A stretch of DNA of 64,000 nt, from the NCBI RefSeq assembly GCF_019063845.1, contig NZ_CP077683.1:2844501-2908500 (forward strand), read 5' to 3'. Shown piece after piece: positions 1-64,000 of the stretch (position 1 is the stretch's first letter; every line of letters begins with the position of its first letter). Origin of the DNA: Geomonas subterranea. Its GTDB lineage: Bacteria > Desulfobacterota > Desulfuromonadia > Geobacterales > Geobacteraceae. The notes below the pieces were generated by a model that saw nothing but the letters and a program-made list of their open reading frames with translations, searched no databases and had not been told where the DNA came from. A program made the position numbers and the translations under genes.

Positions 1-1056
1 GGCGTCCTTGCTTCCCATGCGGCCCAGGGAGGCGACGATCAGCTCGACGGCGTTGTCCAGGTCGGAAAGCGACATGGTCTCCACCGGGGTGTGCATGTAA
101 CGCAGCGGCAGCTTGACGAGGGCGGTGGCGACGCCGCCGCGGGAGATCTGCATGACGTTGGCATCGGTGCCGGTCGCGCGGGCGATGCCGGTGTACTGCA
201 CGGCGATGTTGTTGCTGCTTGCCGTGTCCGAGAGGAGATCGAACAGAACCGGGTTGATGTTGGCGCCGCGCGGCAGGATCGGCCCCTTGCCGAGCCCCAC
301 CTCGCCGTTGTGCTTCTTGTCCACGTCCGGCTGGTCGGTGGCGAAGTCCACTTCGACGCAGATGCCGACGTCGGGGTTGACCGAGTAGGAACTGGTAGTG
401 CCGCCGCGCAGTCCCACTTCCTCCTGGACCGAGGAAACCCCGTAGAGGTCGACCGGGAGCCGGTCCGGGAGTTCGGAGACCCGCCTCAGCACCTCGGCCA
501 CCACGAAGCTGCCCGCCTTGTCGTCCAGGCCGCGCGAGCTGACCCGGTCGCCGAAGAGGCACTCGAGGTTGCTGGCAAAGGTGATGGGATCCCCCACGCG
601 CACCCACTCCTGCGCCTCCTTCTTGCTGGCGGCGCCGATGTCGATGTACTGGGCGTCGAGCTTGATGACGGTGTCGCGTTCCTTGGGCTCGATCAAGTGG
701 ATGGGGCGTTTGCCGATGACGCCGTTCAGCCTGCCACGGGAGGTGTGAACGTGCACCCGCATACCGGGGGTAATGTGCGGGTCCACCCCGCCGATGGCGG
801 AGAAGTGGAGGAAGCCGTTGTCGTCGAGGTAGCGCACCTGGAGACCGATCTCGTCGGAGTGTCCCACCACCATGACCCGTGGGCGGCTCTTCCCTTCCCC
901 CTGGATCATCCCGAAGACGTTGCCCATGACGTCGGTGGCCACCTGGCAGAAGGGTTCTATATAGGAGCGGAATACCCGCTGGGCCGGCTGCTCGTACCCC
1001 GAGGGGCTGGGCGCGGCCAGAAGCTCTTGCAGAAATTCAAAGGATGCGTCGCGCAT
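1..1056 (-). CDS. M42 family metallo-aminopeptidase (3' end cut by window edge)
   Basis: Encodes a cytoplasmic dinuclear-metal peptidase of the M42 (glutamyl aminopeptidase / so-called endoglucanase) family, which trims N-terminal residues from peptides. The 352 visible residues contain the expected metal-ligand and catalytic landmarks in order: VGHSDEIG near residue 68, GLDDKAG near 180, QEEVGLRG near 212, EVDFATD near 236 and MHTPVE near 325. Family members are about 350 residues, so only a few residues and the stop codon lie beyond base 1. The ATG at 1056 is preceded by GAGG seven bases upstream (GAGGTTTCAC-ATG). It is on the same strand as the DUF151 gene but 190 bp away, so it is probably a separate unit. 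The family assignment is secure; the substrate is not known. Confidence 0.9.
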   Translation of the reverse strand, partial: MRDASFEFLQELLAAPSPSGYEQPAQRVFRSYIEPFCQVATDVMGNVFGMIQGEGKSRPRVMVVGHSDEIGLQVRYLDDNGFLHFSAIGGVDPHITPGMRVHVHTSRGRLNGVIGKRPIHLIEPKERDTVIKLDAQYIDIGAASKKEAQEWVRVGDPITFASNLECLFGDRVSSRGLDDKAGSFVVAEVLRRVSELPDRLPVDLYGVSSVQEEVGLRGGTTSSYSVNPDVGICVEVDFATDQPDVDKKHNGEVGLGKGPILPRGANINPVLFDLLSDTASSNNIAVQYTGIARATGTDANVMQISRGGVATALVKLPLRYMHTPVETMSLSDLDNAVELIVASLGRMGSKDA

Positions 1057-1246
1057 GTGAAACCTCGTAAGAACAGATTGAGATTGAAATCAAGATTAAG
1101 AAGGCGCTGAGCCTGCTCTCACACTACGCCCACCTGGGCTTTTTTTCAATTCCCGCCGCCGTGATGCGACACGGGACGCGGACGCTCCGCTGCAGCTCGA
1201 GCATTATCTAATCGTCTCAATCGTTATCCCGGATACAGGATTACCA

Positions 1247-1750
1247 CTACATCGGGTACTTCCCCATGGCGGAGGGATCCATGTGGTCGAGGAAGTCGAC
1301 GAAGCGGCGGGCGTTGTTCTCCTGGGCGAACCCCTCGTCGTTCATGTCCAGACTGGAGGCGCGGCTCAACACCTCGCCGTTCACCTGCACCGGCAGATGA
1401 TACTTAAGCGACATGAGCATCGCCTCGGCCACGTGAACCTCGAGGCGGAGCTCCTCCCCTTCGCTGGGTTTGAGCCTGACGGACGCGGTGAAGACGCCGT
1501 CTTGCAGGCTCTCGACGTAAATCCCGGAGACGGTCATGTCCAGCCGTTCGATGAGGGCCGTGAAGACGTCCTTGCGGCTGTTGCGCGCGCTCATTTCGCG
1601 CCCGACGAACTGGGCCGCGAAGGAGACCGATTCAGAGGCGTTGATCCACACCGGGACGGCGTGCTTCTCCTCGGCGTCCTTCAGTATGACGACCGGCATC
1701 TGGGCGATGGCGTCAAGGGCGAAGCCGAATACCTTCATCTCTACATACAT
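1247..1750 (-). CDS. DUF151 / bifunctional nuclease-family protein
   Basis: A 167-residue protein of the DUF151 (bifunctional nuclease domain) family. It shows the N-terminal MKVFGFALD segment, the PVWINASES core strand typical of the family, and a C-terminal tail of about 35 residues. Some members were reported as RNases/DNases, but the role in bacteria is not established. I chose the ATG at 1750, which has GAGG five bases upstream. An in-frame ATG at 1780 lies inside miaB and lacks a ribosome site. The gene begins 23 bp after the miaB stop codon, so the two are probably co-transcribed, which hints at an RNA-related role. That hint is inference only. Confidence 0.8.
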   Translation of the reverse strand: MYVEMKVFGFALDAIAQMPVVILKDAEEKHAVPVWINASESVSFAAQFVGREMSARNSRKDVFTALIERLDMTVSGIYVESLQDGVFTASVRLKPSEGEELRLEVHVAEAMLMSLKYHLPVQVNGEVLSRASSLDMNDEGFAQENNARRFVDFLDHMDPSAMGKYPM

Positions 1751-1772
1751 AGGTGCCTCGTCCCTCCCGTTC

Positions 1773-3098
1773 TCATACATGCAGGATCTCTCCCTTGAGC
1801 AGGGTCTGCAGCCCTTCCGTTATCCTCACGTCCACCAGGCGCCCGGCAAGGGCGGGGTCGCCGGCCATGACGGTGCCGCGATTGCCGCCGGTCCGGCCGA
1901 ATAGCGAATCACCGGAAGTGCTGAGACCTTCCACCAGCACCCGCTGCACGCCCCCGACGAAACTCTCGTTCCTGGCCAGGGTGATCTTTTTCTGCGCGCC
2001 CTGCAAGCGCTCCAGGCGCGCCTGCTTCTCGGCCCGTTTCACCTCGTCCGGGAACTCGGCCGCACTTGTCCCTGGGCGGGCCGAGTAGATGAAGGAGAAG
2101 AGGTCGGCATACTGAACTTCCTCGACCAGCTCCATGGTCTGCTCGAAAGCGGCCTCGTCCTCGCCGGGAAAGCCGACGATCATGTCGCCGGTGAACTGAA
2201 TTTCCGGGCAGGCGTCCCGGAGTGCGCGCACCTTGCCGAGGTAAGCGGCGCGGGTGTAGCCGCGGTTCATCTTCTTCAGCACGGCATCGCTCCCCGACTG
2301 GGCCGGGAGGTGGATGTGCGGCGCGAGCTTCGGAATATCCGCGAAGCAGGCGATGAGCCCGGGAGAGATGTCCTTGGGGTGCGAGGTGGTGAACCGCAGC
2401 CTCTCTATCCCCTCCACCTGGGCCACCATCCGCAAAAGCGCGGCGAAACCGGGCGCGCCCGCTTCCTTGAAACCGTAGGAATTCACGTTTTGCCCCAGCA
2501 GGGTGACTTCGGTGACGCCGGTGGCCGCGAGAGCGGCGACTTCCTCGACGACCTTTTCCGCGCTCCGGCTGATCTCCCGGCCGCGCACGTGCGGCACGAT
2601 GCAGTAGGCGCAGAAGTTGTCGCACCCCTGCATGACGGTCACGAACCGGGAGACGCCCCCTTCGCTTTCGGCGTGCGGGAAGAGGTCGAAGCGCTTCTCG
2701 TCGTCAAGAAAGTCGGTGGCGACGCTCTGCTTACCCTGCTCGGCGCCGGACACCATCTTCTGCAATAGGTGCAGGTTATGGGTGCCGAAGACCAGGTTCA
2801 CGAAGGGGGCCTTCTGCAGGAGCCGCTCCCCTTCCTGCTGCGCAACGCAGCCGCCGACGCCGATGATGAGCCCCGGCTTTTTCTTCTTCATGAACTTGAA
2901 CTTCCCCAGGTGGCCGTAGACCCGCTGTTCGGCGGTCGCCCGGATGCTGCAGGTGTTCAAAAGGACCAGGTCCGCTTCCACCGGATCGGCGGTCTGCTGG
3001 TACCCTATCCCCTTCATCAGGGTAACTATCTTCTCGGAATCGCTGACATTCATCTGGCAGCCGAATGTTTCCAGGTAAAGCTTTTTCGCCTTAATCAC
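1773..3098 (-). CDS. miaB: tRNA-2-methylthio-N6-dimethylallyladenosine synthase MiaB
   Basis: Radical-SAM methylthiotransferase that converts i6A37 to ms2i6A37 in tRNAs reading UNN codons. The 441-residue length is normal. The N-terminal UPF0004 domain carries its three cluster cysteines (C14 in TFGCQMN, C50 in LLNTCSIR, C84 in GVGGCVAQ). The radical-SAM CxxxCxxC motif is C159/C163/C166. A C-terminal TRAM-like domain (about residues 375-440) ends the protein. The start is a GTG at 3098 with AGGA upstream. The MiaB subfamily, rather than RimO or MtaB, is supported by CQMNVSDSE and by overall length. It leads a likely two-gene unit with the DUF151 gene. Confidence 0.96.
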   Translation of the reverse strand: MIKAKKLYLETFGCQMNVSDSEKIVTLMKGIGYQQTADPVEADLVLLNTCSIRATAEQRVYGHLGKFKFMKKKKPGLIIGVGGCVAQQEGERLLQKAPFVNLVFGTHNLHLLQKMVSGAEQGKQSVATDFLDDEKRFDLFPHAESEGGVSRFVTVMQGCDNFCAYCIVPHVRGREISRSAEKVVEEVAALAATGVTEVTLLGQNVNSYGFKEAGAPGFAALLRMVAQVEGIERLRFTTSHPKDISPGLIACFADIPKLAPHIHLPAQSGSDAVLKKMNRGYTRAAYLGKVRALRDACPEIQFTGDMIVGFPGEDEAAFEQTMELVEEVQYADLFSFIYSARPGTSAAEFPDEVKRAEKQARLERLQGAQKKITLARNESFVGGVQRVLVEGLSTSGDSLFGRTGGNRGTVMAGDPALAGRLVDVRITEGLQTLLKGEILHV

Positions 3099-3255
3099 GT
3101 TTATATCCTGATGGTTAAATGGATGAATAGTACGAAAATAGGGCGCCCCCAGTCAACACCTATTAGCTGCGTCGGGAAAGCGGCGGCTCGCGGGCCGCGC
3201 CGGGCATTAGCATCAATAAATCATTAACCTAGCGATATATGCAATAAGAAATATA

Positions 3256-3285
3256 TTGACATGTGACGCGTCGAGGATCTATAAG
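3256..3285 (+). promoter_or_regulatory. Putative sigma-70 promoter for the porin gene
   Basis: TTGACA at 3256-3261 and TATAAG at 3280-3285 are separated by 18 bp. Transcription from here would give a leader of about 260 nt before the porin start. The 455-bp gap 3099-3553 otherwise holds AT-rich sequence and a short palindrome (GACGCC-CAT-GGCGTC, about 3479-3493). I recognise no riboswitch in it. The box match is visible; promoter activity is inferred. Confidence 0.5.
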
Positions 3286-3553
3286 GTTCATTAGCGTGAG
3301 GGGCTTGGGCCGCTTCACGTTTCTGCTCCGACACATCACATCCCTACAGGAATAAGTCTGTTAATGATCTGGCCATCCCGGATCGATTATAAAATTCCAA
3401 AATATTACATTTCCGCTCAATCTACCGGTGAATATGCCGATTAACACCACAACGCCCAGTGTTTAATGAGTTATACCCGACGCCCATGGCGTCATGGAAT
3501 ATCCTTCGACCACCTGTTGGTGTAAAACCAGCGAAACAAAAAAGGAGAAGTGA

Positions 3554-5332
3554 ATGAAAAAACTGGAGAAGCTGTTGATCGGCGCAGCCGTTTGTGCCCT
3601 GGCTGCCCCTGGCATGGCTCAGGCCGACGACCAGGAGATGCAGAAGAAAATCGATGACCTGACCAAGAAGGTGCAGAAGCTCGAGGAGCAGCAGAAGGGC
3701 TCAGATCAGAAGAAGATCGAGGACCTGACCCGCAAGGTCGACAAGATCGAAGAGAAGTCGCTGGGCAAGTGGCTCACCATCGGCGGCGACTACCGCTTCA
3801 GGGTGGACAACCTGAATGGCCGCACCGTGGGTTTCACTAACCCGATGGGGCTGTTCAACTGGATGGGCAAAAATGCCTTTGTCGAGATCGATGGAACTCC
3901 CTTCGGCTTCGGCAACCCGACTCCGGTCGGGGCTATCCTCACCCAGGCCAACAACCAGATGCAGGGCATCAAGACCTACCAGCAGGCGGTCGCCCCCAAC
4001 CCCATGGCTGGTGGCGCTCCCAACTATCAGGCATTTCTCGGCATGCTGCAGGGTGTAGCTGGAGCAGCCGCCGCGAGCGGCGCTACTCCGATGACCAACG
4101 TCAACGTACCGGCATACAAGCCTAACAACGACACCCTCTACACCAACCGCCTCGGCATCAACATGCACGCGAAAGCCACCAAGGACGTGACCGTCAACGT
4201 CCGCCTGCTCGCCTACAAGGTCTTCGGCGCCCAGGACGAGAATGCGGTCACCAACAACGGCGGCACTCCGTTCTTCGCAGACCGCGTCGGCACCTTCGAC
4301 GGCACCCTGGGACACGTTCCCTCCAGCAGCCTGCTGAACGTGGACCGCGCCTATGCCACCTGGAGCAACATCGCCGACCAGCCGATCTGGTTCTCCGTCG
4401 GTCGCCGCCCCTCCACCGAGGGGGCTCCGAGCAACCTGCGCCTGAACAACGAGCGCCCCGGCAACGGCGGCACCCCGGCCCTCTTGGTCGATTACGCCTT
4501 TGACGGCATGACCATCGGATGGGCTCCGGACATCGAGGGGCTCCCCGGCGCCTACGCCAAGGTCTGCTACGGCCGCGGCTTCGAGGGCGGGTTCGAGAAC
4601 CCCACCAACAACCTCAAAGACACCGACATGCTGGGCCTGGCGATCATCCCGATCGACACCGACCCGCTGCGCGTCTGGCTGCAGTACAACCGCGGCTTCA
4701 ACATCTTCGACTTCCCCGCCATGAAGAACACCGCCTTCGGCAACACCTACCCGTCCACCGACCTCGGCGCCATCGACTGGTACGGCGCCGGTGCCATGAG
4801 CACCATCAAGAAGGTCGGCCCGGGCAACCTGAACTTCTTCGGCGACGTCGGCATGAGCGTCACCCACCCCAACGACAACGTTTCAGCACAGGCCGGCTTC
4901 CAGGGCCTGGGGACCGGCGGGTTCTTCGCCCCAGAAGCCCCCAACAGCAAGACCGGCTGGGCGGCCTACGTCGGTGCGCGCTACGACTACACCCCGACCA
5001 AGACCAAGGTCGGCGTGGAGTACAACCACGGCTCCAAGAACTGGATCACCTTCGCTCCGGCAGCTGACGACATGTGGACCACCAAGCTCGGTACCCGCGG
5101 CAACGTGTACGAGGGGTACCTGATCCAGGAACTCGACTCCAAGCCGGTCTCCTCCTTCCTCTCCAAGGCCTTCTTCAGGGTCGGTTTCCAGTGGTACGAC
5201 TTCGACTACACCGGGAGCAACAACTGGGTAGGCGCTCCGGTGAAGATCTCCGAGGTGAACAACCGCATGATGATGCTGACCCCGGTGAAGTACGCACGTG
5301 ACATCTACGCGACCTTCGAGGTGAAATTCTAG
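3554..5332 (+). CDS. Outer-membrane porin, DUF3373-like, with N-terminal coiled coil
   Basis: A 592-residue exported protein. Residues 1-24 form a signal peptide ending AQA. Residues 25-75 are a charged heptad-rich coiled coil (QKKIDDLTKKVQKLEE repeated). The rest is a long, aromatic- and Asn/Gly-rich stretch typical of a beta-barrel, finishing with the terminal Phe (ATFEVKF) used for outer-membrane insertion. This matches the putative porins annotated DUF3373 in Geobacter, some of which are found next to multiheme cytochromes. The start has a strong AAAGGAG site. The gene heads a plus-strand run with a small exported protein and two octaheme cytochromes, so a role in passing electrons or substrates across the outer membrane is plausible but unproven. 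Confidence 0.8.
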   Translation: MKKLEKLLIGAAVCALAAPGMAQADDQEMQKKIDDLTKKVQKLEEQQKGSDQKKIEDLTRKVDKIEEKSLGKWLTIGGDYRFRVDNLNGRTVGFTNPMGLFNWMGKNAFVEIDGTPFGFGNPTPVGAILTQANNQMQGIKTYQQAVAPNPMAGGAPNYQAFLGMLQGVAGAAAASGATPMTNVNVPAYKPNNDTLYTNRLGINMHAKATKDVTVNVRLLAYKVFGAQDENAVTNNGGTPFFADRVGTFDGTLGHVPSSSLLNVDRAYATWSNIADQPIWFSVGRRPSTEGAPSNLRLNNERPGNGGTPALLVDYAFDGMTIGWAPDIEGLPGAYAKVCYGRGFEGGFENPTNNLKDTDMLGLAIIPIDTDPLRVWLQYNRGFNIFDFPAMKNTAFGNTYPSTDLGAIDWYGAGAMSTIKKVGPGNLNFFGDVGMSVTHPNDNVSAQAGFQGLGTGGFFAPEAPNSKTGWAAYVGARYDYTPTKTKVGVEYNHGSKNWITFAPAADDMWTTKLGTRGNVYEGYLIQELDSKPVSSFLSKAFFRVGFQWYDFDYTGSNNWVGAPVKISEVNNRMMMLTPVKYARDIYATFEVKF

Positions 5333-5411
5333 TAAAGCGGCAAGAGAGGCAGTACCACGTAACCGGGGTGGCGGCGCAGGCCGCCACCCCACCCCCAAAA
5401 GGAGAACGAAG

Positions 5412-5741
5412 ATGAAAAAAGCAGTTTCGGTAATGGTCCTGGTAGCAGTCGCAGCACTCACCATCTTCTGCTTCGGCAGCATCGCCAGTGCGGGTGAAGA
5501 GATCAAGATGGTGGGCGTCATCACCAAGATCGAAATCGCCGGCAAGGACGCCAAAACCGCCACCGCCACCTTGAAGGACAACAAGACCGAGCAGCTCGTG
5601 GTGATCACCGTGGAAGACGACCTCACCCTGGACAAGTTCAAGGACCACAGGATCGTGGAAGGCGACGAGATCCGTTGCAAGTACGAGGTAATCGACGGCA
5701 AGAACGTAGCCAAACTGTTCAGGAAGACCGCCGGCTGCTAA
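5412..5741 (+). CDS. Small exported protein of unknown function
   Basis: A 109-residue protein with a clear Sec signal peptide (MKKAVSVMVLVAVAALTIF..., cleavage likely after IASAG) and a mature part of about 82 residues. The mature part alternates polar and hydrophobic residues (VVITVEDDLTL, DEIRCKYEVI), as in a small all-beta periplasmic fold. It has two cysteines, one in the middle and one at the very C-terminus. There is no heme motif. It starts 79 bp after the porin with AAAGGAGAACGAAG upstream, so it is probably co-transcribed and may act with the porin or cytochromes. I do not recognise the family. Confidence 0.7.
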   Translation: MKKAVSVMVLVAVAALTIFCFGSIASAGEEIKMVGVITKIEIAGKDAKTATATLKDNKTEQLVVITVEDDLTLDKFKDHRIVEGDEIRCKYEVIDGKNVAKLFRKTAGC

Positions 5742-5884
5742 GCCGGGGCCGTTCCTCGTAGGTGGCGCTGTAGTTATCACGATTGCAGCGCTTCTTTTTG
5801 CCTTTTAATATTGCATTTTTAGTATATATGAAGGGCTGGATATAGCTGTGACGGCGCGAGCCGATTTACTACGGAGGTTGTTGA

Positions 5885-7342
5885 ATGAAAGGTATGCTGG
5901 GAATTTTGGCGGGGGTCGCGCTTTTGGCGATGGCCGCGCAGGGGATGGCGGCGGTCGACCACGCCGAGTTCGTCAAGGGGCCGTTCAAGAACGGCAGCGA
6001 GGTAACCAAGGTCTGTCTCGAGTGCCACGATCAGCAGGCGGGGGACTTCATGAAGACTACCCACTGGACCTGGGCCGGAACCCCCAACATGGTCAAGGGG
6101 ATGGAGAAGAGCACCAAGAAGTACGGCAAGTCCAACATGATCAACTCCTTCTGCACCTCGATCCAGGGGGGGAAGGAAGGGGTGGTCCACGAGTCGTGCG
6201 GCAAGTGCCATGCAGGCTACGGCTGGACCCGCACCGACTTCGACTTCACCGACAAGACCAAGGTCGACTGCCTCATCTGCCATGCCCAGAAAGGGAACTA
6301 CACCAGGGCGACGGTAGGGTGCGACATCGATAAGAAAAGCATCGACAAGAAGAGCATGGACCTCAACGTCGCCGCCCAGAGCGTCGGCCTGCCCACCCGC
6401 AAGAACTGCGGCTCCTGCCACTTCTACGGCGGCGGCGGCGACGCGGTCAAGAACGCGGGGCTCGACTCCACCCTGGAGAAGACCAAGAAGTCCCAGGACG
6501 TCCACATGGGGAGCAAGGAAAGCGGCGGGCAGGACATGAGCTGCCAGAGCTGCCACGTCACGAAAAACCACAAGATCGGTGGCGCGTCGAGCATGATGGC
6601 ACACTACGATACCCGCGTGAACTGCGAGCAGTGCCACTCCGGCGCCAAGGCTCCGCACCAGAAGGCCAAAAACGGCGCGCTTATCAACAGGCACCTCGCC
6701 ACCGTCGCCTGCCAGACCTGCCACATCCCGTTCTTCGCCAAGGGTCAGGCTACCAAGATGGCGTGGAAATGGTCCGATGTGGGGAAGAACATCACCGCCG
6801 AAGAGCAGTTCGACAAGGAGACCTACGCCAAGCACAAGGGGACCTTCGTCTGGGGCATGAACGTGAAGCCGGTGTACGCCTGGAACAACGGCATGGTCGA
6901 GCGTTACATGGTCGGCGACAAGGTAAAGGATCCTTCCAAGCCGGTTGTGATGATGCGCCCGGCAGGCGACATCAGGGACCAGAAAGCCAAGATCTACCCG
7001 TACAAGCTCTACAAGGGCGACCAGCCGATGGACGCCAAGTTCAAGAACCTGATCATCTTCCAGCAGTACAAATCGCTGTGGGTCGACTACGACTGGGATA
7101 AGGCGTGCCGCCTGGGTGCCGAAGGGGCCGGCCTCCCCTACAGCGGCAAGTACCAGTTCGTGAACACGGTTGCCTACATCGCGGCGCAGCACGAGGTGGC
7201 ACCCAAGGAAGAGGCGCTGCAGTGCGGCGAGTGCCACATGGGGGGCAACCGCCTCGACTGGAAAGCGCTTGGCTACAAGGGGGACCCGATGCAAAACGGC
7301 GGCAGGTCCGCTAAGACCGCGCACAAGGTCGCTAAAAAGTAA
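5885..7342 (+). CDS. Octaheme c-type cytochrome (OTR-like)
   Basis: A 485-residue secreted multiheme cytochrome. After a signal peptide (residues 1-23) come eight CXXCH sites, at C44, C105, C129, C175, C220, C247, C276 and C447. The seven clustered sites followed by a distant eighth, separated by about 170 residues, resemble the octaheme tetrathionate-reductase/hydroxylamine-oxidoreductase-like family. The substrate cannot be told from sequence, and a pure electron-carrier role is equally possible. The start has GGAGGTTGTTGA-ATG. A rho-independent terminator follows at 7361. The neighbouring gene at 7607 is a paralogue, and the upstream porin suggests a periplasm-to-outside electron route. 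Confidence 0.88.
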   Translation: MKGMLGILAGVALLAMAAQGMAAVDHAEFVKGPFKNGSEVTKVCLECHDQQAGDFMKTTHWTWAGTPNMVKGMEKSTKKYGKSNMINSFCTSIQGGKEGVVHESCGKCHAGYGWTRTDFDFTDKTKVDCLICHAQKGNYTRATVGCDIDKKSIDKKSMDLNVAAQSVGLPTRKNCGSCHFYGGGGDAVKNAGLDSTLEKTKKSQDVHMGSKESGGQDMSCQSCHVTKNHKIGGASSMMAHYDTRVNCEQCHSGAKAPHQKAKNGALINRHLATVACQTCHIPFFAKGQATKMAWKWSDVGKNITAEEQFDKETYAKHKGTFVWGMNVKPVYAWNNGMVERYMVGDKVKDPSKPVVMMRPAGDIRDQKAKIYPYKLYKGDQPMDAKFKNLIIFQQYKSLWVDYDWDKACRLGAEGAGLPYSGKYQFVNTVAYIAAQHEVAPKEEALQCGECHMGGNRLDWKALGYKGDPMQNGGRSAKTAHKVAKK

Positions 7343-7360
7343 CACCGATGGCACCAGGAG

Positions 7361-7387
7361 AAGGGGCGGAGCATTCCGCCCCTTTTT
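7361..7387 (+). terminator. Rho-independent terminator after first octaheme cytochrome
   Basis: A 10-bp perfect stem (AAGGGGCGGA / TCCGCCCCTT) with the 4-base loop GCAT, followed by TTTCC. It lies 19 bp after the stop codon. Because it separates the two cytochrome genes, the second one probably has its own promoter within 7390-7600, although I could not pick a convincing one. Confidence 0.8.
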
Positions 7388-7606
7388 CCGTCGAGAGACG
7401 AAAGCGAAGCGGTGCCGCTCTACGGTAACACCGGGCAGTGGCCCCTCCACATCGAGCTCGACGCGCGAATTGCCACAACGCGCGCCGGAAAATACCACTT
7501 CAGATACACTCGACATACATCGGCGAATCACTAAACTATTATCGTGGTCTGCCGATAACTACCTATGTGTGACCAACAGCTAGCTATGACAACAGGAGGG
7601 GCTTCA

Positions 7607-8998
7607 ATGAGCAAGAAAAGCGTGACAGCGGCAGTGCTCGGTCTTGCCTTGGCAGCTACGACTGCCCTGGCGGCAGGCGTGCATCCCGGCAAGGAATCGA
7701 TCGAGAAGAGCGGTTACAAGGGGCCTGAGACCTGCGAGGAGTGCCACCCGGGGAGCGCCAAGGGGTTCCTGGATACCGTGCACTGGAAGCACGCCTCCAA
7801 GGTGACCAACGTGGAGGGGATCGATCCCAAGCAAGAGTACGGGATGAAGAACCGCATCTACGTCATGTGCAACGGTAACGACATCGTGAACAACCTGAAG
7901 GAGATACCAAAGAGCCCGGTGACGGGCAAAAGCAAGTTCTCCGGTTGCAACACCTGCCACCCCGGCAACCACCTCTCCGACGTCGGCAGCACCGGCGCCG
8001 CGGCACAGGCAGCCGTCGACTGCCTGGTCTGCCACTCCACCGATTACGACTTCCGCCAGAGAAAGCCGTTCAAGAACGAGAAGGGTGAGGTGGTCATGGG
8101 ACAGGACCGCAGCACCAAGGCCGCCCTCGCCATCGGCAAACCCACCGTCAAGAACTGCATGGTCTGTCACGAGGCGGCCGGCGGCGGCGTCATCGTGAAG
8201 CGCGGTTTCACCTTCACCAAGGACACCGACGCCCACGCCGCCAAGGGGATGGTCTGCGTCGACTGTCACAAGGCGAAGAACCACAAGATGCCGACCGGAC
8301 ACGACCCCAACAACTGGGCCAACGACGGCGTCTTCGTCTCGTGCGCAGATGCATCCTGCCACGGCGCCAAACCGCACAAGGACGCGGACCTGAACCGCCA
8401 CTGCGCCAGGATCGCCTGCCAGACCTGCCACATCCCGCGCACCGGCGGTGCCTTCGCAAAGGACTTCACCGTGTGGGAGCAGACGCCCGACAAATTCTAC
8501 GAGCCGACGACACTGAAGAAGGAAGCGAACGAGACGACGCCGGTTTACGCCTGGTACAACGGCACCGTGAAAAATGTCCCGCACTTCATCGGCCCCAAAG
8601 GTAGCAAGAAGGACGGCAAGAGCAAGATCACGCCCTTCAAGGTGTTCCAGGGGAAGGCTTACTACAACAAGCAGACCGGTGAGCTGCTGTCCATGGACTT
8701 CGCCCAGCCGATGTCCGATGGCGACACCCGCGCCGGCGTCCTCTCGGCCGCGAAGACCCTGGGGCTCAAGAACCCGGAGAAGATCGCCAAGGAGGCGGTC
8801 CCGGGGTGGCAGACGATCTATTTCGGCAGCAACCACCTGGTCACCAAGACCAAGGCGCTCTACTGCGCCAACTGCCACGCGCCCAACGGCGTGCTTAACT
8901 TCAAGGAACTGGGCTACACCGACAAGGACATCGCGAAGCTGACCTCTCCGGAACTTTTCATGGAGAAGCTGGCCAAAAAGCAGAAAGAAGAGTGGTAG
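7607..8998 (+). CDS. Octaheme c-type cytochrome with one CX4CH site (OTR-like paralogue)
   Basis: A 463-residue secreted cytochrome, paralogous to the one upstream. Both share the ACQTCHIP heme 7 context and the VYAW.NG(T/M)V segment. Signal peptide 1-23. Heme sites are C43, C114, C139, C184, C217, then C246-ADAS-C251-H252, then C271 and C420. The sixth site is therefore CX4CH, where the paralogue has CEQCH. I placed the start at 7607 because AGGAGGGG lies seven bases before that ATG; an upstream ATG at 7565 has no ribosome site and precedes a non-signal-like sequence. The product is probably periplasmic or surface-exposed; its substrate is unknown. Confidence 0.88.
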   Translation: MSKKSVTAAVLGLALAATTALAAGVHPGKESIEKSGYKGPETCEECHPGSAKGFLDTVHWKHASKVTNVEGIDPKQEYGMKNRIYVMCNGNDIVNNLKEIPKSPVTGKSKFSGCNTCHPGNHLSDVGSTGAAAQAAVDCLVCHSTDYDFRQRKPFKNEKGEVVMGQDRSTKAALAIGKPTVKNCMVCHEAAGGGVIVKRGFTFTKDTDAHAAKGMVCVDCHKAKNHKMPTGHDPNNWANDGVFVSCADASCHGAKPHKDADLNRHCARIACQTCHIPRTGGAFAKDFTVWEQTPDKFYEPTTLKKEANETTPVYAWYNGTVKNVPHFIGPKGSKKDGKSKITPFKVFQGKAYYNKQTGELLSMDFAQPMSDGDTRAGVLSAAKTLGLKNPEKIAKEAVPGWQTIYFGSNHLVTKTKALYCANCHAPNGVLNFKELGYTDKDIAKLTSPELFMEKLAKKQKEEW

Positions 8999-9033
8999 CG
9001 GCGACAACCACGAGTAGACGATGCTGACACAAT

Positions 9034-9066
9034 GAAGCCCCCCTCGCGATTGAGGGGGCTTTCTTT
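9034..9066 (+). terminator. Rho-independent terminator after second octaheme cytochrome
   Basis: GC-rich stem AAGCCCCC / GGGGGCTT around a short loop, followed by TTCTTT, 36 bp after the cytochrome stop. It also lies between convergent genes, since the methyltransferase ends at 9122 on the other strand. Confidence 0.8.
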
Positions 9067-9121
9067 ATGAGATTTCAGAATTCACTTCCCCGGAGTTCTC
9101 AGATGTATTGGCGGCGTACGT

Positions 9122-9751
9122 TTACTTGTGGCCAACGCAGAGGAGGACGGGATAGCGGCGGGAGCTCCCGTCCGCTGCGGACTTTTCGATGGAGGCTGCG
9201 GTAACGACGCCGAGACCGTCCAGACCGTTTCGCGCGAACTCGCCGGTGAGGAAATCACGGGAGAAGCCGTGGTGCAGAACCCCGGTCGGGTCGTCGTGGA
9301 AGCGGCCATCCTCGGTTTCCAGGTCGGCGAGGGCGAGCCAGCCGCCAGGCTTCAGCGCCTGGGCCAGGGAAGCAACCAAGGCCGGGACGTCCCGGACGTG
9401 ATGCAGGGTCATGCTGCTCACGATGAGGTCGAAGCTCCTTTCCAGGTTCTGCTTTTCCAGGTCGAGCGGCATGGTGGCGACATTTTCGAGCCCTTGCGCC
9501 TCGATCTTCCGGTTTAGAACCTCCAGCATCCCCGGTGAGCTGTCGGCACCGGTGATGTGGCCGACGAAGGGCTGCAGTCCGAGGGTAACCAGGCCGCTGC
9601 CGCAACCGTAGTCCAGGGCGTACATCCCGGAGTTCAGGGGGATCGCTTTGCGCATCGCCTCGACGACATCCTGTGCCAGCTTCAGACGTCGCGGCTCCTG
9701 GTCCCATTGTCCGGCTACGGCATCGAAGTCCCGCTTGTTCTCTGTTGGCAT
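9122..9751 (-). CDS. Class I SAM-dependent methyltransferase
   Basis: A 209-residue Rossmann-fold methyltransferase. Motif I is LDYGCGSGLVT (about residues 45-55), the acidic residue at the end of strand 2 is in ITGADSS, and motif IV/post-I regions read FDLIVSSMTLHHV and LKPGGWLALADL. This is the UbiE/BioC-like small-molecule group, and the substrate is not predictable. I chose the ATG at 9751 because GGAGGAAGACC precedes it. A longer frame to 9823 adds non-conserved residues. It stands alone on the minus strand between the cytochromes and rpsT. The 381-bp gap to rpsT (9752-10132) holds the rpsT promoter and no other gene that I can see. Confidence 0.85.
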   Translation of the reverse strand: MPTENKRDFDAVAGQWDQEPRRLKLAQDVVEAMRKAIPLNSGMYALDYGCGSGLVTLGLQPFVGHITGADSSPGMLEVLNRKIEAQGLENVATMPLDLEKQNLERSFDLIVSSMTLHHVRDVPALVASLAQALKPGGWLALADLETEDGRFHDDPTGVLHHGFSRDFLTGEFARNGLDGLGVVTAASIEKSAADGSSRRYPVLLCVGHK

Positions 9752-10049
9752 GGTCTTCCTCCGGTGTGAGGGGCAACGCCCCTGGTGGTACCGCAGCATA
9801 ATATTCAAAAAGTCGAATGTCAAGCAGGCAGCACGGGTCGGGACGGTTCACAACGTGCTCAAAGTGCTCAACGCGGACCTGGTGGCTTGGTCGACGGGGT
9901 GGAGGGTACGGATGGTGGGAGCGCTTGGCGGGAGAGACGCGATGGGGATAGGATTCTGATCGATTTTCGCTGGCTTTGCCGGCGAAACAATGGTATGGTG
10001 GCCTGTTCGCGCGGCGGGAACTATTTTTCGACTGCGGGCGGTTTTATGC

Positions 10050-10080
10050 TTGACTCTGCGCCGCCCGGGTGATATATAAT
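10050..10080 (+). promoter_or_regulatory. Putative sigma-70 promoter of rpsT
   Basis: TTGACT at 10050-10055 with a TATATAAT stretch at 10073-10080. The spacing is 17 bp to TATATA or 19 bp to TATAAT. The predicted transcript start is about 45 nt before the rpsT start codon, which suits a strong ribosomal-protein promoter. Confidence 0.65.
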
Positions 10081-10132
10081 TTCTCTTTCCAAAAACCTAA
10101 AGCTACATTTTTAAAATACCCGGAGGTGCAGT

Positions 10133-10396
10133 TTGGCAAATCATAAATCGGCAATGAAGAGGATCAAGCAGACCGTAAAAAGGACTGAGCGCAACAAGCA
10201 CGAGCGTTCCACCCTGCGCACTTTCATCAAGCGCGTCCGCGAAGCGGTTGCCACCAAGGATCAGGACGCTGCAAAGGCCGCTCTGGCTGCTGCCATCCCG
10301 GTCATCGACGGTGCTGCAACCAAGGGGATCATCCACTCCTCCAACGCTTCCAGGAATGTTTCCCGCCTCACCAAACTGGTCAACACCCTGGCCTAG
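10133..10396 (+). CDS. rpsT: 30S ribosomal protein S20
   Basis: An 87-residue basic, helical protein that binds 16S rRNA early in 30S assembly. The N-terminus [20 protein letters not shown] and the ending [19 protein letters not shown] are diagnostic for S20. The start codon is TTG, nearly adjacent to a strong CGGAGG site; S20 commonly uses rare starts and is autoregulated in enterobacteria. It is a single-gene unit with its own promoter and terminator, convergent with holA. Confidence 0.97.
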
Positions 10397-10422
10397 TCCG
10401 GTAGCGGTTCAATGAAAGCACG

Positions 10423-10454
10423 AAAGGGAATTCCCACCAAGGAATTCCCTTTTC
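10423..10454 (+). terminator. Rho-independent terminator of rpsT
   Basis: Perfect 11-bp stem AAAGGGAATTC / GAATTCCCTTT with a short loop and a following T run, 27 bp after the rpsT stop. Confidence 0.85.
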
Positions 10455-10528
10455 TAGTTTGCAGGGAACAAGCCCCCTCCCTAACCCTCCCCCTCCAGGG
10501 GAGGGAACATAGACGGCTTCTCCTTTTC

Positions 10529-10606
10529 AGCCCACGCTCAGCCCACGCTCAAGCCATGCTTAAGCCACGCTCCAGCCATGCCAACCAGCTCCAGCCATGC
10601 TCAACA
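10529..10606. repeat. Degenerate ~11-bp tandem repeat
   Basis: About seven imperfect copies of an AGCCAYGCTCA-like unit lie in the space between the convergent genes rpsT and holA. Just upstream (10483-10505) is a C-rich/G-rich hairpin, CCCTCCCCCTCC-AGGGGAGGG, of a type that recurs elsewhere in the window. No coding function is seen. Confidence 0.6.
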
Positions 10607-10623
10607 AGCGCAGGCCGAGGCCG

Positions 10624-11619
10624 CTATGGCTGGCGCCTGCAGGCATCCATCACGAAACGCTCGAGCAATGGCTCTTCCAGCCCGCCTGACTTGAAGGCGA
10701 GGTCCAGTTCCAACATCCGCTCGAAAATCCGTTGCAGTTCCACTACCGTGTAGTTCCGCGCCTGCGCCGTCACCTTGTTCAGGAAGTACGGGTTGATCCC
10801 GGACGCCTTCGCGAGCTCGGACTGGGGCACCTTCTTGTCCAGAAGCTCCCGCACCTGCCAGAGCTGGCGGAAGTGCCGCGCCACCGCTCCCAACATGCGC
10901 AGGGGGACCTCGCCGTCCTGCAGCAGCGCGGTCAGCATCTTCAAGGCGCGGGGGAGATCCTTGCTCCCCAGGGCATCGGTGAACTCGAAGACGCTCTCGA
11001 CCTTGGTGTCGGAGACGATCGCCTTGACGTCGGCGACCGCGACCGTCTCCTTCTTGCCGCAGTAGATGCAAAGCTTCTCGATCTGAGAGACGAGCTCCTG
11101 CAGGTTGTTGCCGACCAGATAGCCCAGCAGCTCGGCCGCCGCGGGCTCGATCTTCTTGCCGGCGGCGCGCACCTCGTCGCGCACATAGGGCCCGAGCTGG
11201 TTCTCATAGGGTCGCTTGAACTCGACGGCTTCGCCGCGCTTTTTCAACTCGGCGTAGAACTTCTTGCGCCCGTCCACCTTCTCGGCCTGCAGGATGAGAC
11301 AGGTACCGGGCGACGGGTCCTGAAGGTAAGGGAGCAGCACTTCCATGGCGTGAGCGGAAAGATCCCCCCCCTTCTTCACCAGCACGACACGGCGGTCGGC
11401 GAACATGGGGAGGGTCTGGGCGGCGCTGAAGACCTCCTCCCCCTTGCATTCGTTTCCGTAGAAGACGTCGAGGTTGAAGTCGCGGAACCCGGGATCCACG
11501 GCCCGGTCCAGCAGCTTCTTGACCGCGCGCTCCACGAGGTACGGCTCGTCCCCGAACAGAAGGTACAGCGATGCCAGTTCTCCCTTTTCCACCGCCTTGT
11601 TGAACTCTTCCGGTTTCAT
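10624..11619 (-). CDS. holA: DNA polymerase III subunit delta
   Basis: A 331-residue clamp-loader subunit that opens the beta sliding clamp. The N-terminal YLLFGDEPYLVERAVKKL segment, the central LQELVSQIEKLCIYCG motif and the C-terminal helical collar (QARNYTVVELQRIFERMLELDLAFKSG) are typical of HolA. The ATG at 11619 has GAGGAACGTG upstream; a further in-frame ATG at 11649 lies inside the preceding terminator hairpin. The gene follows leuS and lptE, an order I recall from related genomes, but a terminator separates it from lptE. Confidence 0.93.
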   Translation of the reverse strand: MKPEEFNKAVEKGELASLYLLFGDEPYLVERAVKKLLDRAVDPGFRDFNLDVFYGNECKGEEVFSAAQTLPMFADRRVVLVKKGGDLSAHAMEVLLPYLQDPSPGTCLILQAEKVDGRKKFYAELKKRGEAVEFKRPYENQLGPYVRDEVRAAGKKIEPAAAELLGYLVGNNLQELVSQIEKLCIYCGKKETVAVADVKAIVSDTKVESVFEFTDALGSKDLPRALKMLTALLQDGEVPLRMLGAVARHFRQLWQVRELLDKKVPQSELAKASGINPYFLNKVTAQARNYTVVELQRIFERMLELDLAFKSGGLEEPLLERFVMDACRRQP

Positions 11620-11634
11620 CACGTTCCTCACGTC

Positions 11635-11674
11635 AAAAAAACCGCCCACCAGCCTGTTGCTGGATGGGCGGCGT
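11635..11674 (-). terminator. Rho-independent terminator between lptE and holA
   Basis: Read on the minus strand, the stem CCGCCCAtCCAGC / GCTGGtGGGCGG has a 4-5 base loop and is followed by seven T residues. It ends only 15 bp before the holA ATG. holA therefore depends on read-through or on a promoter buried in or before this hairpin. Confidence 0.85.
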
Positions 11675-11700
11675 CGATGTTCGCTGTTGTTGCCGGGGCG

Positions 11701-12225
11701 CTAGAAGCGTTCGCCGAGCTTTTGCCAGATCCGCTCGGAAATGCGCCGGCTGATTTTCTCGATGGCCGCTTCCTCCGCATCCTGCTGCAGGGCGATGCTG
11801 GCGTTGACCGGGTAAACCTGCTGCTCGGTTACATCCCCCTTCCAGAGCACCCTCTGCGAGCGCGCGTCACGCAGGGTGGCCTGCACGGAAAGAATGGCGT
11901 TGTACTCCCTGATGACGTCGGCCGCGGTGTAGGAAACCGGCACGCTGTTGTAGGAGAGGACGGTACCGGAAAGTTCCAGTTCCGCCCGGTCCGCCGGAAG
12001 GACCTTGCCGCCGGTCCGGAAGGAGAACTCGTCGATCATCTCGCGGGCGAGGACCGCCTCCACGCCGGCGCGGTAGCTCTTGTTGGCGAAAAGAACCACG
12101 TTCACGCCGTTGGCTCCAGCCAAGGGACCGTGCTGGATGACCGGACTGTAGCTGCAGCCGCTCGCGAGAAGGGCCGCGAGCAGGGTGAGCCAGCGAAGCG
12201 TTGTAAAAACCCTGGTGGCTGTCAT
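11701..12225 (-). CDS. lptE: LPS assembly lipoprotein LptE
   Basis: A 174-residue lipoprotein: an N-terminal hydrophobic segment, then the lipobox LLASGC. The mature part begins SYSPVIQHGPLAGANGVNVVLFANKSYRAGVE, the LptE/RlpB pattern. LptE plugs the LptD barrel that places lipopolysaccharide in the outer leaflet. The ATG at 12225 has GAGGA eight bases upstream; a GTG at 12240 overlaps the leuS stop and has no site. It lies directly after leuS, as in many Gram-negative genomes. Confidence 0.87.
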   Translation of the reverse strand: MTATRVFTTLRWLTLLAALLASGCSYSPVIQHGPLAGANGVNVVLFANKSYRAGVEAVLAREMIDEFSFRTGGKVLPADRAELELSGTVLSYNSVPVSYTAADVIREYNAILSVQATLRDARSQRVLWKGDVTEQQVYPVNASIALQQDAEEAAIEKISRRISERIWQKLGERF

Positions 12226-12239
12226 GGGACGCTTCCTCA

Positions 12240-14714
12240 CTAGGCGACGACGATGCTGACCAGTTTGCCGGGGACGTAGACGACCTTCTTCACGCTCTTC
12301 CCCTCCAGGTACGGCACGATCTTGTCATCGGCCAGCGCGGCGGCGCGGACATCGTCCTCCTTGGCGTCGGGGGCAACGGTGAGCTTGCTTCTGAGCTTGC
12401 CGTTCACCTGGATCACGACGGTGATCTCCTCGTCGACCACGGCGTCGGCGTCATAGCCGGGCCAGCCCGCCTGTTCCAGGCCGACCTGGTGGCCGAGCTC
12501 GGACCAGAGCTCTTCGGCGAAATGCGGCACGAAGGGAGCCAACAGGCGCACCACCGACTCCACCGCCTCGCGCACCACGGCGACGTTCTCCGGGGCGTCC
12601 TTCCCGGTGAAACCCTGGATGGAGTTGACCAGCTCCATCACCGCCGCGATGGCGGTGTTGAAGTGGAAACGCTCCTCGACGTCCTCGGAGACCTTCTTGA
12701 TTGTCTTGTGCACGGCGCGACGCAGCTTCTTCCCGTCCGCGGAGAGCTGGTCAACCTGGACGGCACCGGCGTTCTTGACGGCGGGGAGCACGTCGTACAC
12801 CAGGCGCCAGACGCGGTTAAGGAAGCGGTAGCTCCCGTCCACCCCCTGGTCGCTCCAGTCGAGATCCTTCTCGGGCGGAGCGGCGAACAGGGAGAAGAGC
12901 CGCGCCGTGTCCGCGCCGTAGCGTTCGATGAGGGCGTTGGGGTCGACGACGTTCCCCTTGGACTTGGACATCTTGGCGCCGTCCTTGATGACCATCCCCT
13001 GGGTGAGGAGGTTGGAGAACGGCTCGTCCACGTTGCAGTAGCCGAGGTCCCTGAGCACCTTGGTGAAGAACCGGGCGTAGAGCAGGTGCAAAACGGCGTG
13101 CTCGATGCCTCCGATGTACTGGTCCACCGGCATCCAATGCTCGACCTGCTCGCGGTCCAGGGGACCCGAGGTGAACTTCGGCGAGCAGTAGCGCAGGAAG
13201 TACCAGGAGGACTGCACGAAGGTGTCCATGGTGTCGGTCTCGCGGCGCGCGGCCTCGCCGCACTGCGGGCAGGTGCAGGTGGTGAAGCTTCCCACGCGGG
13301 CCAGCGGATTGCCCCCCTCGCCGGTGAACTCGGCGTCCATCGGGAGCACGACCGGGAGCTCCGTTTCGGGAACGGGCACCACGCCGCAGAGATCGCAGTT
13401 GATCACCGGAATCGGGTTGCCCCAGTAACGCTGGCGGGAGATACCCCAGTCGCGCAGGCGGAAGTTGACGGTCTTCTTGCCGATCTTTTCCTTTTCCAGG
13501 TAGTCGGCGATGGCTTCCTTGGCGTCGGTGTTGCCCATGCCGTCGAAGCGGCCGGAGTTGACCATGGTCCCCTCGGCCGTGTAGGCCTCGGTCATGGTGG
13601 CGGGATCGAGCGTCTCGCCGGCGGGCTGGATCACCACCTTGAGCGGCAGATCGTATTTCCTGGCGAACTCGAAATCGCGCTGGTCGTGGGTCGGAACGGC
13701 CATGACGGCACCGGTGCCGTAGTCCATGAGGACGAAGTTGGCCAGGAAGATCGGCATCTTGACGTTGGTGACCGGGTTGACGCAGTAGGAGCCGGTGAAG
13801 ACCCCTTCCTTTTCCTGGTCATCGGCGGAGCGCTTGATGCGGTCGGTCTTCTTCACCTTGTCGATGAAGCCCTCGACGGCGGCGCGCTGCCCGGCGGTGG
13901 CCAGGTCCAGCGCCATCGGGTGCTCGGCGGCCAGCGACATGAAGGTGGCGCCGAACAGGGTATCCTGCCGGGTGGTGAATACCTTGATGCTGGTGAGCCC
14001 GTTCTCGAGCGGGAAGTCGATTTCACAGCCGACCGAACGGCCGATCCAGTTGCGCTGCATGGTGAGCACGCGCTCCGGCCACCCGGTGAGCTTGTAGGTG
14101 TCGTCCAGCAGTTCCTGGGCATAGTTGGTGATGCGGAAGGACCACTGCTCCAGCTCCTTCTGCTGCACCAGGGAGTCGCAGCGCCAGCAGCAGCCATCCT
14201 CGACCTGCTCGTTGGCGAGCACGGTCTCACACTTGGGGCACCAGTTGACGGCGGAGGATTTCTTGTACGCGAGCCCCTTCTTGTACATCTCGAGGAAGAT
14301 CTTCTGCTCCCACTTGTAGTAGTCGAGGTCGCAGGTGGCAAGCTCGCGCTCCCAGTCGTAGGAGAGACCCAGGCGCTTCAGCTGCCCGCGCATGTAATCG
14401 ATGTTCTCGTAGGTCCACTTGGCGGGGTGGCTCTTGTGCTGGATGGCGGCATTTTCAGCGGGCATCCCGAAGGCATCCCATCCCATCGGGTGCAGCACGT
14501 TGTACCCCTGCATCCTTTTGAAGCGGGCGATGACGTCGCCGATGGAATAGTTCCTGACATGACCCATGTGGATCTTGCCGGAGGGATACGGGAACATCTC
14601 GAGAAGGTAGTACTTCTTGCGAGTTGCGTCTTCGGTTGCCTTGAAGCTGTTGTGCGTAGCCCAGAACTGCTGCCATTTGCCCTCGACTGCCGAGGGAACG
14701 TATTTCTCTTCCAT
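12240..14714 (-). CDS. leuS: Leucyl-tRNA synthetase
   Basis: An 824-residue class Ia synthetase charging tRNA-Leu. The HIGH-type motif is [14 protein letters not shown] (about residues 40-53). The editing domain has [11 protein letters not shown] and [19 protein letters not shown]. The KMSKS loop is [10 protein letters not shown]. The C-terminal domain ends with [13 protein letters not shown] and [15 protein letters not shown]. The start at 14714 gives [15 protein letters not shown], the normal N-terminus; the reading frame continues upstream without homology. lptE follows with its start overlapping the leuS end. The 274-bp gap 14715-14988 contains only GC-rich palindromic repeats. Confidence 0.97.
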
Positions 14715-14988
14715 TAAACCCCGCCTTCCAGCGCCCCGAAGGACGCGAAAATTTATAATGTCGCAACCCGATGGTTGCGGGTACTTGTTGTGAGACGGCC
14801 GCAGGATGGGCCGGTGGACCTGATGGAACGAAGTGGCTGCCGCACGCCACCCCCGGTGGGTGGCCACAACGGACCAAGGTTGCCCATCCCGGGCCTCCCC
14901 CCTCCCGGGAGAGGTGGAAACGCGGATAAGGGCACCTTCACGGCCGCCGCGTCCGCTCTGGAGCGGGCGCGGTACGCCGGGAGGGCGG

Positions 14989-15366
14989 TCAGACGATCCG
15001 GAGCAGGTTCTTGGCGACGTCCAGGATCTTCGTCGGCTGAATCGGCTTGGTGATGTAGTCGTTGGCTCCCAGCGCCAGGGCACGCTCCCTGTCTTCCTGC
15101 GCCCCTTCCGTGGTGATGACCACGATGGGGATCGCCTTGTAGTTCGCGTCGTTACGCACCAGGCTCACCAATTTCAGGCCGTCCATGATCGGCATGTTGA
15201 TGTCGGTCAGGATCAGGTCGAACCGCTCGGAGGAAAGCTTCTTCAAGCCGTCGACGCCATCGTTGGCCTCGACTATCCGCACCCCCCTGATCCGCTTCAG
15301 CGCAAACGCGATGAGCTGCCTCATGGTGGGTGAATCTTCGACTATCAATACGTTGTAATCTGACAT
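14989..15366 (-). CDS. Single-domain response regulator (CheY-like)
   Basis: A 125-residue stand-alone receiver domain. It has the acidic pocket E10/D11, the phospho-acceptor D55 in [13 protein letters not shown], the switch Thr in VITTEG and the conserved Lys in DYITKPI. With no output domain it probably works by binding a partner. It is the last gene of the minus-strand chemotaxis-like cluster. The ATG at 15366 is preceded by GGGGGAT nine bases away; an earlier ATG at 15384 lacks a site. Confidence 0.88.
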
Positions 15367-15396
15367 CTGTACTGTATCCCCCATCGCAACAGCTGA

Positions 15397-16215
15397 TTAT
15401 TTGGTCAAAAGGTCGATGAACCCCTGGATGGTCGAAAGCTTGCGCTCGGAATCGCTGTAAAGCCGCGAACTGAAGATGGCGGTGGCTGCATGACCGGCCA
15501 GCAAAGTGAAGAGCTCGTAGTCGACGGCGGCGAATTCCTTTTTCTGCATCAGGAGCTTGTAGATCGCCAGCACGCCGATGACGTGTTCCTTGATCTTGAG
15601 CGGGATGCAGACCATCGGGGCGCTGAAATCACGCTCGTAGTTGTCGAAGTCGCTGGCGAAATGATTCTCGCCGGACTCCGCCACGGTCCCTATGATCCCC
15701 TTGCCGAGACGGAAGGACGGGATCTCGCTCCGGTCAATCCCTTCGGTGGAGACGGCCTGCAGCTCGTCGCTCTTCTCGTCGAGCAGCATGATGGCGAACT
15801 CCTCGGCACCGATCAGGTTGATGATGATCTCGGTTATGATCTGGAGCACTTCCTTGAAGTCGAGCGTGGAGTGGAGCTGGTAGCTCGCTATGTAGAGATT
15901 GGCGAGGTTGTTGTTCTCGTCCTCAATCTCCAGGTAGCGTGCCGCGAAATCCTGGTTTTCCTCCTCGACGTGCCTGATGCGGTCCAGGATCTCCTGCTTC
16001 TCCTGCTCCAGATCGGCGATCCGTTCGCTGAGCCTTTTCACCTCCGCGACCGGTGTCGCATCCCCCGGCCCCTGGGATTTCTCCAGCTCCAGCAGCCGGA
16101 ACCTGAGACGCTCGTTCTCCCTCAAAAGTTCCTGGGTGAACTCAGCCCCTTTCTTGAAAACCTGCAGGAACTCCTCGCCCCTGCTATGAACCAGTCGTTC
16201 ATCGTCCTTTTGCAT
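15397..16215 (-). CDS. Coiled-coil GAF-domain sensor protein
   Basis: A 272-residue soluble protein. Residues 1-95 form heptad-rich coiled coils (RENERLRFRLLELEK, LSERIADLEQEKQEILDRIRHVEEENQD). Residues 100-260 form a GAF domain (YQLHSTLDFKEVLQIITEIIINLIGAEEFAIMLLD ... VCIPLKIKEHVIGVLAIYKLL). No output domain is present, so it is likely a scaffolded sensor that binds a small ligand or protein. It lies 31 bp upstream of the receiver gene and downstream of cheB. The ATG at 16215 has GGGG six bases upstream. Confidence 0.83.
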   Translation of the reverse strand: MQKDDERLVHSRGEEFLQVFKKGAEFTQELLRENERLRFRLLELEKSQGPGDATPVAEVKRLSERIADLEQEKQEILDRIRHVEEENQDFAARYLEIEDENNNLANLYIASYQLHSTLDFKEVLQIITEIIINLIGAEEFAIMLLDEKSDELQAVSTEGIDRSEIPSFRLGKGIIGTVAESGENHFASDFDNYERDFSAPMVCIPLKIKEHVIGVLAIYKLLMQKKEFAAVDYELFTLLAGHAATAIFSSRLYSDSERKLSTIQGFIDLLTK

Positions 16216-16242
16216 GCGCACCCCGAATTAACGTCTAGTTGA

Positions 16243-17310
16243 TCAACCAAATCGCGGCAACAGGCCGCAACGAAGAACAATCTCACGCACCATGCCGTCC
16301 ATGGGGACCACCCGGTCCACCACTCCCGTTGCGATCGCCTCGCGCGGCATGCCGAACACCACAGCGGATTCCTCGGACTCGGCCACCACCTGCGCCCCCA
16401 CCTTCTTCGCCTCGCGTACCCCGAGGGCCCCGTCGTTCCCCATGCCGGTCAAGACCACGGCAAGCATCCGGTTGCGGTAGAGCTCCGCGCAGGACCGGAA
16501 CATCACGTCCACCGACGGAATGTAACGGTCCTTGGGGCCGGGGGGGACGATGCGGGCCACCACCTTTTCGCCCAGCCTTGCGAACACGAGGTTGTGACCG
16601 CCGGGGGCGATGAGGGCACGCCCGGGAAGGACTTCGTCGCCGTCCTTCGCCTCGCGCACCTCGAAGCCGGTGCTGCGGTTCAGCCTCTCGGCGAAGGCGG
16701 TGGTGAACCCGGCGGGCATGTGCTGGGAAATCACCATGGCGAAAGGTGGCGCGTCCCTGAACGAGGCAAAAATGCGCTGCAGGGCCGGCGGCCCCCCTGT
16801 CGAGGAACCGATCGCCACTATATCTATGCTGCTCGACACCCCGGCGGGGGCCGCGGGGACCGCGACCTCGGCCGCTGGGGGAGCCGGCTCACTCCGCTTC
16901 TGCACCCGGGCCATGTTCAGCTTGAACACCGCCTGGACCTTCTGGTGCAGGTCCTGCTGGATCTTCAGGAGCTCATCGGAGATGACGCTGGTCGGTTTGG
17001 CGATGAAGTCGACGGCACCGAGCTCCAGCGCCTTGAACACCTTCTCGTCGCCGGAAGTGGAGCTGATCACGATCACCGGGACCGGCGTGGTCGCCATCAG
17101 GATGCGCAGCATGGTGAAGCCGTCCATGCGGGGCATCTCGAGATCGAGCGTCACCAGGTCGGGGGTGAGATCGATCACCCTGCGGATCCCCTCCTCGCCG
17201 TTGGTGGCGTACCCCACCACCTGGACCCCCGGGAGTTCTTCCAGCATCCTGGTTATGGCGCGCCGATTATAGGCCGAATCGTCTACGACTACTACCCGTA
17301 TCTTTTTCAC
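16243..17310 (-). CDS. cheB: Chemotaxis response regulator protein-glutamate methylesterase CheB
   Basis: A 355-residue protein with an N-terminal receiver (phospho-acceptor D56), a Pro/Ala-rich linker (residues 138-160) and a C-terminal methylesterase. The catalytic triad is visible as S170 in GSSTGGP, H197 in SQHMPAGF and D293 in GMGNDGALG. It removes methyl groups from chemoreceptor glutamates or deamidates glutamines. The start is a GTG at 17308-17310 sharing four bases (GTGA) with the cheR stop, with GGAG upstream, so translation is coupled. No receptor gene is in the cluster, so its target must be encoded elsewhere. Confidence 0.94.
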
Positions 17311-18176
17311 GTGGCCACTCCGCCGCCGGTCGTATCCGTTTTCTGGTAGACCATATCGTTTTTCAAGTGCTTCAGCGCGAACGCGGTAGACAGGTTCATC
17401 AGGGATTCCGAGTGCCCCAGAAGGAGGTAACCGCCGCCGCGCAGCGTGTTGTAGAACGACTCGATCACCCGCTTCTTGGAGGTCTGGTCGAAGTAGATGA
17501 TCACGTTGCGGCAGAAGATCACATCCATCTTCCCCAAAAGCGCCAGCCGGTTGGCGTCGAACAGGTTCATCTGGCTGATGGTCACCAGTTCCCGCACCTC
17601 GTCGCAGATGCGATACCCCTCGTCGGTCTCGGTGAAGAACCGCTTCAGGTACCGCTCGTCGGTGGCGCGGAAGGATGCCTTGGTGTAGATCCCCTTGCGG
17701 GCGTGCTGCACCACGCGCTGGCTGATGTCGGAACCGACGATCTCCACCCGCCAGCCGTGGAGGCACCCCATCTCCAGGAGGAGCATGGCGATGGTGTAGG
17801 GCTCCTCGCCGGTGGAACACCCCGCGCTCCAGATGCGCAAGGTGCGCTCGCGCTGCTTGACCTTCATCACCTCCGGCACGATCTCGTCGGTGAAGGCGCG
17901 CAGCTGGAAGGCCTCGCGGAAGAAGTAGGTCTCGTTGGTGGTGAGGAGATCCATGATGTCGGCGATCTCCTGGTCCCTCCTGCGGTCGTACTTCAGGAAC
18001 TGGTAGTACTCGCGGAACCCGGACAGGTTGTGATGGGCCACCCGCTGCCCGAGCCGGCGGTCCAGCAGGTACTTGCTGTCGTCGTCGAAGAAGAGGCCGC
18101 AGTGGTTGTAGATCAGGTCCCTGATCAGGCGGAATTCCTCTTCCGTCAGTTGCAATTCAGGTTCGAAATATGGCAT
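17307..18176 (-). CDS. cheR: Chemotaxis protein methyltransferase CheR
   Basis: A 289-residue SAM-dependent glutamate methyltransferase that opposes CheB. The N-terminal helical domain has [10 protein letters not shown] and [10 protein letters not shown]. The Rossmann domain has [18 protein letters not shown] (SAM-binding loop) and [14 protein letters not shown]. There is no TPR extension and no C-terminal receptor-tethering domain. The start ATG overlaps the stop of the HEAT-repeat gene by one base (TGATG), and the end overlaps cheB, so the three genes form a tightly coupled set. Confidence 0.95.
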
Positions 18177-20185
18177 CAGCGCAGCCTGTCGAGCAGTTCA
18201 ACAATCTCGCCCTTGACCAGCGGGTCCGACTCCCGGGCCAACGCCTGATCCAATACCGCCAACGAGTCCGCCCCCTGCACCTGGGCGAGGGCGCGCACGA
18301 AGGAGCGCCGCACCATCCAGTGCGGGTGCTCCAAAAGCGCCGGACCGTGCTCGTCGATCCAGTCCCCACCGTGAGCCGCGAGGATGCCTATGGCGGCCTC
18401 TACCACTTCCTCGTCGCTGTGATAAAGCGCCTGCCGCACCGGAGCGAGCGCCTGCGCCCCGCCGAGTGCGGCGAGCGTCGACAGGGCGGCGATCAGCACC
18501 GGCCCCTGCGCCTGTTCCAGCAGTGCCATCACCCCCGGCAGCGCCTCGGCATTCCCCAGAGCGGTCAGCCCCTTGAGCGCCGCGGTCTGCACCCAGGGAT
18601 CCTCATCGCCAAGGGCCAGGCACAGCGGCGCCAGCACCTCGTCCCCTCCCCTTTCGGCGAGGGCCTGCGCCGCAGCGGCGCGAACCTCCGGCTCCTCGTC
18701 GGACAAGGAGAGCGTCAGGGCGCCCAGTGCCTGCGGCAGGTCCACGCGCGCAAGCGACGCCACCGCGGCCCGGCGCACCGTGGCATCCTCGTCCTTCACC
18801 AGGCGGGCGAGCCGCTCTCCGTCGGCAAGGGCGCCGAGGATGATGGCGGCATCCCGCCTCTTGCGCGCGTCCCTGCTGCGCAAAAGCCCGGTGCAAACCG
18901 CGCTAACGCCTCCGGAATCCCTGGCGGCAAGACGCTGCAAGCCATCCACCGCTCCCTCGCGCACCTGCGCCTCCTCGTCGTCAAGAAGCCGCGCCACCCG
19001 TTCAGCGGCGCCTTCGGGCGCAAGCCGCCCGAGGGCGATGGCGGCGCAGCGCCTCACCTCGGGCCCGTCGTCCTCGAGGGCGGCGAAGAGGAGGTCGTCG
19101 CTGCCGGGACGCCCGGTCTCGGCGATGAGGTGCACGATGATGGCGCGCTCGGTGGCGATGGCGAAGGGGAAGTGCTCCAGAACAACCGGCATCACCGGCT
19201 CCCCGATGCGCAGCAGCGCCTCCAGGCATACCGCTCTCAGGCGCTCGGCGCGTGCCACGCGCACCAGGGGAAGTGCTGCGCGCTCGTCTCCCATGATGCC
19301 GCAAAGCTGGGCCAGGGCGGAGATCATCACCGGCTCCTCCCCGTGCAGCGAGTCGATGAGCTTCTTCGCGGTCGCGGTGCCGGCCAGTTCCCTGAGCGGC
19401 AGGTCCACCAGTTGTTCCTGTTCCGGCGGGCTCAAACGCCCCCTCAGGCGCATCAGCGCGATGGCGGCGGCCTCACGGGCGTTCTTCGCCTTGTCGTGCA
19501 GCCCCTCCAGCAGCAGCGGGAACGATTTCAGGTCCCCCAGGACGCCGAGGCAGTCGTAGGTGGCGCGCCGCAGCAGCCCCTCCTGCAAAAGCGGCTCGAG
19601 CTTCGCAAGCGGAACCGGGGCGCCGATGGAGGCCAGGGCGTCCAGCACGGTGAACTTCAGCCAGACCTCTCCTCCGTCCAGCACCTTCAAAAGGTGCGGC
19701 AGGGCACGCCCGTCGCCGATCTTGCCGAGATTCTCGGCCGCGGCGACGCGGACGTTCATGTCCTCGTCTCCCAGCGCCTCTACCAGCAGGGGAAGGCAGG
19801 TGGCGCAGCGGATGTTCCCCAGGATGTCGATGATGAACTTGCGCAGGTCATGGTCGGGGTCTTTCAGGTGAGCGCAGAGACGCTCCACCGCCGGCGCCCC
19901 GATCCGTTCCAGGGATTCCACGGCGGAGTTGCGCAACCCCGCGTTGTCGGCTGAACGCAGCAGCGCGATCAGGGCCTCGAGTTCGGCCGCCTGGAGCGGC
20001 TGCGCCTGCAGCACCACGCCGACCGCCTCCTTGCGCACCCGCCAACTGTCGTCGCCCATGGCACGAAACAGCAGCTCCATCACCTCGGGGAAGGGGCGGC
20101 GGCGCAGGGACATGACGGCGAAGCGGCGCTGCTCCTCGTCGTCGGCGGCAAGTCTCTCTGAAATTTCAAGCAGATCGTTGGACAG
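18176..20185 (-). CDS. HEAT-repeat protein of the chemotaxis-like cluster (probable CTG start)
   Basis: About 669 residues made almost entirely of HEAT/PBS-lyase-type helical repeats of about 31 residues, roughly twenty in all (for example DSWRVRKEAVGVVLQAQ, DEDMNVRVAAAENLGKIGD, DEEAQVREGAVDGLQRL). Such solenoids act as protein-docking scaffolds. The first ATG, at 20113, lacks a close ribosome site and would cut into the first repeat. An in-frame CTG at 20183-20185 has AGGAG seven bases upstream, just after the stop of the preceding gene, and restores the first repeat (DDEEQRRFAVMSLRRRP). I therefore prefer the CTG. No catalytic residues are recognisable. The partner is presumably CheR, CheB or one of the receivers. 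Confidence 0.8.
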   Translation of the reverse strand: MSNDLLEISERLAADDEEQRRFAVMSLRRRPFPEVMELLFRAMGDDSWRVRKEAVGVVLQAQPLQAAELEALIALLRSADNAGLRNSAVESLERIGAPAVERLCAHLKDPDHDLRKFIIDILGNIRCATCLPLLVEALGDEDMNVRVAAAENLGKIGDGRALPHLLKVLDGGEVWLKFTVLDALASIGAPVPLAKLEPLLQEGLLRRATYDCLGVLGDLKSFPLLLEGLHDKAKNAREAAAIALMRLRGRLSPPEQEQLVDLPLRELAGTATAKKLIDSLHGEEPVMISALAQLCGIMGDERAALPLVRVARAERLRAVCLEALLRIGEPVMPVVLEHFPFAIATERAIIVHLIAETGRPGSDDLLFAALEDDGPEVRRCAAIALGRLAPEGAAERVARLLDDEEAQVREGAVDGLQRLAARDSGGVSAVCTGLLRSRDARKRRDAAIILGALADGERLARLVKDEDATVRRAAVASLARVDLPQALGALTLSLSDEEPEVRAAAAQALAERGGDEVLAPLCLALGDEDPWVQTAALKGLTALGNAEALPGVMALLEQAQGPVLIAALSTLAALGGAQALAPVRQALYHSDEEVVEAAIGILAAHGGDWIDEHGPALLEHPHWMVRRSFVRALAQVQGADSLAVLDQALARESDPLVKGEIVELLDRLR

Positions 20186-20195
20186 GGTCTTTCTC

Positions 20196-21407
20196 CTAAA
20201 GGCTAAGTTCGGACCGTTTCTTCGCGATTAATTCCTCGAACGCGTCTTTGAGGAACGTGGTCGTGTCACGCACCTGTTGGGACACCCTCTGCTGATACAG
20301 GTATTCGCCTTCGCGTATGTCGTCTGCCAGCAGTTCGTAGAAGTTCCCCTCGCGGACCCCCTGCTCCACCTTCGCCTGGTTGTACAGGACGATGTCCGAA
20401 ACGATGATCCGGGCCAGCCGCCTGGCCTTCACCTGCTCCTCGGGGAGCTGCGCAGCCGCGGCCGCAGCCGGTGCAGCCGGTGCAGCCGGTGCAGCCGGTG
20501 CAGCCGGTGCAGCCGGTGCTGCCGGTGCTGCCGGTGCGGCGGGTGCGGCGGGCTCGGCGGGGGGTACCGGAGTGACGGGAGCTGGCACAGCCGCGACAGG
20601 GGCCTCGGCAACCTCGGCAGCCGCGATGACCGGAACCTCCTGGGCCTCAAAGACCGGAGCCTCGGGTGCTTCCGCGCGGACCGCGGGGGGCTCCATGGCG
20701 GGAACTTCGGGTGTCGCCGCGACCGGGGCCTCGGGTGCAGTGGTAACCGCGGGCTCGGGGGACGACGGCGCGGGTGCGTGGGCGGCAACCCCGGGCATGG
20801 AGGTCTCTTCGACCTCCACCTGCCTGATCTCGCTGCGGCTCTCCTCCTGCGCGGCCAGTTCGCCTTCCGTCGGGCGCACCACGGGGGGCATCCCACCGGA
20901 GGTGAGGCGGTAGATCATCGAAACCAGCGAGTCCGGAATGTGGTGCTTCTCGATGTAGTCGTCCGCTCCATAAAGCGAATTCGGGGAGCGCTTGTAGCGG
21001 GTCTTGTCATAGATCGAGGCGATCAGCACGATCTTCACCTTGGCGAGGGCCGGGTCCTGACGCACCCGCTCGCAAACCTCGAACCCGAACATGGTCGGCA
21101 GCGCCACGTCCAGCAGCAGCACATCGGGCGTCACCTTCTGCACCGTCTCGAGGGCCTCCTTGCCGTCGGTGCAGAGAAAGAGCTCGAAAGGCTCCGCCGC
21201 GAGCACCTTTTCCACCGCCTTGCAGAAGGCGGCGCTCTCGTTAGCGACCACCACCTTCACCTTCGCCTGCGGAGCGGCCTGGCGCTCGGTCTTGCGCACC
21301 AGCCGGAACACGGCCTTGCAGGCCGAGCAGCGCAGTTTCTTCGGCTCATCGGAGCTGCTAACGGTGACGTTGAATCGCTTCTTGCAGTTAGGACAGACTA
21401 TCAGCAT
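20196..21407 (-). CDS. Zinc-ribbon (MJ0042-type) receiver protein with Ala/Pro linker
   Basis: A 403-residue protein in three parts. Residues 1-35 form a zinc ribbon with CPNC (C5, C8) and CSAC (C27, C30), the MJ0042 finger pattern. Residues 48-170 are a receiver domain with phospho-acceptor D100 (LLLDVALP), but the acidic pair after strand 1 is replaced by N56/E57. A low-complexity linker of about 150 residues is rich in Ala, Pro, Glu and Val. A conserved-looking helical C-terminus of about 85 residues begins EEQVKARRLARIIVSDIVLYN and is found at the ends of similar zinc-ribbon proteins. The gene overlaps the upstream cheW by 7 bp. Signalling output is unknown. Confidence 0.78.
   Translation of the reverse strand: MLIVCPNCKKRFNVTVSSSDEPKKLRCSACKAVFRLVRKTERQAAPQAKVKVVVANESAAFCKAVEKVLAAEPFELFLCTDGKEALETVQKVTPDVLLLDVALPTMFGFEVCERVRQDPALAKVKIVLIASIYDKTRYKRSPNSLYGADDYIEKHHIPDSLVSMIYRLTSGGMPPVVRPTEGELAAQEESRSEIRQVEVEETSMPGVAAHAPAPSSPEPAVTTAPEAPVAATPEVPAMEPPAVRAEAPEAPVFEAQEVPVIAAAEVAEAPVAAVPAPVTPVPPAEPAAPAAPAAPAAPAAPAAPAAPAAPAAPAAAAAAQLPEEQVKARRLARIIVSDIVLYNQAKVEQGVREGNFYELLADDIREGEYLYQQRVSQQVRDTTTFLKDAFEELIAKKRSELSL
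20455..20550. repeat. 9-bp coding microrepeat (Ala-Ala-Pro)
   Basis: About ten near-identical GGTGCAGCC/GGTGCTGCC units run in tandem inside the zinc-ribbon receiver gene and encode a run of (Ala-Ala-Pro) on the minus strand. Because the unit is three codons, copy-number change would lengthen the linker without a frameshift. Confidence 0.85.
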
Positions 21408-21910
21408 GCTGGGCTCTTTTTAGTTGTGGTAGTGGTCTCCCCCTGCGGGGCAAGGTAGCCCAACTGGGCCTTCTCCTGGAAGGTGAGCAGGGCGTCGATG
21501 TTGAGCAGCATCACCGGGACTTCACGCACCAGGCACAGCCCCACCATGTACTCCCCTCCCACGATCCGCACACCGCGCGGCGGCGCCTTCAAATCCCGCA
21601 GCGGAATGGTGATCATCTCGGTCACCTCGTCGACCATCAGGGCCAGAGGCTGGCCGGAGATGGAGAGGATCAGAAGGCGCGCGCTCTCCTGGTTCTCCGC
21701 GGCGGGGAGCCCGAAGCGCTTCCTCAGGTCCACCACCGGTATCACCGAACCGCGCAGGTTGATCACCCCCTCCACGAACGGGAGCGCCCGGGGGAGCGGG
21801 GCGAGCTTGGGAACCCTGATGATCTCCCTGATGCGCATGATGTCGACGGCGTAGAGCCCGTCATCCATGCGCAGACAGGCGACCTGAATTTCCTGCAACT
21901 CCTGCGTCAT
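21401..21910 (-). CDS. cheW: CheW-like adaptor
   Basis: A 169-residue single CheW domain. It has VACLRMDDGLYAVDIMRIREIIR at the start, VEGVINLRGSVIPVVDLRKRFGL in the middle and a second subdomain (LALMVDEVTEMITIPLRDLKAPP). It couples receptors to CheA by binding the CheA P5 domain. The start overlaps the stop of the upstream receiver (TGATG), and the end overlaps the zinc-ribbon gene. It is one of two CheW proteins in the cluster. Confidence 0.92.
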   Translation of the reverse strand: MTQELQEIQVACLRMDDGLYAVDIMRIREIIRVPKLAPLPRALPFVEGVINLRGSVIPVVDLRKRFGLPAAENQESARLLILSISGQPLALMVDEVTEMITIPLRDLKAPPRGVRIVGGEYMVGLCLVREVPVMLLNIDALLTFQEKAQLGYLAPQGETTTTTKKSPAC

Positions 21911-22308
21911 CAGACAGCGCCCCCCTTTGCGGCGGCCTCGTTGCCCAAAAGCCCCTCGATCACCTCGAGCACCTTGACCGACTTGAAAGGCTTGGTGATG
22001 TAGGCGTCCGCGCCGACCTGCCTGCCGTGCTCAAGGTCGCGGCTGCTCTTCTTGGCCGTCAGCATCACCACCGGGATGGCGCTGGTGGCGGGGTTCTCCT
22101 TGATGCTGCGGCAGACCTCGAAGCCGTCCATGTCGGGAAGCATGAGGTCCAGCACCACGAGATCCGGCGCATCCTGGGCGATCGCCTTCAGTGCGTCGTT
22201 GCCGCCGCGCACTCCGGTGACCTGGTACCCTTTCGAGGTGAAGAGGATGCTCTCCAGCTTCAGTAGACTCTCTTCATCCTCTACCACGAGGATCCTGTTC
22301 TTCTCCAT
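21910..22308 (-). CDS. Single-domain response regulator
   Basis: A 132-residue receiver with E10/D11/E12, phospho-acceptor D54 (LVVLDLMLPDMDG), switch Thr in VMLTAKK and Lys in AYITKPF. The sequence is closer to OmpR/PleD-type receivers than to the two CheY-like genes at the cluster ends. I took the second ATG, at 22308, because GGGGGA lies seven bases before it, whereas the ATG at 22314 directly abuts that site. It is translationally coupled to the next cheW. Confidence 0.88.
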   Translation of the reverse strand: MEKNRILVVEDEESLLKLESILFTSKGYQVTGVRGGNDALKAIAQDAPDLVVLDLMLPDMDGFEVCRSIKENPATSAIPVVMLTAKKSSRDLEHGRQVGADAYITKPFKSVKVLEVIEGLLGNEAAAKGGAV

Positions 22309-22332
22309 GCTCATTCCCCCTGCGCCACGGCT

Positions 22333-23166
22333 CTACAAGAGACCGACATCCAAGACCTTCTCCATATCGAGCAGGATCAGCATCCTGTCGCTGACCCGCC
22401 CTATTCCCAGCACGAACTCGCGGTCGATCCCTTCGAGCACCACCGGCGGAGGCTCGATCCCCCCCTCGGCGATCCGGACCACCTGCACCACCTCGTCCAC
22501 CAGCACACCCGCGTATCCCCCCTGGCGCTTGACCACCACGATGCGCTCCCGGTCGGAAACCGCCCCGTCGGCAAGCCCGAGCCGGGTCTTCATGTCGAAG
22601 ACGGGGATGATGTTGCCGCGCAACGAGAGGATGCCGCGCACGAAGGAAGGAACCCTGGGGACCTCGGTCACCTCGCGCGGCTTGATGATCTCCTTGATGT
22701 CCATGATGCTGATGGCGTATTCCTCGCTCGCCACCCGGAAGCAGAGCAGCTCGACGCTCGCCGCGTCCACGACCTCCTGCTGCGAGGTCTCCGCCTCGAA
22801 GGAGGCGGAGTCGCGCCCCCTGAGGATGACGGCGACCGGGTCGAACTCCTCGGGATCATCCTGGTATTCGAAGGAGGCACCGAACTGCTCGGCCTGCCAG
22901 GCCGGCGCCTGGGCGCGCGGCAGCGGGTCGGGGTCCACGTCCCCGTTCATCACCGCACCGGGTATGTCGCCCCCGGGAGCGACCGGGTCGGACATGGCGG
23001 GTTCTGGCGCGGAGAACTGATCGGCGAGGGGCACAGCATCCGACTCCGGCATCGGCCAGGCCTCAGCATCGGGCGCCTGCACCTCCTGATCCGGTGCCGT
23101 TTCGCGCGCCGCCGCTGCCTGCGTCTCTCCCCGGGAAGCCTTCTTTCTGATCTCTGCAAGATTCAT
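22333..23166 (-). CDS. cheW: CheW-domain protein with long acidic N-terminal extension
   Basis: A 277-residue protein. The first 125 or so residues are acidic, Pro/Ala-rich and probably disordered (AAARETAPDQEVQAPDAEAW). The C-terminal 145 residues are a CheW domain (LLCFRVASEEYAISIMDIKEIIK, VRGILSLRGNIIPVFDMKTRLGL, VDEVVQVVRIAEGGIEPPP). The extension could tether it to a partner or extend the array. The start at 23166 has TGAGG upstream; the open frame beyond it lies in a repeat. It is followed by the receiver gene with a 24-bp gap. Confidence 0.88.
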   Translation of the reverse strand: MNLAEIRKKASRGETQAAAARETAPDQEVQAPDAEAWPMPESDAVPLADQFSAPEPAMSDPVAPGGDIPGAVMNGDVDPDPLPRAQAPAWQAEQFGASFEYQDDPEEFDPVAVILRGRDSASFEAETSQQEVVDAASVELLCFRVASEEYAISIMDIKEIIKPREVTEVPRVPSFVRGILSLRGNIIPVFDMKTRLGLADGAVSDRERIVVVKRQGGYAGVLVDEVVQVVRIAEGGIEPPPVVLEGIDREFVLGIGRVSDRMLILLDMEKVLDVGLL

Positions 23167-23180
23167 CGAAACCTCAAAAC

Positions 23181-23326
23181 TGGTTCTGCGTTCTATGTTC
23201 CACGTTCCACGTCGTTCCCGGCTGGGCACCTGCGAGGCCAGCCCCCGCCCCGCGGTGACGGCAAGCACAGAGGCGGTCCTTTAACGCAGGACCTGGAGCG
23301 AAGAACCTGGAACGGGTTCTACGCGA
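23181..23326. repeat. TACGTTC-family palindromic repeat, copy between cheW and the ATPase gene
   Basis: The left part has degenerate TTCTRYGTTCYACGTTCC units and the right part has related GAACCTGGAACGGGTTC inverted sequence. This is a diverged member of the family seen more clearly at 26193 and 62335. It may form a hairpin in the transcript between co-directional genes. Confidence 0.45.
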
Positions 23327-24119
23327 GCAGTTCCGCCGCGGTCTCCTCGATTATCGAGGCGTCGATCAGGGCGGCGTCCTTGCCGTAGCCGATCAAAAGT
23401 GCGTTGGTGGCCACCGCGTTGATGCGGCGCGGCACCCCGCCGGAGAGCTCGTAGATCCTCTGCACGGCGTCCGGCGAGAAGAGACCGGGCTCGCCGCCGG
23501 CCGCCACGATCCTGAAATCGAGATACTCCAGGGTCTCCTCCAGCCCCAGGGGGGCCAGGTGGAAGTTGAGCGAGATGCGCTGCCGGAACGGCTCGTACAC
23601 CGGGGAGGCGAGCATCTCGCGCAACTCCGGCTGCCCCATGATGATCACGCTCACCAGGTTGCGGTCGTCGAGCTGGAAGTTGGTCAAAAGGCGCAGCTCG
23701 TCGAAGAGCTCCCGGTCCGGGATCATCTGCGCCTCGTCGATAACCACCACCGGGACCCGCCCCTCTCCGTGCAGCCGGTACAGCGCCGTCGTTATCTCCT
23801 TCAGGAGCTGGTCCTTCTGCAGCGAGGGCTCGTTCACCTGCAGCCCGGAGGCGATCACCCGCAACAGCTCGTCGGCGGTCAGGCGCGGGTTGAATACGAA
23901 CATGAAGTGGTAACTCTCCCCCATCCGGTCCATGAGGGCACGCGAGATGGTGGTCTTGCCGCACCCTATGTCGCCGGTCAAAAGGGCGATCTCGCTCTCC
24001 TCGACCGCGTACTCGAGCCGCGCCAGCGCCTCCTGGTGCCCCGAACTCATGTAGAGGAAGCGGGGATCAGGGGTCTTGCTGAAAGGCTTCTCGGTGAGAC
24101 CGTAGAACTCCTTGTACAT
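23319..24119 (-). CDS. ExeA/GspA-like AAA ATPase
   Basis: A 266-residue P-loop ATPase. It starts with the ExeA signature MYKEFYGLTEKPFSKTPDPRFLY. Walker A is TGDIGCGKTT (about residues 48-57), Walker B is VVVIDEAQ, and sensor-like residues follow in LVSVIIMGQPELRE. It lacks the transmembrane and peptidoglycan-binding C-terminus of full GspA, so it is a cytoplasmic ATPase-only form. Its ATG overlaps the cheA stop (TGATG), so it is co-translated with the kinase. An ATPase of this type within a che cluster is unusual; it may power assembly or positioning of the signalling complex or an envelope machine. That role is inference. Confidence 0.85.
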   Translation of the reverse strand: MYKEFYGLTEKPFSKTPDPRFLYMSSGHQEALARLEYAVEESEIALLTGDIGCGKTTISRALMDRMGESYHFMFVFNPRLTADELLRVIASGLQVNEPSLQKDQLLKEITTALYRLHGEGRVPVVVIDEAQMIPDRELFDELRLLTNFQLDDRNLVSVIIMGQPELREMLASPVYEPFRQRISLNFHLAPLGLEETLEYLDFRIVAAGGEPGLFSPDAVQRIYELSGGVPRRINAVATNALLIGYGKDAALIDASIIEETAAELLA

Positions 24120-26173
24120 CAGGCACTCCCCCGGGTGGCCTCGGCGATCACGCTACCGACGTCCAGGACGAGGATGGTGCGCTGGTCGCCCAGGTCCGCG
24201 GCCCCGGAGATCCCGCGGAAACCGGCGAAGGTGTCGCCGATGGACTTGATGACGATGTCCTGCTGCCCAAGGAGGTCGTCCACGACGAGCCCGAGCCGCT
24301 TCTCGGCGACCCCCACGACGACCACGTAGCAGCTCTCCGGCGCCGCCGCCCCCTTCAGCTCGAACAGTTCGGAAAGGCGCAAAAGGGGCAGGGTCGACTC
24401 GCGCAGCTGGATCACTTCCTTGCGCTCCACCGTCTTGATCTCCTTCTGCTCCACGATGATGCTCTCGAGGACCGAGGTGATGGGAAGCGCGTAGGTGCGT
24501 CCCGCGGTCGAGATGATGAGTGCCTTGATGATGGCGAGCGTGATGGGGAGGGTGATGATGAAACGCGCCCCCTGCCCGGGGAAATTCTCCACGTCGATCA
24601 GGCCGGAAAGGGCGGCGATGTTGGTGCGCACCACGTCCATGCCCACGCCGCGCCCGGAGATCTCGCTCACGGTCTCGGTGGTGGAGAACCCGGGGCGGAA
24701 GATGAAATCGAGGGCCTCGCGGTCGCTCACGTCGTCGGGGGAGGCGATGATCCCCAGCTTGACCGCCTTCTGCTTCACGCGCGCGAGATCTATGCCGCCG
24801 CCGTCGTCGTCGATCTGGATGACGACGTGGTTCCCCTTCTGGTAGGAGGAGAGGGTGATGGTCCCCTTCTCGTCCTTGCCGGCGGCCAGACGCTTCTCCG
24901 GGGGCTCGATGCCGTGGTCGATGCAGTTTCTCACGATGTGCATGACCGGGTCCGAGATGTCCTCGATGATGAGCTTGTCCAGCTCCGTGTCCGCGCCGTA
25001 GAGCTTCAGCTCGACCTTCTTCCCCTGCTCCCGGGCGATCTTCCTGATGATCCGGGTCATCTTGTCGAAGAGCTGCCCGACCGGGATCATCCTGATCTCC
25101 ATGACCCCCTTCTGCAGTTCCGAGAGCTTCTTCTCAAGCCCCTTGGCCGCCTTGTTCAGGTCCTGGGACGGAACGATCAGGCCGTCGCGCCGCATGCGCG
25201 CGGCGACGTCGGCGATCATGGAGTGGGAGAGCACCAGTTCCCCCACGATGTTCATCAACAGGTCGAGCTTGCCGATGTCGACGCGCACCGTGCGGCTCAT
25301 GCTCTTGGCGCTGATGGAGCCGCCATCGCCCCCCATCGGGGCCTGGAACTCCCCCTCCGCGCCGGCGGGCTCTGCGACGGTCGCCGCCTCCGCGCCCCCC
25401 CCGGTCTTCCGCTCCTGGGCGGGCTCGCCGAAGGTGGTGATGCTCAGGTTCTCGCGGTCGATGATCGGGGTGAGTGCGCCAGCGGAAAGCTCGGAGCCGA
25501 ACAGGATCTCGAAGTCGATCCCCGCGTCCAGCCCGCTGGAAGCGGAGGGAAGGGTGCTGATCACCTCGCCCGCCTGCTTCAGGGCGTCGGTCAGCTCCAT
25601 GAGGTCGGAGTCGAAGCTCGCCAGGAGAAGCGACACCCGGATCGAGTGGATATGGCGCCCCTTCTTCACGTTTTCCAGCAGGCGGTGTTCCTCGTACTCG
25701 GTCATGGAGGAGAGGACCCGTTCGGGTATGTTCAGCCGGGCCAGCGGGGAATCCTGGTTCGCCTTGGGACCGCGGGTCAGGCAATCGTTGATGCGTTGCA
25801 TGGCGCCGGAAAGGTCCGCCCCCTCGCCGCCGGTCTCACCGGCGCTGCGCACCAGCTGCGCCAGCAGCTCGGTCGACTCGAACAGGGTGCTCACCACCGC
25901 CTGGTCCAGCTCCACCTTCCCCAGCCTCAGGGCATCGAGCAGGTTCTCCAGGTGGTGTCCCAGTTCCGCGATGTCGGAGAGACCGAACATCCCGGCCAGC
26001 CCTTTGAGGGAGTGCGCCCCGCGGAACACGGAGTTGACGAGGTCCGGGTTGCATTCACCGCCGTCCGCGCAGTCACTCAACGAGACCAGGTCAAGACTCA
26101 ACTGATCCAGGATCTCCTCGGCCTCGGCCAGGAAATCTTTCAACGCTTTCCCTATGCTATCCTCAACGCTCAT
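24119..26173 (-). CDS. cheA: Chemotaxis histidine kinase CheA
   Basis: A 684-residue hybrid kinase. The P1 HPt domain carries the phospho-accepting H54 (RGAHSLKGLAG). A region of about residues 130-280 lacks a clear P2. The P3 dimerisation helix is VDIGKLDLLMNIVGELVLS. The P4 ATPase has HIVRNCIDHGIEPPEKR, IDDDGGGID and RPGFSTTETVSEISGRGVGMDVV. The P5 CheW-like domain runs to the end. It phosphorylates CheY- and CheB-type receivers, of which six are encoded in this cluster. It is coupled to the ExeA-like ATPase downstream, and a palindromic repeat separates it from the cheY gene upstream. Confidence 0.95.
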   Translation of the reverse strand: MSVEDSIGKALKDFLAEAEEILDQLSLDLVSLSDCADGGECNPDLVNSVFRGAHSLKGLAGMFGLSDIAELGHHLENLLDALRLGKVELDQAVVSTLFESTELLAQLVRSAGETGGEGADLSGAMQRINDCLTRGPKANQDSPLARLNIPERVLSSMTEYEEHRLLENVKKGRHIHSIRVSLLLASFDSDLMELTDALKQAGEVISTLPSASSGLDAGIDFEILFGSELSAGALTPIIDRENLSITTFGEPAQERKTGGGAEAATVAEPAGAEGEFQAPMGGDGGSISAKSMSRTVRVDIGKLDLLMNIVGELVLSHSMIADVAARMRRDGLIVPSQDLNKAAKGLEKKLSELQKGVMEIRMIPVGQLFDKMTRIIRKIAREQGKKVELKLYGADTELDKLIIEDISDPVMHIVRNCIDHGIEPPEKRLAAGKDEKGTITLSSYQKGNHVVIQIDDDGGGIDLARVKQKAVKLGIIASPDDVSDREALDFIFRPGFSTTETVSEISGRGVGMDVVRTNIAALSGLIDVENFPGQGARFIITLPITLAIIKALIISTAGRTYALPITSVLESIIVEQKEIKTVERKEVIQLRESTLPLLRLSELFELKGAAAPESCYVVVVGVAEKRLGLVVDDLLGQQDIVIKSIGDTFAGFRGISGAADLGDQRTILVLDVGSVIAEATRGSA

Positions 26174-26192
26174 AGACTCTCTTTTTTAAGAA

Positions 26193-26308
26193 GACGTTCT
26201 ACGTTCTACGTTCAAAGTTCTACGTTTTAACTTCTCAAGTCCTATGTTCCGACTCCTGGTTCCCTACTTGTGGGTCAACGTAGAACGTAGAACACAGAAC
26301 GTAGAACC
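26193..26308. repeat. TACGTTC-family palindromic repeat, copy between cheA and cheY
   Basis: The left arm (26193-26224) repeats GTTCTACGTTCTACGTTC. The right arm (26276-26308) carries the inverted sequence GAACGTAGAACACAGAACG. A loop of about 50 bases lies between them. The RNA of the cheY-cheA intergenic region could fold into a long hairpin. It belongs to the same family as 62335-62515 in the suc operon. Confidence 0.7.
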
Positions 26309-26313
26309 GGTTC

Positions 26314-26682
26314 CTAGTCCCCCAGGTACTTGCAGACCAGTTCCTGCAGCTTCACCGGGTCGAAGGGTTTCACCAGGTACTCGTTCGCCCCCAGGGCGAG
26401 CCCCTTCTCAAGGTCCTTCTCCCCGCTCTCGGTGGAGACGATGAACAGCGGGATGGACTGGTAATTGGGGTTGTTGCGCACGTAGCTGATCAGCTCGAGT
26501 CCGTTGATGTCGGGCATGTTGATGTCGGTGATGATCAGGTCGACCTGTTCGCGCGGCAATAGACGCAACGCCTCGAAGCCGCTGGCGGCCTCGACGATGG
26601 TGTATTTTTCCAGTTCGTCTATGGTGGAAACCAGCATGGAACGCATGGTGTTGGAATCTTCGGCTATCAGTATCCTCTTCAC
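26314..26682 (-). CDS. cheY: Single-domain response regulator CheY
   Basis: A 122-residue receiver with E8/D9, phospho-acceptor D53 (LIITDINMPDING), switch Ser in IVSTESGEKD and Lys in EYLVKPF. It resembles the receiver at 14989, so the cluster has a CheY-like protein at each end. The start codon is GTG at 26682, only 2 bp after the stop of the PATAN gene, with GGGAGA upstream. It is the most likely diffusible target of the neighbouring CheA. Confidence 0.92.
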   Translation of the reverse strand: MKRILIAEDSNTMRSMLVSTIDELEKYTIVEAASGFEALRLLPREQVDLIITDINMPDINGLELISYVRNNPNYQSIPLFIVSTESGEKDLEKGLALGANEYLVKPFDPVKLQELVCKYLGD

Positions 26683-26683
26683 G

Positions 26684-28435
26684 TCACATTTCTCCCCGTC
26701 CCTGCTCCTGCAGTCTGCGCTGCAACAGGGCTTTTTCCATGGCTATGCCGGCCTGGCACAGGAAAATTTCCAGCGAATCGGTGTCGCCGATCGGCTTATC
26801 CTCGGGGAGGTTGTCGCCGTAGAGGATCGCGACCACCTTCCCCTCGCTCACTATCGGTCCCACGAAATACTCGGCGGGACGTCCCCCCCCCAGCTGCTCC
26901 ATGAAGTAATGGGTCCAGACCGAGGCGTCGGGCGCCTCCTTCACCGTGAAACGGTTCTCGAGCACCTGCGTGAACAGCGACGGCTCTCCCCTGGGAATGA
27001 TGAGGTTGCGGACCCGCGAATCGGCACGGCCGTCCTTGTCCTGCAGCCCGAACTGCCCCAGTCCCTGGACGCTTTCCTTCTTGACCAGGAGCACCACCGC
27101 CCGGTTCATGAACTCCGCGGCGAACCGCAGTACCAGCAGGATGATCCCCCCGCCTAGCTGCGGGTTGTTCAGCTCCTCGAGCATGCCGCGCAGCTGCGAG
27201 ATCCCGGTGCTCTGGTTCACGTGCGGCGCGGAGAGGGCGGGTTCCTCGCCCATCTCAAGCCTCAGCTCGTCGCCGATGTTGACGCTGGTAAGGCCCGCCT
27301 CATCGCCGATGGCCATACTCTCCAGCGCGGCCACGAGCTTCGGCGCGAAGAGATCGAGGGAGTCCTCGATCTCGCTTTTCAACGGCTTCATGAGCAGCCG
27401 GATGCCGAGCCCGCGCATCTTGCGCTGCGCCTCTTCGTTTTCGAAATCGGAGAGCCCCAGAAGCGGCAGCTCCGGGAAATTGTTGCGCACCAGTTCCATG
27501 AGTTCCAGGCCGCCCAGGATCCCGCTGCCGTCCATGCGCGGCATGATCAGGTCGACCAGAACTGCCGGGCGCACGCCGTCGCGGTAAAGGGAGTCGACGC
27601 GGATCAGCGCGTCCTCGCCGCGCTCCATGGCCTCCACCTGGTACCCGTGCTCCGAAAGCAGGGAAGTGAGCGCCACGAGCGTGATCGGGTCGTCGTCCAC
27701 CAGCACGAGCGGCGTGCCCTGCCCGGAATTTACAGGCGCGGCCGGAGCCGGAGCCGGGGCGCGGGTCGGTGAGAGCACGCTTTCCGCCTGGGCGGAGGAG
27801 GATGGAACATCATACGTGTGGGGGGGGGTGGCCGGAGCGGCCGCGGACGGTTCCTGGAGGAGGTCGAAGGCGAAGTCGACAGATTCGTCCTGGTGCCCAG
27901 CCTCATCGCCCCCCTCGCCGCGGTGGCGCTGTTCGTCGATGATGCGGGAGCCTTCCATGGCCAGGTACTGCGGGTTCAACCCCTGCTTCAGCATGAACTG
28001 CACCGGGTCGAGCCGGGCGTTGTCGCCGTCGCCGATCTCCTGCAGCTCGAACTCGAAGGTCCCTTCGGCCCAGGCGAACAGCGAGTAGACCACGTTCTCG
28101 ATCTGCTCGCGGACCACGGCCTCGATGGCGTCCGCACTCACCGCGAAGCGCTCCACCATGATCACGCCCAGAAGCTGGGAGTACCCCTCGTCGGCCTGTA
28201 TGCTCAGCGCCCGCTTCAGGATCCCCAGGTCGATCACCCCCTGCTGGATCAGCACCTCGCCCAGGTTCTGCTGGAAGGTCGAGGATGTGGCGCGGATCAC
28301 CTGCCCGTTGCGGAAGATCACCCGTGCCTCTCTCCCTCTGCTTTCCAGGGCGAGCACACCGGACCTCCTGCTGAGGCTCACGATCTGCAGGATCTCGCCT
28401 AAGCCGAGATCTTCCAAATTGCCGACTAGACTCAT
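26684..28435 (-). CDS. PATAN (DUF4388)-receiver-GAF-like regulatory protein
   Basis: A 583-residue protein that heads the cluster. Residues 1-135 form a PATAN/DUF4388 domain (LGEILQIVSLSRRSGVLALES ... WAEGTFEFEL), which is common in delta-proteobacterial regulators. A disordered Ala/Pro linker follows. Residues about 240-375 form a receiver (LVLVDDDPITLVALTSLLSEHGY; acceptor Asp in VLVDLIMPRMDG). The last 180 residues resemble a GAF-type sensor (FVGPIVSEGKVVAILYGDNL). There is no DNA-binding motif, so output is probably protein-protein. Its promoter should lie in the 81-bp AT-rich gap to der. Confidence 0.82.
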   Translation of the reverse strand: MSLVGNLEDLGLGEILQIVSLSRRSGVLALESRGREARVIFRNGQVIRATSSTFQQNLGEVLIQQGVIDLGILKRALSIQADEGYSQLLGVIMVERFAVSADAIEAVVREQIENVVYSLFAWAEGTFEFELQEIGDGDNARLDPVQFMLKQGLNPQYLAMEGSRIIDEQRHRGEGGDEAGHQDESVDFAFDLLQEPSAAAPATPPHTYDVPSSSAQAESVLSPTRAPAPAPAAPVNSGQGTPLVLVDDDPITLVALTSLLSEHGYQVEAMERGEDALIRVDSLYRDGVRPAVLVDLIMPRMDGSGILGGLELMELVRNNFPELPLLGLSDFENEEAQRKMRGLGIRLLMKPLKSEIEDSLDLFAPKLVAALESMAIGDEAGLTSVNIGDELRLEMGEEPALSAPHVNQSTGISQLRGMLEELNNPQLGGGIILLVLRFAAEFMNRAVVLLVKKESVQGLGQFGLQDKDGRADSRVRNLIIPRGEPSLFTQVLENRFTVKEAPDASVWTHYFMEQLGGGRPAEYFVGPIVSEGKVVAILYGDNLPEDKPIGDTDSLEIFLCQAGIAMEKALLQRRLQEQGRGEM

Positions 28436-28516
28436 TGATGCCGCTCGCTGTTGGTAGAGGGTGGGCTAAAAATAGGCATCATACTAAACCATCGTATCGG
28501 TCAAGTAAAGAATGAT

Positions 28517-29839
28517 TTAGGTATCTTTCTTGTCTCTGCCTCGGAAAATAAGCTTTAAAGGAGTCCCGCTGAAGCCGAAGGCCTCTCTAAAACGGTTCAT
28601 GATGTACCGTTCATAGGAAAAATGAATCCCCTCGGGACGATTGGTGAAGACGACAAAGGAAGGAGGTTTCACCCCCACCTGCGTCGCGTAGTAGAATTTC
28701 ACCCGCCTGCCGCCGTCCAGCGGGGCGTGGTTCTCATCCACGGCCTGGTTGAAGATGCGGTTCAACTCGCCGGTGCTCACCCTCTTGCAGAACTGCTCCA
28801 TCACCTGGTCCACCTCGGCGACGATCCTGCCGGTGCGCTGGCCGCTCTGCGCGGAGACGAAGAGGATCGGGGCGAACGGGAGGTACTTGAAATTGCGGCG
28901 GATCTCCTCGGTGAACTTCCCCATGGTGGAGTTGTCCTTTGACACCGTATCCCACTTGTTCACCACGAAGATGCAGCCGCGCCCCGCCTCGTAGGCATAG
29001 CCGGCGATCTTAGTGTCCTGCTCGGTGACCCCATCCTCCGCGTTCAAAACGATGAGAACGACGTCGGCGCGGTCGATGGAGCGCAGCGCGTCCACCACCG
29101 AATACTTCTCGATCTTCTGGACCGTCTTCCCCTTCCTGCGGATCCCGGCGGTATCGATCAACAGGTAGGGCTTCTTGTTGACCGTGAAACGGGTGTCGAT
29201 CGCGTCCCGGGTGGTGCCGGCGGTGGGATTGGCCACCACGCGCTCGTACCCCAAAAGGCGGTTCACCAGCGTGGACTTCCCCACGTTGGGGCGCCCGACG
29301 ACGGCGATCTTGGTGATCTCCTCGTCCTCGTCCTTGTCCCTGTTGTAGGGAAGTGCTGCCAGCACCTCGTCCATCAGGTCGCCCACGCCGCGGTTGTGCT
29401 CGGCGGAGATGGTGTAGATCTGGTCCACCCCCAGAGAGTAGAAGTCTCCCGCGTCGGCCTCCTGCTTCTCGCCGTCCACCTTGTTGATGATGTAGAACAC
29501 CGGCTTCTTGATGCGCCTGAGCATATCCACCACGTCGCGGTCGGCGGGGGTGAGCCCGCCGCGGGCGTCCATCACGAAGAGGATGAGATCCGCCTCCTCC
29601 ATGGCGAAGCGGGACTGCTCGCGCATCTGCTGCAAGAGCTTGTCGGACGTTTCGGGCTCGAAACCGCCGGTGTCGACCAGGATGAAGGGGATGTCGAAAC
29701 GGTTCACTTCGGCGTAGTTGCGGTCCCGGGTCACCCCGGGCATATCGTCGACCATCGCCTTACGGCGCCCGACCAGCCTGTTGAAAAGGGTGGACTTCCC
29801 GACGTTCGGGCGTCCGACGATGGCAATAATTGGTTTCAT
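28517..29839 (-). CDS. der: Ribosome-associated GTPase Der (EngA)
   Basis: A 440-residue GTPase with two tandem G domains, needed for 50S subunit assembly. G1 motifs [10 protein letters not shown] occur near residues 8 and 185. DTGG and DTAG G3 motifs and NKVD and NKWD G4 motifs are all present. The C-terminal KH-like domain ends [31 protein letters not shown]. Length and order are standard. It appears to be a separate unit upstream of the chemotaxis-like cluster on the same strand. Confidence 0.97.
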
Positions 29840-30135
29840 GATTTCCCAGCGGGAAAGGCGCCAATCCTAAATCTTTAAAAAGGCGGCACTTTCGGTTTTA
29901 ATGTATTTGACAGCTAACCGGTATGTGTAACATTTTGCCCGGCAATACGCAACATATACAATATGTGCGGGATTTACCGGCGCAAAGCACCTGAAGTGGA
30001 GTCCGGATAGCCGATGTACGTCCCTCTCCTGGCCCCCCGAGCCGGCGCTCGAATACGGCACCTTGGACCAGGTAACTCTCCTTGAAAAGGGAGTTTCCAG
30101 GTGCTATTATCCGTCCTGTTGCAAATGGAGGAACA
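29840..30135. promoter_or_regulatory. Divergent intergenic region between der and a toxin-antitoxin operon
   Basis: An AT-richer region of 296 bp. It holds ACATAT-ACA-ATATGT (29952-29966), an operator-like palindrome flanked by GC bases, and a TTGACA at 29907 reading toward the antitoxin without a good -10 partner. Phd-type antitoxins often repress their own promoter at palindromes, so this is a candidate operator. That assignment is inference. Confidence 0.35.
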
Positions 30136-30408
30136 ATGGCACGCGTGAAGTTATCAGAAGACATAGTCCCGTTAAGCGATCTGAAACTGAACCCGGGCCG
30201 GGTGATCAGCCAGACCGACAAGACTCACCGCCCAATCCTCCTGACCAGCAGGGGGCGCGGCGTCGCCGTGGTCCAATCCCTTGAGGATTATGAAGCGGTG
30301 ACGGAAGAGCGTGCCTTTCTGCGCGGTATCGTGCAGGGGCTCATGGACCTCGAACAGGGGCAGGAACTGGATCTTGACGAGGTGAAAAAGCGACTCGGGC
30401 TGGTGTGA
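30136..30408 (+). CDS. Phd/YefM-family antitoxin
   Basis: A 90-residue protein with the Phd/YefM pattern: an N-terminal DNA-binding half (VKLSEDIVPLSDLKLNPGRVISQTDKTHRPILLTSRGRGVAVVQSLEDYEAV) and a C-terminal toxin-wrapping tail. It neutralises the RelE/ParE toxin encoded 1 bp downstream and probably represses the operon. The ATG at 30136 has TGGAGG upstream; an earlier in-frame ATG at 30082 has no site. Confidence 0.88.
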   Translation: MARVKLSEDIVPLSDLKLNPGRVISQTDKTHRPILLTSRGRGVAVVQSLEDYEAVTEERAFLRGIVQGLMDLEQGQELDLDEVKKRLGLV

Positions 30409-30409
30409 C

Positions 30410-30712
30410 GTGCCCAGGACATTCTCCGTCTCATTCGCCGTCTCGGCAGTGCAGGACATGGAGGAAATCCGCAACTGGTATCAAGAGCAGCATGTGCCGG
30501 AGATCGGTGAAAAGCTGCTCCGCGAAGTCATGAAGTCGGTGGAACGGCTCGCCTCGTTTCCGAACAGCGGCCGCATCGTCCCGGAATTCGGCCTCACCTA
30601 TCTCAGAGAAGTCATCCTTCCTCCTTTTCGCATCGTCTACCGCCTCGACAAGAAGACAATCCGCATCGTGAGGGTATGGCGCAGCGAGAGGTTGCTCACT
30701 GTTTCCCTGTGA
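30410..30712 (+). CDS. RelE/ParE-family toxin
   Basis: A 100-residue basic protein with the RelE/ParE fold pattern: VSAVQDMEEIRNWYQEQ, a helical hairpin with SVERLASFPNSGRIVPEF, then FRIVYRLDKKTIRIVRVWRSERLL. Sequence alone does not settle mRNA cleavage (RelE) versus gyrase inhibition (ParE); the FPNSGR motif and YR..........R pattern fit the ParE/RelE superfamily broadly. The GTG start lies one base after the antitoxin stop codon. Confidence 0.85.
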   Translation: MPRTFSVSFAVSAVQDMEEIRNWYQEQHVPEIGEKLLREVMKSVERLASFPNSGRIVPEFGLTYLREVILPPFRIVYRLDKKTIRIVRVWRSERLLTVSL

Positions 30713-30919
30713 TGACAACCCGCCGGTTTCGGCGCCGCCTGACCCGCCCATTTTGTGTTACAAATGAGGACGTGAGAATTGACATCGACCGCGTAATCTG
30801 CTAGCTTGGCGATCCGCCTGCAGCAGGCTCGCGGACCGCTCGTACCGTGGCGCCGCGCCCTCCCCCACTTCCTTCCAAGCCGCACGCTGCCGGCGAAAAA
30901 TGCTTGATACGGAGCGCAC

Positions 30920-31990
30920 ATGCATAAGAAGCTGTACATCCCCGGACCGATCGAGGTGAGCCCGGAGATCCTCGAGGCCATGGCCACGCCGATGATCGGC
31001 CACCGCATGCCGGAGTACGCGCGCCTGCACAAGGGCGTGACCGACAAGCTGAAGCAACTCATGTCCACCAGGGAAAGGGTGTTCCTCTCCACCTCCAGCG
31101 CCTTCGGCGCCATGGAGGGGGCGGTGCGGAACCTGGTCGGCAAGCGCTGCGCCAACTTCTGCAACGGCGCCTTCTCCGACAAGTGGCACAAGGTGACCCT
31201 CTCCTGCGGCAAGGAGGCCGACGCCTTCAAGGCCGAGTGGGGTCAGCCCATCACGCCCGAGATGGTGGACGCGGCCCTTGCCACCGGCAAGTACGACGCC
31301 ATCACCCTGATCCACAACGAGACCTCCACCGGGACCATGAGCCCGCTCCCCGAGATCGGCGAGGTGCTCAAAAAATACCCGGACGTGGTCTCCATCGTGG
31401 ACACCGTATCCTCCATGAGCGCGCTCGACCTCCCGATCGACGAGTTGGGGATCGACTGCTGCGTCTTCGGTGTTCAAAAGGCATTCGCGCTGCCGCCGGG
31501 CCTGGCCGTTTTCACCGCGAGCGAAAAGGCGCTCGAGCGAGCGAAGAGCGTCCCCGGCCGCGGCTACTACTTCGATTTCCTCGAGTTCCTGGCTGCCGAC
31601 GAGAAGGACAACACCCCGTCCACCCCGTGCATCTCGCTCATTTACGCCATGGAGCGCCAGCTGGAGAGGATCTTCGCCGAGGGGCTCAAGCAGCGCTGGC
31701 AGCGCCACCAGGACATGGCGACGTTCATGCGCGCATGGGCCATCGAAAAGGGCTTCGGCATCCTCCCGGCGGAGCCGTACCGCTCGGTGACCCTTACCTG
31801 CGCCACCAACGACCGCGGCGTGGACCTGGCCCTCATCAAGAAACAGCTGGGTGAGCGCGGCATCGCGTTCGACGACGGTTACGGGAAACTGAAAGGGAAG
31901 ACCTTCCGCGTCGCGCACATGGGCGACATGAACCTGGAAGATCTCAAACAGATAACAACCGAATTGGAGGGACTGCTGCAGGGTCTCTAA
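30920..31990 (+). CDS. Class-V aminotransferase (alanine-glyoxylate / serine-glyoxylate type)
   Basis: A 356-residue PLP-dependent enzyme. It opens with YIPGPIEVSPEILEAMATPMIGHR, the class-V signature, has HNETSTGTMSPLPEI and SIVDTVSSMSALDLPID (PLP-binding Asp), and the Schiff-base lysine in FGVQKAFALPPG. Relatives include serine-glyoxylate and alanine-glyoxylate aminotransferases and a group called soluble hydrogenase small subunit in error. The amino donor is not predictable. Single-gene unit with GGAG before the ATG and a terminator after. Confidence 0.88.
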   Translation: MHKKLYIPGPIEVSPEILEAMATPMIGHRMPEYARLHKGVTDKLKQLMSTRERVFLSTSSAFGAMEGAVRNLVGKRCANFCNGAFSDKWHKVTLSCGKEADAFKAEWGQPITPEMVDAALATGKYDAITLIHNETSTGTMSPLPEIGEVLKKYPDVVSIVDTVSSMSALDLPIDELGIDCCVFGVQKAFALPPGLAVFTASEKALERAKSVPGRGYYFDFLEFLAADEKDNTPSTPCISLIYAMERQLERIFAEGLKQRWQRHQDMATFMRAWAIEKGFGILPAEPYRSVTLTCATNDRGVDLALIKKQLGERGIAFDDGYGKLKGKTFRVAHMGDMNLEDLKQITTELEGLLQGL

Positions 31991-31994
31991 AGGC

Positions 31995-32027
31995 AAGGGG
32001 GGGAGCAGTTCAGCTCCCCCCCTTTTT
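31995..32027 (+). terminator. Rho-independent terminator after the aminotransferase gene
   Basis: Stem AAGGGGGGGAGC / GCTCCCCCCCTT with loop AGTTCA and a following T run. It lies between the convergent aminotransferase and rubredoxin genes. Confidence 0.88.
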
Positions 32028-32034
32028 ACATGCC

Positions 32035-32192
32035 CTACTCCGGCTCGAATGCCTCCTTGCCGACCCCGCAGATGGGGCAGACCCAGTCGTCGGGCAAGTC
32101 GGCGAAGGGGGTTCCGGGGGCACCCCGTTCTCCGGGTCGCCGAGGTAGGGGTCGTAGACGTATTGACAGACGGTGCAGATGTAAGGCTCCAT
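32035..32192 (-). pseudogene. Rubredoxin, interrupted by a one-base frameshift
   Basis: Starting at the ATG at 32192 (AGGGGG seven bases upstream), the frame reads [20 protein letters not shown], then ENGV, the normal first half of a rubredoxin with its CTVC iron-binding pair. It then runs into unrelated sequence. From about 32123 another frame gives [20 protein letters not shown] and KEAFEPE before a stop at 32035, the normal second half with the CPIC pair. Together they make a complete protein of about 52 residues if one base is restored within the GGGGTGCCCCCGG stretch. It is either a real inactivation or a sequencing error in a G/C homopolymer region. Rubredoxin would be a small cytoplasmic electron carrier. 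Confidence 0.85.
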
Positions 32193-32775
32193 TGGATACC
32201 CCCTGTTTCTTTCGTGATGAGGCCGACCCTGGGGTCGACGGAGAGTCTCGATCGTCTAATGTTGAACGGGACTGAGTCGGCAGTGACAAAGGACGGCATC
32301 AAGTCCGGCAATAGTCTAACAGACTGAGACATCGTGTCAATTGGGCCTCTGTATACATTTACTCTTGCTTTTAAAAGGCGTTGTGTTATTTTATAATAAT
32401 TAAAATCAAGGTTCAGAGAGGAGAGCGGACAGTCGTTCGATGACATCAGTTGGTGCATGTCTCTCATAGATAAAACGCCACGATCTCACAGAGCGAATCG
32501 TCAGTCAGGGCGAGGGCCTCACTTCCCAGCACCCCGCGTACGACGTTCATCAATCCAGGGCTCGGCACCATAAAACCCACATAACCGACGCTAACGAAAC
32601 ATCAACCGTAGGCCGGAACCGCGTCGAGCGGCCCGACAGGGGTCTCTCTCGTTCCGTTCCGGTCCACCGCCACCCGGCAGAGAGGACATCTATGGAAACC
32701 TGTGAGATTAGCAGTACCGAGGGTTTGGTCTCTTCTAAAAATGCGATGAAGCAATACCCAAAGGAGGGAATATCC
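32193..32775. other. 583-bp intergenic region upstream of pckG
   Basis: Contains no convincing gene. Between about 32330 and 32410 it is strongly AT-rich, with TATAAT at 32392-32397 as a possible -10 element for pckG (a -35 box at normal spacing is not clear). From 32530 to 32690 it becomes GC-rich again. Transcription from the AT-rich part would give a leader of more than 350 nt. I recognise no known riboswitch in it. Confidence 0.4.
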
Positions 32776-34632
32776 ATGAATTACGAAGTGAAGAACAAGC
32801 AGCTGCTGGCATGGGTGAAGGAAGTCGCCGAGATGTGCCAGCCCGACCAGATCCACTGGTGCGACGGGAGCGAAGAGGAGTACAACAGCCTTTGCGAACT
32901 GCTGGTCAAAGGCGGTACCTTCCGTAAGCTGAACCCGGAGAAGCGCCCGAACAGCTACCTGGCCCTGTCCGACCCCGGCGACGTGGCCCGCGTCGAGGAC
33001 CGCACCTTCATCTGCTCCATCGCCAAGCAGGATGCCGGCCCGACCAACAACTGGGTGCACCCCAAGGAGATGAAGAAAACCCTGACCGGCCTCTTCACCG
33101 GCTGCATGAAGGGGCGCACCATGTACGTCATCCCCTTCTCCATGGGTCCCTTGGGTTCCAACATCGCCAAGATCGGCGTCGAGATCTCCGATTCCCCCTA
33201 CGTCGCGGTCAACATGAAGATCATGACCCGCATGGGCAAGAAGGTCGTCGACATTCTCGGCGAGAACGGCGAGTTCGTCCCCTGCCTGCACTCGGTCGGC
33301 GCACCGCTCGCCGCCGGCCAGAAAGACGTCCCCTGGCCGTGCAACAAGGAGAAGTACATCGTCCACTTCCCGGAGGAGCGCTCCATCTGGTCCTTCGGCT
33401 CCGGCTACGGCGGCAACGCCCTTCTGGGCAAGAAGTGCCTGGCACTCAGGATCGCTTCCAAGATCGCCAAGGACGAGGGGTGGCTGGCTGAGCACATGCT
33501 GATCCTCGGCATCGAGACCCCGGAAGGTGAGAAGACCTACCTGGGCGCTGCCTTCCCGAGCGCCTGCGGCAAGACCAACCTCTCCATGCTGGTCCCGCCC
33601 GACCACTTCAAGCAGAGCGGCTACAAGATCTCCACCGTGGGCGACGACATCGCCTGGATCAAGCCCGGCCCCGACGGCCAGCTCTACGCCATCAACCCGG
33701 AAGCAGGCTTCTTCGGCGTGGCCCCGGGCACCTCGTTCAAGTCCAACCCGAACGCGATGCACTCCTGCTCCAAGAACACCATCTTCACCAACGTGGCGCT
33801 CACCCCGGACGGCGACGTCTGGTGGGAGGGGATGACCGACGAGCTCCCGGCAAAACTCACCGACTGGCAGGGTAACGAGTGGACCCCGGGCTGCGGCCGC
33901 AACGCCGCGCACCCGAACTCCCGCTTCACCTCCCCCGCTTCGCAGTGCCCGTCCATCGACCCGGCTTGGGAAGACCCGAAGGGCGTGCCCATGAAGGCGT
34001 TTGTGTTCGGCGGCCGCCGCAACAACGTGATCCCGCTGGTGTACCAGTCCTTCAACTGGAGCTACGGCGTCTACCTCGCCGCCACCATGGGGAGCGAGAC
34101 CACCGCAGCCGCCGTGGGCGCCATCGGCAACGTCCGTCGCGACCCGTTCGCGATGCTTCCGTTCACCGGCTACCACGTCGCCGACTACTTCAACCACTGG
34201 CTGCAGGTCGGACGCACCACCCCGAACCCGCCGCGCATCTTCTCGGTCAACTGGTTCCGCAAAGACGCTAACGGCAAGTTCCTCTGGCCGGGCTTCGGCG
34301 AGAACATGCGCATTCTCAAGTGGATCGCCGACCGCGCCAACGGCCGCGGCGCCTCCGTGGAAAGCCCGCTGGGGTGGATGCCGCGCTACGAGGACATCGA
34401 CTGGACCGGCCTGAACAACGTCTCCCGCGACCAGTACCAGGAGCTCATGTCCATCGACCGCGACGTCTGGAAGGAAGAGATCCTCTCCCACGAGGAGCTG
34501 TTCGTGAAGATGTACGACCGTCTCCCGAAAGAATTCCTCCACATCCGCGAGATGATCCTTTCCGGCCTGTGGCGTTCCCCGGAGCACTGGGAGCAGTACA
34601 ACCCGGCCTCCGCGGAAGGGTTCAACGACTAA
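32776..34632 (+). CDS. pckG: GTP-dependent phosphoenolpyruvate carboxykinase
   Basis: A 618-residue cytosolic enzyme interconverting oxaloacetate + GTP and PEP + GDP + CO2. It has the GTP-family signatures: P-loop [13 protein letters not shown] with the reactive Cys264, substrate-binding [20 protein letters not shown], the nucleotide-binding WQGNEWTPG and [10 protein letters not shown]-type segment. The ATG at 32776 has AAAGGAGGG seven bases upstream; an earlier in-frame ATG at 32692 has no site and adds residues not typical of the family. It is followed by a terminator and then by an ATP-dependent carboxykinase of the other family. Confidence 0.95.
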
Positions 34633-34660
34633 CAAGTCGCTGAAGCACCAATGAAACAAG

Positions 34661-34699
34661 CAAGGGCCCCGGTCTTAATGGACCGGGGCCCTTTTGCTT
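34661..34699 (+). terminator. Rho-independent terminator after pckG
   Basis: Strong stem AAGGGCCCCGGTC / GACCGGGGCCCTT with loop TTAAT and a following TTTGCTTTT. It separates the two carboxykinase genes into distinct transcripts. Confidence 0.9.
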
Positions 34700-34778
34700 T
34701 TCCGCGCCGGTTGCAAAGCTACCCGCCCCTGATATCTTTTAAGCTTGTCGCAGATCCAATGAGAACGGAGGGGGCGCA

Positions 34779-36368
34779 GTGAGATTAAACGATATCACCA
34801 GGGGTAACGGGCTCGAGCAGCATGGCATAACGAACGCGAATCTCATCTACTGGACCTCCCCCACCTCCGTCCTGTACGAACAGGTGGTGCGCCGCGGCGA
34901 GGGGCTCATCTCGCACCTGGGAGCGCTCGCGGTAAAGACCGGGCACTACACCGGGCGCGCCGCCAACGACAAGTTCATCGTCGACGAGCCGTCATCGAGC
35001 GCCCACATCAACTGGGGCAAGGTGAACCGCCCCTTTCCCCCCGAGAAGTTCGACGCGCTCTACAAGAAGATGTGCAATTACATGCAGGGACGGGATCTCT
35101 TCGTCCAGGACTGCTTCGCCGGTGCCAGCCCGGCCCATCGCATCCCGGTACGGGTCATAACCGAACGCGCCTGGCATTCCCTGTTCGCCCGCAACATGTT
35201 CCTGCGCGCGACGCCCGAGGAGCTTCTCTCCCACAAGACCGAATTCACCGTCATCGACCTCCCCGCCTTCCATGCCCAGCCCACCATCGACGGTACCAAC
35301 TCGGAAGCCTTCATCATCATCAACTTCGCCAGGAAGATGGTGATCATAGGGGGCACCAGCTACGCCGGCGAGATCAAGAAATCGATCTTCACCGTGCTCA
35401 ACTACCTGCTGCCGCAAAAGAACGTGATGTCGATGCATTGTTCGGCCAATACCGGACCCGACGGTGACGTTGCCATCTTCTTCGGACTCTCCGGCACGGG
35501 GAAGACCACGCTCTCCGCCGCCCCCAACCGCCTCCTGATCGGCGATGACGAGCACGGCTGGGACGAGGAGGGGGTTTTCAACTTCGAGGGGGGATGCTAC
35601 GCCAAGGTGATCAACCTCTCCTGCGAAAGCGAGCCGGAGATCTACCAGTGCACCAGGAGATTCGGCACCATACTCGAGAACGTGGCCATCGACACCATCT
35701 CGCGCCGGATCGACCTCGACGACGCCTCGTTCACCGAGAACACCCGGGCCTCCTACCCGATCACCCACATCCCCAACATCATCCCCGCCGGCGCGGGGGG
35801 GCACCCGAGCAACGTGATCATGCTCACCTGCGACGCCTTCGGGGTATTGCCGCCCATCGCGCGACTGACCCCGGAGCAGGCCATGTACCACTTCCTGTCC
35901 GGATACACCGCCAAGGTGGCCGGGACCGAGGCGGGGGTGACCGAGCCCCAGGCAACCTTCTCCGCCTGTTTCGGGGCACCCTTCATGGCGCTCAGGCCGT
36001 CGCTGTACGCGGACCTTCTGGGCAAGAAGATCGCCTCCAACAAGGTCGACTGCTGGCTCGTGAACACCGGCTGGAGCGGCGGCGGCCCCGGTGTCGGGGG
36101 AAGGATGAAGATCGCCTACTCGCGCGCCCTGGTGAACGCCGCCCTGGACGGGTCCTTGAGCTCCGGAAGCTTCGTGAAGGATCCCGTCTTCGGCCTGGAC
36201 ATCCCCACCGAATGCCAGGGAGTGCCGGCGGAGATACTGAACGCGAGGAACGCCTGGAGCGACAAGGCCGCCTACGACGCGATGGCTCAAAAGCTCGTCG
36301 GGATGTTCCGCAAGAACTTCGAGCAGTTCAAGGAGACCGCGGCGCCGGAGATCGCCTCCGTTCTATAG
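34779..36368 (+). CDS. pckA: ATP-dependent phosphoenolpyruvate carboxykinase
   Basis: A 529-residue enzyme of the ATP family, which is only distantly related to the GTP family. Visible are GLISHLGALAVKTGHYTGRAANDKFIV, the Arg/Thr oxaloacetate site, GGTSYAGEIKKSIFTVLNYLLP, the P-loop FFGLSGTGKTTLS (about residues 235-247), IGDDEHGWD (metal site) and NTGWSGGGPGVGGRM. Start is a GTG at 34779 with GGAGGGGG upstream. Having both carboxykinase types in tandem suggests that one serves gluconeogenesis and the other an anaplerotic or regulated direction. The split of roles is inference. Confidence 0.96.
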   Translation: MRLNDITRGNGLEQHGITNANLIYWTSPTSVLYEQVVRRGEGLISHLGALAVKTGHYTGRAANDKFIVDEPSSSAHINWGKVNRPFPPEKFDALYKKMCNYMQGRDLFVQDCFAGASPAHRIPVRVITERAWHSLFARNMFLRATPEELLSHKTEFTVIDLPAFHAQPTIDGTNSEAFIIINFARKMVIIGGTSYAGEIKKSIFTVLNYLLPQKNVMSMHCSANTGPDGDVAIFFGLSGTGKTTLSAAPNRLLIGDDEHGWDEEGVFNFEGGCYAKVINLSCESEPEIYQCTRRFGTILENVAIDTISRRIDLDDASFTENTRASYPITHIPNIIPAGAGGHPSNVIMLTCDAFGVLPPIARLTPEQAMYHFLSGYTAKVAGTEAGVTEPQATFSACFGAPFMALRPSLYADLLGKKIASNKVDCWLVNTGWSGGGPGVGGRMKIAYSRALVNAALDGSLSSGSFVKDPVFGLDIPTECQGVPAEILNARNAWSDKAAYDAMAQKLVGMFRKNFEQFKETAAPEIASVL

Positions 36369-36420
36369 TTGCAGGGCGAAGCGGCGTTGCTATCATTAAT
36401 GCAGAACTCAGGAGGTTACC

Positions 36421-36612
36421 ATGAAAAAGGTACATTCAGAGATATGTGACACGACGGAGAGGAAGGAGCAGCGGGTCCAGGTAAAGAACGTGAAGACCGG
36501 CGAGATCGGTCTGAGCTACGGCTGCACCATAGAGGGGGATACCGTGCAGGTGGAACTCCCCGACGGGAGCCTTGACAGCTGGCCCGAAGATGACTGCGAG
36601 ATGATTTCATAA
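36421..36612 (+). CDS. Small hypothetical protein (63 aa)
   Basis: A 63-residue soluble protein with one cysteine near the start (EICDTT), one in GCTIEG and one near the end (DDCEMIS). The core IGLSYGCTIEGDTVQVELPDG reads as two or three beta strands. It has a strong CAGGAGG site and sits 52 bp after pckA, so it may be on the same transcript. I do not recognise the family. Confidence 0.65.
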   Translation: MKKVHSEICDTTERKEQRVQVKNVKTGEIGLSYGCTIEGDTVQVELPDGSLDSWPEDDCEMIS

Positions 36613-36698
36613 CGTATTGTCACGGCGGCGGCAGGTAGAAACGCGGTACATTCGCCGACTCCGGCCGCCTCCGTGGCAGCAAGCATAAAGAGGAAAGA

Positions 36699-36730
36699 GA
36701 GGCCGTCCGAATGAAGGGCGGCCTTTCTTG
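36699..36730 (+). terminator. Rho-independent terminator downstream of the small gene
   Basis: Stem AGGCCGTCC / GGGCGGCCT with a 7-base loop, followed by TTCTTGTTG. It lies 87 bp after the 63-residue gene and before ccdA. Confidence 0.7.
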
Positions 36731-36798
36731 TTGAAGCTTTAAAGGGGCCCGCGAATGAGTTATGATATGCGCATAGCAAATGCGCAGGAGGCATGCAC

Positions 36799-37047
36799 AT
36801 GCAAGTGAATCTCTTTGACCCAGACGCACCCAAAAAATCAACTAACCTCAGCATCAACAGCGATCTGCTGCGCCAGGCCAAAGAGCGGCGTATCAACCTC
36901 TCGCAGGCGCTGGAGGGTCGGCTTGCCGAGATGCTCAGGGAAGACTATTACCTGCATTGGAACGAGGAAAACAAAGACGCAATTGATGATTACAATCGCC
37001 GCGTAGATAACCAAGGAACCTTTAGTGACGGCCGGAGACGGTTCTGA
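36799..37047 (+). CDS. ccdA: CcdA-family antitoxin
   Basis: An 82-residue protein with a ribbon-helix-helix N-terminus (KKSTNLSINSDLLRQAKERRINLSQALEGRLAEML) and a C-terminal tail (WNEENKDAIDDYNRRVDNQGTFSD) that closely follows CcdA, whose tail wraps the toxin. The ATG at 36799 has AGGAGG eight bases upstream; an ATG at 36793 is too close to that site. The stop shares one base with the ccdB start. It probably autorepresses its promoter together with CcdB. Confidence 0.92.
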   Translation: MQVNLFDPDAPKKSTNLSINSDLLRQAKERRINLSQALEGRLAEMLREDYYLHWNEENKDAIDDYNRRVDNQGTFSDGRRRF

Positions 37048-37361
37048 TGGCACAGTTTGACGTCTACGAGAACCCGGACCAAGATTCGAAGTCTTCGGTG
37101 CCTTTTCTCCTGGACGTCCAGGCAGATTTGCTCAACAAGCTGAACACTCGCGTTGTTGTTCCACTTGTTCCGGCCTCGGCATTCGCGCACCCGATCCCCC
37201 TCCTTAACCCACAGTTAGACGTAGAAGGGGCGACAGTTGTTATGTTAACAGCGGAGTTGGCAGGAATCCACATCAGGCTGCTTGGTGCAAAGGTTGGGAA
37301 CCTGAAACATTCACGTGCTGAAATCATTACCGCACTTGATTTCCTATTCACCGGCTTTTGA
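37047..37361 (+). CDS. ccdB: CcdB-family toxin
   Basis: A 104-residue protein with the CcdB pattern: MAQFDVYENPD, VPFLLDVQADLLNKLNTRVVVPLVP, and a closing helix RAEIITALDFLFTGF. F-plasmid CcdB poisons DNA gyrase through its C-terminal Trp-Gly-Ile; here the matching residues are Thr-Gly-Phe, so gyrase poisoning may be weaker or absent. The start overlaps ccdA (TGATG), as in other ccd operons. It is a chromosomal pair with no plasmid or phage genes nearby. Confidence 0.9.
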   Translation: MAQFDVYENPDQDSKSSVPFLLDVQADLLNKLNTRVVVPLVPASAFAHPIPLLNPQLDVEGATVVMLTAELAGIHIRLLGAKVGNLKHSRAEIITALDFLFTGF

Positions 37362-37388
37362 GCCGGGTACTGGTCAAAGGAGATAACC

Positions 37389-38366
37389 ATGTCTAAAGCA
37401 ATCTGCTTTGAACAATTTGGCGGGCCGGAAGTGCTGAAGTGGATGGAGGTCGAGGTACCGGAGCCGGGACCGGGGGAGGTGCGCATCCGGCACAAGGCGG
37501 TCGGGGTGAACTTCGTCGATGTGTACCAGCGCAGCGGGCTCTACAAGATGCCGCTGCCGGCGATTGCCGGCAACGAAGGAGCCGGCGTGGTTGAGGCGAT
37601 CGGCGATGGGGTGACGCTGTTCAAGCCAGGAGACCGCGTGGCCTACGCGGGTACTTCCGGCGGCGGTTACTGCGAGTCGCGCGTCATCAAGGCGGACCGG
37701 CTCAGCCTTCTCCCCGGCGCCGTCTCCTTCGAACAGGCCGCCGCGATGATGCTCAAGGGACTGACCGTACAGTACCTGGTCAGGAGGACCTATCGCGTGC
37801 AGGCCGGAGAAACGGTCGTGTTCCATGCCGCGGCCGGGGGCGTCGGTACCATCGCCTGCCAGTGGCTGCGTGCCTTGGGCGCCAAGGTGATAGGCACTGC
37901 CGGCACGGAAGAAAAGTGCGAATTGGCGCGGAAGCACGGCGCCGACTACTGCATCAACTACCGCACGGAAAATATCCTGGAGCGGGTGAAGGAGATCACC
38001 GGCGGTGAAGGCACTGCGGTGGTCTACGATTCCGTGGGCAAGGACACCTTCGAGACCTCGCTCAAGTGCCTGCGCCCCCGGGGTCTCATGGTGAGCTTCG
38101 GCAACGCTTCCGGCCCGGTCCCTCCCGTCGACCTGTTGCTCCTCTCGCAACTCGGTTCTCTGTATCTGACCCGCACCGGGCTCGCCACCTACATTGCCGA
38201 GCGCTCCGAACTCGAAGAAGCATCCGCGGAGCTGTTCGAGATGGTCACCTCCGGCAAGGTGAAGGTAGAGATCAACCGGACCTTCCCGCTAAAGGACGCG
38301 GCCCAGGCACATCGTGAGTTGGAGGCGCGCCAGACCACAGGCTCGACCATCCTTATCCCCGATTGA
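37389..38366 (+). CDS. qor: NADPH:quinone oxidoreductase (zinc-independent MDR family)
   Basis: A 325-residue medium-chain dehydrogenase/reductase. It has the quinone-reductase opening (FEQFGGPEVLKWMEVEVPEPGPGEVRIRHKAVGVNFVDVYQRSGLY), the NADPH-binding AAAGGVGTIACQWLRALGAKVIGT, and SVGKDTFETSLKCLRPRGLMVSFGNASGPV. The catalytic zinc ligands of alcohol dehydrogenases are absent, as expected. It probably reduces quinones or enones with NADPH. The ATG has AAAGGAGATAACC upstream. It lies 27 bp after ccdB, but shared transcription with the toxin pair seems accidental. Confidence 0.9.
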   Translation: MSKAICFEQFGGPEVLKWMEVEVPEPGPGEVRIRHKAVGVNFVDVYQRSGLYKMPLPAIAGNEGAGVVEAIGDGVTLFKPGDRVAYAGTSGGGYCESRVIKADRLSLLPGAVSFEQAAAMMLKGLTVQYLVRRTYRVQAGETVVFHAAAGGVGTIACQWLRALGAKVIGTAGTEEKCELARKHGADYCINYRTENILERVKEITGGEGTAVVYDSVGKDTFETSLKCLRPRGLMVSFGNASGPVPPVDLLLLSQLGSLYLTRTGLATYIAERSELEEASAELFEMVTSGKVKVEINRTFPLKDAAQAHRELEARQTTGSTILIPD

Positions 38367-38384
38367 AAGGAAGGAACCCGTAAC

Positions 38385-38582
38385 ATGCCAGCAACCGATA
38401 ATCCGACAGCACTGGACCAAGCCATGGCAAAGGTATGCGAACTTTGCCCCGTTTGCCTTCATGCCCGTTATCATCAGAAGGGCTTAGTCTACGATTTCGT
38501 GACCCGCATCGAAGAAGACGTCTGTCCTTTTTGCCGCGCCTATGAGCGGGTGCATGGGAAGAAGGCGCACGAACGAAGATAA
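38385..38582 (+). CDS. Small cysteine-rich protein (65 aa)
   Basis: A 65-residue protein with five cysteines arranged CELCPVC (C18, C21, C24) and CPFC (C47, C50), which could bind zinc or iron. It starts 18 bp after the qor stop with AAGGAAGGAA upstream, so it is likely co-transcribed. The middle part (KGLVYDFVTRIEEDV) looks helical. No family recognised. It may be a small metal-binding partner of the oxidoreductase, though nothing in the sequence proves this. Confidence 0.65.
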   Translation: MPATDNPTALDQAMAKVCELCPVCLHARYHQKGLVYDFVTRIEEDVCPFCRAYERVHGKKAHERR

Positions 38583-38689
38583 TCTCACGCACCCCCTGGT
38601 TACGCGCCGCCCGCTGCCCCGTTCCATCCTGACGGAAGTGCCTCCCGACATCAGCGTTTCGAAACTCCACAGCACTGACGATAAAAGAC

Positions 38690-39180
38690 ACCGAGGCGTT
38701 GCAATCTCTGCTGCACGGTTCGTAACCATCGCTTAGCGTTTGCAATCTACGCGGCACGCTTCACAAGCACCGCTCAGCGTTCGCAATCTCCGCGGCACGC
38801 TTCGCAAACGCCGCTCAGCGTTCGCAATCTCCGCGGCACGCTTCGCAAACGCCGCTCAGCGTTCGCAATCTCCGCGGCACGCTTCGCAAACGCCGCTCAG
38901 CGTTCGCAATCTCCGCGGCACGCTTCGCAAGCGCCGCTCAGCGTTCGCAATCTCCGCGGCACGTTCGCAAACGCCGCTCAGCGTTCGCAATCTCCGCGGC
39001 ACGTTTGCAAACGCCGCTCAGCGTTCGCAATCTCCGCGGCACGTTTCACAAACGCCGCTCAGCGTTCGCAATCTTAGTGACACGTTTCACAAACGTCGCT
39101 CAATGTTCGTAATCTCTGCGGCGCGTTTGCAAACGCCGCTCAGCGTTTGCAATCTGCGAGCGACGGAGCGCTTCGTCGCA
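38690..39180. repeat. Twelve-copy 41-bp tandem repeat
   Basis: A 40-41 bp unit recurs with its GCAATCT core at 38701, 38742, 38783, 38824, 38865, 38906, 38947, 38987, 39027, 39068, 39109 and 39149 (GTAATCT at 39109). Central copies are nearly identical and outer ones diverged. Each unit is itself two related half-units of about 20.5 bp, both beginning YTTCGCAA and containing CCGC. There are no unique spacers, so it is not CRISPR. A 224-codon frame across it is an artefact of the repeat. The rest of the 977-bp gap, 39181-39456, holds nothing that I recognise. Confidence 0.92.
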
Positions 39181-39456
39181 CGGCAAATGCGTTCTCCGAG
39201 CAACGGAACGCTTCCGTCGCTACTGGGGGCGGTACCCTCCCGTCTCAAACCAACCGGCGTCTCCTCCATGCCGCACACCCGCGCCTTAGGAAATATGCTG
39301 TTTGAGATACGAGCTACAAGCCTGTTTCGTATACCCCGCCCCCCCCTGTCTAAAGAGCTGAAGAATTCCGACTTCCTCACGCCCGCCCACACGACAAGTT
39401 CACATGAGTAACCTGCGTACCCTCTGGCCAAATATACCGAGGCACTGGAGCCCAAC

Positions 39457-39494
39457 GTACAAAAGCCCTCGGCAAGCGCCGAGGGCTTTTGTAC
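39457..39494. terminator. Bidirectional terminator-like palindrome
   Basis: GTACAAAAGCCCTCGG / CCGAGGGCTTTTGTAC with loop CAAGCG forms a perfect 16-bp stem, with A and T runs making it work in both directions. It lies 66 bp after the hisG stop and is its probable terminator. Confidence 0.88.
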
Positions 39495-39559
39495 TTAATG
39501 AACCGAATGCAGGATGTGACCTCCGCTTCTCACAAAGCAGATGAGCTAATCCTCGAGAT

Positions 39560-40432
39560 TTAGATGATCTTGTTGAGCGAGTACTCGACGATGCCTTCGG
39601 CGCCGAGTTTGATGAGCTCGGGGACGATGCGGCGGACTTCCTGCTCGGGCATGATGCTCTCGATGGAAACCCAGTCGGAGTTGTAGTGGTTGGCGACGGT
39701 CGGGCTCTTGAGACTCGGGATGACGGCGGTGATCTCGGCGACCTTTTCCTTGGGCGCGTTCATCTTGAGGCCAACCATCCCTTCGGCGCGCAACGAGGAT
39801 TGCAACAGGGTGGCGATCTGCTCGATCTTGGCGCGCTTCCAGGGATCTTCCCAGGCGGCCTTGTTCACGACCATGACAGGTACGGATTCCATCAGCTCGG
39901 TGACGATCCTCAGGCCGTTGGCCTTTATGGTGGAACCGGTCTCGGTGACTTCGACGATGGCGTCACACAGCCCCTCAACCACCTTCGCCTCGGTGGCTCC
40001 CCACGAAAACTCTACGGTTACAGGGATGTTCCTTTCGGCGAAGTAGCGCTTGGTGAAGCCGACCAGTTCGGTGGAGATGGTGGCTCCGTGCAGGTCCTCG
40101 GGGCCCTGGATCTTGGAGTTGCCGTTCACCACGAGCACCCAGCGGGCCGGACGGCGGGAGACCTTGGAGTAGACCATCTCGCAGACTTCGATGACATCGG
40201 ACTCGTTCTCGCGGATCCAGTCGCGGCCGGCGATGCCGACATCGATGGTGCCGCGCTCGACGTACTTGCCCATCTCCTGCGGGCGGATCAGGGAGCACTT
40301 TATCTCATCGTCGTCGATACCGGGGAAGTAGCTGCGTGACGAAATCGATATCTGCCAGCCGGCTTTCTTGAACAGGTCGACGGTGGCGTTTTCAAGGCTT
40401 CCCTTCGGGATGCCGAGCTTCAACTTTTCCAT
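39560..40432 (-). CDS. hisG: ATP phosphoribosyltransferase, long form
   Basis: A 290-residue HisG(L), first enzyme of histidine synthesis (ATP + PRPP to phosphoribosyl-ATP). It has [16 protein letters not shown], the [13 protein letters not shown] segment, and the PRPP-binding [18 protein letters not shown]. The C-terminal 75 or so residues form the ACT-like histidine-feedback domain ([26 protein letters not shown]), so no HisZ is needed. The start at 40432 has GGGGGGAATC upstream. It follows hisI on the minus strand, with a palindromic element in between. Confidence 0.95.
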
Positions 40433-40482
40433 GATTCCCCCCTGTAAAGACAATTAGATAGAGATAAAAGCAAAATCAAAAA

Positions 40483-40635
40483 CAAAACCATTAGCCACGG
40501 AGAAAATCTGAGAACTTCGGAGAAAGGCAAAAGGCTTTTGGGTTAAACCTTAAAGCTTTGGGTTCTCTCAGATTTCCTCAGATTTTCTCCGCTTGTCCAC
40601 CGTAGCTTCAGCGAAGGTGGGTGGCCAATGGTTTG
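40483..40635. repeat. Long palindromic intergenic element, copy 1 (hisI-hisG gap)
   Basis: The left arm begins CAAAACCATTAGCCACGG and runs into GAGAAAATCTGAGAACTTC. The right arm has CTCAGATTTTCTCCG, then a short insert (CTTGTCCACCGTAGCTTCAG...), then GGCCAATGGTTTG. It differs from copies 2 and 3 by that insert in the right arm. It fills nearly the whole gap between hisI and hisG. Confidence 0.88.
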
Positions 40636-40639
40636 TTTT

Positions 40640-41017
40640 TTATTTCTTATAAACGTCGTTGGGATCGAAGAGCGGGTTGGAGTGCTCCACCCAGGTGCCG
40701 TTCTCATACTTCACGTAGAAGCAGCTCCGGTTCCCGGTGTGGCAGGCGGCGGGACCGTTCTGCTTCACCTTGATCACCACGGTGTCGGCATCGCAGTCGG
40801 TCAACACCTCGATCACTTCCTGGGTGTTGCCGGACTCTTCGCCCTTCATCCAGTACTTGTTCCTGGTGCGGCTGAAGAACCAGGTCTTGCCGGTTTCCAG
40901 GGTCAGGTTCAGGGTCTTCTCGTCCATGAACGCGACCATCAGCACTTCCCCGCTTTCGTTGTCCTGGATAACAGCAGGGATCAGTCCACCCATCTTCTCG
41001 AAATCGATCTTTATCAT
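40640..41017 (-). CDS. hisI: Phosphoribosyl-AMP cyclohydrolase
   Basis: A 125-residue enzyme opening the purine ring of PR-AMP in histidine synthesis. It has the family segments [50 protein letters not shown], the zinc/magnesium site [27 protein letters not shown]. It is the stand-alone HisI without the HisE domain, so HisE must be elsewhere. The only other histidine gene here is hisG. Confidence 0.96.
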
Positions 41018-41127
41018 GGTTTCTCTCAGTCCTTCTACTGCGGTTATTGATAAAAAAGTGTCTTTTAATACACCTCCAGCCCAAGTTGTGTCAATGATTA
41101 TGTAGACGGCACAAAGGCGTGAAACCT

Positions 41128-41262
41128 AAAACCATTGGCCACGGAGAAAATCTGAGAACTTCTGAGAACGGCCCTTAGGACCCAAAGCTTTTGGTTTTAA
41201 ACCTCAAGTTTTTTTTGCTTCTCTCAGATTTCCTCAGATTTTCTCCGTGGCCAATGGTTTTG
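41128..41262. repeat. Long palindromic intergenic element, copy 2 (ABC ATPase-hisI gap)
   Basis: The arms AAAACCATTGGCCACGGAG... and ...CTCCGTGGCCAATGGTTTT are perfectly complementary for about 29 bp and then imperfectly for another 10-12. The core holds AAGCTTTTGGTTTTAAACC, also seen in the other copies. Total 135 bp. Confidence 0.92.
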
Positions 41263-41270
41263 TTTTTGGT

Positions 41271-41312
41271 TTTAAATAAAAGGCCCGGCGGATCGTTTCC
41301 GCCGGGCCTTCC
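41271..41312 (-). terminator. Rho-independent terminator of the ABC transporter genes
   Basis: On the minus strand, stem AAGGCCCGGCGGA / TCCGCCGGGCCTT with a short loop, followed by TTATTTAAAACC. It lies 25 bp after the ATPase stop, so hisI and hisG probably have a separate promoter. Confidence 0.85.
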
Positions 41313-41336
41313 GGGTGTCTCTTGTCTTCCCGCCGA

Positions 41337-42134
41337 TCAGTCTTCGGCGAGGAGGGTCCTGTCGTTCTCGAAGGTCTTGTGGCGCAGTTCGTGGAACTTC
41401 TGGATCAGCTTCTCCACGGTGAGCGCCTTCTTCTCCTCACCCTCGATGTCGAAGATGATCTCGCCGCCGTCCATCATGAGCAGACGGTTGCCGAACTCGA
41501 TGGCGTGGCTCATGTTGTGCGTGATCATCATACCGGTCAGCTTGTACTCGCTGATGAACTTGTTGGTCAACTCCAGCACGATCTCGGCGTTCTTCGGGTC
41601 GAGCGCCGCGGTGTGCTCGTCGAGAAGGATCAGGGCCGGCTTGGAGAGGACCATCATGAGCAGGGTGAGCGCCTGGCGCTGCCCGCCGGAGAACATGACC
41701 AGGTTCTCCTTCATACGGTGCTCAAGCCCCATCTTGAGCTGCACCAGCTCCTGCCTGAAGATCTCGCGAGTCTTGTTGTTAAGGCTGCGGCGCAACCACT
41801 TCATCCCCTTTTTATGGGTGATGGTCATGTTGTCTTCCAGGCTCATGTTGCCGGCGGTGCCGAGCAACGGGTTCTGGAAGATCCTGCCGATATACTTCGC
41901 CCTCTTGTATTCCGGATCCCGGGTCACGTTCTTGTCGTTGGCAAAGATCTGTCCCTCGCTCGGGAGGTACGTTCCGGCGATGGTGTTGAACAGGGTCGAC
42001 TTGCCGGCGCCGTTGGAGCCGATGATGGTGATGAAGTCGCCTTCCTTCACCTTCAGGTTGATGTTCTTAAGGGCCTTGTTTTCGTTGACGGTCCCCTGGC
42101 CAAATACGATGGAAACGTTTTTAAGCTCTATCAT
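41337..42134 (-). CDS. ABC transporter ATP-binding protein (TrpZ-like amino-acid importer type)
   Basis: A 265-residue ABC ATPase. Walker A GSNGAGKSTLFN (about residues 39-50), Q-loop RIFQNPLLG, signature MFSGGQRQALTLLM (a non-canonical FSGGQ), Walker B LILLDEHTAAL and switch His in MITHNMSHAIEFG. It energises the permease encoded just upstream; its ATG overlaps the permease stop (ATGA). The three-gene set matches the uncharacterised ABC_sub_bind-type importers that include streptococcal TrpXYZ. Confidence 0.9.
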   Translation of the reverse strand: MIELKNVSIVFGQGTVNENKALKNINLKVKEGDFITIIGSNGAGKSTLFNTIAGTYLPSEGQIFANDKNVTRDPEYKRAKYIGRIFQNPLLGTAGNMSLEDNMTITHKKGMKWLRRSLNNKTREIFRQELVQLKMGLEHRMKENLVMFSGGQRQALTLLMMVLSKPALILLDEHTAALDPKNAEIVLELTNKFISEYKLTGMMITHNMSHAIEFGNRLLMMDGGEIIFDIEGEEKKALTVEKLIQKFHELRHKTFENDRTLLAED

Positions 42135-43030
42135 TTCGCCACCTTGAACGGGACCTTCAGTTTCTTGGCCTGGGTCAGAATGAGAAGGATGATGATCAGC
42201 ACCCCCTTGATGAGGTTCAGGTCACTCGGGGTCATGTGGATGACATAGCCGTAGAAACGTCCGACGTACATGACGGCGTAGAAGCAGACGGAGCCGGCAA
42301 GCGCGCAGAAGGTGAGGACACCGATGCGGTTGCTCTTAAGCATCAGGAACTCGCCGATCATGACGGAAGCGAGGCCCGAAACGATGATCCCCTGCCCGAG
42401 CCCCACGTCAGCGAAGCCCAGATACTGCGCGGCGAAGGCGCCGGAGACGGCGACCAGGCCGTTGGAGAGGCCGACGCCGATGGTCTTCAGGGTCTTAGGG
42501 TTCACCCCCTGGGAGATGACCATCTGCTCGTTGTTCCCCATGGCGCCCAGCGTCATGCCAAGGTCGGTGCGGAAGAAGAGATCGAGCAGCACCTTGACCA
42601 CCAGAGCCACGACCAGGAAGAACACCAGGAGGATGTATTCATCGGGGATGACGCCGGTGAACTTCTCGGTGACCTGCTTCAGGATGGTCGGCTGATCCAG
42701 GATGGGGACGTTGGCGCGGTTGCCCAGGATGCGGATGTTGACCGAGTAGAGCATGGTCATGGTGAGGATACCGGCCAGGAGGTTCGGTACCCTCAAGTGG
42801 TTGTGGATAAGGGCGGTGACCACGCCGGCCAGCACACCGCCGGAAAAGGCGATGAGAAGCGCGAGCCAGCCGTTCATGCCGGAGAGGAGGCATTGCACCA
42901 TGAGCGCGGCCCCCAAAGGGAAGGACCCGTCAACCGTCAGGTCCGGAAAATCAAGAATCCTGAACGAGATGAACACGCCCAGGACCATGATGCCATAGAT
43001 CAATCCTTCAACAAAAATACCTTCGATCAT
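42131..43030 (-). CDS. ABC transporter permease (TrpY-like)
   Basis: A 299-residue integral membrane protein with about eight or nine hydrophobic segments (LIYGIMVLGVFISFRIL, GWLALLIAFSGGVLAGVVTALI, YILLVFFLVVALVVKVLLDL, VLIIILLILTQ). It carries the LDFPDLTVDGSFPLGAA segment typical of this branched-chain-like permease family. The start at 43030 (MIEGIFVEG) has AAGGG upstream; an earlier ATG at 43069 lies inside a palindromic element. It imports an amino acid or related compound handed over by the binding protein. Confidence 0.9.
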   Translation of the reverse strand: MIEGIFVEGLIYGIMVLGVFISFRILDFPDLTVDGSFPLGAALMVQCLLSGMNGWLALLIAFSGGVLAGVVTALIHNHLRVPNLLAGILTMTMLYSVNIRILGNRANVPILDQPTILKQVTEKFTGVIPDEYILLVFFLVVALVVKVLLDLFFRTDLGMTLGAMGNNEQMVISQGVNPKTLKTIGVGLSNGLVAVSGAFAAQYLGFADVGLGQGIIVSGLASVMIGEFLMLKSNRIGVLTFCALAGSVCFYAVMYVGRFYGYVIHMTPSDLNLIKGVLIIILLILTQAKKLKVPFKVAK

Positions 43031-43053
43031 AACACCCTTCTTAAAACCATAGT

Positions 43054-43188
43054 CAAAACCATTGGCCACGGAGAAAATCTGAGAACTTCTGAGAAAGGCG
43101 TTACAAGAAAAGCTTTTGACAGTAAAACCTTCAAAGGATTTTGGCTTCTCTTTGATTTGCTCAGATTTTCTCCGTGGCCAATGGTTTG
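43054..43188. repeat. Long palindromic intergenic element, copy 3 (binding protein-permease gap)
   Basis: The arms CAAAACCATTGGCCACGG... and ...CCGTGGCCAATGGTTTG share the terminal sequence of copies 1 and 2 and have the same core (AAAAGCTTTTGACAGTAAAACC). 135 bp, filling almost the entire gap between the binding-protein and permease genes. Confidence 0.92.
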
Positions 43189-43199
43189 CTTTTCCTTTG

Positions 43200-44195
43200 T
43201 TACTTCTTGGTTGTCTTGCCGTTCTGACGGACGGTCTTGGCGGCCTTGACGATGTCGGCCGGAACGGTCAGGCCGAGCTTTTTGGCTACATCGAGGTTGA
43301 TCAGCAGATCGACGTCGCTAGCCTTGGTCATGAAACGGGTCGGGATCTGCTCCGGCTTCTTGCCTTTGAGGATCTCGATCACCATCTTGCCGGTGGCGCG
43401 GCCCATCTTGTAGTAGTCGAAGCCCCAGGCGGCGAGGACGTCGTAGGTCTCGGAGGAGCTCGGGTCTGCGGACATGACCGGGATCTTGGCCTTGGCGGCT
43501 ACCTCGGCAACGGCGCTCATGGCGGAGACGACGGTGTTGTCGGTGGAGATGTAGATGGCGTCGACGCGGTTGGCGATGGTCTGGGCGGCCTGCTTCACCT
43601 CGGCGGATTTGGTGACGGTGGTCTCAACGAACTCGAGGTGCTTCTCTTTGCAGACCTGCTTCACCATCCCTGCCAGCACCACGGCGTTTTCCTCGGAGCT
43701 GGTGTAGATGTGGCCGATACGCTTGGTCTTCGGCTTGATCTTGAGCAGCATCTCGATCTGCTGCTTCACCGGGGTCATGTCGGAAACGCCGGTGACGTTC
43801 TTGCCACCCTTGGCGAGGGACGGAACCAGGCCCGCCTTGACCGGATCGGTGACGGCGGAGAAGACGATCGGGATCCCTTTCAGGGTGTTCACCAGCGCCT
43901 GGGCGGTCGGGGTGGCGACGCCGACGGCGAGGTTGACCTTCTCGCTCTGGAACTTGGTGGCGATGGACGCCGCGGTGTTGATGTCGCCGTTGGCGTTCTG
44001 CACGTCGAAGGTTGCGTTGATTTTGGAGTCTTTCAGTTCATCCTGAATCCCCTTCACAACCGCATCCAGCGCCGGGTGGGAAACGATCTTCGAGATGCCG
44101 ATCGTCACCGGCTTGGCGGGAGCCGCCGCGAAAACGGTCGCCGCGGACAACAGGGACAAAGCGAGAGCCAACAGAATACTGATCTTCTTGCGCAC
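43200..44195 (-). CDS. ABC transporter substrate-binding protein (ABC_sub_bind / TrpX-like)
   Basis: A 331-residue periplasmic binding protein: a signal peptide (KKISILLALALSLLSAATVFA), then the ABC_sub_bind pattern VTIGISKIVSHPALDAVVKGIQDEL, IVFSAVTDPVKAGLV, IGHIYTSSEENAVV, and DAIYISTDNTVVSAM. There is no lipobox. I place the start at the second GTG (44195), five bases after GGAGG; the GTG at 44201 overlaps that site. The ligand is likely an amino acid (tryptophan/tyrosine in characterised relatives). The adjacent hisG and hisI may hint at histidine, but that is weak. Confidence 0.88.
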   Translation of the reverse strand: MRKKISILLALALSLLSAATVFAAAPAKPVTIGISKIVSHPALDAVVKGIQDELKDSKINATFDVQNANGDINTAASIATKFQSEKVNLAVGVATPTAQALVNTLKGIPIVFSAVTDPVKAGLVPSLAKGGKNVTGVSDMTPVKQQIEMLLKIKPKTKRIGHIYTSSEENAVVLAGMVKQVCKEKHLEFVETTVTKSAEVKQAAQTIANRVDAIYISTDNTVVSAMSAVAEVAAKAKIPVMSADPSSSETYDVLAAWGFDYYKMGRATGKMVIEILKGKKPEQIPTRFMTKASDVDLLINLDVAKKLGLTVPADIVKAAKTVRQNGKTTKK

Positions 44196-44448
44196 AGACA
44201 CCTCCGGTTACATTGAATTGAATTTCTGCTGCGATTACTGCCAGTAAAACCGTTATTTGTCGCCGCCGACCGGTGAAGAGGTCGGACCTATTTTCGACCG
44301 CCGAGCATACCACCGGCAACGAGCTATCGTCAACGCCATAGTGGCTATAAATAGAACAATTCTTTGAAGAAACGCAAAAAATGGGAGCGATACGTGTCAA
44401 ACGGGGGCGCAAGGTAAATTTTTTCTCACAAAAACTGCCCACAGGTTG

Positions 44449-44478
44449 TTGACACCGCAAATGCAAAAAGGGTATAAG
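44449..44478 (+). promoter_or_regulatory. Putative sigma-70 promoter for the lipoprotein gene
   Basis: TTGACA at 44449-44454 and TATAAG at 44473-44478 with an 18-bp spacer, the same boxes and spacing as the putative porin promoter at 3256. It implies a leader of about 180 nt. The rest of the 463-bp divergent gap (44196-44664) contains AT-rich sequence and no gene that I recognise. Confidence 0.5.
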
Positions 44479-44664
44479 TACGGATGAGCTTGTCGGTTTT
44501 GTCACAGGTGTAAGGCAATAAAGCCCGCCACGATATCTCCCCAGTAGCCGCCAAAACCAGACTCCGCACCATCAGCAAATAAGCACGCCCGGCGCCGTCC
44601 GCACTGCCACGCCCGCATAGGCCAAGGCCGGTCCAGGCTGCACCACCATAAGGAGAACTTCAAC

Positions 44665-45804
44665 GTGAAGCACCTGTACCCGAACCACCGCGCCCTCTTG
44701 CTGGTCGCCCTGCTGGCCTTGCCGCTGGCACTCATGGGATGCAAGGATAAAAAGGCCTCCGCCACCACGGCAAACTCCGCGACCACGCAGCAGGGACAGC
44801 CCTCGTCTGCGCACGCCGCCCCGGCTGCGACTGTTCCCGCGACCGCGACCCCGGCCGCTACCGCCGCCAAGTTCGACGGGCATTCCAGCGCCGGAAACAA
44901 GGGGAAGGGCGCCAAGGGGAAAGAGACCGCCGCACCCAAGACGGCCTACCGCGCCGGCGAGGACCCCGACTTCGCGGCCAAGAAGGGATGGCCCGTTAAA
45001 TATCCGGCACCGCTGCCTGGTTCCATCCTGCCCCAGAAGAGGATCGTAGCCTACTACGGCAACCCCCTCTCCAAGAGGATGGGGGCTCTCGGCGAGTACC
45101 AGAAGGACGACATGTTGCAGCGCCTGAAAAGGGAAGCGGCGAAATGGCAGGCTGCCGACCCGTCCCACCCGGTACAGCCTGCGCTGCACCTGATCGCGGT
45201 CGTGGCCCAGGGGGAGCCGGGCAAGGCAGGGCTCTACCGCATGGTGATGCCCGACAAGATCATCAACGACGTCTACAGCTGGGCCAAGTCGATCAACGCC
45301 ATCATGTTCATCGACATCCAGACCGGGCACGACAACATCAGAAACGTGCTGCCCCGCTTCGAGTGGATCCTCAAGAACCCGGACGTGCACCTCGGCATCG
45401 ATCCGGAGTTCAACCTCATCAAGAGCGGCAAGAAACCGGGCACCAAGATCGGCACCTATGACGCCGCCGACATCAACTACGCCTCGAACTACCTGAAGGA
45501 TCTGGTCAAGAAGTACAACCTTCCGCCGAAGGTGTTCATCGTGCACCGCTTCACCAGAAACGGCGTGACCAACTCCAGGAACATCCAGTTGCGCCCCGAG
45601 GTGCAGATCGTGATGAACATGGACGGCTGGGGCGCCCCCTGGCTCAAGCGCGATTCCTACAAGGACTACGTCGTGGCCGAGCCGGTAGAGTTCACCGGGT
45701 TCAAGCTCTTCTACCACAACGACACCAAGAAGGGGGACCCGCTGCTCACCCCGAAAGAGGTGCTGATGCTGAACCCGAAACCGCTGTACATCCAGTACCA
45801 GTAA
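44665..45804 (+). CDS. Exported lipoprotein of unknown function, TIM-barrel-like
   Basis: A 379-residue lipoprotein. Lipobox LALMGC is at about residues 21-26. A linker of about 75 residues is rich in Ala/Thr/Pro. The globular part shows regularly spaced short hydrophobic strands (RIVAYYGNP, LHLIAVVAQG, NAIMFIDIQTG, VHLGIDPEF, KVFIVHRFT, VQIVMNMDGWG, FKLFYHND, LYIQYQ), the rhythm of a (beta/alpha)8 barrel, with acidic residues at strand ends as in glycoside hydrolases. I do not recognise the family, and enzymatic activity is only a possibility. The GTG start has AAGGAG eight bases upstream. Confidence 0.72.
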   Translation: MKHLYPNHRALLLVALLALPLALMGCKDKKASATTANSATTQQGQPSSAHAAPAATVPATATPAATAAKFDGHSSAGNKGKGAKGKETAAPKTAYRAGEDPDFAAKKGWPVKYPAPLPGSILPQKRIVAYYGNPLSKRMGALGEYQKDDMLQRLKREAAKWQAADPSHPVQPALHLIAVVAQGEPGKAGLYRMVMPDKIINDVYSWAKSINAIMFIDIQTGHDNIRNVLPRFEWILKNPDVHLGIDPEFNLIKSGKKPGTKIGTYDAADINYASNYLKDLVKKYNLPPKVFIVHRFTRNGVTNSRNIQLRPEVQIVMNMDGWGAPWLKRDSYKDYVVAEPVEFTGFKLFYHNDTKKGDPLLTPKEVLMLNPKPLYIQYQ

Positions 45805-45833
45805 GCGCGGACATCTCGGAGCGGGCAACGTCC

Positions 45834-45853
45834 GGGCGAATGATTATTCGCCC
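45834..45853. repeat. GGGCGAAT...ATTCGCCC palindrome
   Basis: GGGCGAATGATTATTCGCCC is a near-perfect 20-bp palindrome followed by CCTACAGG. Similar GGGGCGAATAATCATTCGCCC motifs are scattered in intergenic regions of many GC-rich genomes. The function is unknown. Confidence 0.6.
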
Positions 45854-45880
45854 CTACAGGTCCCGTTCGGCTCAATAAAA

Positions 45881-45918
45881 GAAGGGGCGAACCGTCATGG
45901 TTCGCCCCTTTCCTTTTT
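45881..45918 (+). terminator. Rho-independent terminator after the lipoprotein gene
   Basis: Stem GAAGGGGCGAACC / GGTTCGCCCCTTTC with loop GTCAT and a following TTTTT, about 77 bp after the stop. Confidence 0.85.
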
Positions 45919-45944
45919 CCAAACCTCCAAACAAAAGCACCCTC

Positions 45945-46165
45945 ACCCCGTCCCTCACCCCGTCCCTCTCCCAGAGGGCGAGGGGGATCTGACTCCCCTC
46001 ACCCCGTCCCTCTCCCGGAGGGCGAGGGGGATCTGACTCCCCTCACCCCGTCCCTCTCCCAGAGGGCGAGGGGGGATCTGACTCCCCTCACCCCGTCCCT
46101 CTCCCGGAGGGCGAGGGGGATCTGACTCCCCTCACCCCGTCCCTCTCCGGAGGGCGAGGGGACCT
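45945..46165. repeat. Five-copy 44-bp tandem hairpin repeat
   Basis: The unit is built around CCCCTCACCCCGTCCCTCTC and an inverted GAGGGCGAGGGG, followed by ATCTGACT. CGTCCCTCTC recurs at 45961, 46005, 46049, 46094 and 46138, plus a partial copy upstream. Each unit can form its own hairpin. Copies are nearly identical, suggesting recent expansion. It lies between convergent genes. Confidence 0.88.
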
Positions 46166-46206
46166 GCCTCAAGCGGACTCACCTTGTCCCTCTCTGACAG
46201 GCTGGG

Positions 46207-46308
46207 GGTACCAGCCTCTCACCACTTGAATTCGGCCCGCCTCTCAGTGGCAAAAGGCTAGCGGTACAGCCTCTCACCACTGGAATTCCGCCCGCCGCTC
46301 CGTGGCAA
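46207..46308. repeat. 55-bp-period duplication of the NRDE gene 3' end
   Basis: 46207-46253 repeats 46262-46308 with few mismatches. The copy still encodes, on the minus strand, ATERRAEFKW followed by a stop, matching ATERRAEFQW-stop at the true gene end. The duplicate lies beyond the real stop and is not translated as part of it. Confidence 0.88.
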
Positions 46309-47032
46309 CTCCCGCCTCGAAACTGCGCTCGATGAAGGTCGCCTTCCCCGCGTCATCAACCAGCAAAACGGTCGAACAGCGGGTGCCGTACTGCGCGCTC
46401 CTGATGAAGATGGGCGACAGCATCCGCTCCAGCTCGAGCCCAACGCCGGTATCCGGCAACTCCTGGTCGGCAGGGTGCGTCTCGTCGGCCAGGAGCACGA
46501 ACAGCTCCTCCGGCGCGACGCTCCCCCGGGACAGGATGCGGGCAAGCCCGTTCCTGCCGCGACACACCTTGGGCCAGGGGGTGTCCAGCAGGTGGTTGCT
46601 GAGACCGTGGATCCCCGGCTCTATCGGGAGCACCCGGTCGCTCTTGTTGGAATAACAGAAGAGTCGCTCGCTCTCCCCGACCAGGAGGTTGTAGCCGCCG
46701 TAGGGGATGCCGGAATCCCGCAGCCGGGCCAGGTACTCCTCGGCGCCCGCCTCCTGCGCCAGAAAGCCGCTCACCAGTTGTCCGCGTGATGAGGGGCCGT
46801 GCCGGTGCAGGTCGCTTGGGTCGCGGTAGTTGGTGAGCGCGGCGATCCGGCCGGTCGCGGTCACACCGAGCCAGGTGCCGCCGTGCACCAGGTCGCGCCC
46901 GGCGAAGATGTGCGGGGCGTCTTCCCAGAAGTGGGCGGGCTGCGTCGGACGCTGGTAGTATTCATCGCGGTTGGCGGCAATGACGAGCCGGTATGCGGGG
47001 TGGGCCCGGTAGGCGAGTAGCAGCGTACACAT
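46274..47032 (-). CDS. NRDE-family (TANGO2-like) protein
   Basis: A 252-residue protein beginning MCTLLLAYRAHPAYRLVIAANRDE, the NRDE signature with Cys at position 2, as in N-terminal-nucleophile folds. GGTWLGVTATGRIAALTNYRDP, GYNLLVGE and LSNHLLDTPWPKV follow the TANGO2 pattern. Eukaryotic TANGO2 is linked to heme or lipid handling, but the bacterial role is not settled. The ATG at 47032 has AGGAAACCT upstream and makes Cys2 possible; the frame extends 12 codons further without homology. It follows the PilZ gene with a 16-bp gap. A 3'-end duplication lies just downstream. Confidence 0.87.
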   Translation of the reverse strand: MCTLLLAYRAHPAYRLVIAANRDEYYQRPTQPAHFWEDAPHIFAGRDLVHGGTWLGVTATGRIAALTNYRDPSDLHRHGPSSRGQLVSGFLAQEAGAEEYLARLRDSGIPYGGYNLLVGESERLFCYSNKSDRVLPIEPGIHGLSNHLLDTPWPKVCRGRNGLARILSRGSVAPEELFVLLADETHPADQELPDTGVGLELERMLSPIFIRSAQYGTRCSTVLLVDDAGKATFIERSFEAGVATERRAEFQW

Positions 47033-47048
47033 AGGTTTCCTGGAAGGG

Positions 47049-47738
47049 CTATGACGGGTTGAGGACACGTTCGATCAGTTCCAGCTGCCGCGGCGCAAGC
47101 GACTGGAACCTGAGGCCGACGCCGGGGATGCAGCGGCTCGCCCCCCAGCGCTGCGACCAGCACACCGTGGCGGGAATCGGGGTCTGATCCGCGCACTCGA
47201 GAAAGCGGAGCCAGATGGTGTCACCGGTCGAGAATTCCTCCATGGTGTGCATGAAAACTCCGCCCATGCTCAGGTTGATGGTGAAGGATTTTCGAGTCCC
47301 GTCCGGCGCGAAAGCGGGATCGGTGCTGTAGCGGAGATTGAGGTTCACCACCTTGCGGGGATGCCGGCGCAGGGAGCGTGCAGGAAAGGTCCTGCAGCGC
47401 TTGTCGATGAAGAACTGCAGTGCCGCATCGGCATCGGGAGAGAAGCTCTGCTCCAGGGGGCTCAGCTTGATCTTCTTTCCCCTGGCATCCCACTTCACCC
47501 GCAGCACCGGGAACAGGTTGATGCTCTCATAGGCGATGATCTTCGCTTCCTTGCTGCAACGCACCAGGGTGAGGATATCGACCAGGAATCCGTTGTAGGT
47601 CCGCTCCTTGGCCATCTCCGCCATCTGCTCGAAGGAATGTGCCACCTCGCCATGGGCACCCGCCCTGGCCAGCGCCTCGAGATAGGCGTTTCCCGCATCA
47701 GTGTCATTGGCAACTATGAGTATTCTGGCATCGTGCAT
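47049..47738 (-). CDS. Degenerate receiver-PilZ protein
   Basis: A 229-residue protein. The first 110 or so residues resemble a receiver (ARILIVANDTDAGNAYLEALARAGAHGEVAHSFEQM, FLVDILTLVR) but lack the acidic pair and the conserved Lys. The C-terminal half is a PilZ domain with the cyclic-di-GMP motifs RRHPR (RxxxR type) and NLSMGG (NxSxxG). It therefore probably binds c-di-GMP but does not take phosphate. The start is an ATG at 47738. It lies just upstream of the NRDE gene. Confidence 0.83.
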   Translation of the reverse strand: MHDARILIVANDTDAGNAYLEALARAGAHGEVAHSFEQMAEMAKERTYNGFLVDILTLVRCSKEAKIIAYESINLFPVLRVKWDARGKKIKLSPLEQSFSPDADAALQFFIDKRCRTFPARSLRRHPRKVVNLNLRYSTDPAFAPDGTRKSFTINLSMGGVFMHTMEEFSTGDTIWLRFLECADQTPIPATVCWSQRWGASRCIPGVGLRFQSLAPRQLELIERVLNPS

Positions 47739-47862
47739 CCGGCGGTTTTTCCTTTTGCGTCAAAATGAAGGTCATCCGTGGCCCCCGACAGCTCGGGGGT
47801 TGGAATAGTTAAAACCCTGATGGGCGGAAATGCAACCTCTAATGTAACCTGGGTCGGAGAGG

Positions 47863-48336
47863 CTAGACCGGCCGTTTGGAGGTGACGGCGGTGATGGTGA
47901 CGGTAAGATCTCCGGCCGGGCGCTTGATGGTGATCTCGTCATCCACCTTGCGCCCCATGAGGGCCCGCCCTACCGGGGAATCCACGCTGATCTTACCCTG
48001 GCTCACGTCGAATTCGTCGGGCCCCACCAGCTGGTAACAGCGCTCCTCCCCCTCCTCGTCCTCGTAGCTGACCCAGCAGCCGAAGCTGACCGAGGTCGGG
48101 TTCAAGGGGGGATAGACCACCTTGAGTACCTTCAGCCGGTCGCCCAGGTGCTTCAGCTCCCGGTCGATCTCCCGCAGCCTTTTCTTGGAGTAGATGTACT
48201 CGGCGTTCTCCGAGCGATCCCCCTCGGCGGCGGCGTCCGCCATGTTCTTCACCATGCGCGGCCGCTCCGTCTCCCAGAGGAAATCGTAGCGTTCCTGCAA
48301 TCTCTTGCGCCCTTCGGCGCTGATCATGTTGGTCAT
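47863..48336 (-). CDS. greB: Transcription elongation factor GreB/GreA family
   Basis: A 157-residue factor that stimulates transcript cleavage in backtracked RNA polymerase. The N-terminal coiled coil carries the acidic tip AAAEGDRSENAEYIYSKKRLREIDRELKHL (GreB-like YIYSKKRLREIDRE), and the C-terminal FKBP-like domain has YQLVGPDEFDVSQGKISVDSPVGRALMGRKVDDEI. The YIYSKKRLREID segment favours GreB over GreA. AGGTAGACCT precedes the ATG. It stands as a single gene. Confidence 0.92.
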   Translation of the reverse strand: MTNMISAEGRKRLQERYDFLWETERPRMVKNMADAAAEGDRSENAEYIYSKKRLREIDRELKHLGDRLKVLKVVYPPLNPTSVSFGCWVSYEDEEGEERCYQLVGPDEFDVSQGKISVDSPVGRALMGRKVDDEITIKRPAGDLTVTITAVTSKRPV

Positions 48337-48443
48337 AGGTCTACCTTTCTACCTTTCATCCCCTCCGCAACGGAAAGGGGGCGGTTTTTTGGGAGAGCGC
48401 ATCATAGTGGAGTTTCCCGACCAAGGCAACAGGTTAGCAGCGG

Positions 48444-49457
48444 TCACGGATTCTTATCGAGGTGGCGGTACTTGCGGATGGATTGTTCGTAGGTCTTCTG
48501 GATTTCGTTTTCCGGGGGGGCCTGGCTGTACGTGATGAGGTAGCGGCCGAGGAGGAAGGCAAAGAACAGGAAAAGAAGAGTCCAGGCCGCACGGGTGGCG
48601 ATCTGTTTCCTGGTGAGGGGGGCAGGAGGGGCTTCCTCCAGCTCGTCCACGTCGCGCTTGTCGGCGACCTTGCGCAGATGGGAGATCTGGACTGCGGAGA
48701 TCTGCCTGAAGATCAGGTCGCGGTCCCGCTCGTCCAGCAGAAGAAACTCCATGCCCACGTCGTATCGGCTGGAGCCGTCGCGCTGCGGCAGGGGAGGCTT
48801 GATGTGGATCACCTGCCCCACGGCATGGACCAACCGCGGCGGGGTGAGCGGGAGGTACAGTTCCAGGTTGACCAGCTGATCCGGCCGGGCGGTGGTGGGC
48901 ATACGGAGGCAGATCCCTCCGCCGCCGAGATTCAACTGGGCCCGGAGCAGATCCTGCCAGGCGATCGGCTTGGCCGGCTGGAAGCGGGCCATCTGGGCCG
49001 CGATGACGAAGTCGTCGTACCCCTGGAACTTCATCTGCTCGCGCTCCTTGCGCACCTCCCAGTCCTGTTCCACTTCCCTGCGGCTGGACTCGTCCACGAT
49101 GTCGTAGCGGACCTTCAAGGCCATGTCGGCCCTGAAGAACTGGCGCCTCTCGCTCAGGGTGAACCTGCCGAAAAGCCGAATCAGGAGGACACGGCTGCCG
49201 AGCCTGTCGGTGACGATGCCGCTGCAGGTGTAGCTGTCCTTGCCGAGCCGGACGCTTACGTCGAGGATGAAGCCGACGTCGACCCGAACGTTGGCGGGGA
49301 GGACGTCGCGGGAGATCTGCACATGCAGTTCATCACCCCCGGACTCGCTGATGACGCCCCAGTCCCTGAACACGCCGCCACCGGAGAGCGGTATGCCGAT
49401 CTGGATGCGCATTCCCGGCGCGAGAGCCTCGCGGTATTCGGTGTAATCGTCTTCCAT
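48444..49457 (-). CDS. YcgR-like PilZ-domain membrane protein
   Basis: A 337-residue protein. Residues 1-105 resemble the YcgR-type N-terminal flagellar-brake domain (ALAPGMRIQIGIPLSGGGVFRDWGVI). Residues 105-265 are PilZ-like, with ERRQFFRADMALKVRYDI and LNLGGGGICLRM (NLGGGG in place of DxSxxG). A single transmembrane helix lies near the C-terminus (AAWTLLFLFFAFLLGRYLITYS). A likely c-di-GMP effector at the inner membrane. I chose the ATG at 49457, which has AGGAACTGCC upstream, rather than the GTG at 49472. Confidence 0.82.
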   Translation of the reverse strand: MEDDYTEYREALAPGMRIQIGIPLSGGGVFRDWGVISESGGDELHVQISRDVLPANVRVDVGFILDVSVRLGKDSYTCSGIVTDRLGSRVLLIRLFGRFTLSERRQFFRADMALKVRYDIVDESSRREVEQDWEVRKEREQMKFQGYDDFVIAAQMARFQPAKPIAWQDLLRAQLNLGGGGICLRMPTTARPDQLVNLELYLPLTPPRLVHAVGQVIHIKPPLPQRDGSSRYDVGMEFLLLDERDRDLIFRQISAVQISHLRKVADKRDVDELEEAPPAPLTRKQIATRAAWTLLFLFFAFLLGRYLITYSQAPPENEIQKTYEQSIRKYRHLDKNP

Positions 49458-49674
49458 GGCAGTTCCTGTCACAATTTTAATAAGAAAACGTGCCGTACAT
49501 CACATTAAACTGCAGCCGGACGGAATTGCAAGCGGGAGAACCGCATGACAGGGAAGTCGGCCTCCCTCCCCGCGACATCCATTAACTTATCGAGGAGCGT
49601 GGCGCCCTCCTTGACATCGCCGGGAGCTGTGCTATCACAGTAAGGGCTTTTTTACTAATGAATAAGGAGTGACT

Positions 49675-49983
49675 ATGAAACGTAGTGCGATTGCAGCGGC
49701 GGCTCTGGCGGTGATGATGATGGCGGCACAGGCGATGGCGGTTTCCGCCGGCAAGAGCGTGGAATGGCCCACCTCGATGGGGAAGGTGACCTTCAAGGGT
49801 GACGACCACGCCGGCAAGGGGCTCAAGTGCAACGAGTGCCACACCAAGATCTTCAAGATGAAGAAGGGTTCCACCACCATGAAGATGGCCGACATCAACG
49901 CCGGGAAGTACTGCGGCGAGTGCCACAACGGCAAGAAGGCCTTCAAGCCCGCCGGCAACTGCGCCAAGTGCCACAAGAAGTAG
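49675..49983 (+). CDS. Triheme c7-type cytochrome
   Basis: A 102-residue periplasmic cytochrome. The signal peptide ends AMA; the mature part has three CXXCH sites (CNECH, CGECH, CAKCH) and lysine-rich spacing like the cytochrome c7/c3 family. Such proteins shuttle electrons between inner-membrane and outer-membrane cytochromes. The ATG at 49675 has AAGGAG upstream. A hairpin GGCTGCGC / GCGCAGCC at about 50000-50027, 15 bp after the stop, may end the transcript, but its T run is poor. Confidence 0.9.
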   Translation: MKRSAIAAAALAVMMMAAQAMAVSAGKSVEWPTSMGKVTFKGDDHAGKGLKCNECHTKIFKMKKGSTTMKMADINAGKYCGECHNGKKAFKPAGNCAKCHKK

Positions 49984-50139
49984 CGGCACCGCCTTTTCGG
50001 GCTGCGCTCCATCCCCGGGGCGCAGCCTCCCGCTTTACCCCCTTCCTTTTCTGTTGATCTAAGCCGGGAAAAAACATAAAAAGAAGCAGCCGTATCGACG
50101 GTCCCCCACACCTTTGCCACCAACACGAGGAGATCACAG

Positions 50140-52146
50140 ATGAACGTCGTCACCAGGAGATCGGTCTGCCCCTTCGACTGCCCGGATACCTGCGGCATGC
50201 TGGTGCAGGTGGAAAACGGCAAGGCCGTCGGGGTGCAGGGTGACCCGCTCCATCCTTTCAGCCGCGGCACCCTCTGCCCCAAGATGCGCCGCTACGAGAA
50301 GAGCGTTCATTCGCCGCTGCGCCTCACCACTCCGCTTAAGAGAACCGGCGCCAAGGGAAGCGGCGGGTTCGTTCCCATCTCCTGGGACGAGGCCATCGCC
50401 ACCATAGCGGAACGCTGGCGAGCCATCATCGCGACACACGGCGCCGAGGCGATCCTCCCCTATTCCTACGCCGGCACCATGGGGATCGTGCAGAGAAACG
50501 CCGGGCACCCCTTCTTCCACCGCATGGGCGCCTCCCGGCTTGACCGCACCATCTGTTCTCCCGCCAAGGGAGCGGGATGGGAGGCGGTCATGGGGAAGAC
50601 GGCGACCCCTCCACCGGAATCGGCCGGCAAGAGCGATCTCCTGATCCTATGGGGGATCAACGCGGCCGCGACCAGCATCCATTTCATGAACCAGGTGCGC
50701 GAGGTGCGGCAACGCGGGGGGGAGATCTGGCTGATCGACACCTACGAGACCCCGACCGCCTCCGCCGCGGACCGGACCTTCCTGGTGCGCCCTGGAAGCG
50801 ACGGGGCCCTCGCCCTGGGGATGATGCACGTAATTGCGCGCGACGGCCTGGCCGACCGCGACTTCATCGCGGCGCAGGTGCAGGGCTTCGATGAGCTGGC
50901 GGCCGGGGTGCTCCCGGAATTCACCCCCGGGCACTGCGCAGCCATCACCGGGCTCCCCCCCGCGACCATCGAGGAGATGGCGCGCGCCTACGCGGCCGCC
51001 AAGGCACCGTTCATCCGCCTGGGGAGCGGGCTGTCGCGCTACGGCAACGGCGCCATGACGGTGCGCTCGGTCTGCTGCCTTCCGGCCCTGGTCGGTGCCT
51101 ACGGCAAAGAAGGGGGAGGGTGTTTCCCTGACACCGCCACCGGCGCCGCGTTCCCGATGGAGATCCTCACCAGGGAGGACCTGATGCCGGGAGCGGCGCG
51201 CCTTGTCAACATGAACCAGCTGGGGCACGCGCTGAATGAGCTCGACGCCCCGCGCGTGATGGGGCTCTACGTGTACCACTCGAACCCCGCCGCGGTAACC
51301 CCGGACCAGAACGCCGTGCTCACGGGGCTGTCCCGGGAGGACCTCTTCACCGTGGTGCACGAGCGTTTCATGACCGACACGGCCCGCTACGCCGACATCG
51401 TGCTCCCCGCCACCTCGTCGCTCGAGCACAGCGACATCTACCGTTCCTACGGCACCTACTGCATCCAGCGCGCCCGGGCGGTGGTCGACCCGGTGGGGGA
51501 GAGCAAGTGCAACTGGGAGGTCTTCTCCCTGCTGGCCAAGGCCATGGGGTTCGGGGAGGAGATCTTCACCCTGACGCCGGACCAGATGATCGACCGGCTC
51601 CTCGCCGTGCCCAAGCCGCTGCGGGCGGGAATCGACGAGGAGGCGCTCGCCGAGGGACGGCCGGTGACGCTCGCGGCAAGGGGGGGGGGATTCCTGACCC
51701 CTTCCGGGAAGATCGAGATCCTGAACGAGAGGCTGGAAGAGAAGCTGCCGCGCTACCTCCCCACCCACGAGGAACAGGGGAGGCTCCCCTTCCGGCTCAT
51801 GACCGCGCCCACCCCCTACGCGTTGAACGCAACCTTCTACGAGCGCGAGGAGTTGCGGGAGAGCCAGGGGGGGATGCAACTCAAGATGAACCCGGAGGAC
51901 GCCGCCGGCAAGGGACTTGACGACGGCGCGGAGGTGGTCGCCTGGAACGGGCTGGGGGAGGTGACCTTCCGGCTTCAGGTGACGCCCAAGGTGCCCCGGG
52001 GCGTGGTGGTCGCCGAGGGGGTATGGTGGCTCGCCTACGCGCCGGGGGAGCGCTCGGTGAACGCCCTCACCTCGCAGCGCCTGACCGACCAGGGGGGGGG
52101 GAGCACCTTCTACGACAACCGGGTCGACGTGCGGGCCGGCAACTGA
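50140..52146 (+). CDS. Molybdopterin oxidoreductase (DMSO-reductase family)
   Basis: A 668-residue catalytic subunit. The N-terminal [4Fe-4S] site is CPFDCPDTCG (C10, C14, C18) plus GTLCPK (C46). Molybdopterin-binding segments follow (ILWGINAAATSIHFM, RPGSDGALALGMMHVI, DIVLPATSSLEHSD) and the C-terminal domain is FRLMTAPTPYALNATFYE. There is no twin-arginine signal, so it is cytoplasmic. Similar enzymes are annotated as formate-dehydrogenase-like or polysulfide/S-oxide reductases; the substrate is not predictable. There is no partner FeS or membrane subunit nearby. It lies 156 bp after the triheme cytochrome. Confidence 0.88.
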   Translation: MNVVTRRSVCPFDCPDTCGMLVQVENGKAVGVQGDPLHPFSRGTLCPKMRRYEKSVHSPLRLTTPLKRTGAKGSGGFVPISWDEAIATIAERWRAIIATHGAEAILPYSYAGTMGIVQRNAGHPFFHRMGASRLDRTICSPAKGAGWEAVMGKTATPPPESAGKSDLLILWGINAAATSIHFMNQVREVRQRGGEIWLIDTYETPTASAADRTFLVRPGSDGALALGMMHVIARDGLADRDFIAAQVQGFDELAAGVLPEFTPGHCAAITGLPPATIEEMARAYAAAKAPFIRLGSGLSRYGNGAMTVRSVCCLPALVGAYGKEGGGCFPDTATGAAFPMEILTREDLMPGAARLVNMNQLGHALNELDAPRVMGLYVYHSNPAAVTPDQNAVLTGLSREDLFTVVHERFMTDTARYADIVLPATSSLEHSDIYRSYGTYCIQRARAVVDPVGESKCNWEVFSLLAKAMGFGEEIFTLTPDQMIDRLLAVPKPLRAGIDEEALAEGRPVTLAARGGGFLTPSGKIEILNERLEEKLPRYLPTHEEQGRLPFRLMTAPTPYALNATFYEREELRESQGGMQLKMNPEDAAGKGLDDGAEVVAWNGLGEVTFRLQVTPKVPRGVVVAEGVWWLAYAPGERSVNALTSQRLTDQGGGSTFYDNRVDVRAGN

Positions 52147-52159
52147 CACCCAACACCAT

Positions 52160-52378
52160 TTGTTAACGCAAAGCCGCAAGGACGCAAAGAAAAGCAACTC
52201 GTACCTTTCCGTCTAAGGGATTTCTTCCCACCTTGGCGGTCTTTGCTTTTAGGACAATCAAAAGCTTTAACGCAGAGACGCGGAGCCGCAAAGCCGCAGA
52301 GAAAAGGTTATGTAGACTGTCTGGTTTTACCCGAAGCAATTGATTTCTTTGCGTCTTTGCGTCTTTGCGTTAAATAAA
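52160..52378. repeat. AACGCAAAGACGC-type palindromic repeats
   Basis: Left arms GTTAACGCAAAGCCGCAAGG (from 52162) and TTTAACGCAGAGACGCGGAG (from 52265) and right arm TTGCGTCTTTGCGTTAAAT (ending about 52375) form one or two nested long hairpins. They fill most of the 368-bp gap between the oxidoreductase and cheV. No gene is seen here. Confidence 0.75.
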
Positions 52379-52514
52379 AGAGCTATGTCCAACCCGGAAC
52401 CGCAGACGCGCAAAGGGAGGGTCCCGGCGTTTCCGCCTTACAGATTTTGCCTCATGATTTGTCGCCTGCTGCCGATGTAATGAGAAGCAACGGCACTAAA
52501 CAATCGGGGGGCGT

Positions 52515-53456
52515 ATGGAACCGAACAACAAGATTCTGCTGGAAAGCGGCACCAACGAACTGGAGATAGTCGAATTCAGAATCGACGAGGTGGATGGCAA
52601 GGGGAACGTCGTCCCCTGCTATTTCGGCGTCAACGTCGCGAAGGTGCGCGAGATCATCCGTCTCCCCGAGACGCGCAAGGTGGTGAACTCCCACCCCTGC
52701 GTGAGCGGCATGATCAAGCTGCGCGACCAGGTGATCACCCTCATCGACCTCTCCCGCTCGCTGAACAAGAACACCGATGGCATCCCGGCGGACCGGGTCA
52801 TCGTGCTCGAATTCAACAGGATCGTGGTCGGTATCCAGGTTCATTCCGTCTCCCGCATCTACCGTATCTCCTGGGAAAATGTTGAGCCCCCGGTCAAGGC
52901 CATCCACGACGCCAACATCACCGGCGTGGTGAAGATGGAGGACCGCATCATCCTGATCCTCGACTTCGAGAAGATCATCGGGGAACTCTCCTCGACGATG
53001 GCGCTGGCCACGCCGGGCGAGGACCTGATGCAGGCCAACTCCGCCCTGAACCGCGGCGCCAGGACCATCCTGGTCGCAGACGACTCGGCCTTCATCAGGA
53101 GGACCATGTGCGGATCGCTCAGGGAGGCGGGGTACCAGGTGGTGGAAGCCGAGAACGGCGAGGAGGCATGGGAGCACGTGCAGGCGGTACGTCAGAAATG
53201 CGCGGGTAGCGGGCAGCCGCTGAAGGAGGTGCTGAGCTTGGTCATCACGGACATCGAAATGCCCCGCATGGACGGGCTGCACCTGACCTCCCTGATCAGG
53301 AAGGAGGCGGACCTGGACGGGCTCCCGGTGGTGATCTTCTCCTCTTTGGCCAGCGACGACAACAAGATGAAGTGGCGCAACCTGGGCGCGAGCGACATCC
53401 TCACCAAGCCGGACCTCCCCAACCTGGTGCAAAAGGCGGACACTCTTGCCCTTTGA
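52515..53456 (+). CDS. cheV: Chemotaxis protein CheV (CheW-receiver fusion)
   Basis: A 313-residue adaptor. Residues 15-160 form a CheW domain (CYFGVNVAKVREIIRLPETRKVV, VSGMIKLRDQVITLIDLSR). Residues 183-310 form a receiver with D189/D190 and phospho-acceptor D246 (LVITDIEMPRMDG), plus Lys in SDILTKPD. CheV couples receptors to CheA and tunes adaptation through phosphorylation. It lies far from the main che cluster. Its 3' end overlaps the glycosyltransferase start by 11 bp. Confidence 0.94.
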   Translation: MEPNNKILLESGTNELEIVEFRIDEVDGKGNVVPCYFGVNVAKVREIIRLPETRKVVNSHPCVSGMIKLRDQVITLIDLSRSLNKNTDGIPADRVIVLEFNRIVVGIQVHSVSRIYRISWENVEPPVKAIHDANITGVVKMEDRIILILDFEKIIGELSSTMALATPGEDLMQANSALNRGARTILVADDSAFIRRTMCGSLREAGYQVVEAENGEEAWEHVQAVRQKCAGSGQPLKEVLSLVITDIEMPRMDGLHLTSLIRKEADLDGLPVVIFSSLASDDNKMKWRNLGASDILTKPDLPNLVQKADTLAL

Positions 53457-54504
53457 CGTAAGCCCCGAGCTGTCGGTCGTGGTGCCGGTCTACAACGAGG
53501 AGGGGAACGTGGCTCCCTTCCTTGCGGCGCTCTCCCGGCAGCAGGGGGTATCCCTGGAGGTGATCCTCTCCGACGGCGCCTCCAGCGACCGCACCGTGCA
53601 TATCGCCCGGGAAGAATGCGGCAAACTCCCCTTCCCGCTCACGGTCATCGAGGGGGCCAAGGGACGGGGGGGACAGTTGAACCGGGGGGTGGAAGCGGCC
53701 CGCGCCGCGACCCTTCTCTTCCTGCACATCGATTCCGCTTTCGAGGACCCGCTTGCCCTGCGCAAAGGGGTGGATGCCCTCGAAGAGGCGCTCCCGGCCG
53801 GGGAACGGGTGGCCGGCCGCTTCGCCCTTCGCTTCGGCTTCCCCGGCTCCGCCCCGCTCCCCTACCGCTTCTACGGCGCCAAGGCCGCCCTGGACCGCCC
53901 CGGATGCACGCACGGCGACCAGGGCTTTTTGATCCGGCGCGACTTCTTCGCGCAGATCGGCCCCTACGACACGTCGCTGCCGCTCATGGAAGACACCTTC
54001 CTGGCCGAGCGGGTGCGGCGCGAGGGACGCTGGCTCCTCCTTCCGGCTTCCATCACCACCTCCCCGCGGCGCTTCCTGGCCGAGGGACTCCTCCCCAGGC
54101 AGACGCTGAACGCCATCCTGATGAACCTGGCCCACATCCGGCAGCTTTCCCTGATCCGTGGCCTGCAGGCGAGTTATCGCAGCCAGGACGCCACCGCGAG
54201 GCTAAAGCTCAAACCGTTCCTGGTGGCGCTGCATCAGGCCATAGGCGGCCTCGACGCCGGGGAGCGGCGCCGGCTCTGGTGGCGCACCGGCGCCTACGTG
54301 AGGGGAAATGCCTGGCAGATCGCTTTCTTTCTGGACGTGGTGACCGGCGGGATACGGGAAGAAGGGAGGGGGGGGAGGGTTCTGCATCTTTACGACCGCT
54401 TCCTGGCGCGGCTCATCGACAACAGGGGGGGCGACCTGGCGGCCGCCCTCCTGACCTGGCTCTGGTTCCGGCTGACGCTTCTGGTCGCGCGAGATCGAGG
54501 TTAA
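53446..54504 (+). CDS. Family-2 glycosyltransferase (TIGR04283-like)
   Basis: A 352-residue GT-A glycosyltransferase. It has LSVVVPVYNEEGNVAPFLAAL, ILSDGASSDRT, the DXD-like LHIDSAF and GDQGFLIRRDFFAQIG followed by MEDTFLAERVRREG. This is the pattern of TIGR04283-type transferases, but the protein carries an extra C-terminal region of about 120 residues with hydrophobic stretches. The start is a TTG at 53446 inside the cheV end, with AGGCGGA upstream. The 3' end overlaps the convergent receiver-PilZ gene by 4 bp. The acceptor is unknown. Confidence 0.85.
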   Translation: MPFDVSPELSVVVPVYNEEGNVAPFLAALSRQQGVSLEVILSDGASSDRTVHIAREECGKLPFPLTVIEGAKGRGGQLNRGVEAARAATLLFLHIDSAFEDPLALRKGVDALEEALPAGERVAGRFALRFGFPGSAPLPYRFYGAKAALDRPGCTHGDQGFLIRRDFFAQIGPYDTSLPLMEDTFLAERVRREGRWLLLPASITTSPRRFLAEGLLPRQTLNAILMNLAHIRQLSLIRGLQASYRSQDATARLKLKPFLVALHQAIGGLDAGERRRLWWRTGAYVRGNAWQIAFFLDVVTGGIREEGRGGRVLHLYDRFLARLIDNRGGDLAAALLTWLWFRLTLLVARDRG

Positions 54505-55208
54505 GGTAGAGGTTGGGCCTCGACATACCTCTTCAGCTCGTCCTTTTGCCACTGCGCGGCGTCGACGAACTCGACCCCGAAGCCGGTAGGCAGGCCGGCG
54601 TGCACGCGTTTCCCCTCCTGGTTCACCCAGGCCACCCTCCCCTTCATCTCCAACAACGGCACCTCTCCCGTCTCCAGGAAGAAGGCGATTCTCAGCTCCT
54701 CGTTGAGAACGACCTCCTCGCGGCTGGCGAGGAACGCCCCCCCGTCGCCGATGTCGAGGGCATGGGCGCCCACGGGGCTTTGCTGCAGAAGGAACAGTAC
54801 CGGGATCTGGCAGGGGATGCGAGCCTCGCGCCGGTCCACGGCATCGGTGTACTTGCGTGCCATATCGAGGAAGAGGCGGCGGTCGATGGGCTTGGTCAGG
54901 AAGTTGTCGCATCCCGCCTGCTGCGCCCGCACGCGGTCCTGGTCGTTGCCGGCGGTGGTGATCATGACCACGGGGATGCTGCTGAGGAAGGGATCGGACT
55001 TGAGCAGGGTGCAGCAGGAGATGCCGTCCATGACCGGCATGTTCAGATCCATGAAGATCAGGTCGGGGGGGTCCTTCCGGACCAGTTCCAGCGCCTCGGC
55101 GCCGTTGCCGGCGGTGATGACGTCGACATGGGACATCTTGAGAAAGCTCTTCTCCAGCTCCAGGATGAGTCTGGTATCGTCCACCAACAGGATCTTAGAT
55201 TTAGCCAC
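54501..55208 (-). CDS. Receiver-PilZ response regulator
   Basis: A 235-residue two-domain protein. The receiver has D10/D11, phospho-acceptor D54 (LIFMDLNMPVMDG), switch Thr in MITTAGN and Lys in FLTKPID. The PilZ domain has RREARIPCQIPVLF (RxxxR type) and DIGDGGAFLAS (DxGxxG). It can therefore combine a phosphorylation signal with c-di-GMP binding. The start is a GTG at 55208 with GGGGGAAG upstream. Confidence 0.88.
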   Translation of the reverse strand: MAKSKILLVDDTRLILELEKSFLKMSHVDVITAGNGAEALELVRKDPPDLIFMDLNMPVMDGISCCTLLKSDPFLSSIPVVMITTAGNDQDRVRAQQAGCDNFLTKPIDRRLFLDMARKYTDAVDRREARIPCQIPVLFLLQQSPVGAHALDIGDGGAFLASREEVVLNEELRIAFFLETGEVPLLEMKGRVAWVNQEGKRVHAGLPTGFGVEFVDAAQWQKDELKRYVEAQPLP

Positions 55209-55324
55209 GCCACTTCCCCCACTCAGGTAGTAAAAGATGGTTCACGCGGGATGATGCCGAACGGGTCACACCCGCACATTAATCAATATCACCCCAGCTT
55301 TGTCAACCGAAAAACTCAGGTACG

Positions 55325-56194
55325 TCAGACCACCAGCCGGACCAGGTCCGGGACGGTCCGGATGGAAACCGGAGTGGGGCAGACGTAGTCCCCGTCCAGC
55401 TGAACCGCCTTGTCGCCGGAGATCTCCAAGGCGGCGGCGCTGAAGGAGTTGACGTGGCTGCTGAAGACGGCGGTGCCGTTCAAAAGGCCCAGGGCGAGCC
55501 CAAGGTAGGCCAGCCGCCCGCCGGAGATGCAGAGCACCTGGAAGCCGGGGGCGAAGAGGTCGGCCTCCGGCGCCAGGATGAAATTGCCGCCGTACTTCGA
55601 GGCGTTGCAGACGATGACGCCGTGGCAGGAGACGCTCCTCCCCCCTCCCGCCACCGTGAGCCGGGAGGCGTCCCAGTTCCACAGGGTACGCAGCGCGGAG
55701 AGGACATAGGCGCCTTTCCCCAGCGTCCTCTTCTCGCAGAGGCGCACGTCGCGCACCACGGCCCCGTCGAAGCCGGCCCCCGCCATGAGCACGAAGCGCC
55801 TATGCTCCCCGCCGGCCACGATCTCGCCCACGGATACGGGGCGGGTCTCGCCGCGTGCCAGGCGGTCCAGGGCGTCGTCCACGGAGGCGATTTCAAGCTC
55901 GCGCGCGAGCACGTTGGAGGTGCCCAAGGGTACCACGCCCAGGGTGGCCGCCCCGGGAACCAGGCCGTTCAGCACGCCGTTGATGGTGCCGTCCCCCCCG
56001 GCCACCACGATGAGCGGATCGCTCTCCTCCGCGCAGATGCGGGCGGCGAAGCGGGCCGGGTCGGCGGCGCTTTGGGTGGGGAGGAGCTCCGGCGCGAGGC
56101 CGCGCCCGGTGAGCCCCGCCATGATGCCTGCGACTTTTTGTTGCGAGTAGGTACCCGAGGTCGGGTTCACGATCAGGAAACAGCGTCTGGTCAA
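55325..56194 (-). CDS. Diacylglycerol/lipid kinase family protein (YegS-like)
   Basis: A 289-residue lipid kinase with the DAGK catalytic pattern: FLIVNPTSGTYSQQKV, the nucleotide loop VVAGGDGTINGVLNGLV, VVPLGTSNVLARELEI and the C-terminal EISGDKAVQLDGDYV with the acidic base region. It phosphorylates diacylglycerol or a related lipid. I chose a TTG start at 56194 because AGAGG lies seven bases upstream; the ATG at 56236 lies next to an 18-bp palindrome with no ribosome site. It is the last gene of the minus-strand run after the Lon-like protease. Confidence 0.85.
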   Translation of the reverse strand: MTRRCFLIVNPTSGTYSQQKVAGIMAGLTGRGLAPELLPTQSAADPARFAARICAEESDPLIVVAGGDGTINGVLNGLVPGAATLGVVPLGTSNVLARELEIASVDDALDRLARGETRPVSVGEIVAGGEHRRFVLMAGAGFDGAVVRDVRLCEKRTLGKGAYVLSALRTLWNWDASRLTVAGGGRSVSCHGVIVCNASKYGGNFILAPEADLFAPGFQVLCISGGRLAYLGLALGLLNGTAVFSSHVNSFSAAALEISGDKAVQLDGDYVCPTPVSIRTVPDLVRLVV

Positions 56195-56236
56195 GCGGTC
56201 ACCTCTTTGCTGCGAACTGGAAAAGCGAAATGGCAA

Positions 56237-56254
56237 GGGCCGCGATCGCGGCCC
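56237..56254. terminator. 18-bp perfect palindrome, possible terminator
   Basis: GGGCCGCGATCGCGGCCC is a perfect palindrome with GCGATCGC at its centre. It lies between the Lon-like gene and the lipid kinase. Read on the minus strand it is followed by TTGCCATTTCGCTTTTCC, a weak T-rich tail, so terminator function is uncertain. Confidence 0.4.
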
Positions 56255-56390
56255 CCGGAAGGTAGCAAAAAGAGGAGAAGGTTACAAACAGTTTTAGGCG
56301 CTGCGGTAAAGGCGCCACTGTGCCAGTTCCATCGCCGCCTCGTCCCCTCCTCCCTCCTCCGGGGGGAGGAGCGGCAACCGGCCGCGCTGG

Positions 56391-58835
56391 CTACTCCAGG
56401 AGCTTCACCGGCTCGTCCTTCCCCTCCTTCCCCTCCTTATCCTGCAACTGCAGCTTGCGCATGTTATCCAGCATGGTCTTGAGCTTCTTCTGCACCAGGA
56501 AGTTCACGCTCCCCTCCGGGTAGCGACCATCGTCGCCCACTTTCCCGGCCGGCACTCCGGTGAGGATCTCGATCCCCTCCTCGACCTCGGACACGCTCCA
56601 GATGTGGAACATCCCGTCGGAAACCGCCTGCACCACCTCGTCGCTCAGCATCAGGTTGTGCTCGTTGATCTTGGGGATCATCACCCCTTGCTCGCCGGTC
56701 AGCCCCTTGGCCTTGCAGACGGCGAAGAACCCCTCGATCTTGTAGTTCACCCCGCCGATGGGCTGGATTTGCCCGTGCTGGTTGACGCTGCCGGTCACGG
56801 CGATCCCCTGCCTGACGGGAAGCCCGGAAAAGGCGGAGAGAAGTCCGTAGAGCTCGGCCGAGGAGGCGCTGTCCCCCTCGACCCCCTCGTAGGACTGCTC
56901 GAAGCAGATATGGGCGGAGAAGGAGAGCGGCTGCTCCTGCCCGAACTTCCCCGCCAGGTAGCCGGTCAGGATCAGAACCCCCTTGTCGTGGATCGGGCCG
57001 GAGAGCTTCACCTCGCGCTCGATGTTGACCATGCCGGCGCGCCCCTGGGAGACGCGAATGGTGAGGCGCGAGGGCCTGCCGAAGGTGTAGTCACCCATGG
57101 TGATCACGGAAAGCCCGTTGATCTGCCCCACGACGCTCCCCTTGGTGTCGCACAGGATCACCCCCCGGGCCAGGTACTCGTGGATCCGCTCCTCGATACG
57201 GTTGGAACGGTAGGTCTTCTCCTGGATCGCCCTCTTGACCCAGCTGCGGTCCACAATCTGCGCTCCGTCACGCTTGGCCCAGTAGCTCGACTCGCGGATC
57301 AGGTCCGAGAGCTCCATGAACTGCGAGGAGAGCCGCTCCTGGTCCTCCACCAGGCGCGAGGCGTGCTCCAGGAGCGCCGCGACGCCGGTGGGGTCGAAGG
57401 GGAGCAGCCCCTCCTTGCAGCAATGCGCCGCGACGAAGAGGGCGTAGTCCTGCATCACCGCGGGGGTCCGGTTGACCTGGCTGTCGAAGTCGGCCTTCAC
57501 CTTGAAGAACTTGCGGTAGTCGGGCTCCAGGTAGTAGAGCAGGTAGTAGATCCAGAGCGAGCCGATCATGATGATCTTGGCGTTGAGCGGGATCGGCTCC
57601 GGTTTTAGAGAAACCACCGTCATGAAGCGGTACTGCTCCAGGACGTCCTCGATCTTGATCTCCATGTTCCTGATGCAGCGCTTGAGCGATTCCCACGCGA
57701 ACGGGTTGATCATCACCTCGCGCGCATCCAGGATGAGATAGCCGCCGTTGGCGCGGTGCAGCGCGCCCGGCTTGATCAGCGTGAAGTTGGTGGTGGCGAC
57801 GCCACCCATCTGCATGATGTTCTCGATGCGCCCGAAGAGGTTGTTGTAGGTGGGGTTGGACTCGAAGACGATGGGGGCGCCGTTGTCGGGGTTGTTCTCC
57901 ACGAGGACGTTCACCTCGTAACGCTCGAAGGTCGGCTCCTGCTTGGGGATCTTGAGTCCCGGGATCTGCGGCGGGGCGACCTGGGGCTTGAAGTCCTCGA
58001 GGTTCAGCAGGAGGTCCTCCTGGACGTCTTCCAGGTACTGCTGGACCTTGGCGAACCCCTGGTATTTCTCCCTGAGCGGGTTCAAGTGGTGCCCTACCGC
58101 CGACAGCCCCAGTTCACGGTCCAGCAGCGCCAGCGCGTCCCGGAGCGCCTTCTCGTTCTCGCGCACCTGGCGCAGCGCGTCGTTGAGCTTCTCGGTCAGC
58201 TCGCGCCCCACCGTGTCCAGCTTTTCCCGCTCATCCTTCTCGAGCGCCTCGTATTCCTCCTGGGTGAAGTTCCGCCCCTCCTTCTGTGGCACGATAACCA
58301 GGCCCGAAACGGTCCGCTGCAGCGCGAATCCCTTCTCACCGGCCTCCTGCTCCAGGTCGGAGAAGATCTCCCCGTTTTTCTCCTGGAACTGCTCGATGAT
58401 GGTGACGCGATTGGTCTCGTACTCCTTGCTTTCGAGCGCCGTCGGGATGTTGCCGCGCACGTAGTCCAGGAGTTCGCGCATGTCCGCCGCGAACCCCCGC
58501 CCCATGCCCGCCGGCAGCGCGATGGCCAGTGGTGCGTCCGGCATCCGGAAGTTGTTGACGTAGCACCAGTCGCTGGGGGGACAGGTGCCCTTGACGAACT
58601 TCTTCAACATCTGCCGGATCGTGGAGGTCCGGCCGGTGCCGGATTCGCCGGCCAGGTAGATGTTGAAGCCGTTGTTGGACATTCCGAGACCGAACTCGAT
58701 GGCGGCGAGGGCCCGGTCCTGCCTGATGTTTCCCTCCAGGCCGGCTATGTCTTCGGTGGTCTTGAAATTGAAGAGGGCGGGATCACAGATCCAGCGGAGC
58801 TTGTCAACGGGGACTCGGCAATCGGTTTCGGACAT
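56391..58835 (-). CDS. LonB-like ATP-dependent protease (AAA_32/Lon_C family)
   Basis: An 814-residue protease of the bacterial Lon-like family. The N-terminal AAA module has FNIYLAGESGTGRTSTIRQM (Walker A with Arg in place of Lys) and a long coiled-coil insertion (about residues 180-290). Further ATPase segments follow, with GGYLILDAREVMINPFAWESLKR. The C-terminal Lon protease domain has the catalytic Ser in EGDSASSAEL and Lys in GGVNYKIEGFFAVCK. AAGGAGG precedes the ATG at 58835; the open frame continues upstream antisense to lipB and is ignored. It is 29 bp after lipB, so it is in the suc-lpd-lip operon. Confidence 0.9.
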   Translation of the reverse strand: MSETDCRVPVDKLRWICDPALFNFKTTEDIAGLEGNIRQDRALAAIEFGLGMSNNGFNIYLAGESGTGRTSTIRQMLKKFVKGTCPPSDWCYVNNFRMPDAPLAIALPAGMGRGFAADMRELLDYVRGNIPTALESKEYETNRVTIIEQFQEKNGEIFSDLEQEAGEKGFALQRTVSGLVIVPQKEGRNFTQEEYEALEKDEREKLDTVGRELTEKLNDALRQVRENEKALRDALALLDRELGLSAVGHHLNPLREKYQGFAKVQQYLEDVQEDLLLNLEDFKPQVAPPQIPGLKIPKQEPTFERYEVNVLVENNPDNGAPIVFESNPTYNNLFGRIENIMQMGGVATTNFTLIKPGALHRANGGYLILDAREVMINPFAWESLKRCIRNMEIKIEDVLEQYRFMTVVSLKPEPIPLNAKIIMIGSLWIYYLLYYLEPDYRKFFKVKADFDSQVNRTPAVMQDYALFVAAHCCKEGLLPFDPTGVAALLEHASRLVEDQERLSSQFMELSDLIRESSYWAKRDGAQIVDRSWVKRAIQEKTYRSNRIEERIHEYLARGVILCDTKGSVVGQINGLSVITMGDYTFGRPSRLTIRVSQGRAGMVNIEREVKLSGPIHDKGVLILTGYLAGKFGQEQPLSFSAHICFEQSYEGVEGDSASSAELYGLLSAFSGLPVRQGIAVTGSVNQHGQIQPIGGVNYKIEGFFAVCKAKGLTGEQGVMIPKINEHNLMLSDEVVQAVSDGMFHIWSVSEVEEGIEILTGVPAGKVGDDGRYPEGSVNFLVQKKLKTMLDNMRKLQLQDKEGKEGKDEPVKLLE

Positions 58836-58864
58836 GTGAGCCTCCTTGCGAGCAACAACGAGGG

Positions 58865-59482
58865 TTAACTGCGCGGCAGGTTCGATTCGAGCAGCGCTTC
58901 GAACCGTTGCCCGGCCAAGGCTTTGAGGTCTGGTACGGTGGTCTGCTGACGGCGCTCGAGAGTGAGCGAGGTGATGCGGCACTCTGGCATGCCGCAGGGG
59001 TTGATGCTGCCAAAGGGTGACACGTCGGCTGCCGCGTTCATCGAGAATCCGTGCATGGTGACCCAGCTCCTGACGCCGACGCCGATGGCGGCGAGCTTGC
59101 CGCGGCAGGTCCAGACGCCGGTCTTCCCCGGGACGGTGAAGCCCTCCACGCCGAGGCAGCCGCAGAGGTCGATCAAAAAGCACTCCAGAAAACGAAGGTA
59201 GCGGTGCAGGTCGCGCCCGCGCCGCCCCAGGTCGAGTATCGGGTACCCGACCAGCTGTCCCGGGCCGTGGTAGGTGACGTCGCCGCCGCGGTTGACGCGC
59301 ACGGCCTCGATGGCCGGGTCGAGCAGGTTGCCGAGGTTACCCCCGGCGCCGATGGTGTACACCGGGTGGTGTTCCAGAAGAAGCAGCGTCTCCGCCCCCC
59401 CCTCCCGCACCTGGGCCACCAGGCTCTCCTGCAGCTCAAACGCTTCCTGGTAACCGATCAGGCCGACATCGCGGACGACCAT
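58865..59482 (-). CDS. lipB: Octanoyltransferase LipB
   Basis: A 205-residue enzyme moving octanoyl from ACP to lipoyl domains, the first step of lipoate synthesis. It has LLLEHHPVYTIG, RGGDVTYHGPGQLVGYPIL, the catalytic Lys in RGKLAAIGVG and Cys in INPCGMPE. The start is 1 bp after the lpdA stop and relies on coupling. Its place after sucA-sucB-lpdA fits its job of lipoylating the E2 subunit encoded in the same operon. Confidence 0.95.
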   Translation of the reverse strand: MVVRDVGLIGYQEAFELQESLVAQVREGGAETLLLLEHHPVYTIGAGGNLGNLLDPAIEAVRVNRGGDVTYHGPGQLVGYPILDLGRRGRDLHRYLRFLECFLIDLCGCLGVEGFTVPGKTGVWTCRGKLAAIGVGVRSWVTMHGFSMNAAADVSPFGSINPCGMPECRITSLTLERRQQTTVPDLKALAGQRFEALLESNLPRS

Positions 59483-59483
59483 G

Positions 59484-60890
59484 TCAGCCGTGGATGGCGC
59501 GCTTGTCCAGGTCGAGCGCCGCCTCCTTCATCACCTCGGAGAGGGTGGGATGGCCGTGCACGGTGAGGGCAATGTCTTCGCCGCTGCCGCCGAAAGCCAT
59601 CACGGTGACTGCCTCGGCGATCATGTCAGAGGCGCGCGGCCCGAGGATATGCACACCGAGCAGCCGCCCCCCCTCCGCTTCGGTGAGAAGCTTGACGAAC
59701 CCCTCGGTCTCGTCCATGCACTTGGCGCGCCCGTTGGCGATGAAGCTGAACTTGCCGACCTTGTAGGCGATTCCCTCTTCCTTGAGCGCCTCCTCGGTCT
59801 TACCCACCGAGGCCGCCTCGGGCCAGGTGTAGCAGACACCGGGGATGCAGCCGTAATCGACCTGGCTCGGCTCGCCGTGCATCCTTTCCACGCAGACGGC
59901 CCCCTCCTCCATCGCCTTGTGCGCCAGCATGGGGCCCGCGATGAGGTCGCCGAGGGCGTAGATCCCGGGGACGCTGGTGGCGTAGTCGGCGTCGACGCTG
60001 ATGCGGCTGCCGTCCATGCGGACCCCGATCCCTTCGAGATTTAGCCCCGCGGTGAGCGGCCTGCGCCCCACCGCGACGAGAACCTTGTCGCACGCAATCT
60101 CCGCGGTCTCCCCCTCGGCCTCGACGCGCGCCAGGAGCTTGCCGTCCTTCTTTTCCGCCCCGGCGACCTTGGCCCCCAGCATGAAGGTCATCCCCTGCTT
60201 TTTCAGGGATCGCAGCAGGGCTTCGGCCACCTGGCCGTCGCTCCCGGCGACCAGCCTGGGGAGCAGTTCCACCACGGTCACCTTCGCGCCCAGCCGGAGC
60301 CACACGGACCCCAGCTCGAGGCCGATGTAGCCGCCGCCGACCACCAGGAGGTGCTCGGGGACCGCCGGGAACGAAAGCGCCTCGCGGGCGCTCACCACCG
60401 ATTCGCCGTCAAACGGAAGCGTCGGGACCTGCACCGCTTCGCTGCCGGTGGCGATGATCACCTTCCTCCCCGTGACCACCCTGGTCTCCTCGCCCTTCAC
60501 TTCGACCCGGTGCGCGCCGTTCTCAGGCGAGAGCATCGAGGCGGTACCTAAGAAGCTGACGATCTTGTTTTTCTTGAAGAGGAACGCGATGCCGTCGGTG
60601 AGCTTCTTGACCACGTCATCCTTGCGGGCCATCATCTGCCCGAGGTTGAGGGTCGGGGGCTGCACCTCGATGCCGTGGACGGCGAAGCGGTCCCTGGCGA
60701 GGTGGTACAGTTCGCTGGAGTCGAGAAGCGCCTTGCTGGGGATGCATCCCTCGTTCAGGCAGACGCCACCCATGGAGCCGCGTTTTTCCACCACGGCCAC
60801 CTTCATGCCGAGTTGGGCGCCCCTGATGGCGGCGACGTATCCGCCGGGGCCGGCGCCGATGACTATGAGATCGAAAATTTCTTCGGACAT
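59484..60890 (-). CDS. lpdA: Dihydrolipoyl dehydrogenase (E3)
   Basis: A 468-residue flavoprotein that reoxidises dihydrolipoyl groups with NAD+. FAD motif LIVIGAGPGGYVAAIRGAQLG at the start, redox disulfide GGVCLNEGCIPSK, NAD motif LVVGGGYIGLELGSVW, and the C-terminal His-Glu dyad in HGHPTLSE. The ATG at 60890 has GGAGGG upstream; the open frame beyond it lies in a GC-rich repeat. It is preceded by sucB and followed by lipB, so it serves the 2-oxoglutarate dehydrogenase complex. Confidence 0.96.
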   Translation of the reverse strand: MSEEIFDLIVIGAGPGGYVAAIRGAQLGMKVAVVEKRGSMGGVCLNEGCIPSKALLDSSELYHLARDRFAVHGIEVQPPTLNLGQMMARKDDVVKKLTDGIAFLFKKNKIVSFLGTASMLSPENGAHRVEVKGEETRVVTGRKVIIATGSEAVQVPTLPFDGESVVSAREALSFPAVPEHLLVVGGGYIGLELGSVWLRLGAKVTVVELLPRLVAGSDGQVAEALLRSLKKQGMTFMLGAKVAGAEKKDGKLLARVEAEGETAEIACDKVLVAVGRRPLTAGLNLEGIGVRMDGSRISVDADYATSVPGIYALGDLIAGPMLAHKAMEEGAVCVERMHGEPSQVDYGCIPGVCYTWPEAASVGKTEEALKEEGIAYKVGKFSFIANGRAKCMDETEGFVKLLTEAEGGRLLGVHILGPRASDMIAEAVTVMAFGGSGEDIALTVHGHPTLSEVMKEAALDLDKRAIHG

Positions 60891-60934
60891 GTTTCCCTCC
60901 ACAGCAATTGGTGCAGCGTTAACGTCGCTAAAGC

Positions 60935-61040
60935 GTCCCCCCTCCCGGCCTCCCCCTCCGGGGGGAGGAGAAAGTGCTCCCACCGGAAGAGGAGAGAGTG
61001 CTCCCGCCCCCGGAGGGGGAGGGTTGGGGAGGGGGAACCG
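60935..61040. repeat. GC-rich CCCTCC/GGAGGG hairpin repeats
   Basis: CCTCCCCCTCCGGGGGGAGG and a second CCCCCGGAGGGGGAGG hairpin lie in the 161-bp gap between sucB and lpdA. Related hairpins occur at about 10483-10505, 14900 and 56345. They could slow or attenuate transcription of lpdA-lipB relative to sucAB. That effect is not proven. Confidence 0.65.
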
Positions 61041-61051
61041 GTGCCGCCACT

Positions 61052-62314
61052 TCAACATTCCAGCAGCATCTCCTCCGGATCCTCGATGTATTCCTTGACC
61101 CGCTTCAGAAAGCCGACGGCCCCTTTGCCGTCCACGATGCGGTGGTCGTAGGAGAGCGCCAGGTACATCATGGGACGGACCACGACCTGCCCATCCACCA
61201 CCACCGCGCGCTCCTGGATGTTGTGCATGCCGAGCACCCCGGACTGGGGCGGGTTCAGAATCGGGGTGGAGAGCATGGAGCCGTAGATGCCGCCGTTGGA
61301 GATGGTGAACGTCCCCCCCTCGAGGTCGGAGAGGGCGATCCGGTTGCCGCGCACCTTCTCAGCGAACTCCGCGATGCCCTGCTCGATCTGCGCGAGGCTC
61401 AGCTTTTCCGCGCCCCGCAATACCGGCACCACCAGGCCGCGCTCGCTCCCCACCGCGATGCCGATGTCACAGTAGTTGTGGTAGACGATGTCGCCCCCGT
61501 CGATGCTGCCGTTCACGTCCGGGAACTCCTGCAACGCGGCGCAGCAGGCCCTCACGAAGAGGGACATGAAGCCGAGCTTCACGCCGTGGCGCTTCTGGAA
61601 GTGCTCGCCGTGCTTTTTCCTGAGTTTGAGGACCTCGCTCATGTCCACCTCGTTGAAGGTGGTGAGCATGGCGGTGTTCTGGCGGACGGAGACCAGGCGT
61701 TCGGCGATGCGTTTTCTTATCTGCGACATGGGCTTGCGCAGCACACGTCCCTCCAGGTCTGCCGGGGTGGCGGATTTGGGGGACGCGGCGGGTGCGGCCG
61801 ATGGAACCGGTGCCGTCGGGGGAACTGGTGCCGCCGGAGCTTTCGGGGGGGGCTCGGCGACCTCGGCCTCGGCCTTTGTCCCCTGCGCCTTCATGAGGTC
61901 GGCGTTGGTGATGCGGCCGCCGCGCCCGCTTCCCTGGACGTCTCCGGGCTCGACGCCAAGTTCGCGCGCCAGCTTTCTTCCCGAGGGTGACATGGGAGCG
62001 GCCGTTACCGGCTTCGCCTCCGGACTGGCGGCGGGCTTGCCGGCGGCTACGGTCCCGGCACCTTCCTTGGCCTCAGCACCGGGGCCGCGCGCGTCGATGC
62101 TGCCGATGACGGCACCGATCTTGACGGTCTCGCCCTCAGCCGCGGTGATGCTCAGGACGCCGTCCGCCTCGGAGGTGACCTCGAGGGTAATCTTGTCGGT
62201 CTCTATCTCACACAGCGGCTCGTCCTTCGCGACGACATCCCCCGTCTTCTTGAGCCACCTGGCGATGACCGCTTCGTAGACCGACTCGCCAACCGCCGGA
62301 ACCTTGATATCCAT
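61052..62314 (-). CDS. sucB: Dihydrolipoyllysine-residue succinyltransferase (E2 of 2-oxoglutarate dehydrogenase)
   Basis: A 420-residue E2 subunit. The N-terminal lipoyl domain has [17 protein letters not shown] (lipoylated Lys near 43). A Pro/Ala linker leads to a peripheral-subunit-binding domain ([32 protein letters not shown]). The catalytic domain ends with [28 protein letters not shown] and the usual acyltransferase His/Asp. GGGGAGAAGCGA precedes the ATG. It transfers succinyl groups to CoA in the TCA cycle. Confidence 0.96.
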
Positions 62315-62334
62315 TCGCTTCTCCCCTTAACTGC

Positions 62335-62515
62335 TGTTCTGCGTTCTACGTTCCTAACTGCTATTCTACGTTCTATGTTCTACGTTAACGGCCTTCACAC
62401 TACTCGTTCCACGCGTTCTGTCTCTACGTTGACGGGAATGCTGCGTTTCGAAGCAATTATCGTAAGGGGCTTGCGGGGTGAACGTAGAACGTAGAACACA
62501 GGCCGTAGACCCTGT
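62335..62515. repeat. TACGTTC-family palindromic repeat, copy in the sucA-sucB gap
   Basis: The left arm has GTTCTGCGTTCTACGTTC and TTCTACGTTCTATGTTCTAC; the right arm (62480-62510) has GAACGTAGAACGTAGAACAC in inverted order. The element spans the whole gap between sucA and sucB. It belongs to the same family as 26193-26308 in the che cluster. Confidence 0.75.
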
Positions 62516-62516
62516 T

Positions 62517-64000
62517 TCAGATTTTCAGCGCTTCATCAACGATGCGCTCTTGCTCCACGCGGTCCAGGCGGTGCGAGCCGGAGGCGGGTGCTGCGGCATC
62601 GGGACGGCCGACGTACCTCGGCACGCCCCCCAAAAGCTCGATGAGAGACTCGTGAATGAAGCGCCACGCCCCCATGTTGCGCGGCTCCTCCTGCACCCAG
62701 GTGAAACGGGCGCCGGCAGGATAACGCTGCAACTCGTCCCGCAACTGCTCGACCGGAAGCGGGTAGAGCTGCTCGATACGCAACAGCGCATGTCCCTGCA
62801 ACTGGTCCTTCCTGATGCGCCCCAGGAGATCGTAGTAGATCTTGCCGCTGCAGATCAGTACCTGGCGCACCGACTCCCCCACGGCGGGCTCCGCGATCAC
62901 TTCGCGGAAACTGCCGGAGCTGAGCTCCTCCAGCCGGGAGACGCAGTCCGGATGGCGCAGCAGGCTCTTCGGCGTGAAAAGGATCAGCGGCTTGCGGAAG
63001 GGTTGCAGCATCTGGCGCCGCAGCACGTGGAAGAGCTGGGCCGGGGTGGTGGGATAGACCGCCTGGATGTTTCCCGCAGCGGCAAGTTCCAGGAAACGCT
63101 CGATGCGGGCGCTGGAGTGTTCCGCCCCCTGCCCCTCGTACCCGTGCGGCAGCATCAGCACCAGGCCGCTTGAGCGTTCCCACTTCGCCTCGCCACTCAC
63201 AAGGAACTGGTCGATGATGACCTGCGCGCCGTTGACGAAATCGCCGTACTGGGCTTCCCAGATGGTGAGCGCGTCCGGGGCCTCGAGTGAATAGCCGTAC
63301 TCGAAGCCGAGCACCGAGAACTCCGCCAGCATGCTGTCAAAGGCGCAAAAGCGCGCACCCTTGTCCAGCACGCTGCAATGCGGCAGGTAGGTCTCGCCGG
63401 TCTGCTGATCGAAAAGCGTGGAGTGCCGATGGCTGAAGGTGCCCCGGCGGACGTCCTGGCCGGAAAGCCGGACCGAAACGCCCGAGGAAAGGAGCGAGGC
63501 ATAGGCGAGGCTCTCAACGTTTCCCCAGTCCAGCGGTCCCCCCTTGGTGATGGCGTCGTGGCGCTTTTGAAGCACCCCGACCACCTTGGGGTGCGGCTGG
63601 AATCCCTCGGGAATGCGGGACAGTCGCCCGGAGAGGTCGAGCAGAGTGTCGGCGGCGACCGAGGTGGGTACCGCGACCTTGGCCACACCGGGTTTCATGC
63701 CGCTCCAGCGTGCCAGGAAAGCGGATTCCACCGGTGCGGCCTGGCGCTCGCCCGCCTGCGACAGGCGCTGCGCGACCTCGTTCTCGATCGCCTTCAGCTC
63801 TTCTTCCGGGAATCCTTCACCCAAAAGCTCCATCTCGTAGAGCGAGTGGAGTTGCGGACGAAGCTTGATCTGCTGGTACATGAGGGGCTGGGTGAAGTAA
63901 GGCTCGTCACCTTCGTTATGCCCGTGCCTGCGGTAGCAGATCACCTCGACCACCACGTCCTTGCGGTAGCGGTCCCGGTAGGCGACGGCAAGCTCGGTTA
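62517..64000 (-). CDS. sucA: 2-oxoglutarate dehydrogenase E1, C-terminal part (5' end cut by window edge)
   Basis: The visible 493 codons are the C-terminal part of the thiamine-dependent E1 subunit. They include VICYRRHGHNEGDEPYFTQPLMYQQI, the active region RGTFSHRHSTLFDQQTGE, FEYGYSLEAPDALTIWEAQYGDFVNGAQVIIDQF, and LPHGYEGQGAEHSSARIERFLEL. The frame stays open to base 64000 and should run about 400 codons further. It decarboxylates 2-oxoglutarate and passes succinyl to SucB. It is the first visible gene of the sucA-sucB-lpdA-lipB operon. Confidence 0.94.
   Translation of the reverse strand, partial: TELAVAYRDRYRKDVVVEVICYRRHGHNEGDEPYFTQPLMYQQIKLRPQLHSLYEMELLGEGFPEEELKAIENEVAQRLSQAGERQAAPVESAFLARWSGMKPGVAKVAVPTSVAADTLLDLSGRLSRIPEGFQPHPKVVGVLQKRHDAITKGGPLDWGNVESLAYASLLSSGVSVRLSGQDVRRGTFSHRHSTLFDQQTGETYLPHCSVLDKGARFCAFDSMLAEFSVLGFEYGYSLEAPDALTIWEAQYGDFVNGAQVIIDQFLVSGEAKWERSSGLVLMLPHGYEGQGAEHSSARIERFLELAAAGNIQAVYPTTPAQLFHVLRRQMLQPFRKPLILFTPKSLLRHPDCVSRLEELSSGSFREVIAEPAVGESVRQVLICSGKIYYDLLGRIRKDQLQGHALLRIEQLYPLPVEQLRDELQRYPAGARFTWVQEEPRNMGAWRFIHESLIELLGGVPRYVGRPDAAAPASGSHRLDRVEQERIVDEALKI

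Follow-up and report, generated by a model that had tools for sequence, protein, structure and literature searches.

The three palindromes that lie in the ABC transporter-hisI-hisG gene run of the window (the whole 64,000-nucleotide stretch of the Geomonas subterranea genome analysed here) are probably MITE-like, gene-less versions of a mobile element that in its complete form is a cassette with a GxxExxY gene. Arms of the same kind frame such a gene, one gene-less copy is an in-place deletion of a cassette, many gene-less copies share their cores, and site occupancy differs among congeners. From these sequence comparisons, the GxxExxY nuclease itself would be what moves the elements. What is new is the partner, in that the arms of the intergenic palindromes also frame a GxxExxY gene, which links this kind of repeat to a widespread gene family.

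As a first-pass annotation of the sequence had proposed, three related palindromes occupy three gaps of a single minus-strand gene run (Table 1), and domain matches confirmed the names given to its genes. The shared terminal arms were equally evident, in that the arm word CCATTGGCCACGGAGAAAATCTGA (≤3 mismatches) occurred five times in the window, always inside elements 1-3, and in none of 100 dinucleotide shuffles. The arms of element 2 are 40 nt long and 93% complementary, and their outer 29 bp pair perfectly, in agreement with the pairing of up to about 29 bp originally described; element 3, which is 83% identical to element 2, has arms of 44 nt with 84% complementarity. The right arm of element 1 is split by a separate 26-bp palindromic unit of the CCCACCTTCGCTGAAGCTACGGTGG type that the first description had missed, and similar units were seen by eye in the orthologous gaps of genomes G013, G017, and G010. 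A search for an Rfam identity of the elements returned 11 matches, every one under its gathering score. The further claim that the copies never lie within genes holds for elements 1-3 provided that 43030 is the start of the permease (the open frame itself extends to 43069, into element 3); genome-wide, 3 of the 37 paired elements of at least 75 bp overlap a crudely called gene at its edge by >30 nt.

Table 1. Palindromic elements and neighbouring genes in the window (positions are those of the window)
Feature	Coordinates	Strand	Domain match	Remarks
hisG	39560..40453	-	PF01634/PF08029	Downstream neighbour of element 1
Element 1	40483..40635	.		hisI-hisG gap; gene-less palindrome with interrupted right arm
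26-bp palindromic unit	40596..40621	-		Nested in the right arm of element 1; one mismatch
hisI (PRA-CH)	40640..41017	-	PF01502	Between elements 1 and 2
Element 2	41128..41262	.		ATPase-hisI gap; most regular copy
ABC transporter ATPase	41337..42134	-	PF00005	Upstream neighbour of element 2
ABC permease	42131..43030	-	PF02653	Downstream neighbour of element 3; start picked by eye
Element 3	43054..43188	.		Binding protein-permease gap; gene-less palindrome
Substrate-binding protein	43200..44201	-	PF04392	Upstream neighbour of element 3

Searches with element 2 as the query located the family at about 50 sites in its own genome (99 match rows), in 15 of 18 congeners, and in none of the 39 genomes compared from other genera. 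The element is multicopy and present in most congeners, so the MITE idea raised in the first-pass annotation survives this search. The arm pattern had 77 matches in the genome, versus none for the reversed pattern. In pairing the arms, a plus arm was taken first and a minus arm second, and this order is therefore partly a matter of construction; 38 paired elements were obtained, of which 37 span 83-196 bp (from GCC to GGC) and one is 37 bp. The latter was left out of the clustering, arm-likeness, gap-placement, target-site, and core counts (n = 37), and two further array duplicates were also left out of the core comparison (n = 35) and of one figure of the clustering and arm-likeness analysis. 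The three copies within 2.7 kb belong to a genuine genome-wide clustering, with 11 of 48 neighbour gaps measuring ≤2.5 kb, against a mean of 1.2 and a maximum of 7 across 5000 random draws. The gene-less cores are also alike, with a mean best score of 35.6 versus 18.3 after shuffling, and 24 of 35 exceed the best shuffle. The two arms of one element resemble each other less than do the arms of different elements (24.4 vs 27.6; 5000/5000 permutations ≥ observed), which we read as a sign of what may be two distinct end types; under a crude A/B typing of the arms, 24 of 37 elements were mixed versus 17.4 expected (p = 0.03). The polarity of the elements relative to the flanking genes showed no bias (about 11 vs 7, by eye).

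A GxxExxY gene at C1:4521037-4521543 in the same genome is flanked on both sides by these arms, and the like is seen in congeners. The cassette is roughly 0.5 kb long and consists of an arm, GCCACGGAGA-AAATCTGAGA-ACTTCTGAGA (three units of roughly 10 nt), the GxxExxY gene, and the inverted arm. The gene product matches TIGR04256/PF13366 and is of the PD-(D/E)XK type with a D...ExK site, of which D66, E76, and K78 are invariant among 23 aligned sequences. The structure of a relative was modelled from a 58-sequence alignment with a pLDDT of 96; the best PDB match had an E-value of 2.5e-3 (none at E ≤1e-3), and a PDB sequence search with the G. subterranea protein itself found nothing even at E as high as 1. 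To our knowledge, GxxExxY (PF13366) has no known function. The open literature searched mentions GxxExxY, PDDEXK_3, PF13366, or TIGR04256 very rarely, and no link between such repeats and GxxExxY was found in its titles or in the text consulted. The gene occurs in 111 of 297 genomes of the same phylum, and a scan of named genomes confirmed at least 580 relatives. In the genus, 43 match rows were reduced to 41 loci when two short fragments were dropped, and these loci represent only 10 independent sites. The inverted-repeat score was <36 at nine of the 41, with test flanks taken from the domain ends (270 bases) and control flanks from the ORF ends (250). The four genus control ORFs that scored ≥36 were reading frames at hisI, on both strands, in G. 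subterranea and G005, where they are framed by the element family of the window. An intact cognate-clade GxxExxY gene was missing from 10 of the 14 genomes with at least 25 element matches (the own genome included), and the presence of the gene thus does not track that of the elements across congeners.

Orthologous empty sites, which the first-pass annotation had named as something to look for, were seen by eye, as gaps without an element, in congeners. At a site compared in 19 genomes (site 4), the full cassette is present in G000, G005, G012, and G018, a gene-less form in G006 and G014 (by eye), and an internal-deletion form in G017. The last is 218 bp long, about 394 bp less than the 612-bp cassette of G005, to which 191 of 217 aligned bases are identical, and it retains the two arms together with a portion of the leader and the final codons of the GxxExxY gene. 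This alignment shows that the gene-less palindrome of G017 arose in place, from the cassette by internal deletion. No GxxExxY relic was detectable in the cores of the gene-less copies of G. subterranea, so such a deletion is demonstrated at this one site only. At another site (site 1, 17 genomes), two different GxxExxY cassettes occur in five and seven genomes, and the remainder, judged by eye, have a gene-less palindrome (three genomes), half an arm (one), or nothing (one).

The association between the gene and inverted arms extends well beyond the genus. The repeat-unit pattern, chosen after the arms had been seen in inverted-repeat scoring, stood inverted on both sides of 57 of 77 GxxExxY loci spread over at least 12 phyla versus 0 of 93 control ORFs, and in the opposite orientation at five of the 77. 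The inverted-repeat score was ≥36 at 47 of these loci versus none of the 93 controls. The loci were the best 80 of the at least 580 confirmed, so that the sample is biased to GxxExxY proteins near this clade; three were dropped because a flank was too short, and two with broken frames were retained in the flank counts. Arm likeness followed protein likeness across phyla (Mantel r 0.40; 0/2000 permutations). Within the same phylum, 7 of 30 loci were shorter than 3300 bp and were dropped, and only 11 of the 23 usable loci had the pattern on both sides; 11 scored ≥36. In 10 other genomes, all 35 pairs of neighbouring exact arm matches within 700 bp of each other, among the matches listed and after same-strand copies within 40 bases were merged, were convergent, with a gene-less size in 27 pairs and a gene size in the other 8. 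Seven of 15 chosen genomes had ≤3 exact arm matches each and thus no visible crowd of gene-less copies.

A rather unlikely alternative is that selection maintains the elements for a function as RNA or DNA hairpins (terminators, mRNA-stability sites, or RNase III sites), with the GxxExxY link a by-product of shared arms. Their gene-sense RNA folds are strong, at -73.7, -78.1, and -61.0 kcal/mol for elements 1, 2, and 3 (z -9.8, -11.3, and -8.8; a few flanking bases included; 0/200 shuffles as good in each case), and 28 of the 37 paired elements sit between co-directional genes, many of them no more than about 20 nt from where a called gene ends; however, co-directional pairs are the commonest in the background as well (171/246). 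The lower match between the arms of one element is not expected if stem pairing is the main selected trait, and the gap content varies among close species. By eye, some element-free species have a terminator-like hairpin in the same gap, but an automated terminator scan was not significant (0/6 vs 4/10 in gap C; 0/9 vs 2/8 in gap A), and a consensus scan, which is blind to stems with long loops, named no terminator at the elements. The replacement of terminators, striking by eye and unsupported by the automated scan, is therefore retained as a possibility. If the palindromes are gene-less relatives of the cassette, copies would persist between genes, mostly in co-directional runs, where the hairpin would be tolerated and may act as a terminator or RNase III site.

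Bacterial MITEs are short, gene-less, multicopy units with terminal inverted repeats and cores common to the copies, and the window family resembles them in all of these traits, as well as in having a putatively autonomous, gene-bearing partner with the same ends. Unlike MITEs, it lacks the target-site duplications that the first-pass annotation had suggested seeking (the longest boundary direct repeat measured 3.68 in 37 elements vs 3.77 in shuffled pairs), and its partner encodes a GxxExxY nuclease-like protein (TIGR04256/PF13366), not a known transposase; on these two grounds, the term MITE fails in its strict sense, and MITE-like is retained. REP/RAYT systems have a conserved GTAG-type tetranucleotide and intergenic palindromes that outnumber the gene carrying them. 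The window family shares this excess of palindromes, and the genome has two Y1_Tnp genes, but no arm motif (≤4 mismatches) was found in the 10-kb stretches around either, and a RAYT partner was rejected. It thus appears quite improbable, despite the terminal inverted repeats and multicopy gene-less units, that a DDE or Y1 transposase drives the family as a classical MITE or REP system with GxxExxY a mere passenger, given also that arm likeness follows GxxExxY likeness. Under the preferred reading, the GxxExxY protein would recognise the type of arm that frames its gene, most likely in hairpin or cruciform form, and would move both the cassette and the gene-less form, the latter being mobilised in trans as MITEs are. 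The converse, in which GxxExxY genes invade pre-existing palindromes and the gene-less form is the ancestor, not a derivative, also seems unlikely. It would fit the excess of 38 paired elements over one cassette in the G. subterranea genome, the occupation of the same sites by different families among congeners, and elements seemingly lodged, by eye, in relics of older ones (G006 and G008). However, the gene ends retained between the arms in G017 place the deletion later, at least at site 4.

In the available text of two genome reports, multicopy intergenic sequence families, some palindromic, are described in Geobacter bemidjiensis and G. metallireducens, those of G. bemidjiensis being present in 12% of its intergenic regions and their insertion being considered non-random (PMC2996986, PMC2700814). 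They resemble the window family in being intergenic and partly palindromic, and differ in that those portions of the reports name no partner gene (PMC2996986, PMC2700814). GxxExxY cassettes may offer an origin for some of these repeats, and their connection with gene-less palindromes provides a common gene, framed by arms, with a role that can be tested.

The design of a gene between inverted arms recurs in some four-helix-bundle (S23/IVS) genes (26 stronger match rows were used). The intervening sequences (IVSs) of 23S rRNA are excised by RNase III. Those with an S23p ORF, for example in Coxiella, consist of a short ORF flanked by inverted repeats that pair into a long stem (PMC4990558); this stem is shared with the window elements, and the four-helix-bundle family that occurs here between inverted arms is S23p, whereas the window elements lie between protein genes, not inside 23S rRNA, and have GxxExxY as their partner. 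Cyanobacterial STRR heptamers (PMC2670836) and the heptamer repeats of Xanthomonas and Nostoc (PMC4692102) are likewise intergenic tandem short repeats; their unit and gene family differ from those of the window elements. It is possible, if doubtful, that one pan-prokaryotic cassette superfamily, with inverted short-tandem-repeat arms at the ends, has both GxxExxY and four-helix-bundle (S23/Avd-like) genes as its proper genes. Many orphan intergenic repeats, the cyanobacterial STRRs perhaps included, would then be explained as its gene-less derivatives and 23S rRNA IVSs as a special case, and movement would be by a nuclease acting on palindromic arms without target duplication, unlike that of known transposases. 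This reading is made less likely because the Nostoc heptamer is reported to have few pairs able to form inverted repeats and none on plasmids (PMC4692102), and because four-helix-bundle genes at five cyanobacterial genome loci had inverted-repeat scores of 18, 21, 30, 41, and 41. If the four-helix-bundle part is true, the cyanobacterial heptamer repeats could share such an origin. Among the 8 plasmid records viewed, out of 31 with a four-helix-bundle match, heptamers similar to STRR frame some of these genes; all 8 are cyanobacterial and were viewed with no control ORFs.

The three palindromes (elements 1–3) are related to one another, and the coordinates and genes given in the first-pass annotation, which had placed each in one gap of a single minus-strand run, were borne out. 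Within the window, the arm word was confined to these elements, and the RNA fold of each lay far below shuffled sequences in energy. Orthologous loci, read by eye, contained the element family in 10 of 17 binding protein–permease gaps, 5 of 16 ATPase–hisI gaps, and 6 of 16 hisI–hisG gaps; in six genomes, the ATPase–hisI gap contained a GCAAAG-type palindrome instead. Some element-free gaps appeared by eye to hold a terminator-like hairpin, but an automated scan for such hairpins gave no significance. In five hisI–hisG gaps lacking element 1 (L140, L141, L142, L145, and L149), the terminator-like stem after hisI starts with AGCCACGGAG, which by eye contains the outer 9 nt of the arm motif of the family and may be a chance match, a relic, or a target. 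A CCCACCTTCGCTGAAGCTACGGTGG-type palindromic unit is nested in the right arm of element 1, with similar units (by eye) in the orthologous gaps of G013, G017, and G010; these units make up a second, smaller palindrome family. Elsewhere in the window, a 41-bp unit is repeated in tandem 11.3 times (89% matches), and this array can be read as one long, repetitive open frame; no link between it and the palindromic elements was seen.

Positions of the elements and associated features in the window and in the single-contig Geomonas subterranea genome (C1)
Feature	Position	Location or content
Element 1	40483-40635	hisI-hisG gap of minus-strand gene run
Element 2	41128-41262	ATPase-hisI gap of same minus-strand gene run
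Element 3	43054-43188	binding protein-permease gap of same minus-strand gene run
CCCACCTTCGCTGAAGCTACGGTGG-type unit	40596-40621	right arm of element 1
41-bp tandem array	38696-39155	
GxxExxY reading frame	C1:4521037-4521543	framed by arms of the family
Tandem element array	C1:2323988-2324686 (locus L043, 2489-3187)	three element copies, period 292 bp
Element with nested palindrome	C1:4255229-4255409 (locus L060, 2230-2410)	palindrome of another kind, GGGGACAGGCTAC...GTAGCCTGTCCCC-like (by eye)

The search of the whole genome and of relatives that had been proposed earlier found the family in multiple copies in the G. subterranea genome (4.99 Mb, one contig) and in 15 of 18 congeners, but in none of the 39 genomes of other genera (58 genomes in all); its presence in some species and absence from others is established. 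Element 2 as the query gave 99 match rows, and the arm word, allowing up to three mismatches, occurred 77 times (reversed control: 0). When arms in the fetched stretches were paired by hand, with the plus arm first and the minus arm second, 38 elements were obtained, and 16 further arms, including both ends of a gene-bearing cassette, had no near partner. Among the stretches listing the arms, a minus arm followed at close range (178 bases) by a plus arm was seen only within one tandem array. In total, 52 family sites were counted, or 49 once arrays were merged, and these were clustered, with 11 of 48 neighbor gaps no longer than 2.5 kb against a random mean of 1.2. The arms are made up of units of approximately 10 nt ending in GAG. 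Because the two arms within one element were less alike than arms from different elements, we read them as two end types, comparable to the left and right ends of transposons. The many gene-less copies have common cores: 24 of 35 scored above the best shuffled core, helped by the second arm that some cores contain. Since these cores resemble each other, copying probably took place in the gene-less state.

The family's own arms also frame an open reading frame that matched TIGR04256 (GxxExxY) at 1e-41 and PF13366 (PDDEXK_3) at 1.1e-40, establishing a framed cassette. In an alignment of 23 sequences, D66, E76, and K78 were invariant. The predicted structure of a relative's protein (L171; pLDDT 96) had no match in the PDB at 1e-3 or better; the nearest solved structure was SSO0001 (E = 2.5e-3), which we take to be a Cas4-type nuclease, followed by alkaline and lambda exonucleases. 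Among viral models, its matches included an unnamed protein (4e-10) and a PD-(D/E)XK nuclease from Halogranum tailed virus 1 (2.6e-8).

The same site may be occupied either by a cassette or by a gene-less palindrome: two sites hold cassettes in some genomes and palindromes in others. At site 4, between a glycosyltransferase-like gene (named by reading) and a gene starting MNGDDEK (19 genomes fetched), the full cassette was present in G000, G005, G012, and G018, and, by eye, a gene-less palindrome of the family in G006 and G014. A G004 gene belonged to the same protein and site clusters as these cassettes, yet lay outside the 620 bases shown. G017 retained the arms together with part of the leader and the final codons of the gene, the remainder being gone (218 bases versus 612 in the G005 cassette, with 191 of 217 aligned bases identical), so that at this one site the gene was lost in place. 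By eye, the other genomes showed relics of a single arm, variants, or different repeats, or were empty at this site. At site 1, between CapD-like and Wzi-like genes (named by reading; 17 genomes fetched), a GCAAAG-armed GxxExxY cassette occurred in five genomes and a GGGATA-armed cassette with a different protein cluster in seven; by eye, G006, G008, and G015 had a gene-less palindrome, G007 half an arm, and G004 nothing. In G008 and G006 (L299 and L297), a CGGAT-armed gene-less palindrome lies beside what seems to be a right arm remaining from the GCAAAG cassette (by eye), which looks like the replacement of one family by another.

Framing was common in the genus: an inverted-repeat score of at least 36 was reached by 32 of the 41 GxxExxY loci and by 22 of the 26 four-helix-bundle (PF05635) loci, compared with 4 of 173 control ORFs, all four of which were frames at hisI framed by this element family. 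The 41 and 26 loci represent only 10 and 6 independent sites, respectively. Two GxxExxY loci, in G016 (L163) and G015 (L095, a match in two overlapping pieces), had weak arms (scores 27 and 32). The weakness of few independent sites was removed by the use of cross-phylum loci, the best 80 of at least 580 confirmed loci from named bacterial and archaeal genomes, of which 77 were usable. Of these, 47 scored at least 36 (control ORFs: 0 of 93), representing at least 12 phyla by record titles, mostly metagenome bins, and including one archaeon (Methanosarcinales, L248). A repeat-unit pattern defined after inspection of the arms of these loci was found in inverted orientation on both sides of 57 loci (median span, 462 bp), on one side of 15, and on neither side of 5; in the opposite orientation, it was on both sides of 5 of 77, and control ORFs (n = 93) had it on both sides in no case and on one side in six. 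In the genus's own phylum the result was less strong, each of the two measures giving 11 of 23 loci. Arms and proteins are linked: their likenesses were correlated among the 82 of 114 loci with arms (Mantel r = 0.40; permutation maximum 0.27; 0/2000), two protein clusters in the genus each retained their own arm type at two sites, and two clusters were paired with two arm types at site 1. In 15 genomes, picked mostly for such arms at their GxxExxY locus, exact CACAGAG triple arms numbered 1 to 138 per genome (control: 0 to 2; three or fewer in 7 of 15). Neighboring arms no more than 700 bp apart, at the listed places in 10 genomes, were convergent in 35 of 35 cases, 27 of gene-less size and 8 gene-sized. 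By direct reading, one gene-less palindrome was seen in an archaeon.

We infer that the GxxExxY nuclease would act on the arms and move both gene-bearing and gene-less forms. Such nuclease-driven movement leaves unexplained that no target-site duplication was found at the elements and that an intact cognate GxxExxY was absent from 10 of 14 element-rich genomes. It may be that the family is old and that its gene is by now mostly missing, or that another GxxExxY serves it. The earlier description of the elements as MITE-like held for their multi-copy, gene-less nature; with no target-site duplication found, they are not MITEs proper, and we file the family with the MITE/IVS kind, as a variant. 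Palindromic multicopy intergenic sequences are listed in Geobacter genome papers (PMC2996986, PMC2700814), and no link between such repeats and GxxExxY appeared in the titles and passages covered from the open-access literature.

Short repeats of other kinds frame the PF05635 genes found in the genus. The Coxiella IVS, as described in PMC4990558, has the same design but lies within the 23S rRNA: inverted repeats that form a 28-bp stem enclose an S23p ORF, and excision is by RNase III. Scored without control ORFs, six of eight four-helix-bundle loci on named cyanobacterial plasmids (from 31 records with a match) reached at least 43, and two had no clear arms (L324, score 20; L328, score 38); five loci in cyanobacterial genomes scored 18, 21, 30, 41, and 41. 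Some plasmid loci had clear heptamer-type repeats (e.g., GGGAGTA, GGGTGTA, and GGGAACA). According to PMC2670836, STRRs are for the most part repeats of 7 bp with no known function. A simple link between STRRs or heptamers and these cassettes is disfavored by PMC4692102, in which the Nostoc heptamer seldom occurred as inverted pairs and had no copies on plasmids. Four-helix-bundle cassettes lay between cas6 and cas4 on Anabaena sp. 90 plasmid pANA02 (L329) and between two ribonucleotide reductase genes on Nostoc edaphicum plasmid pNe_5 (L322).
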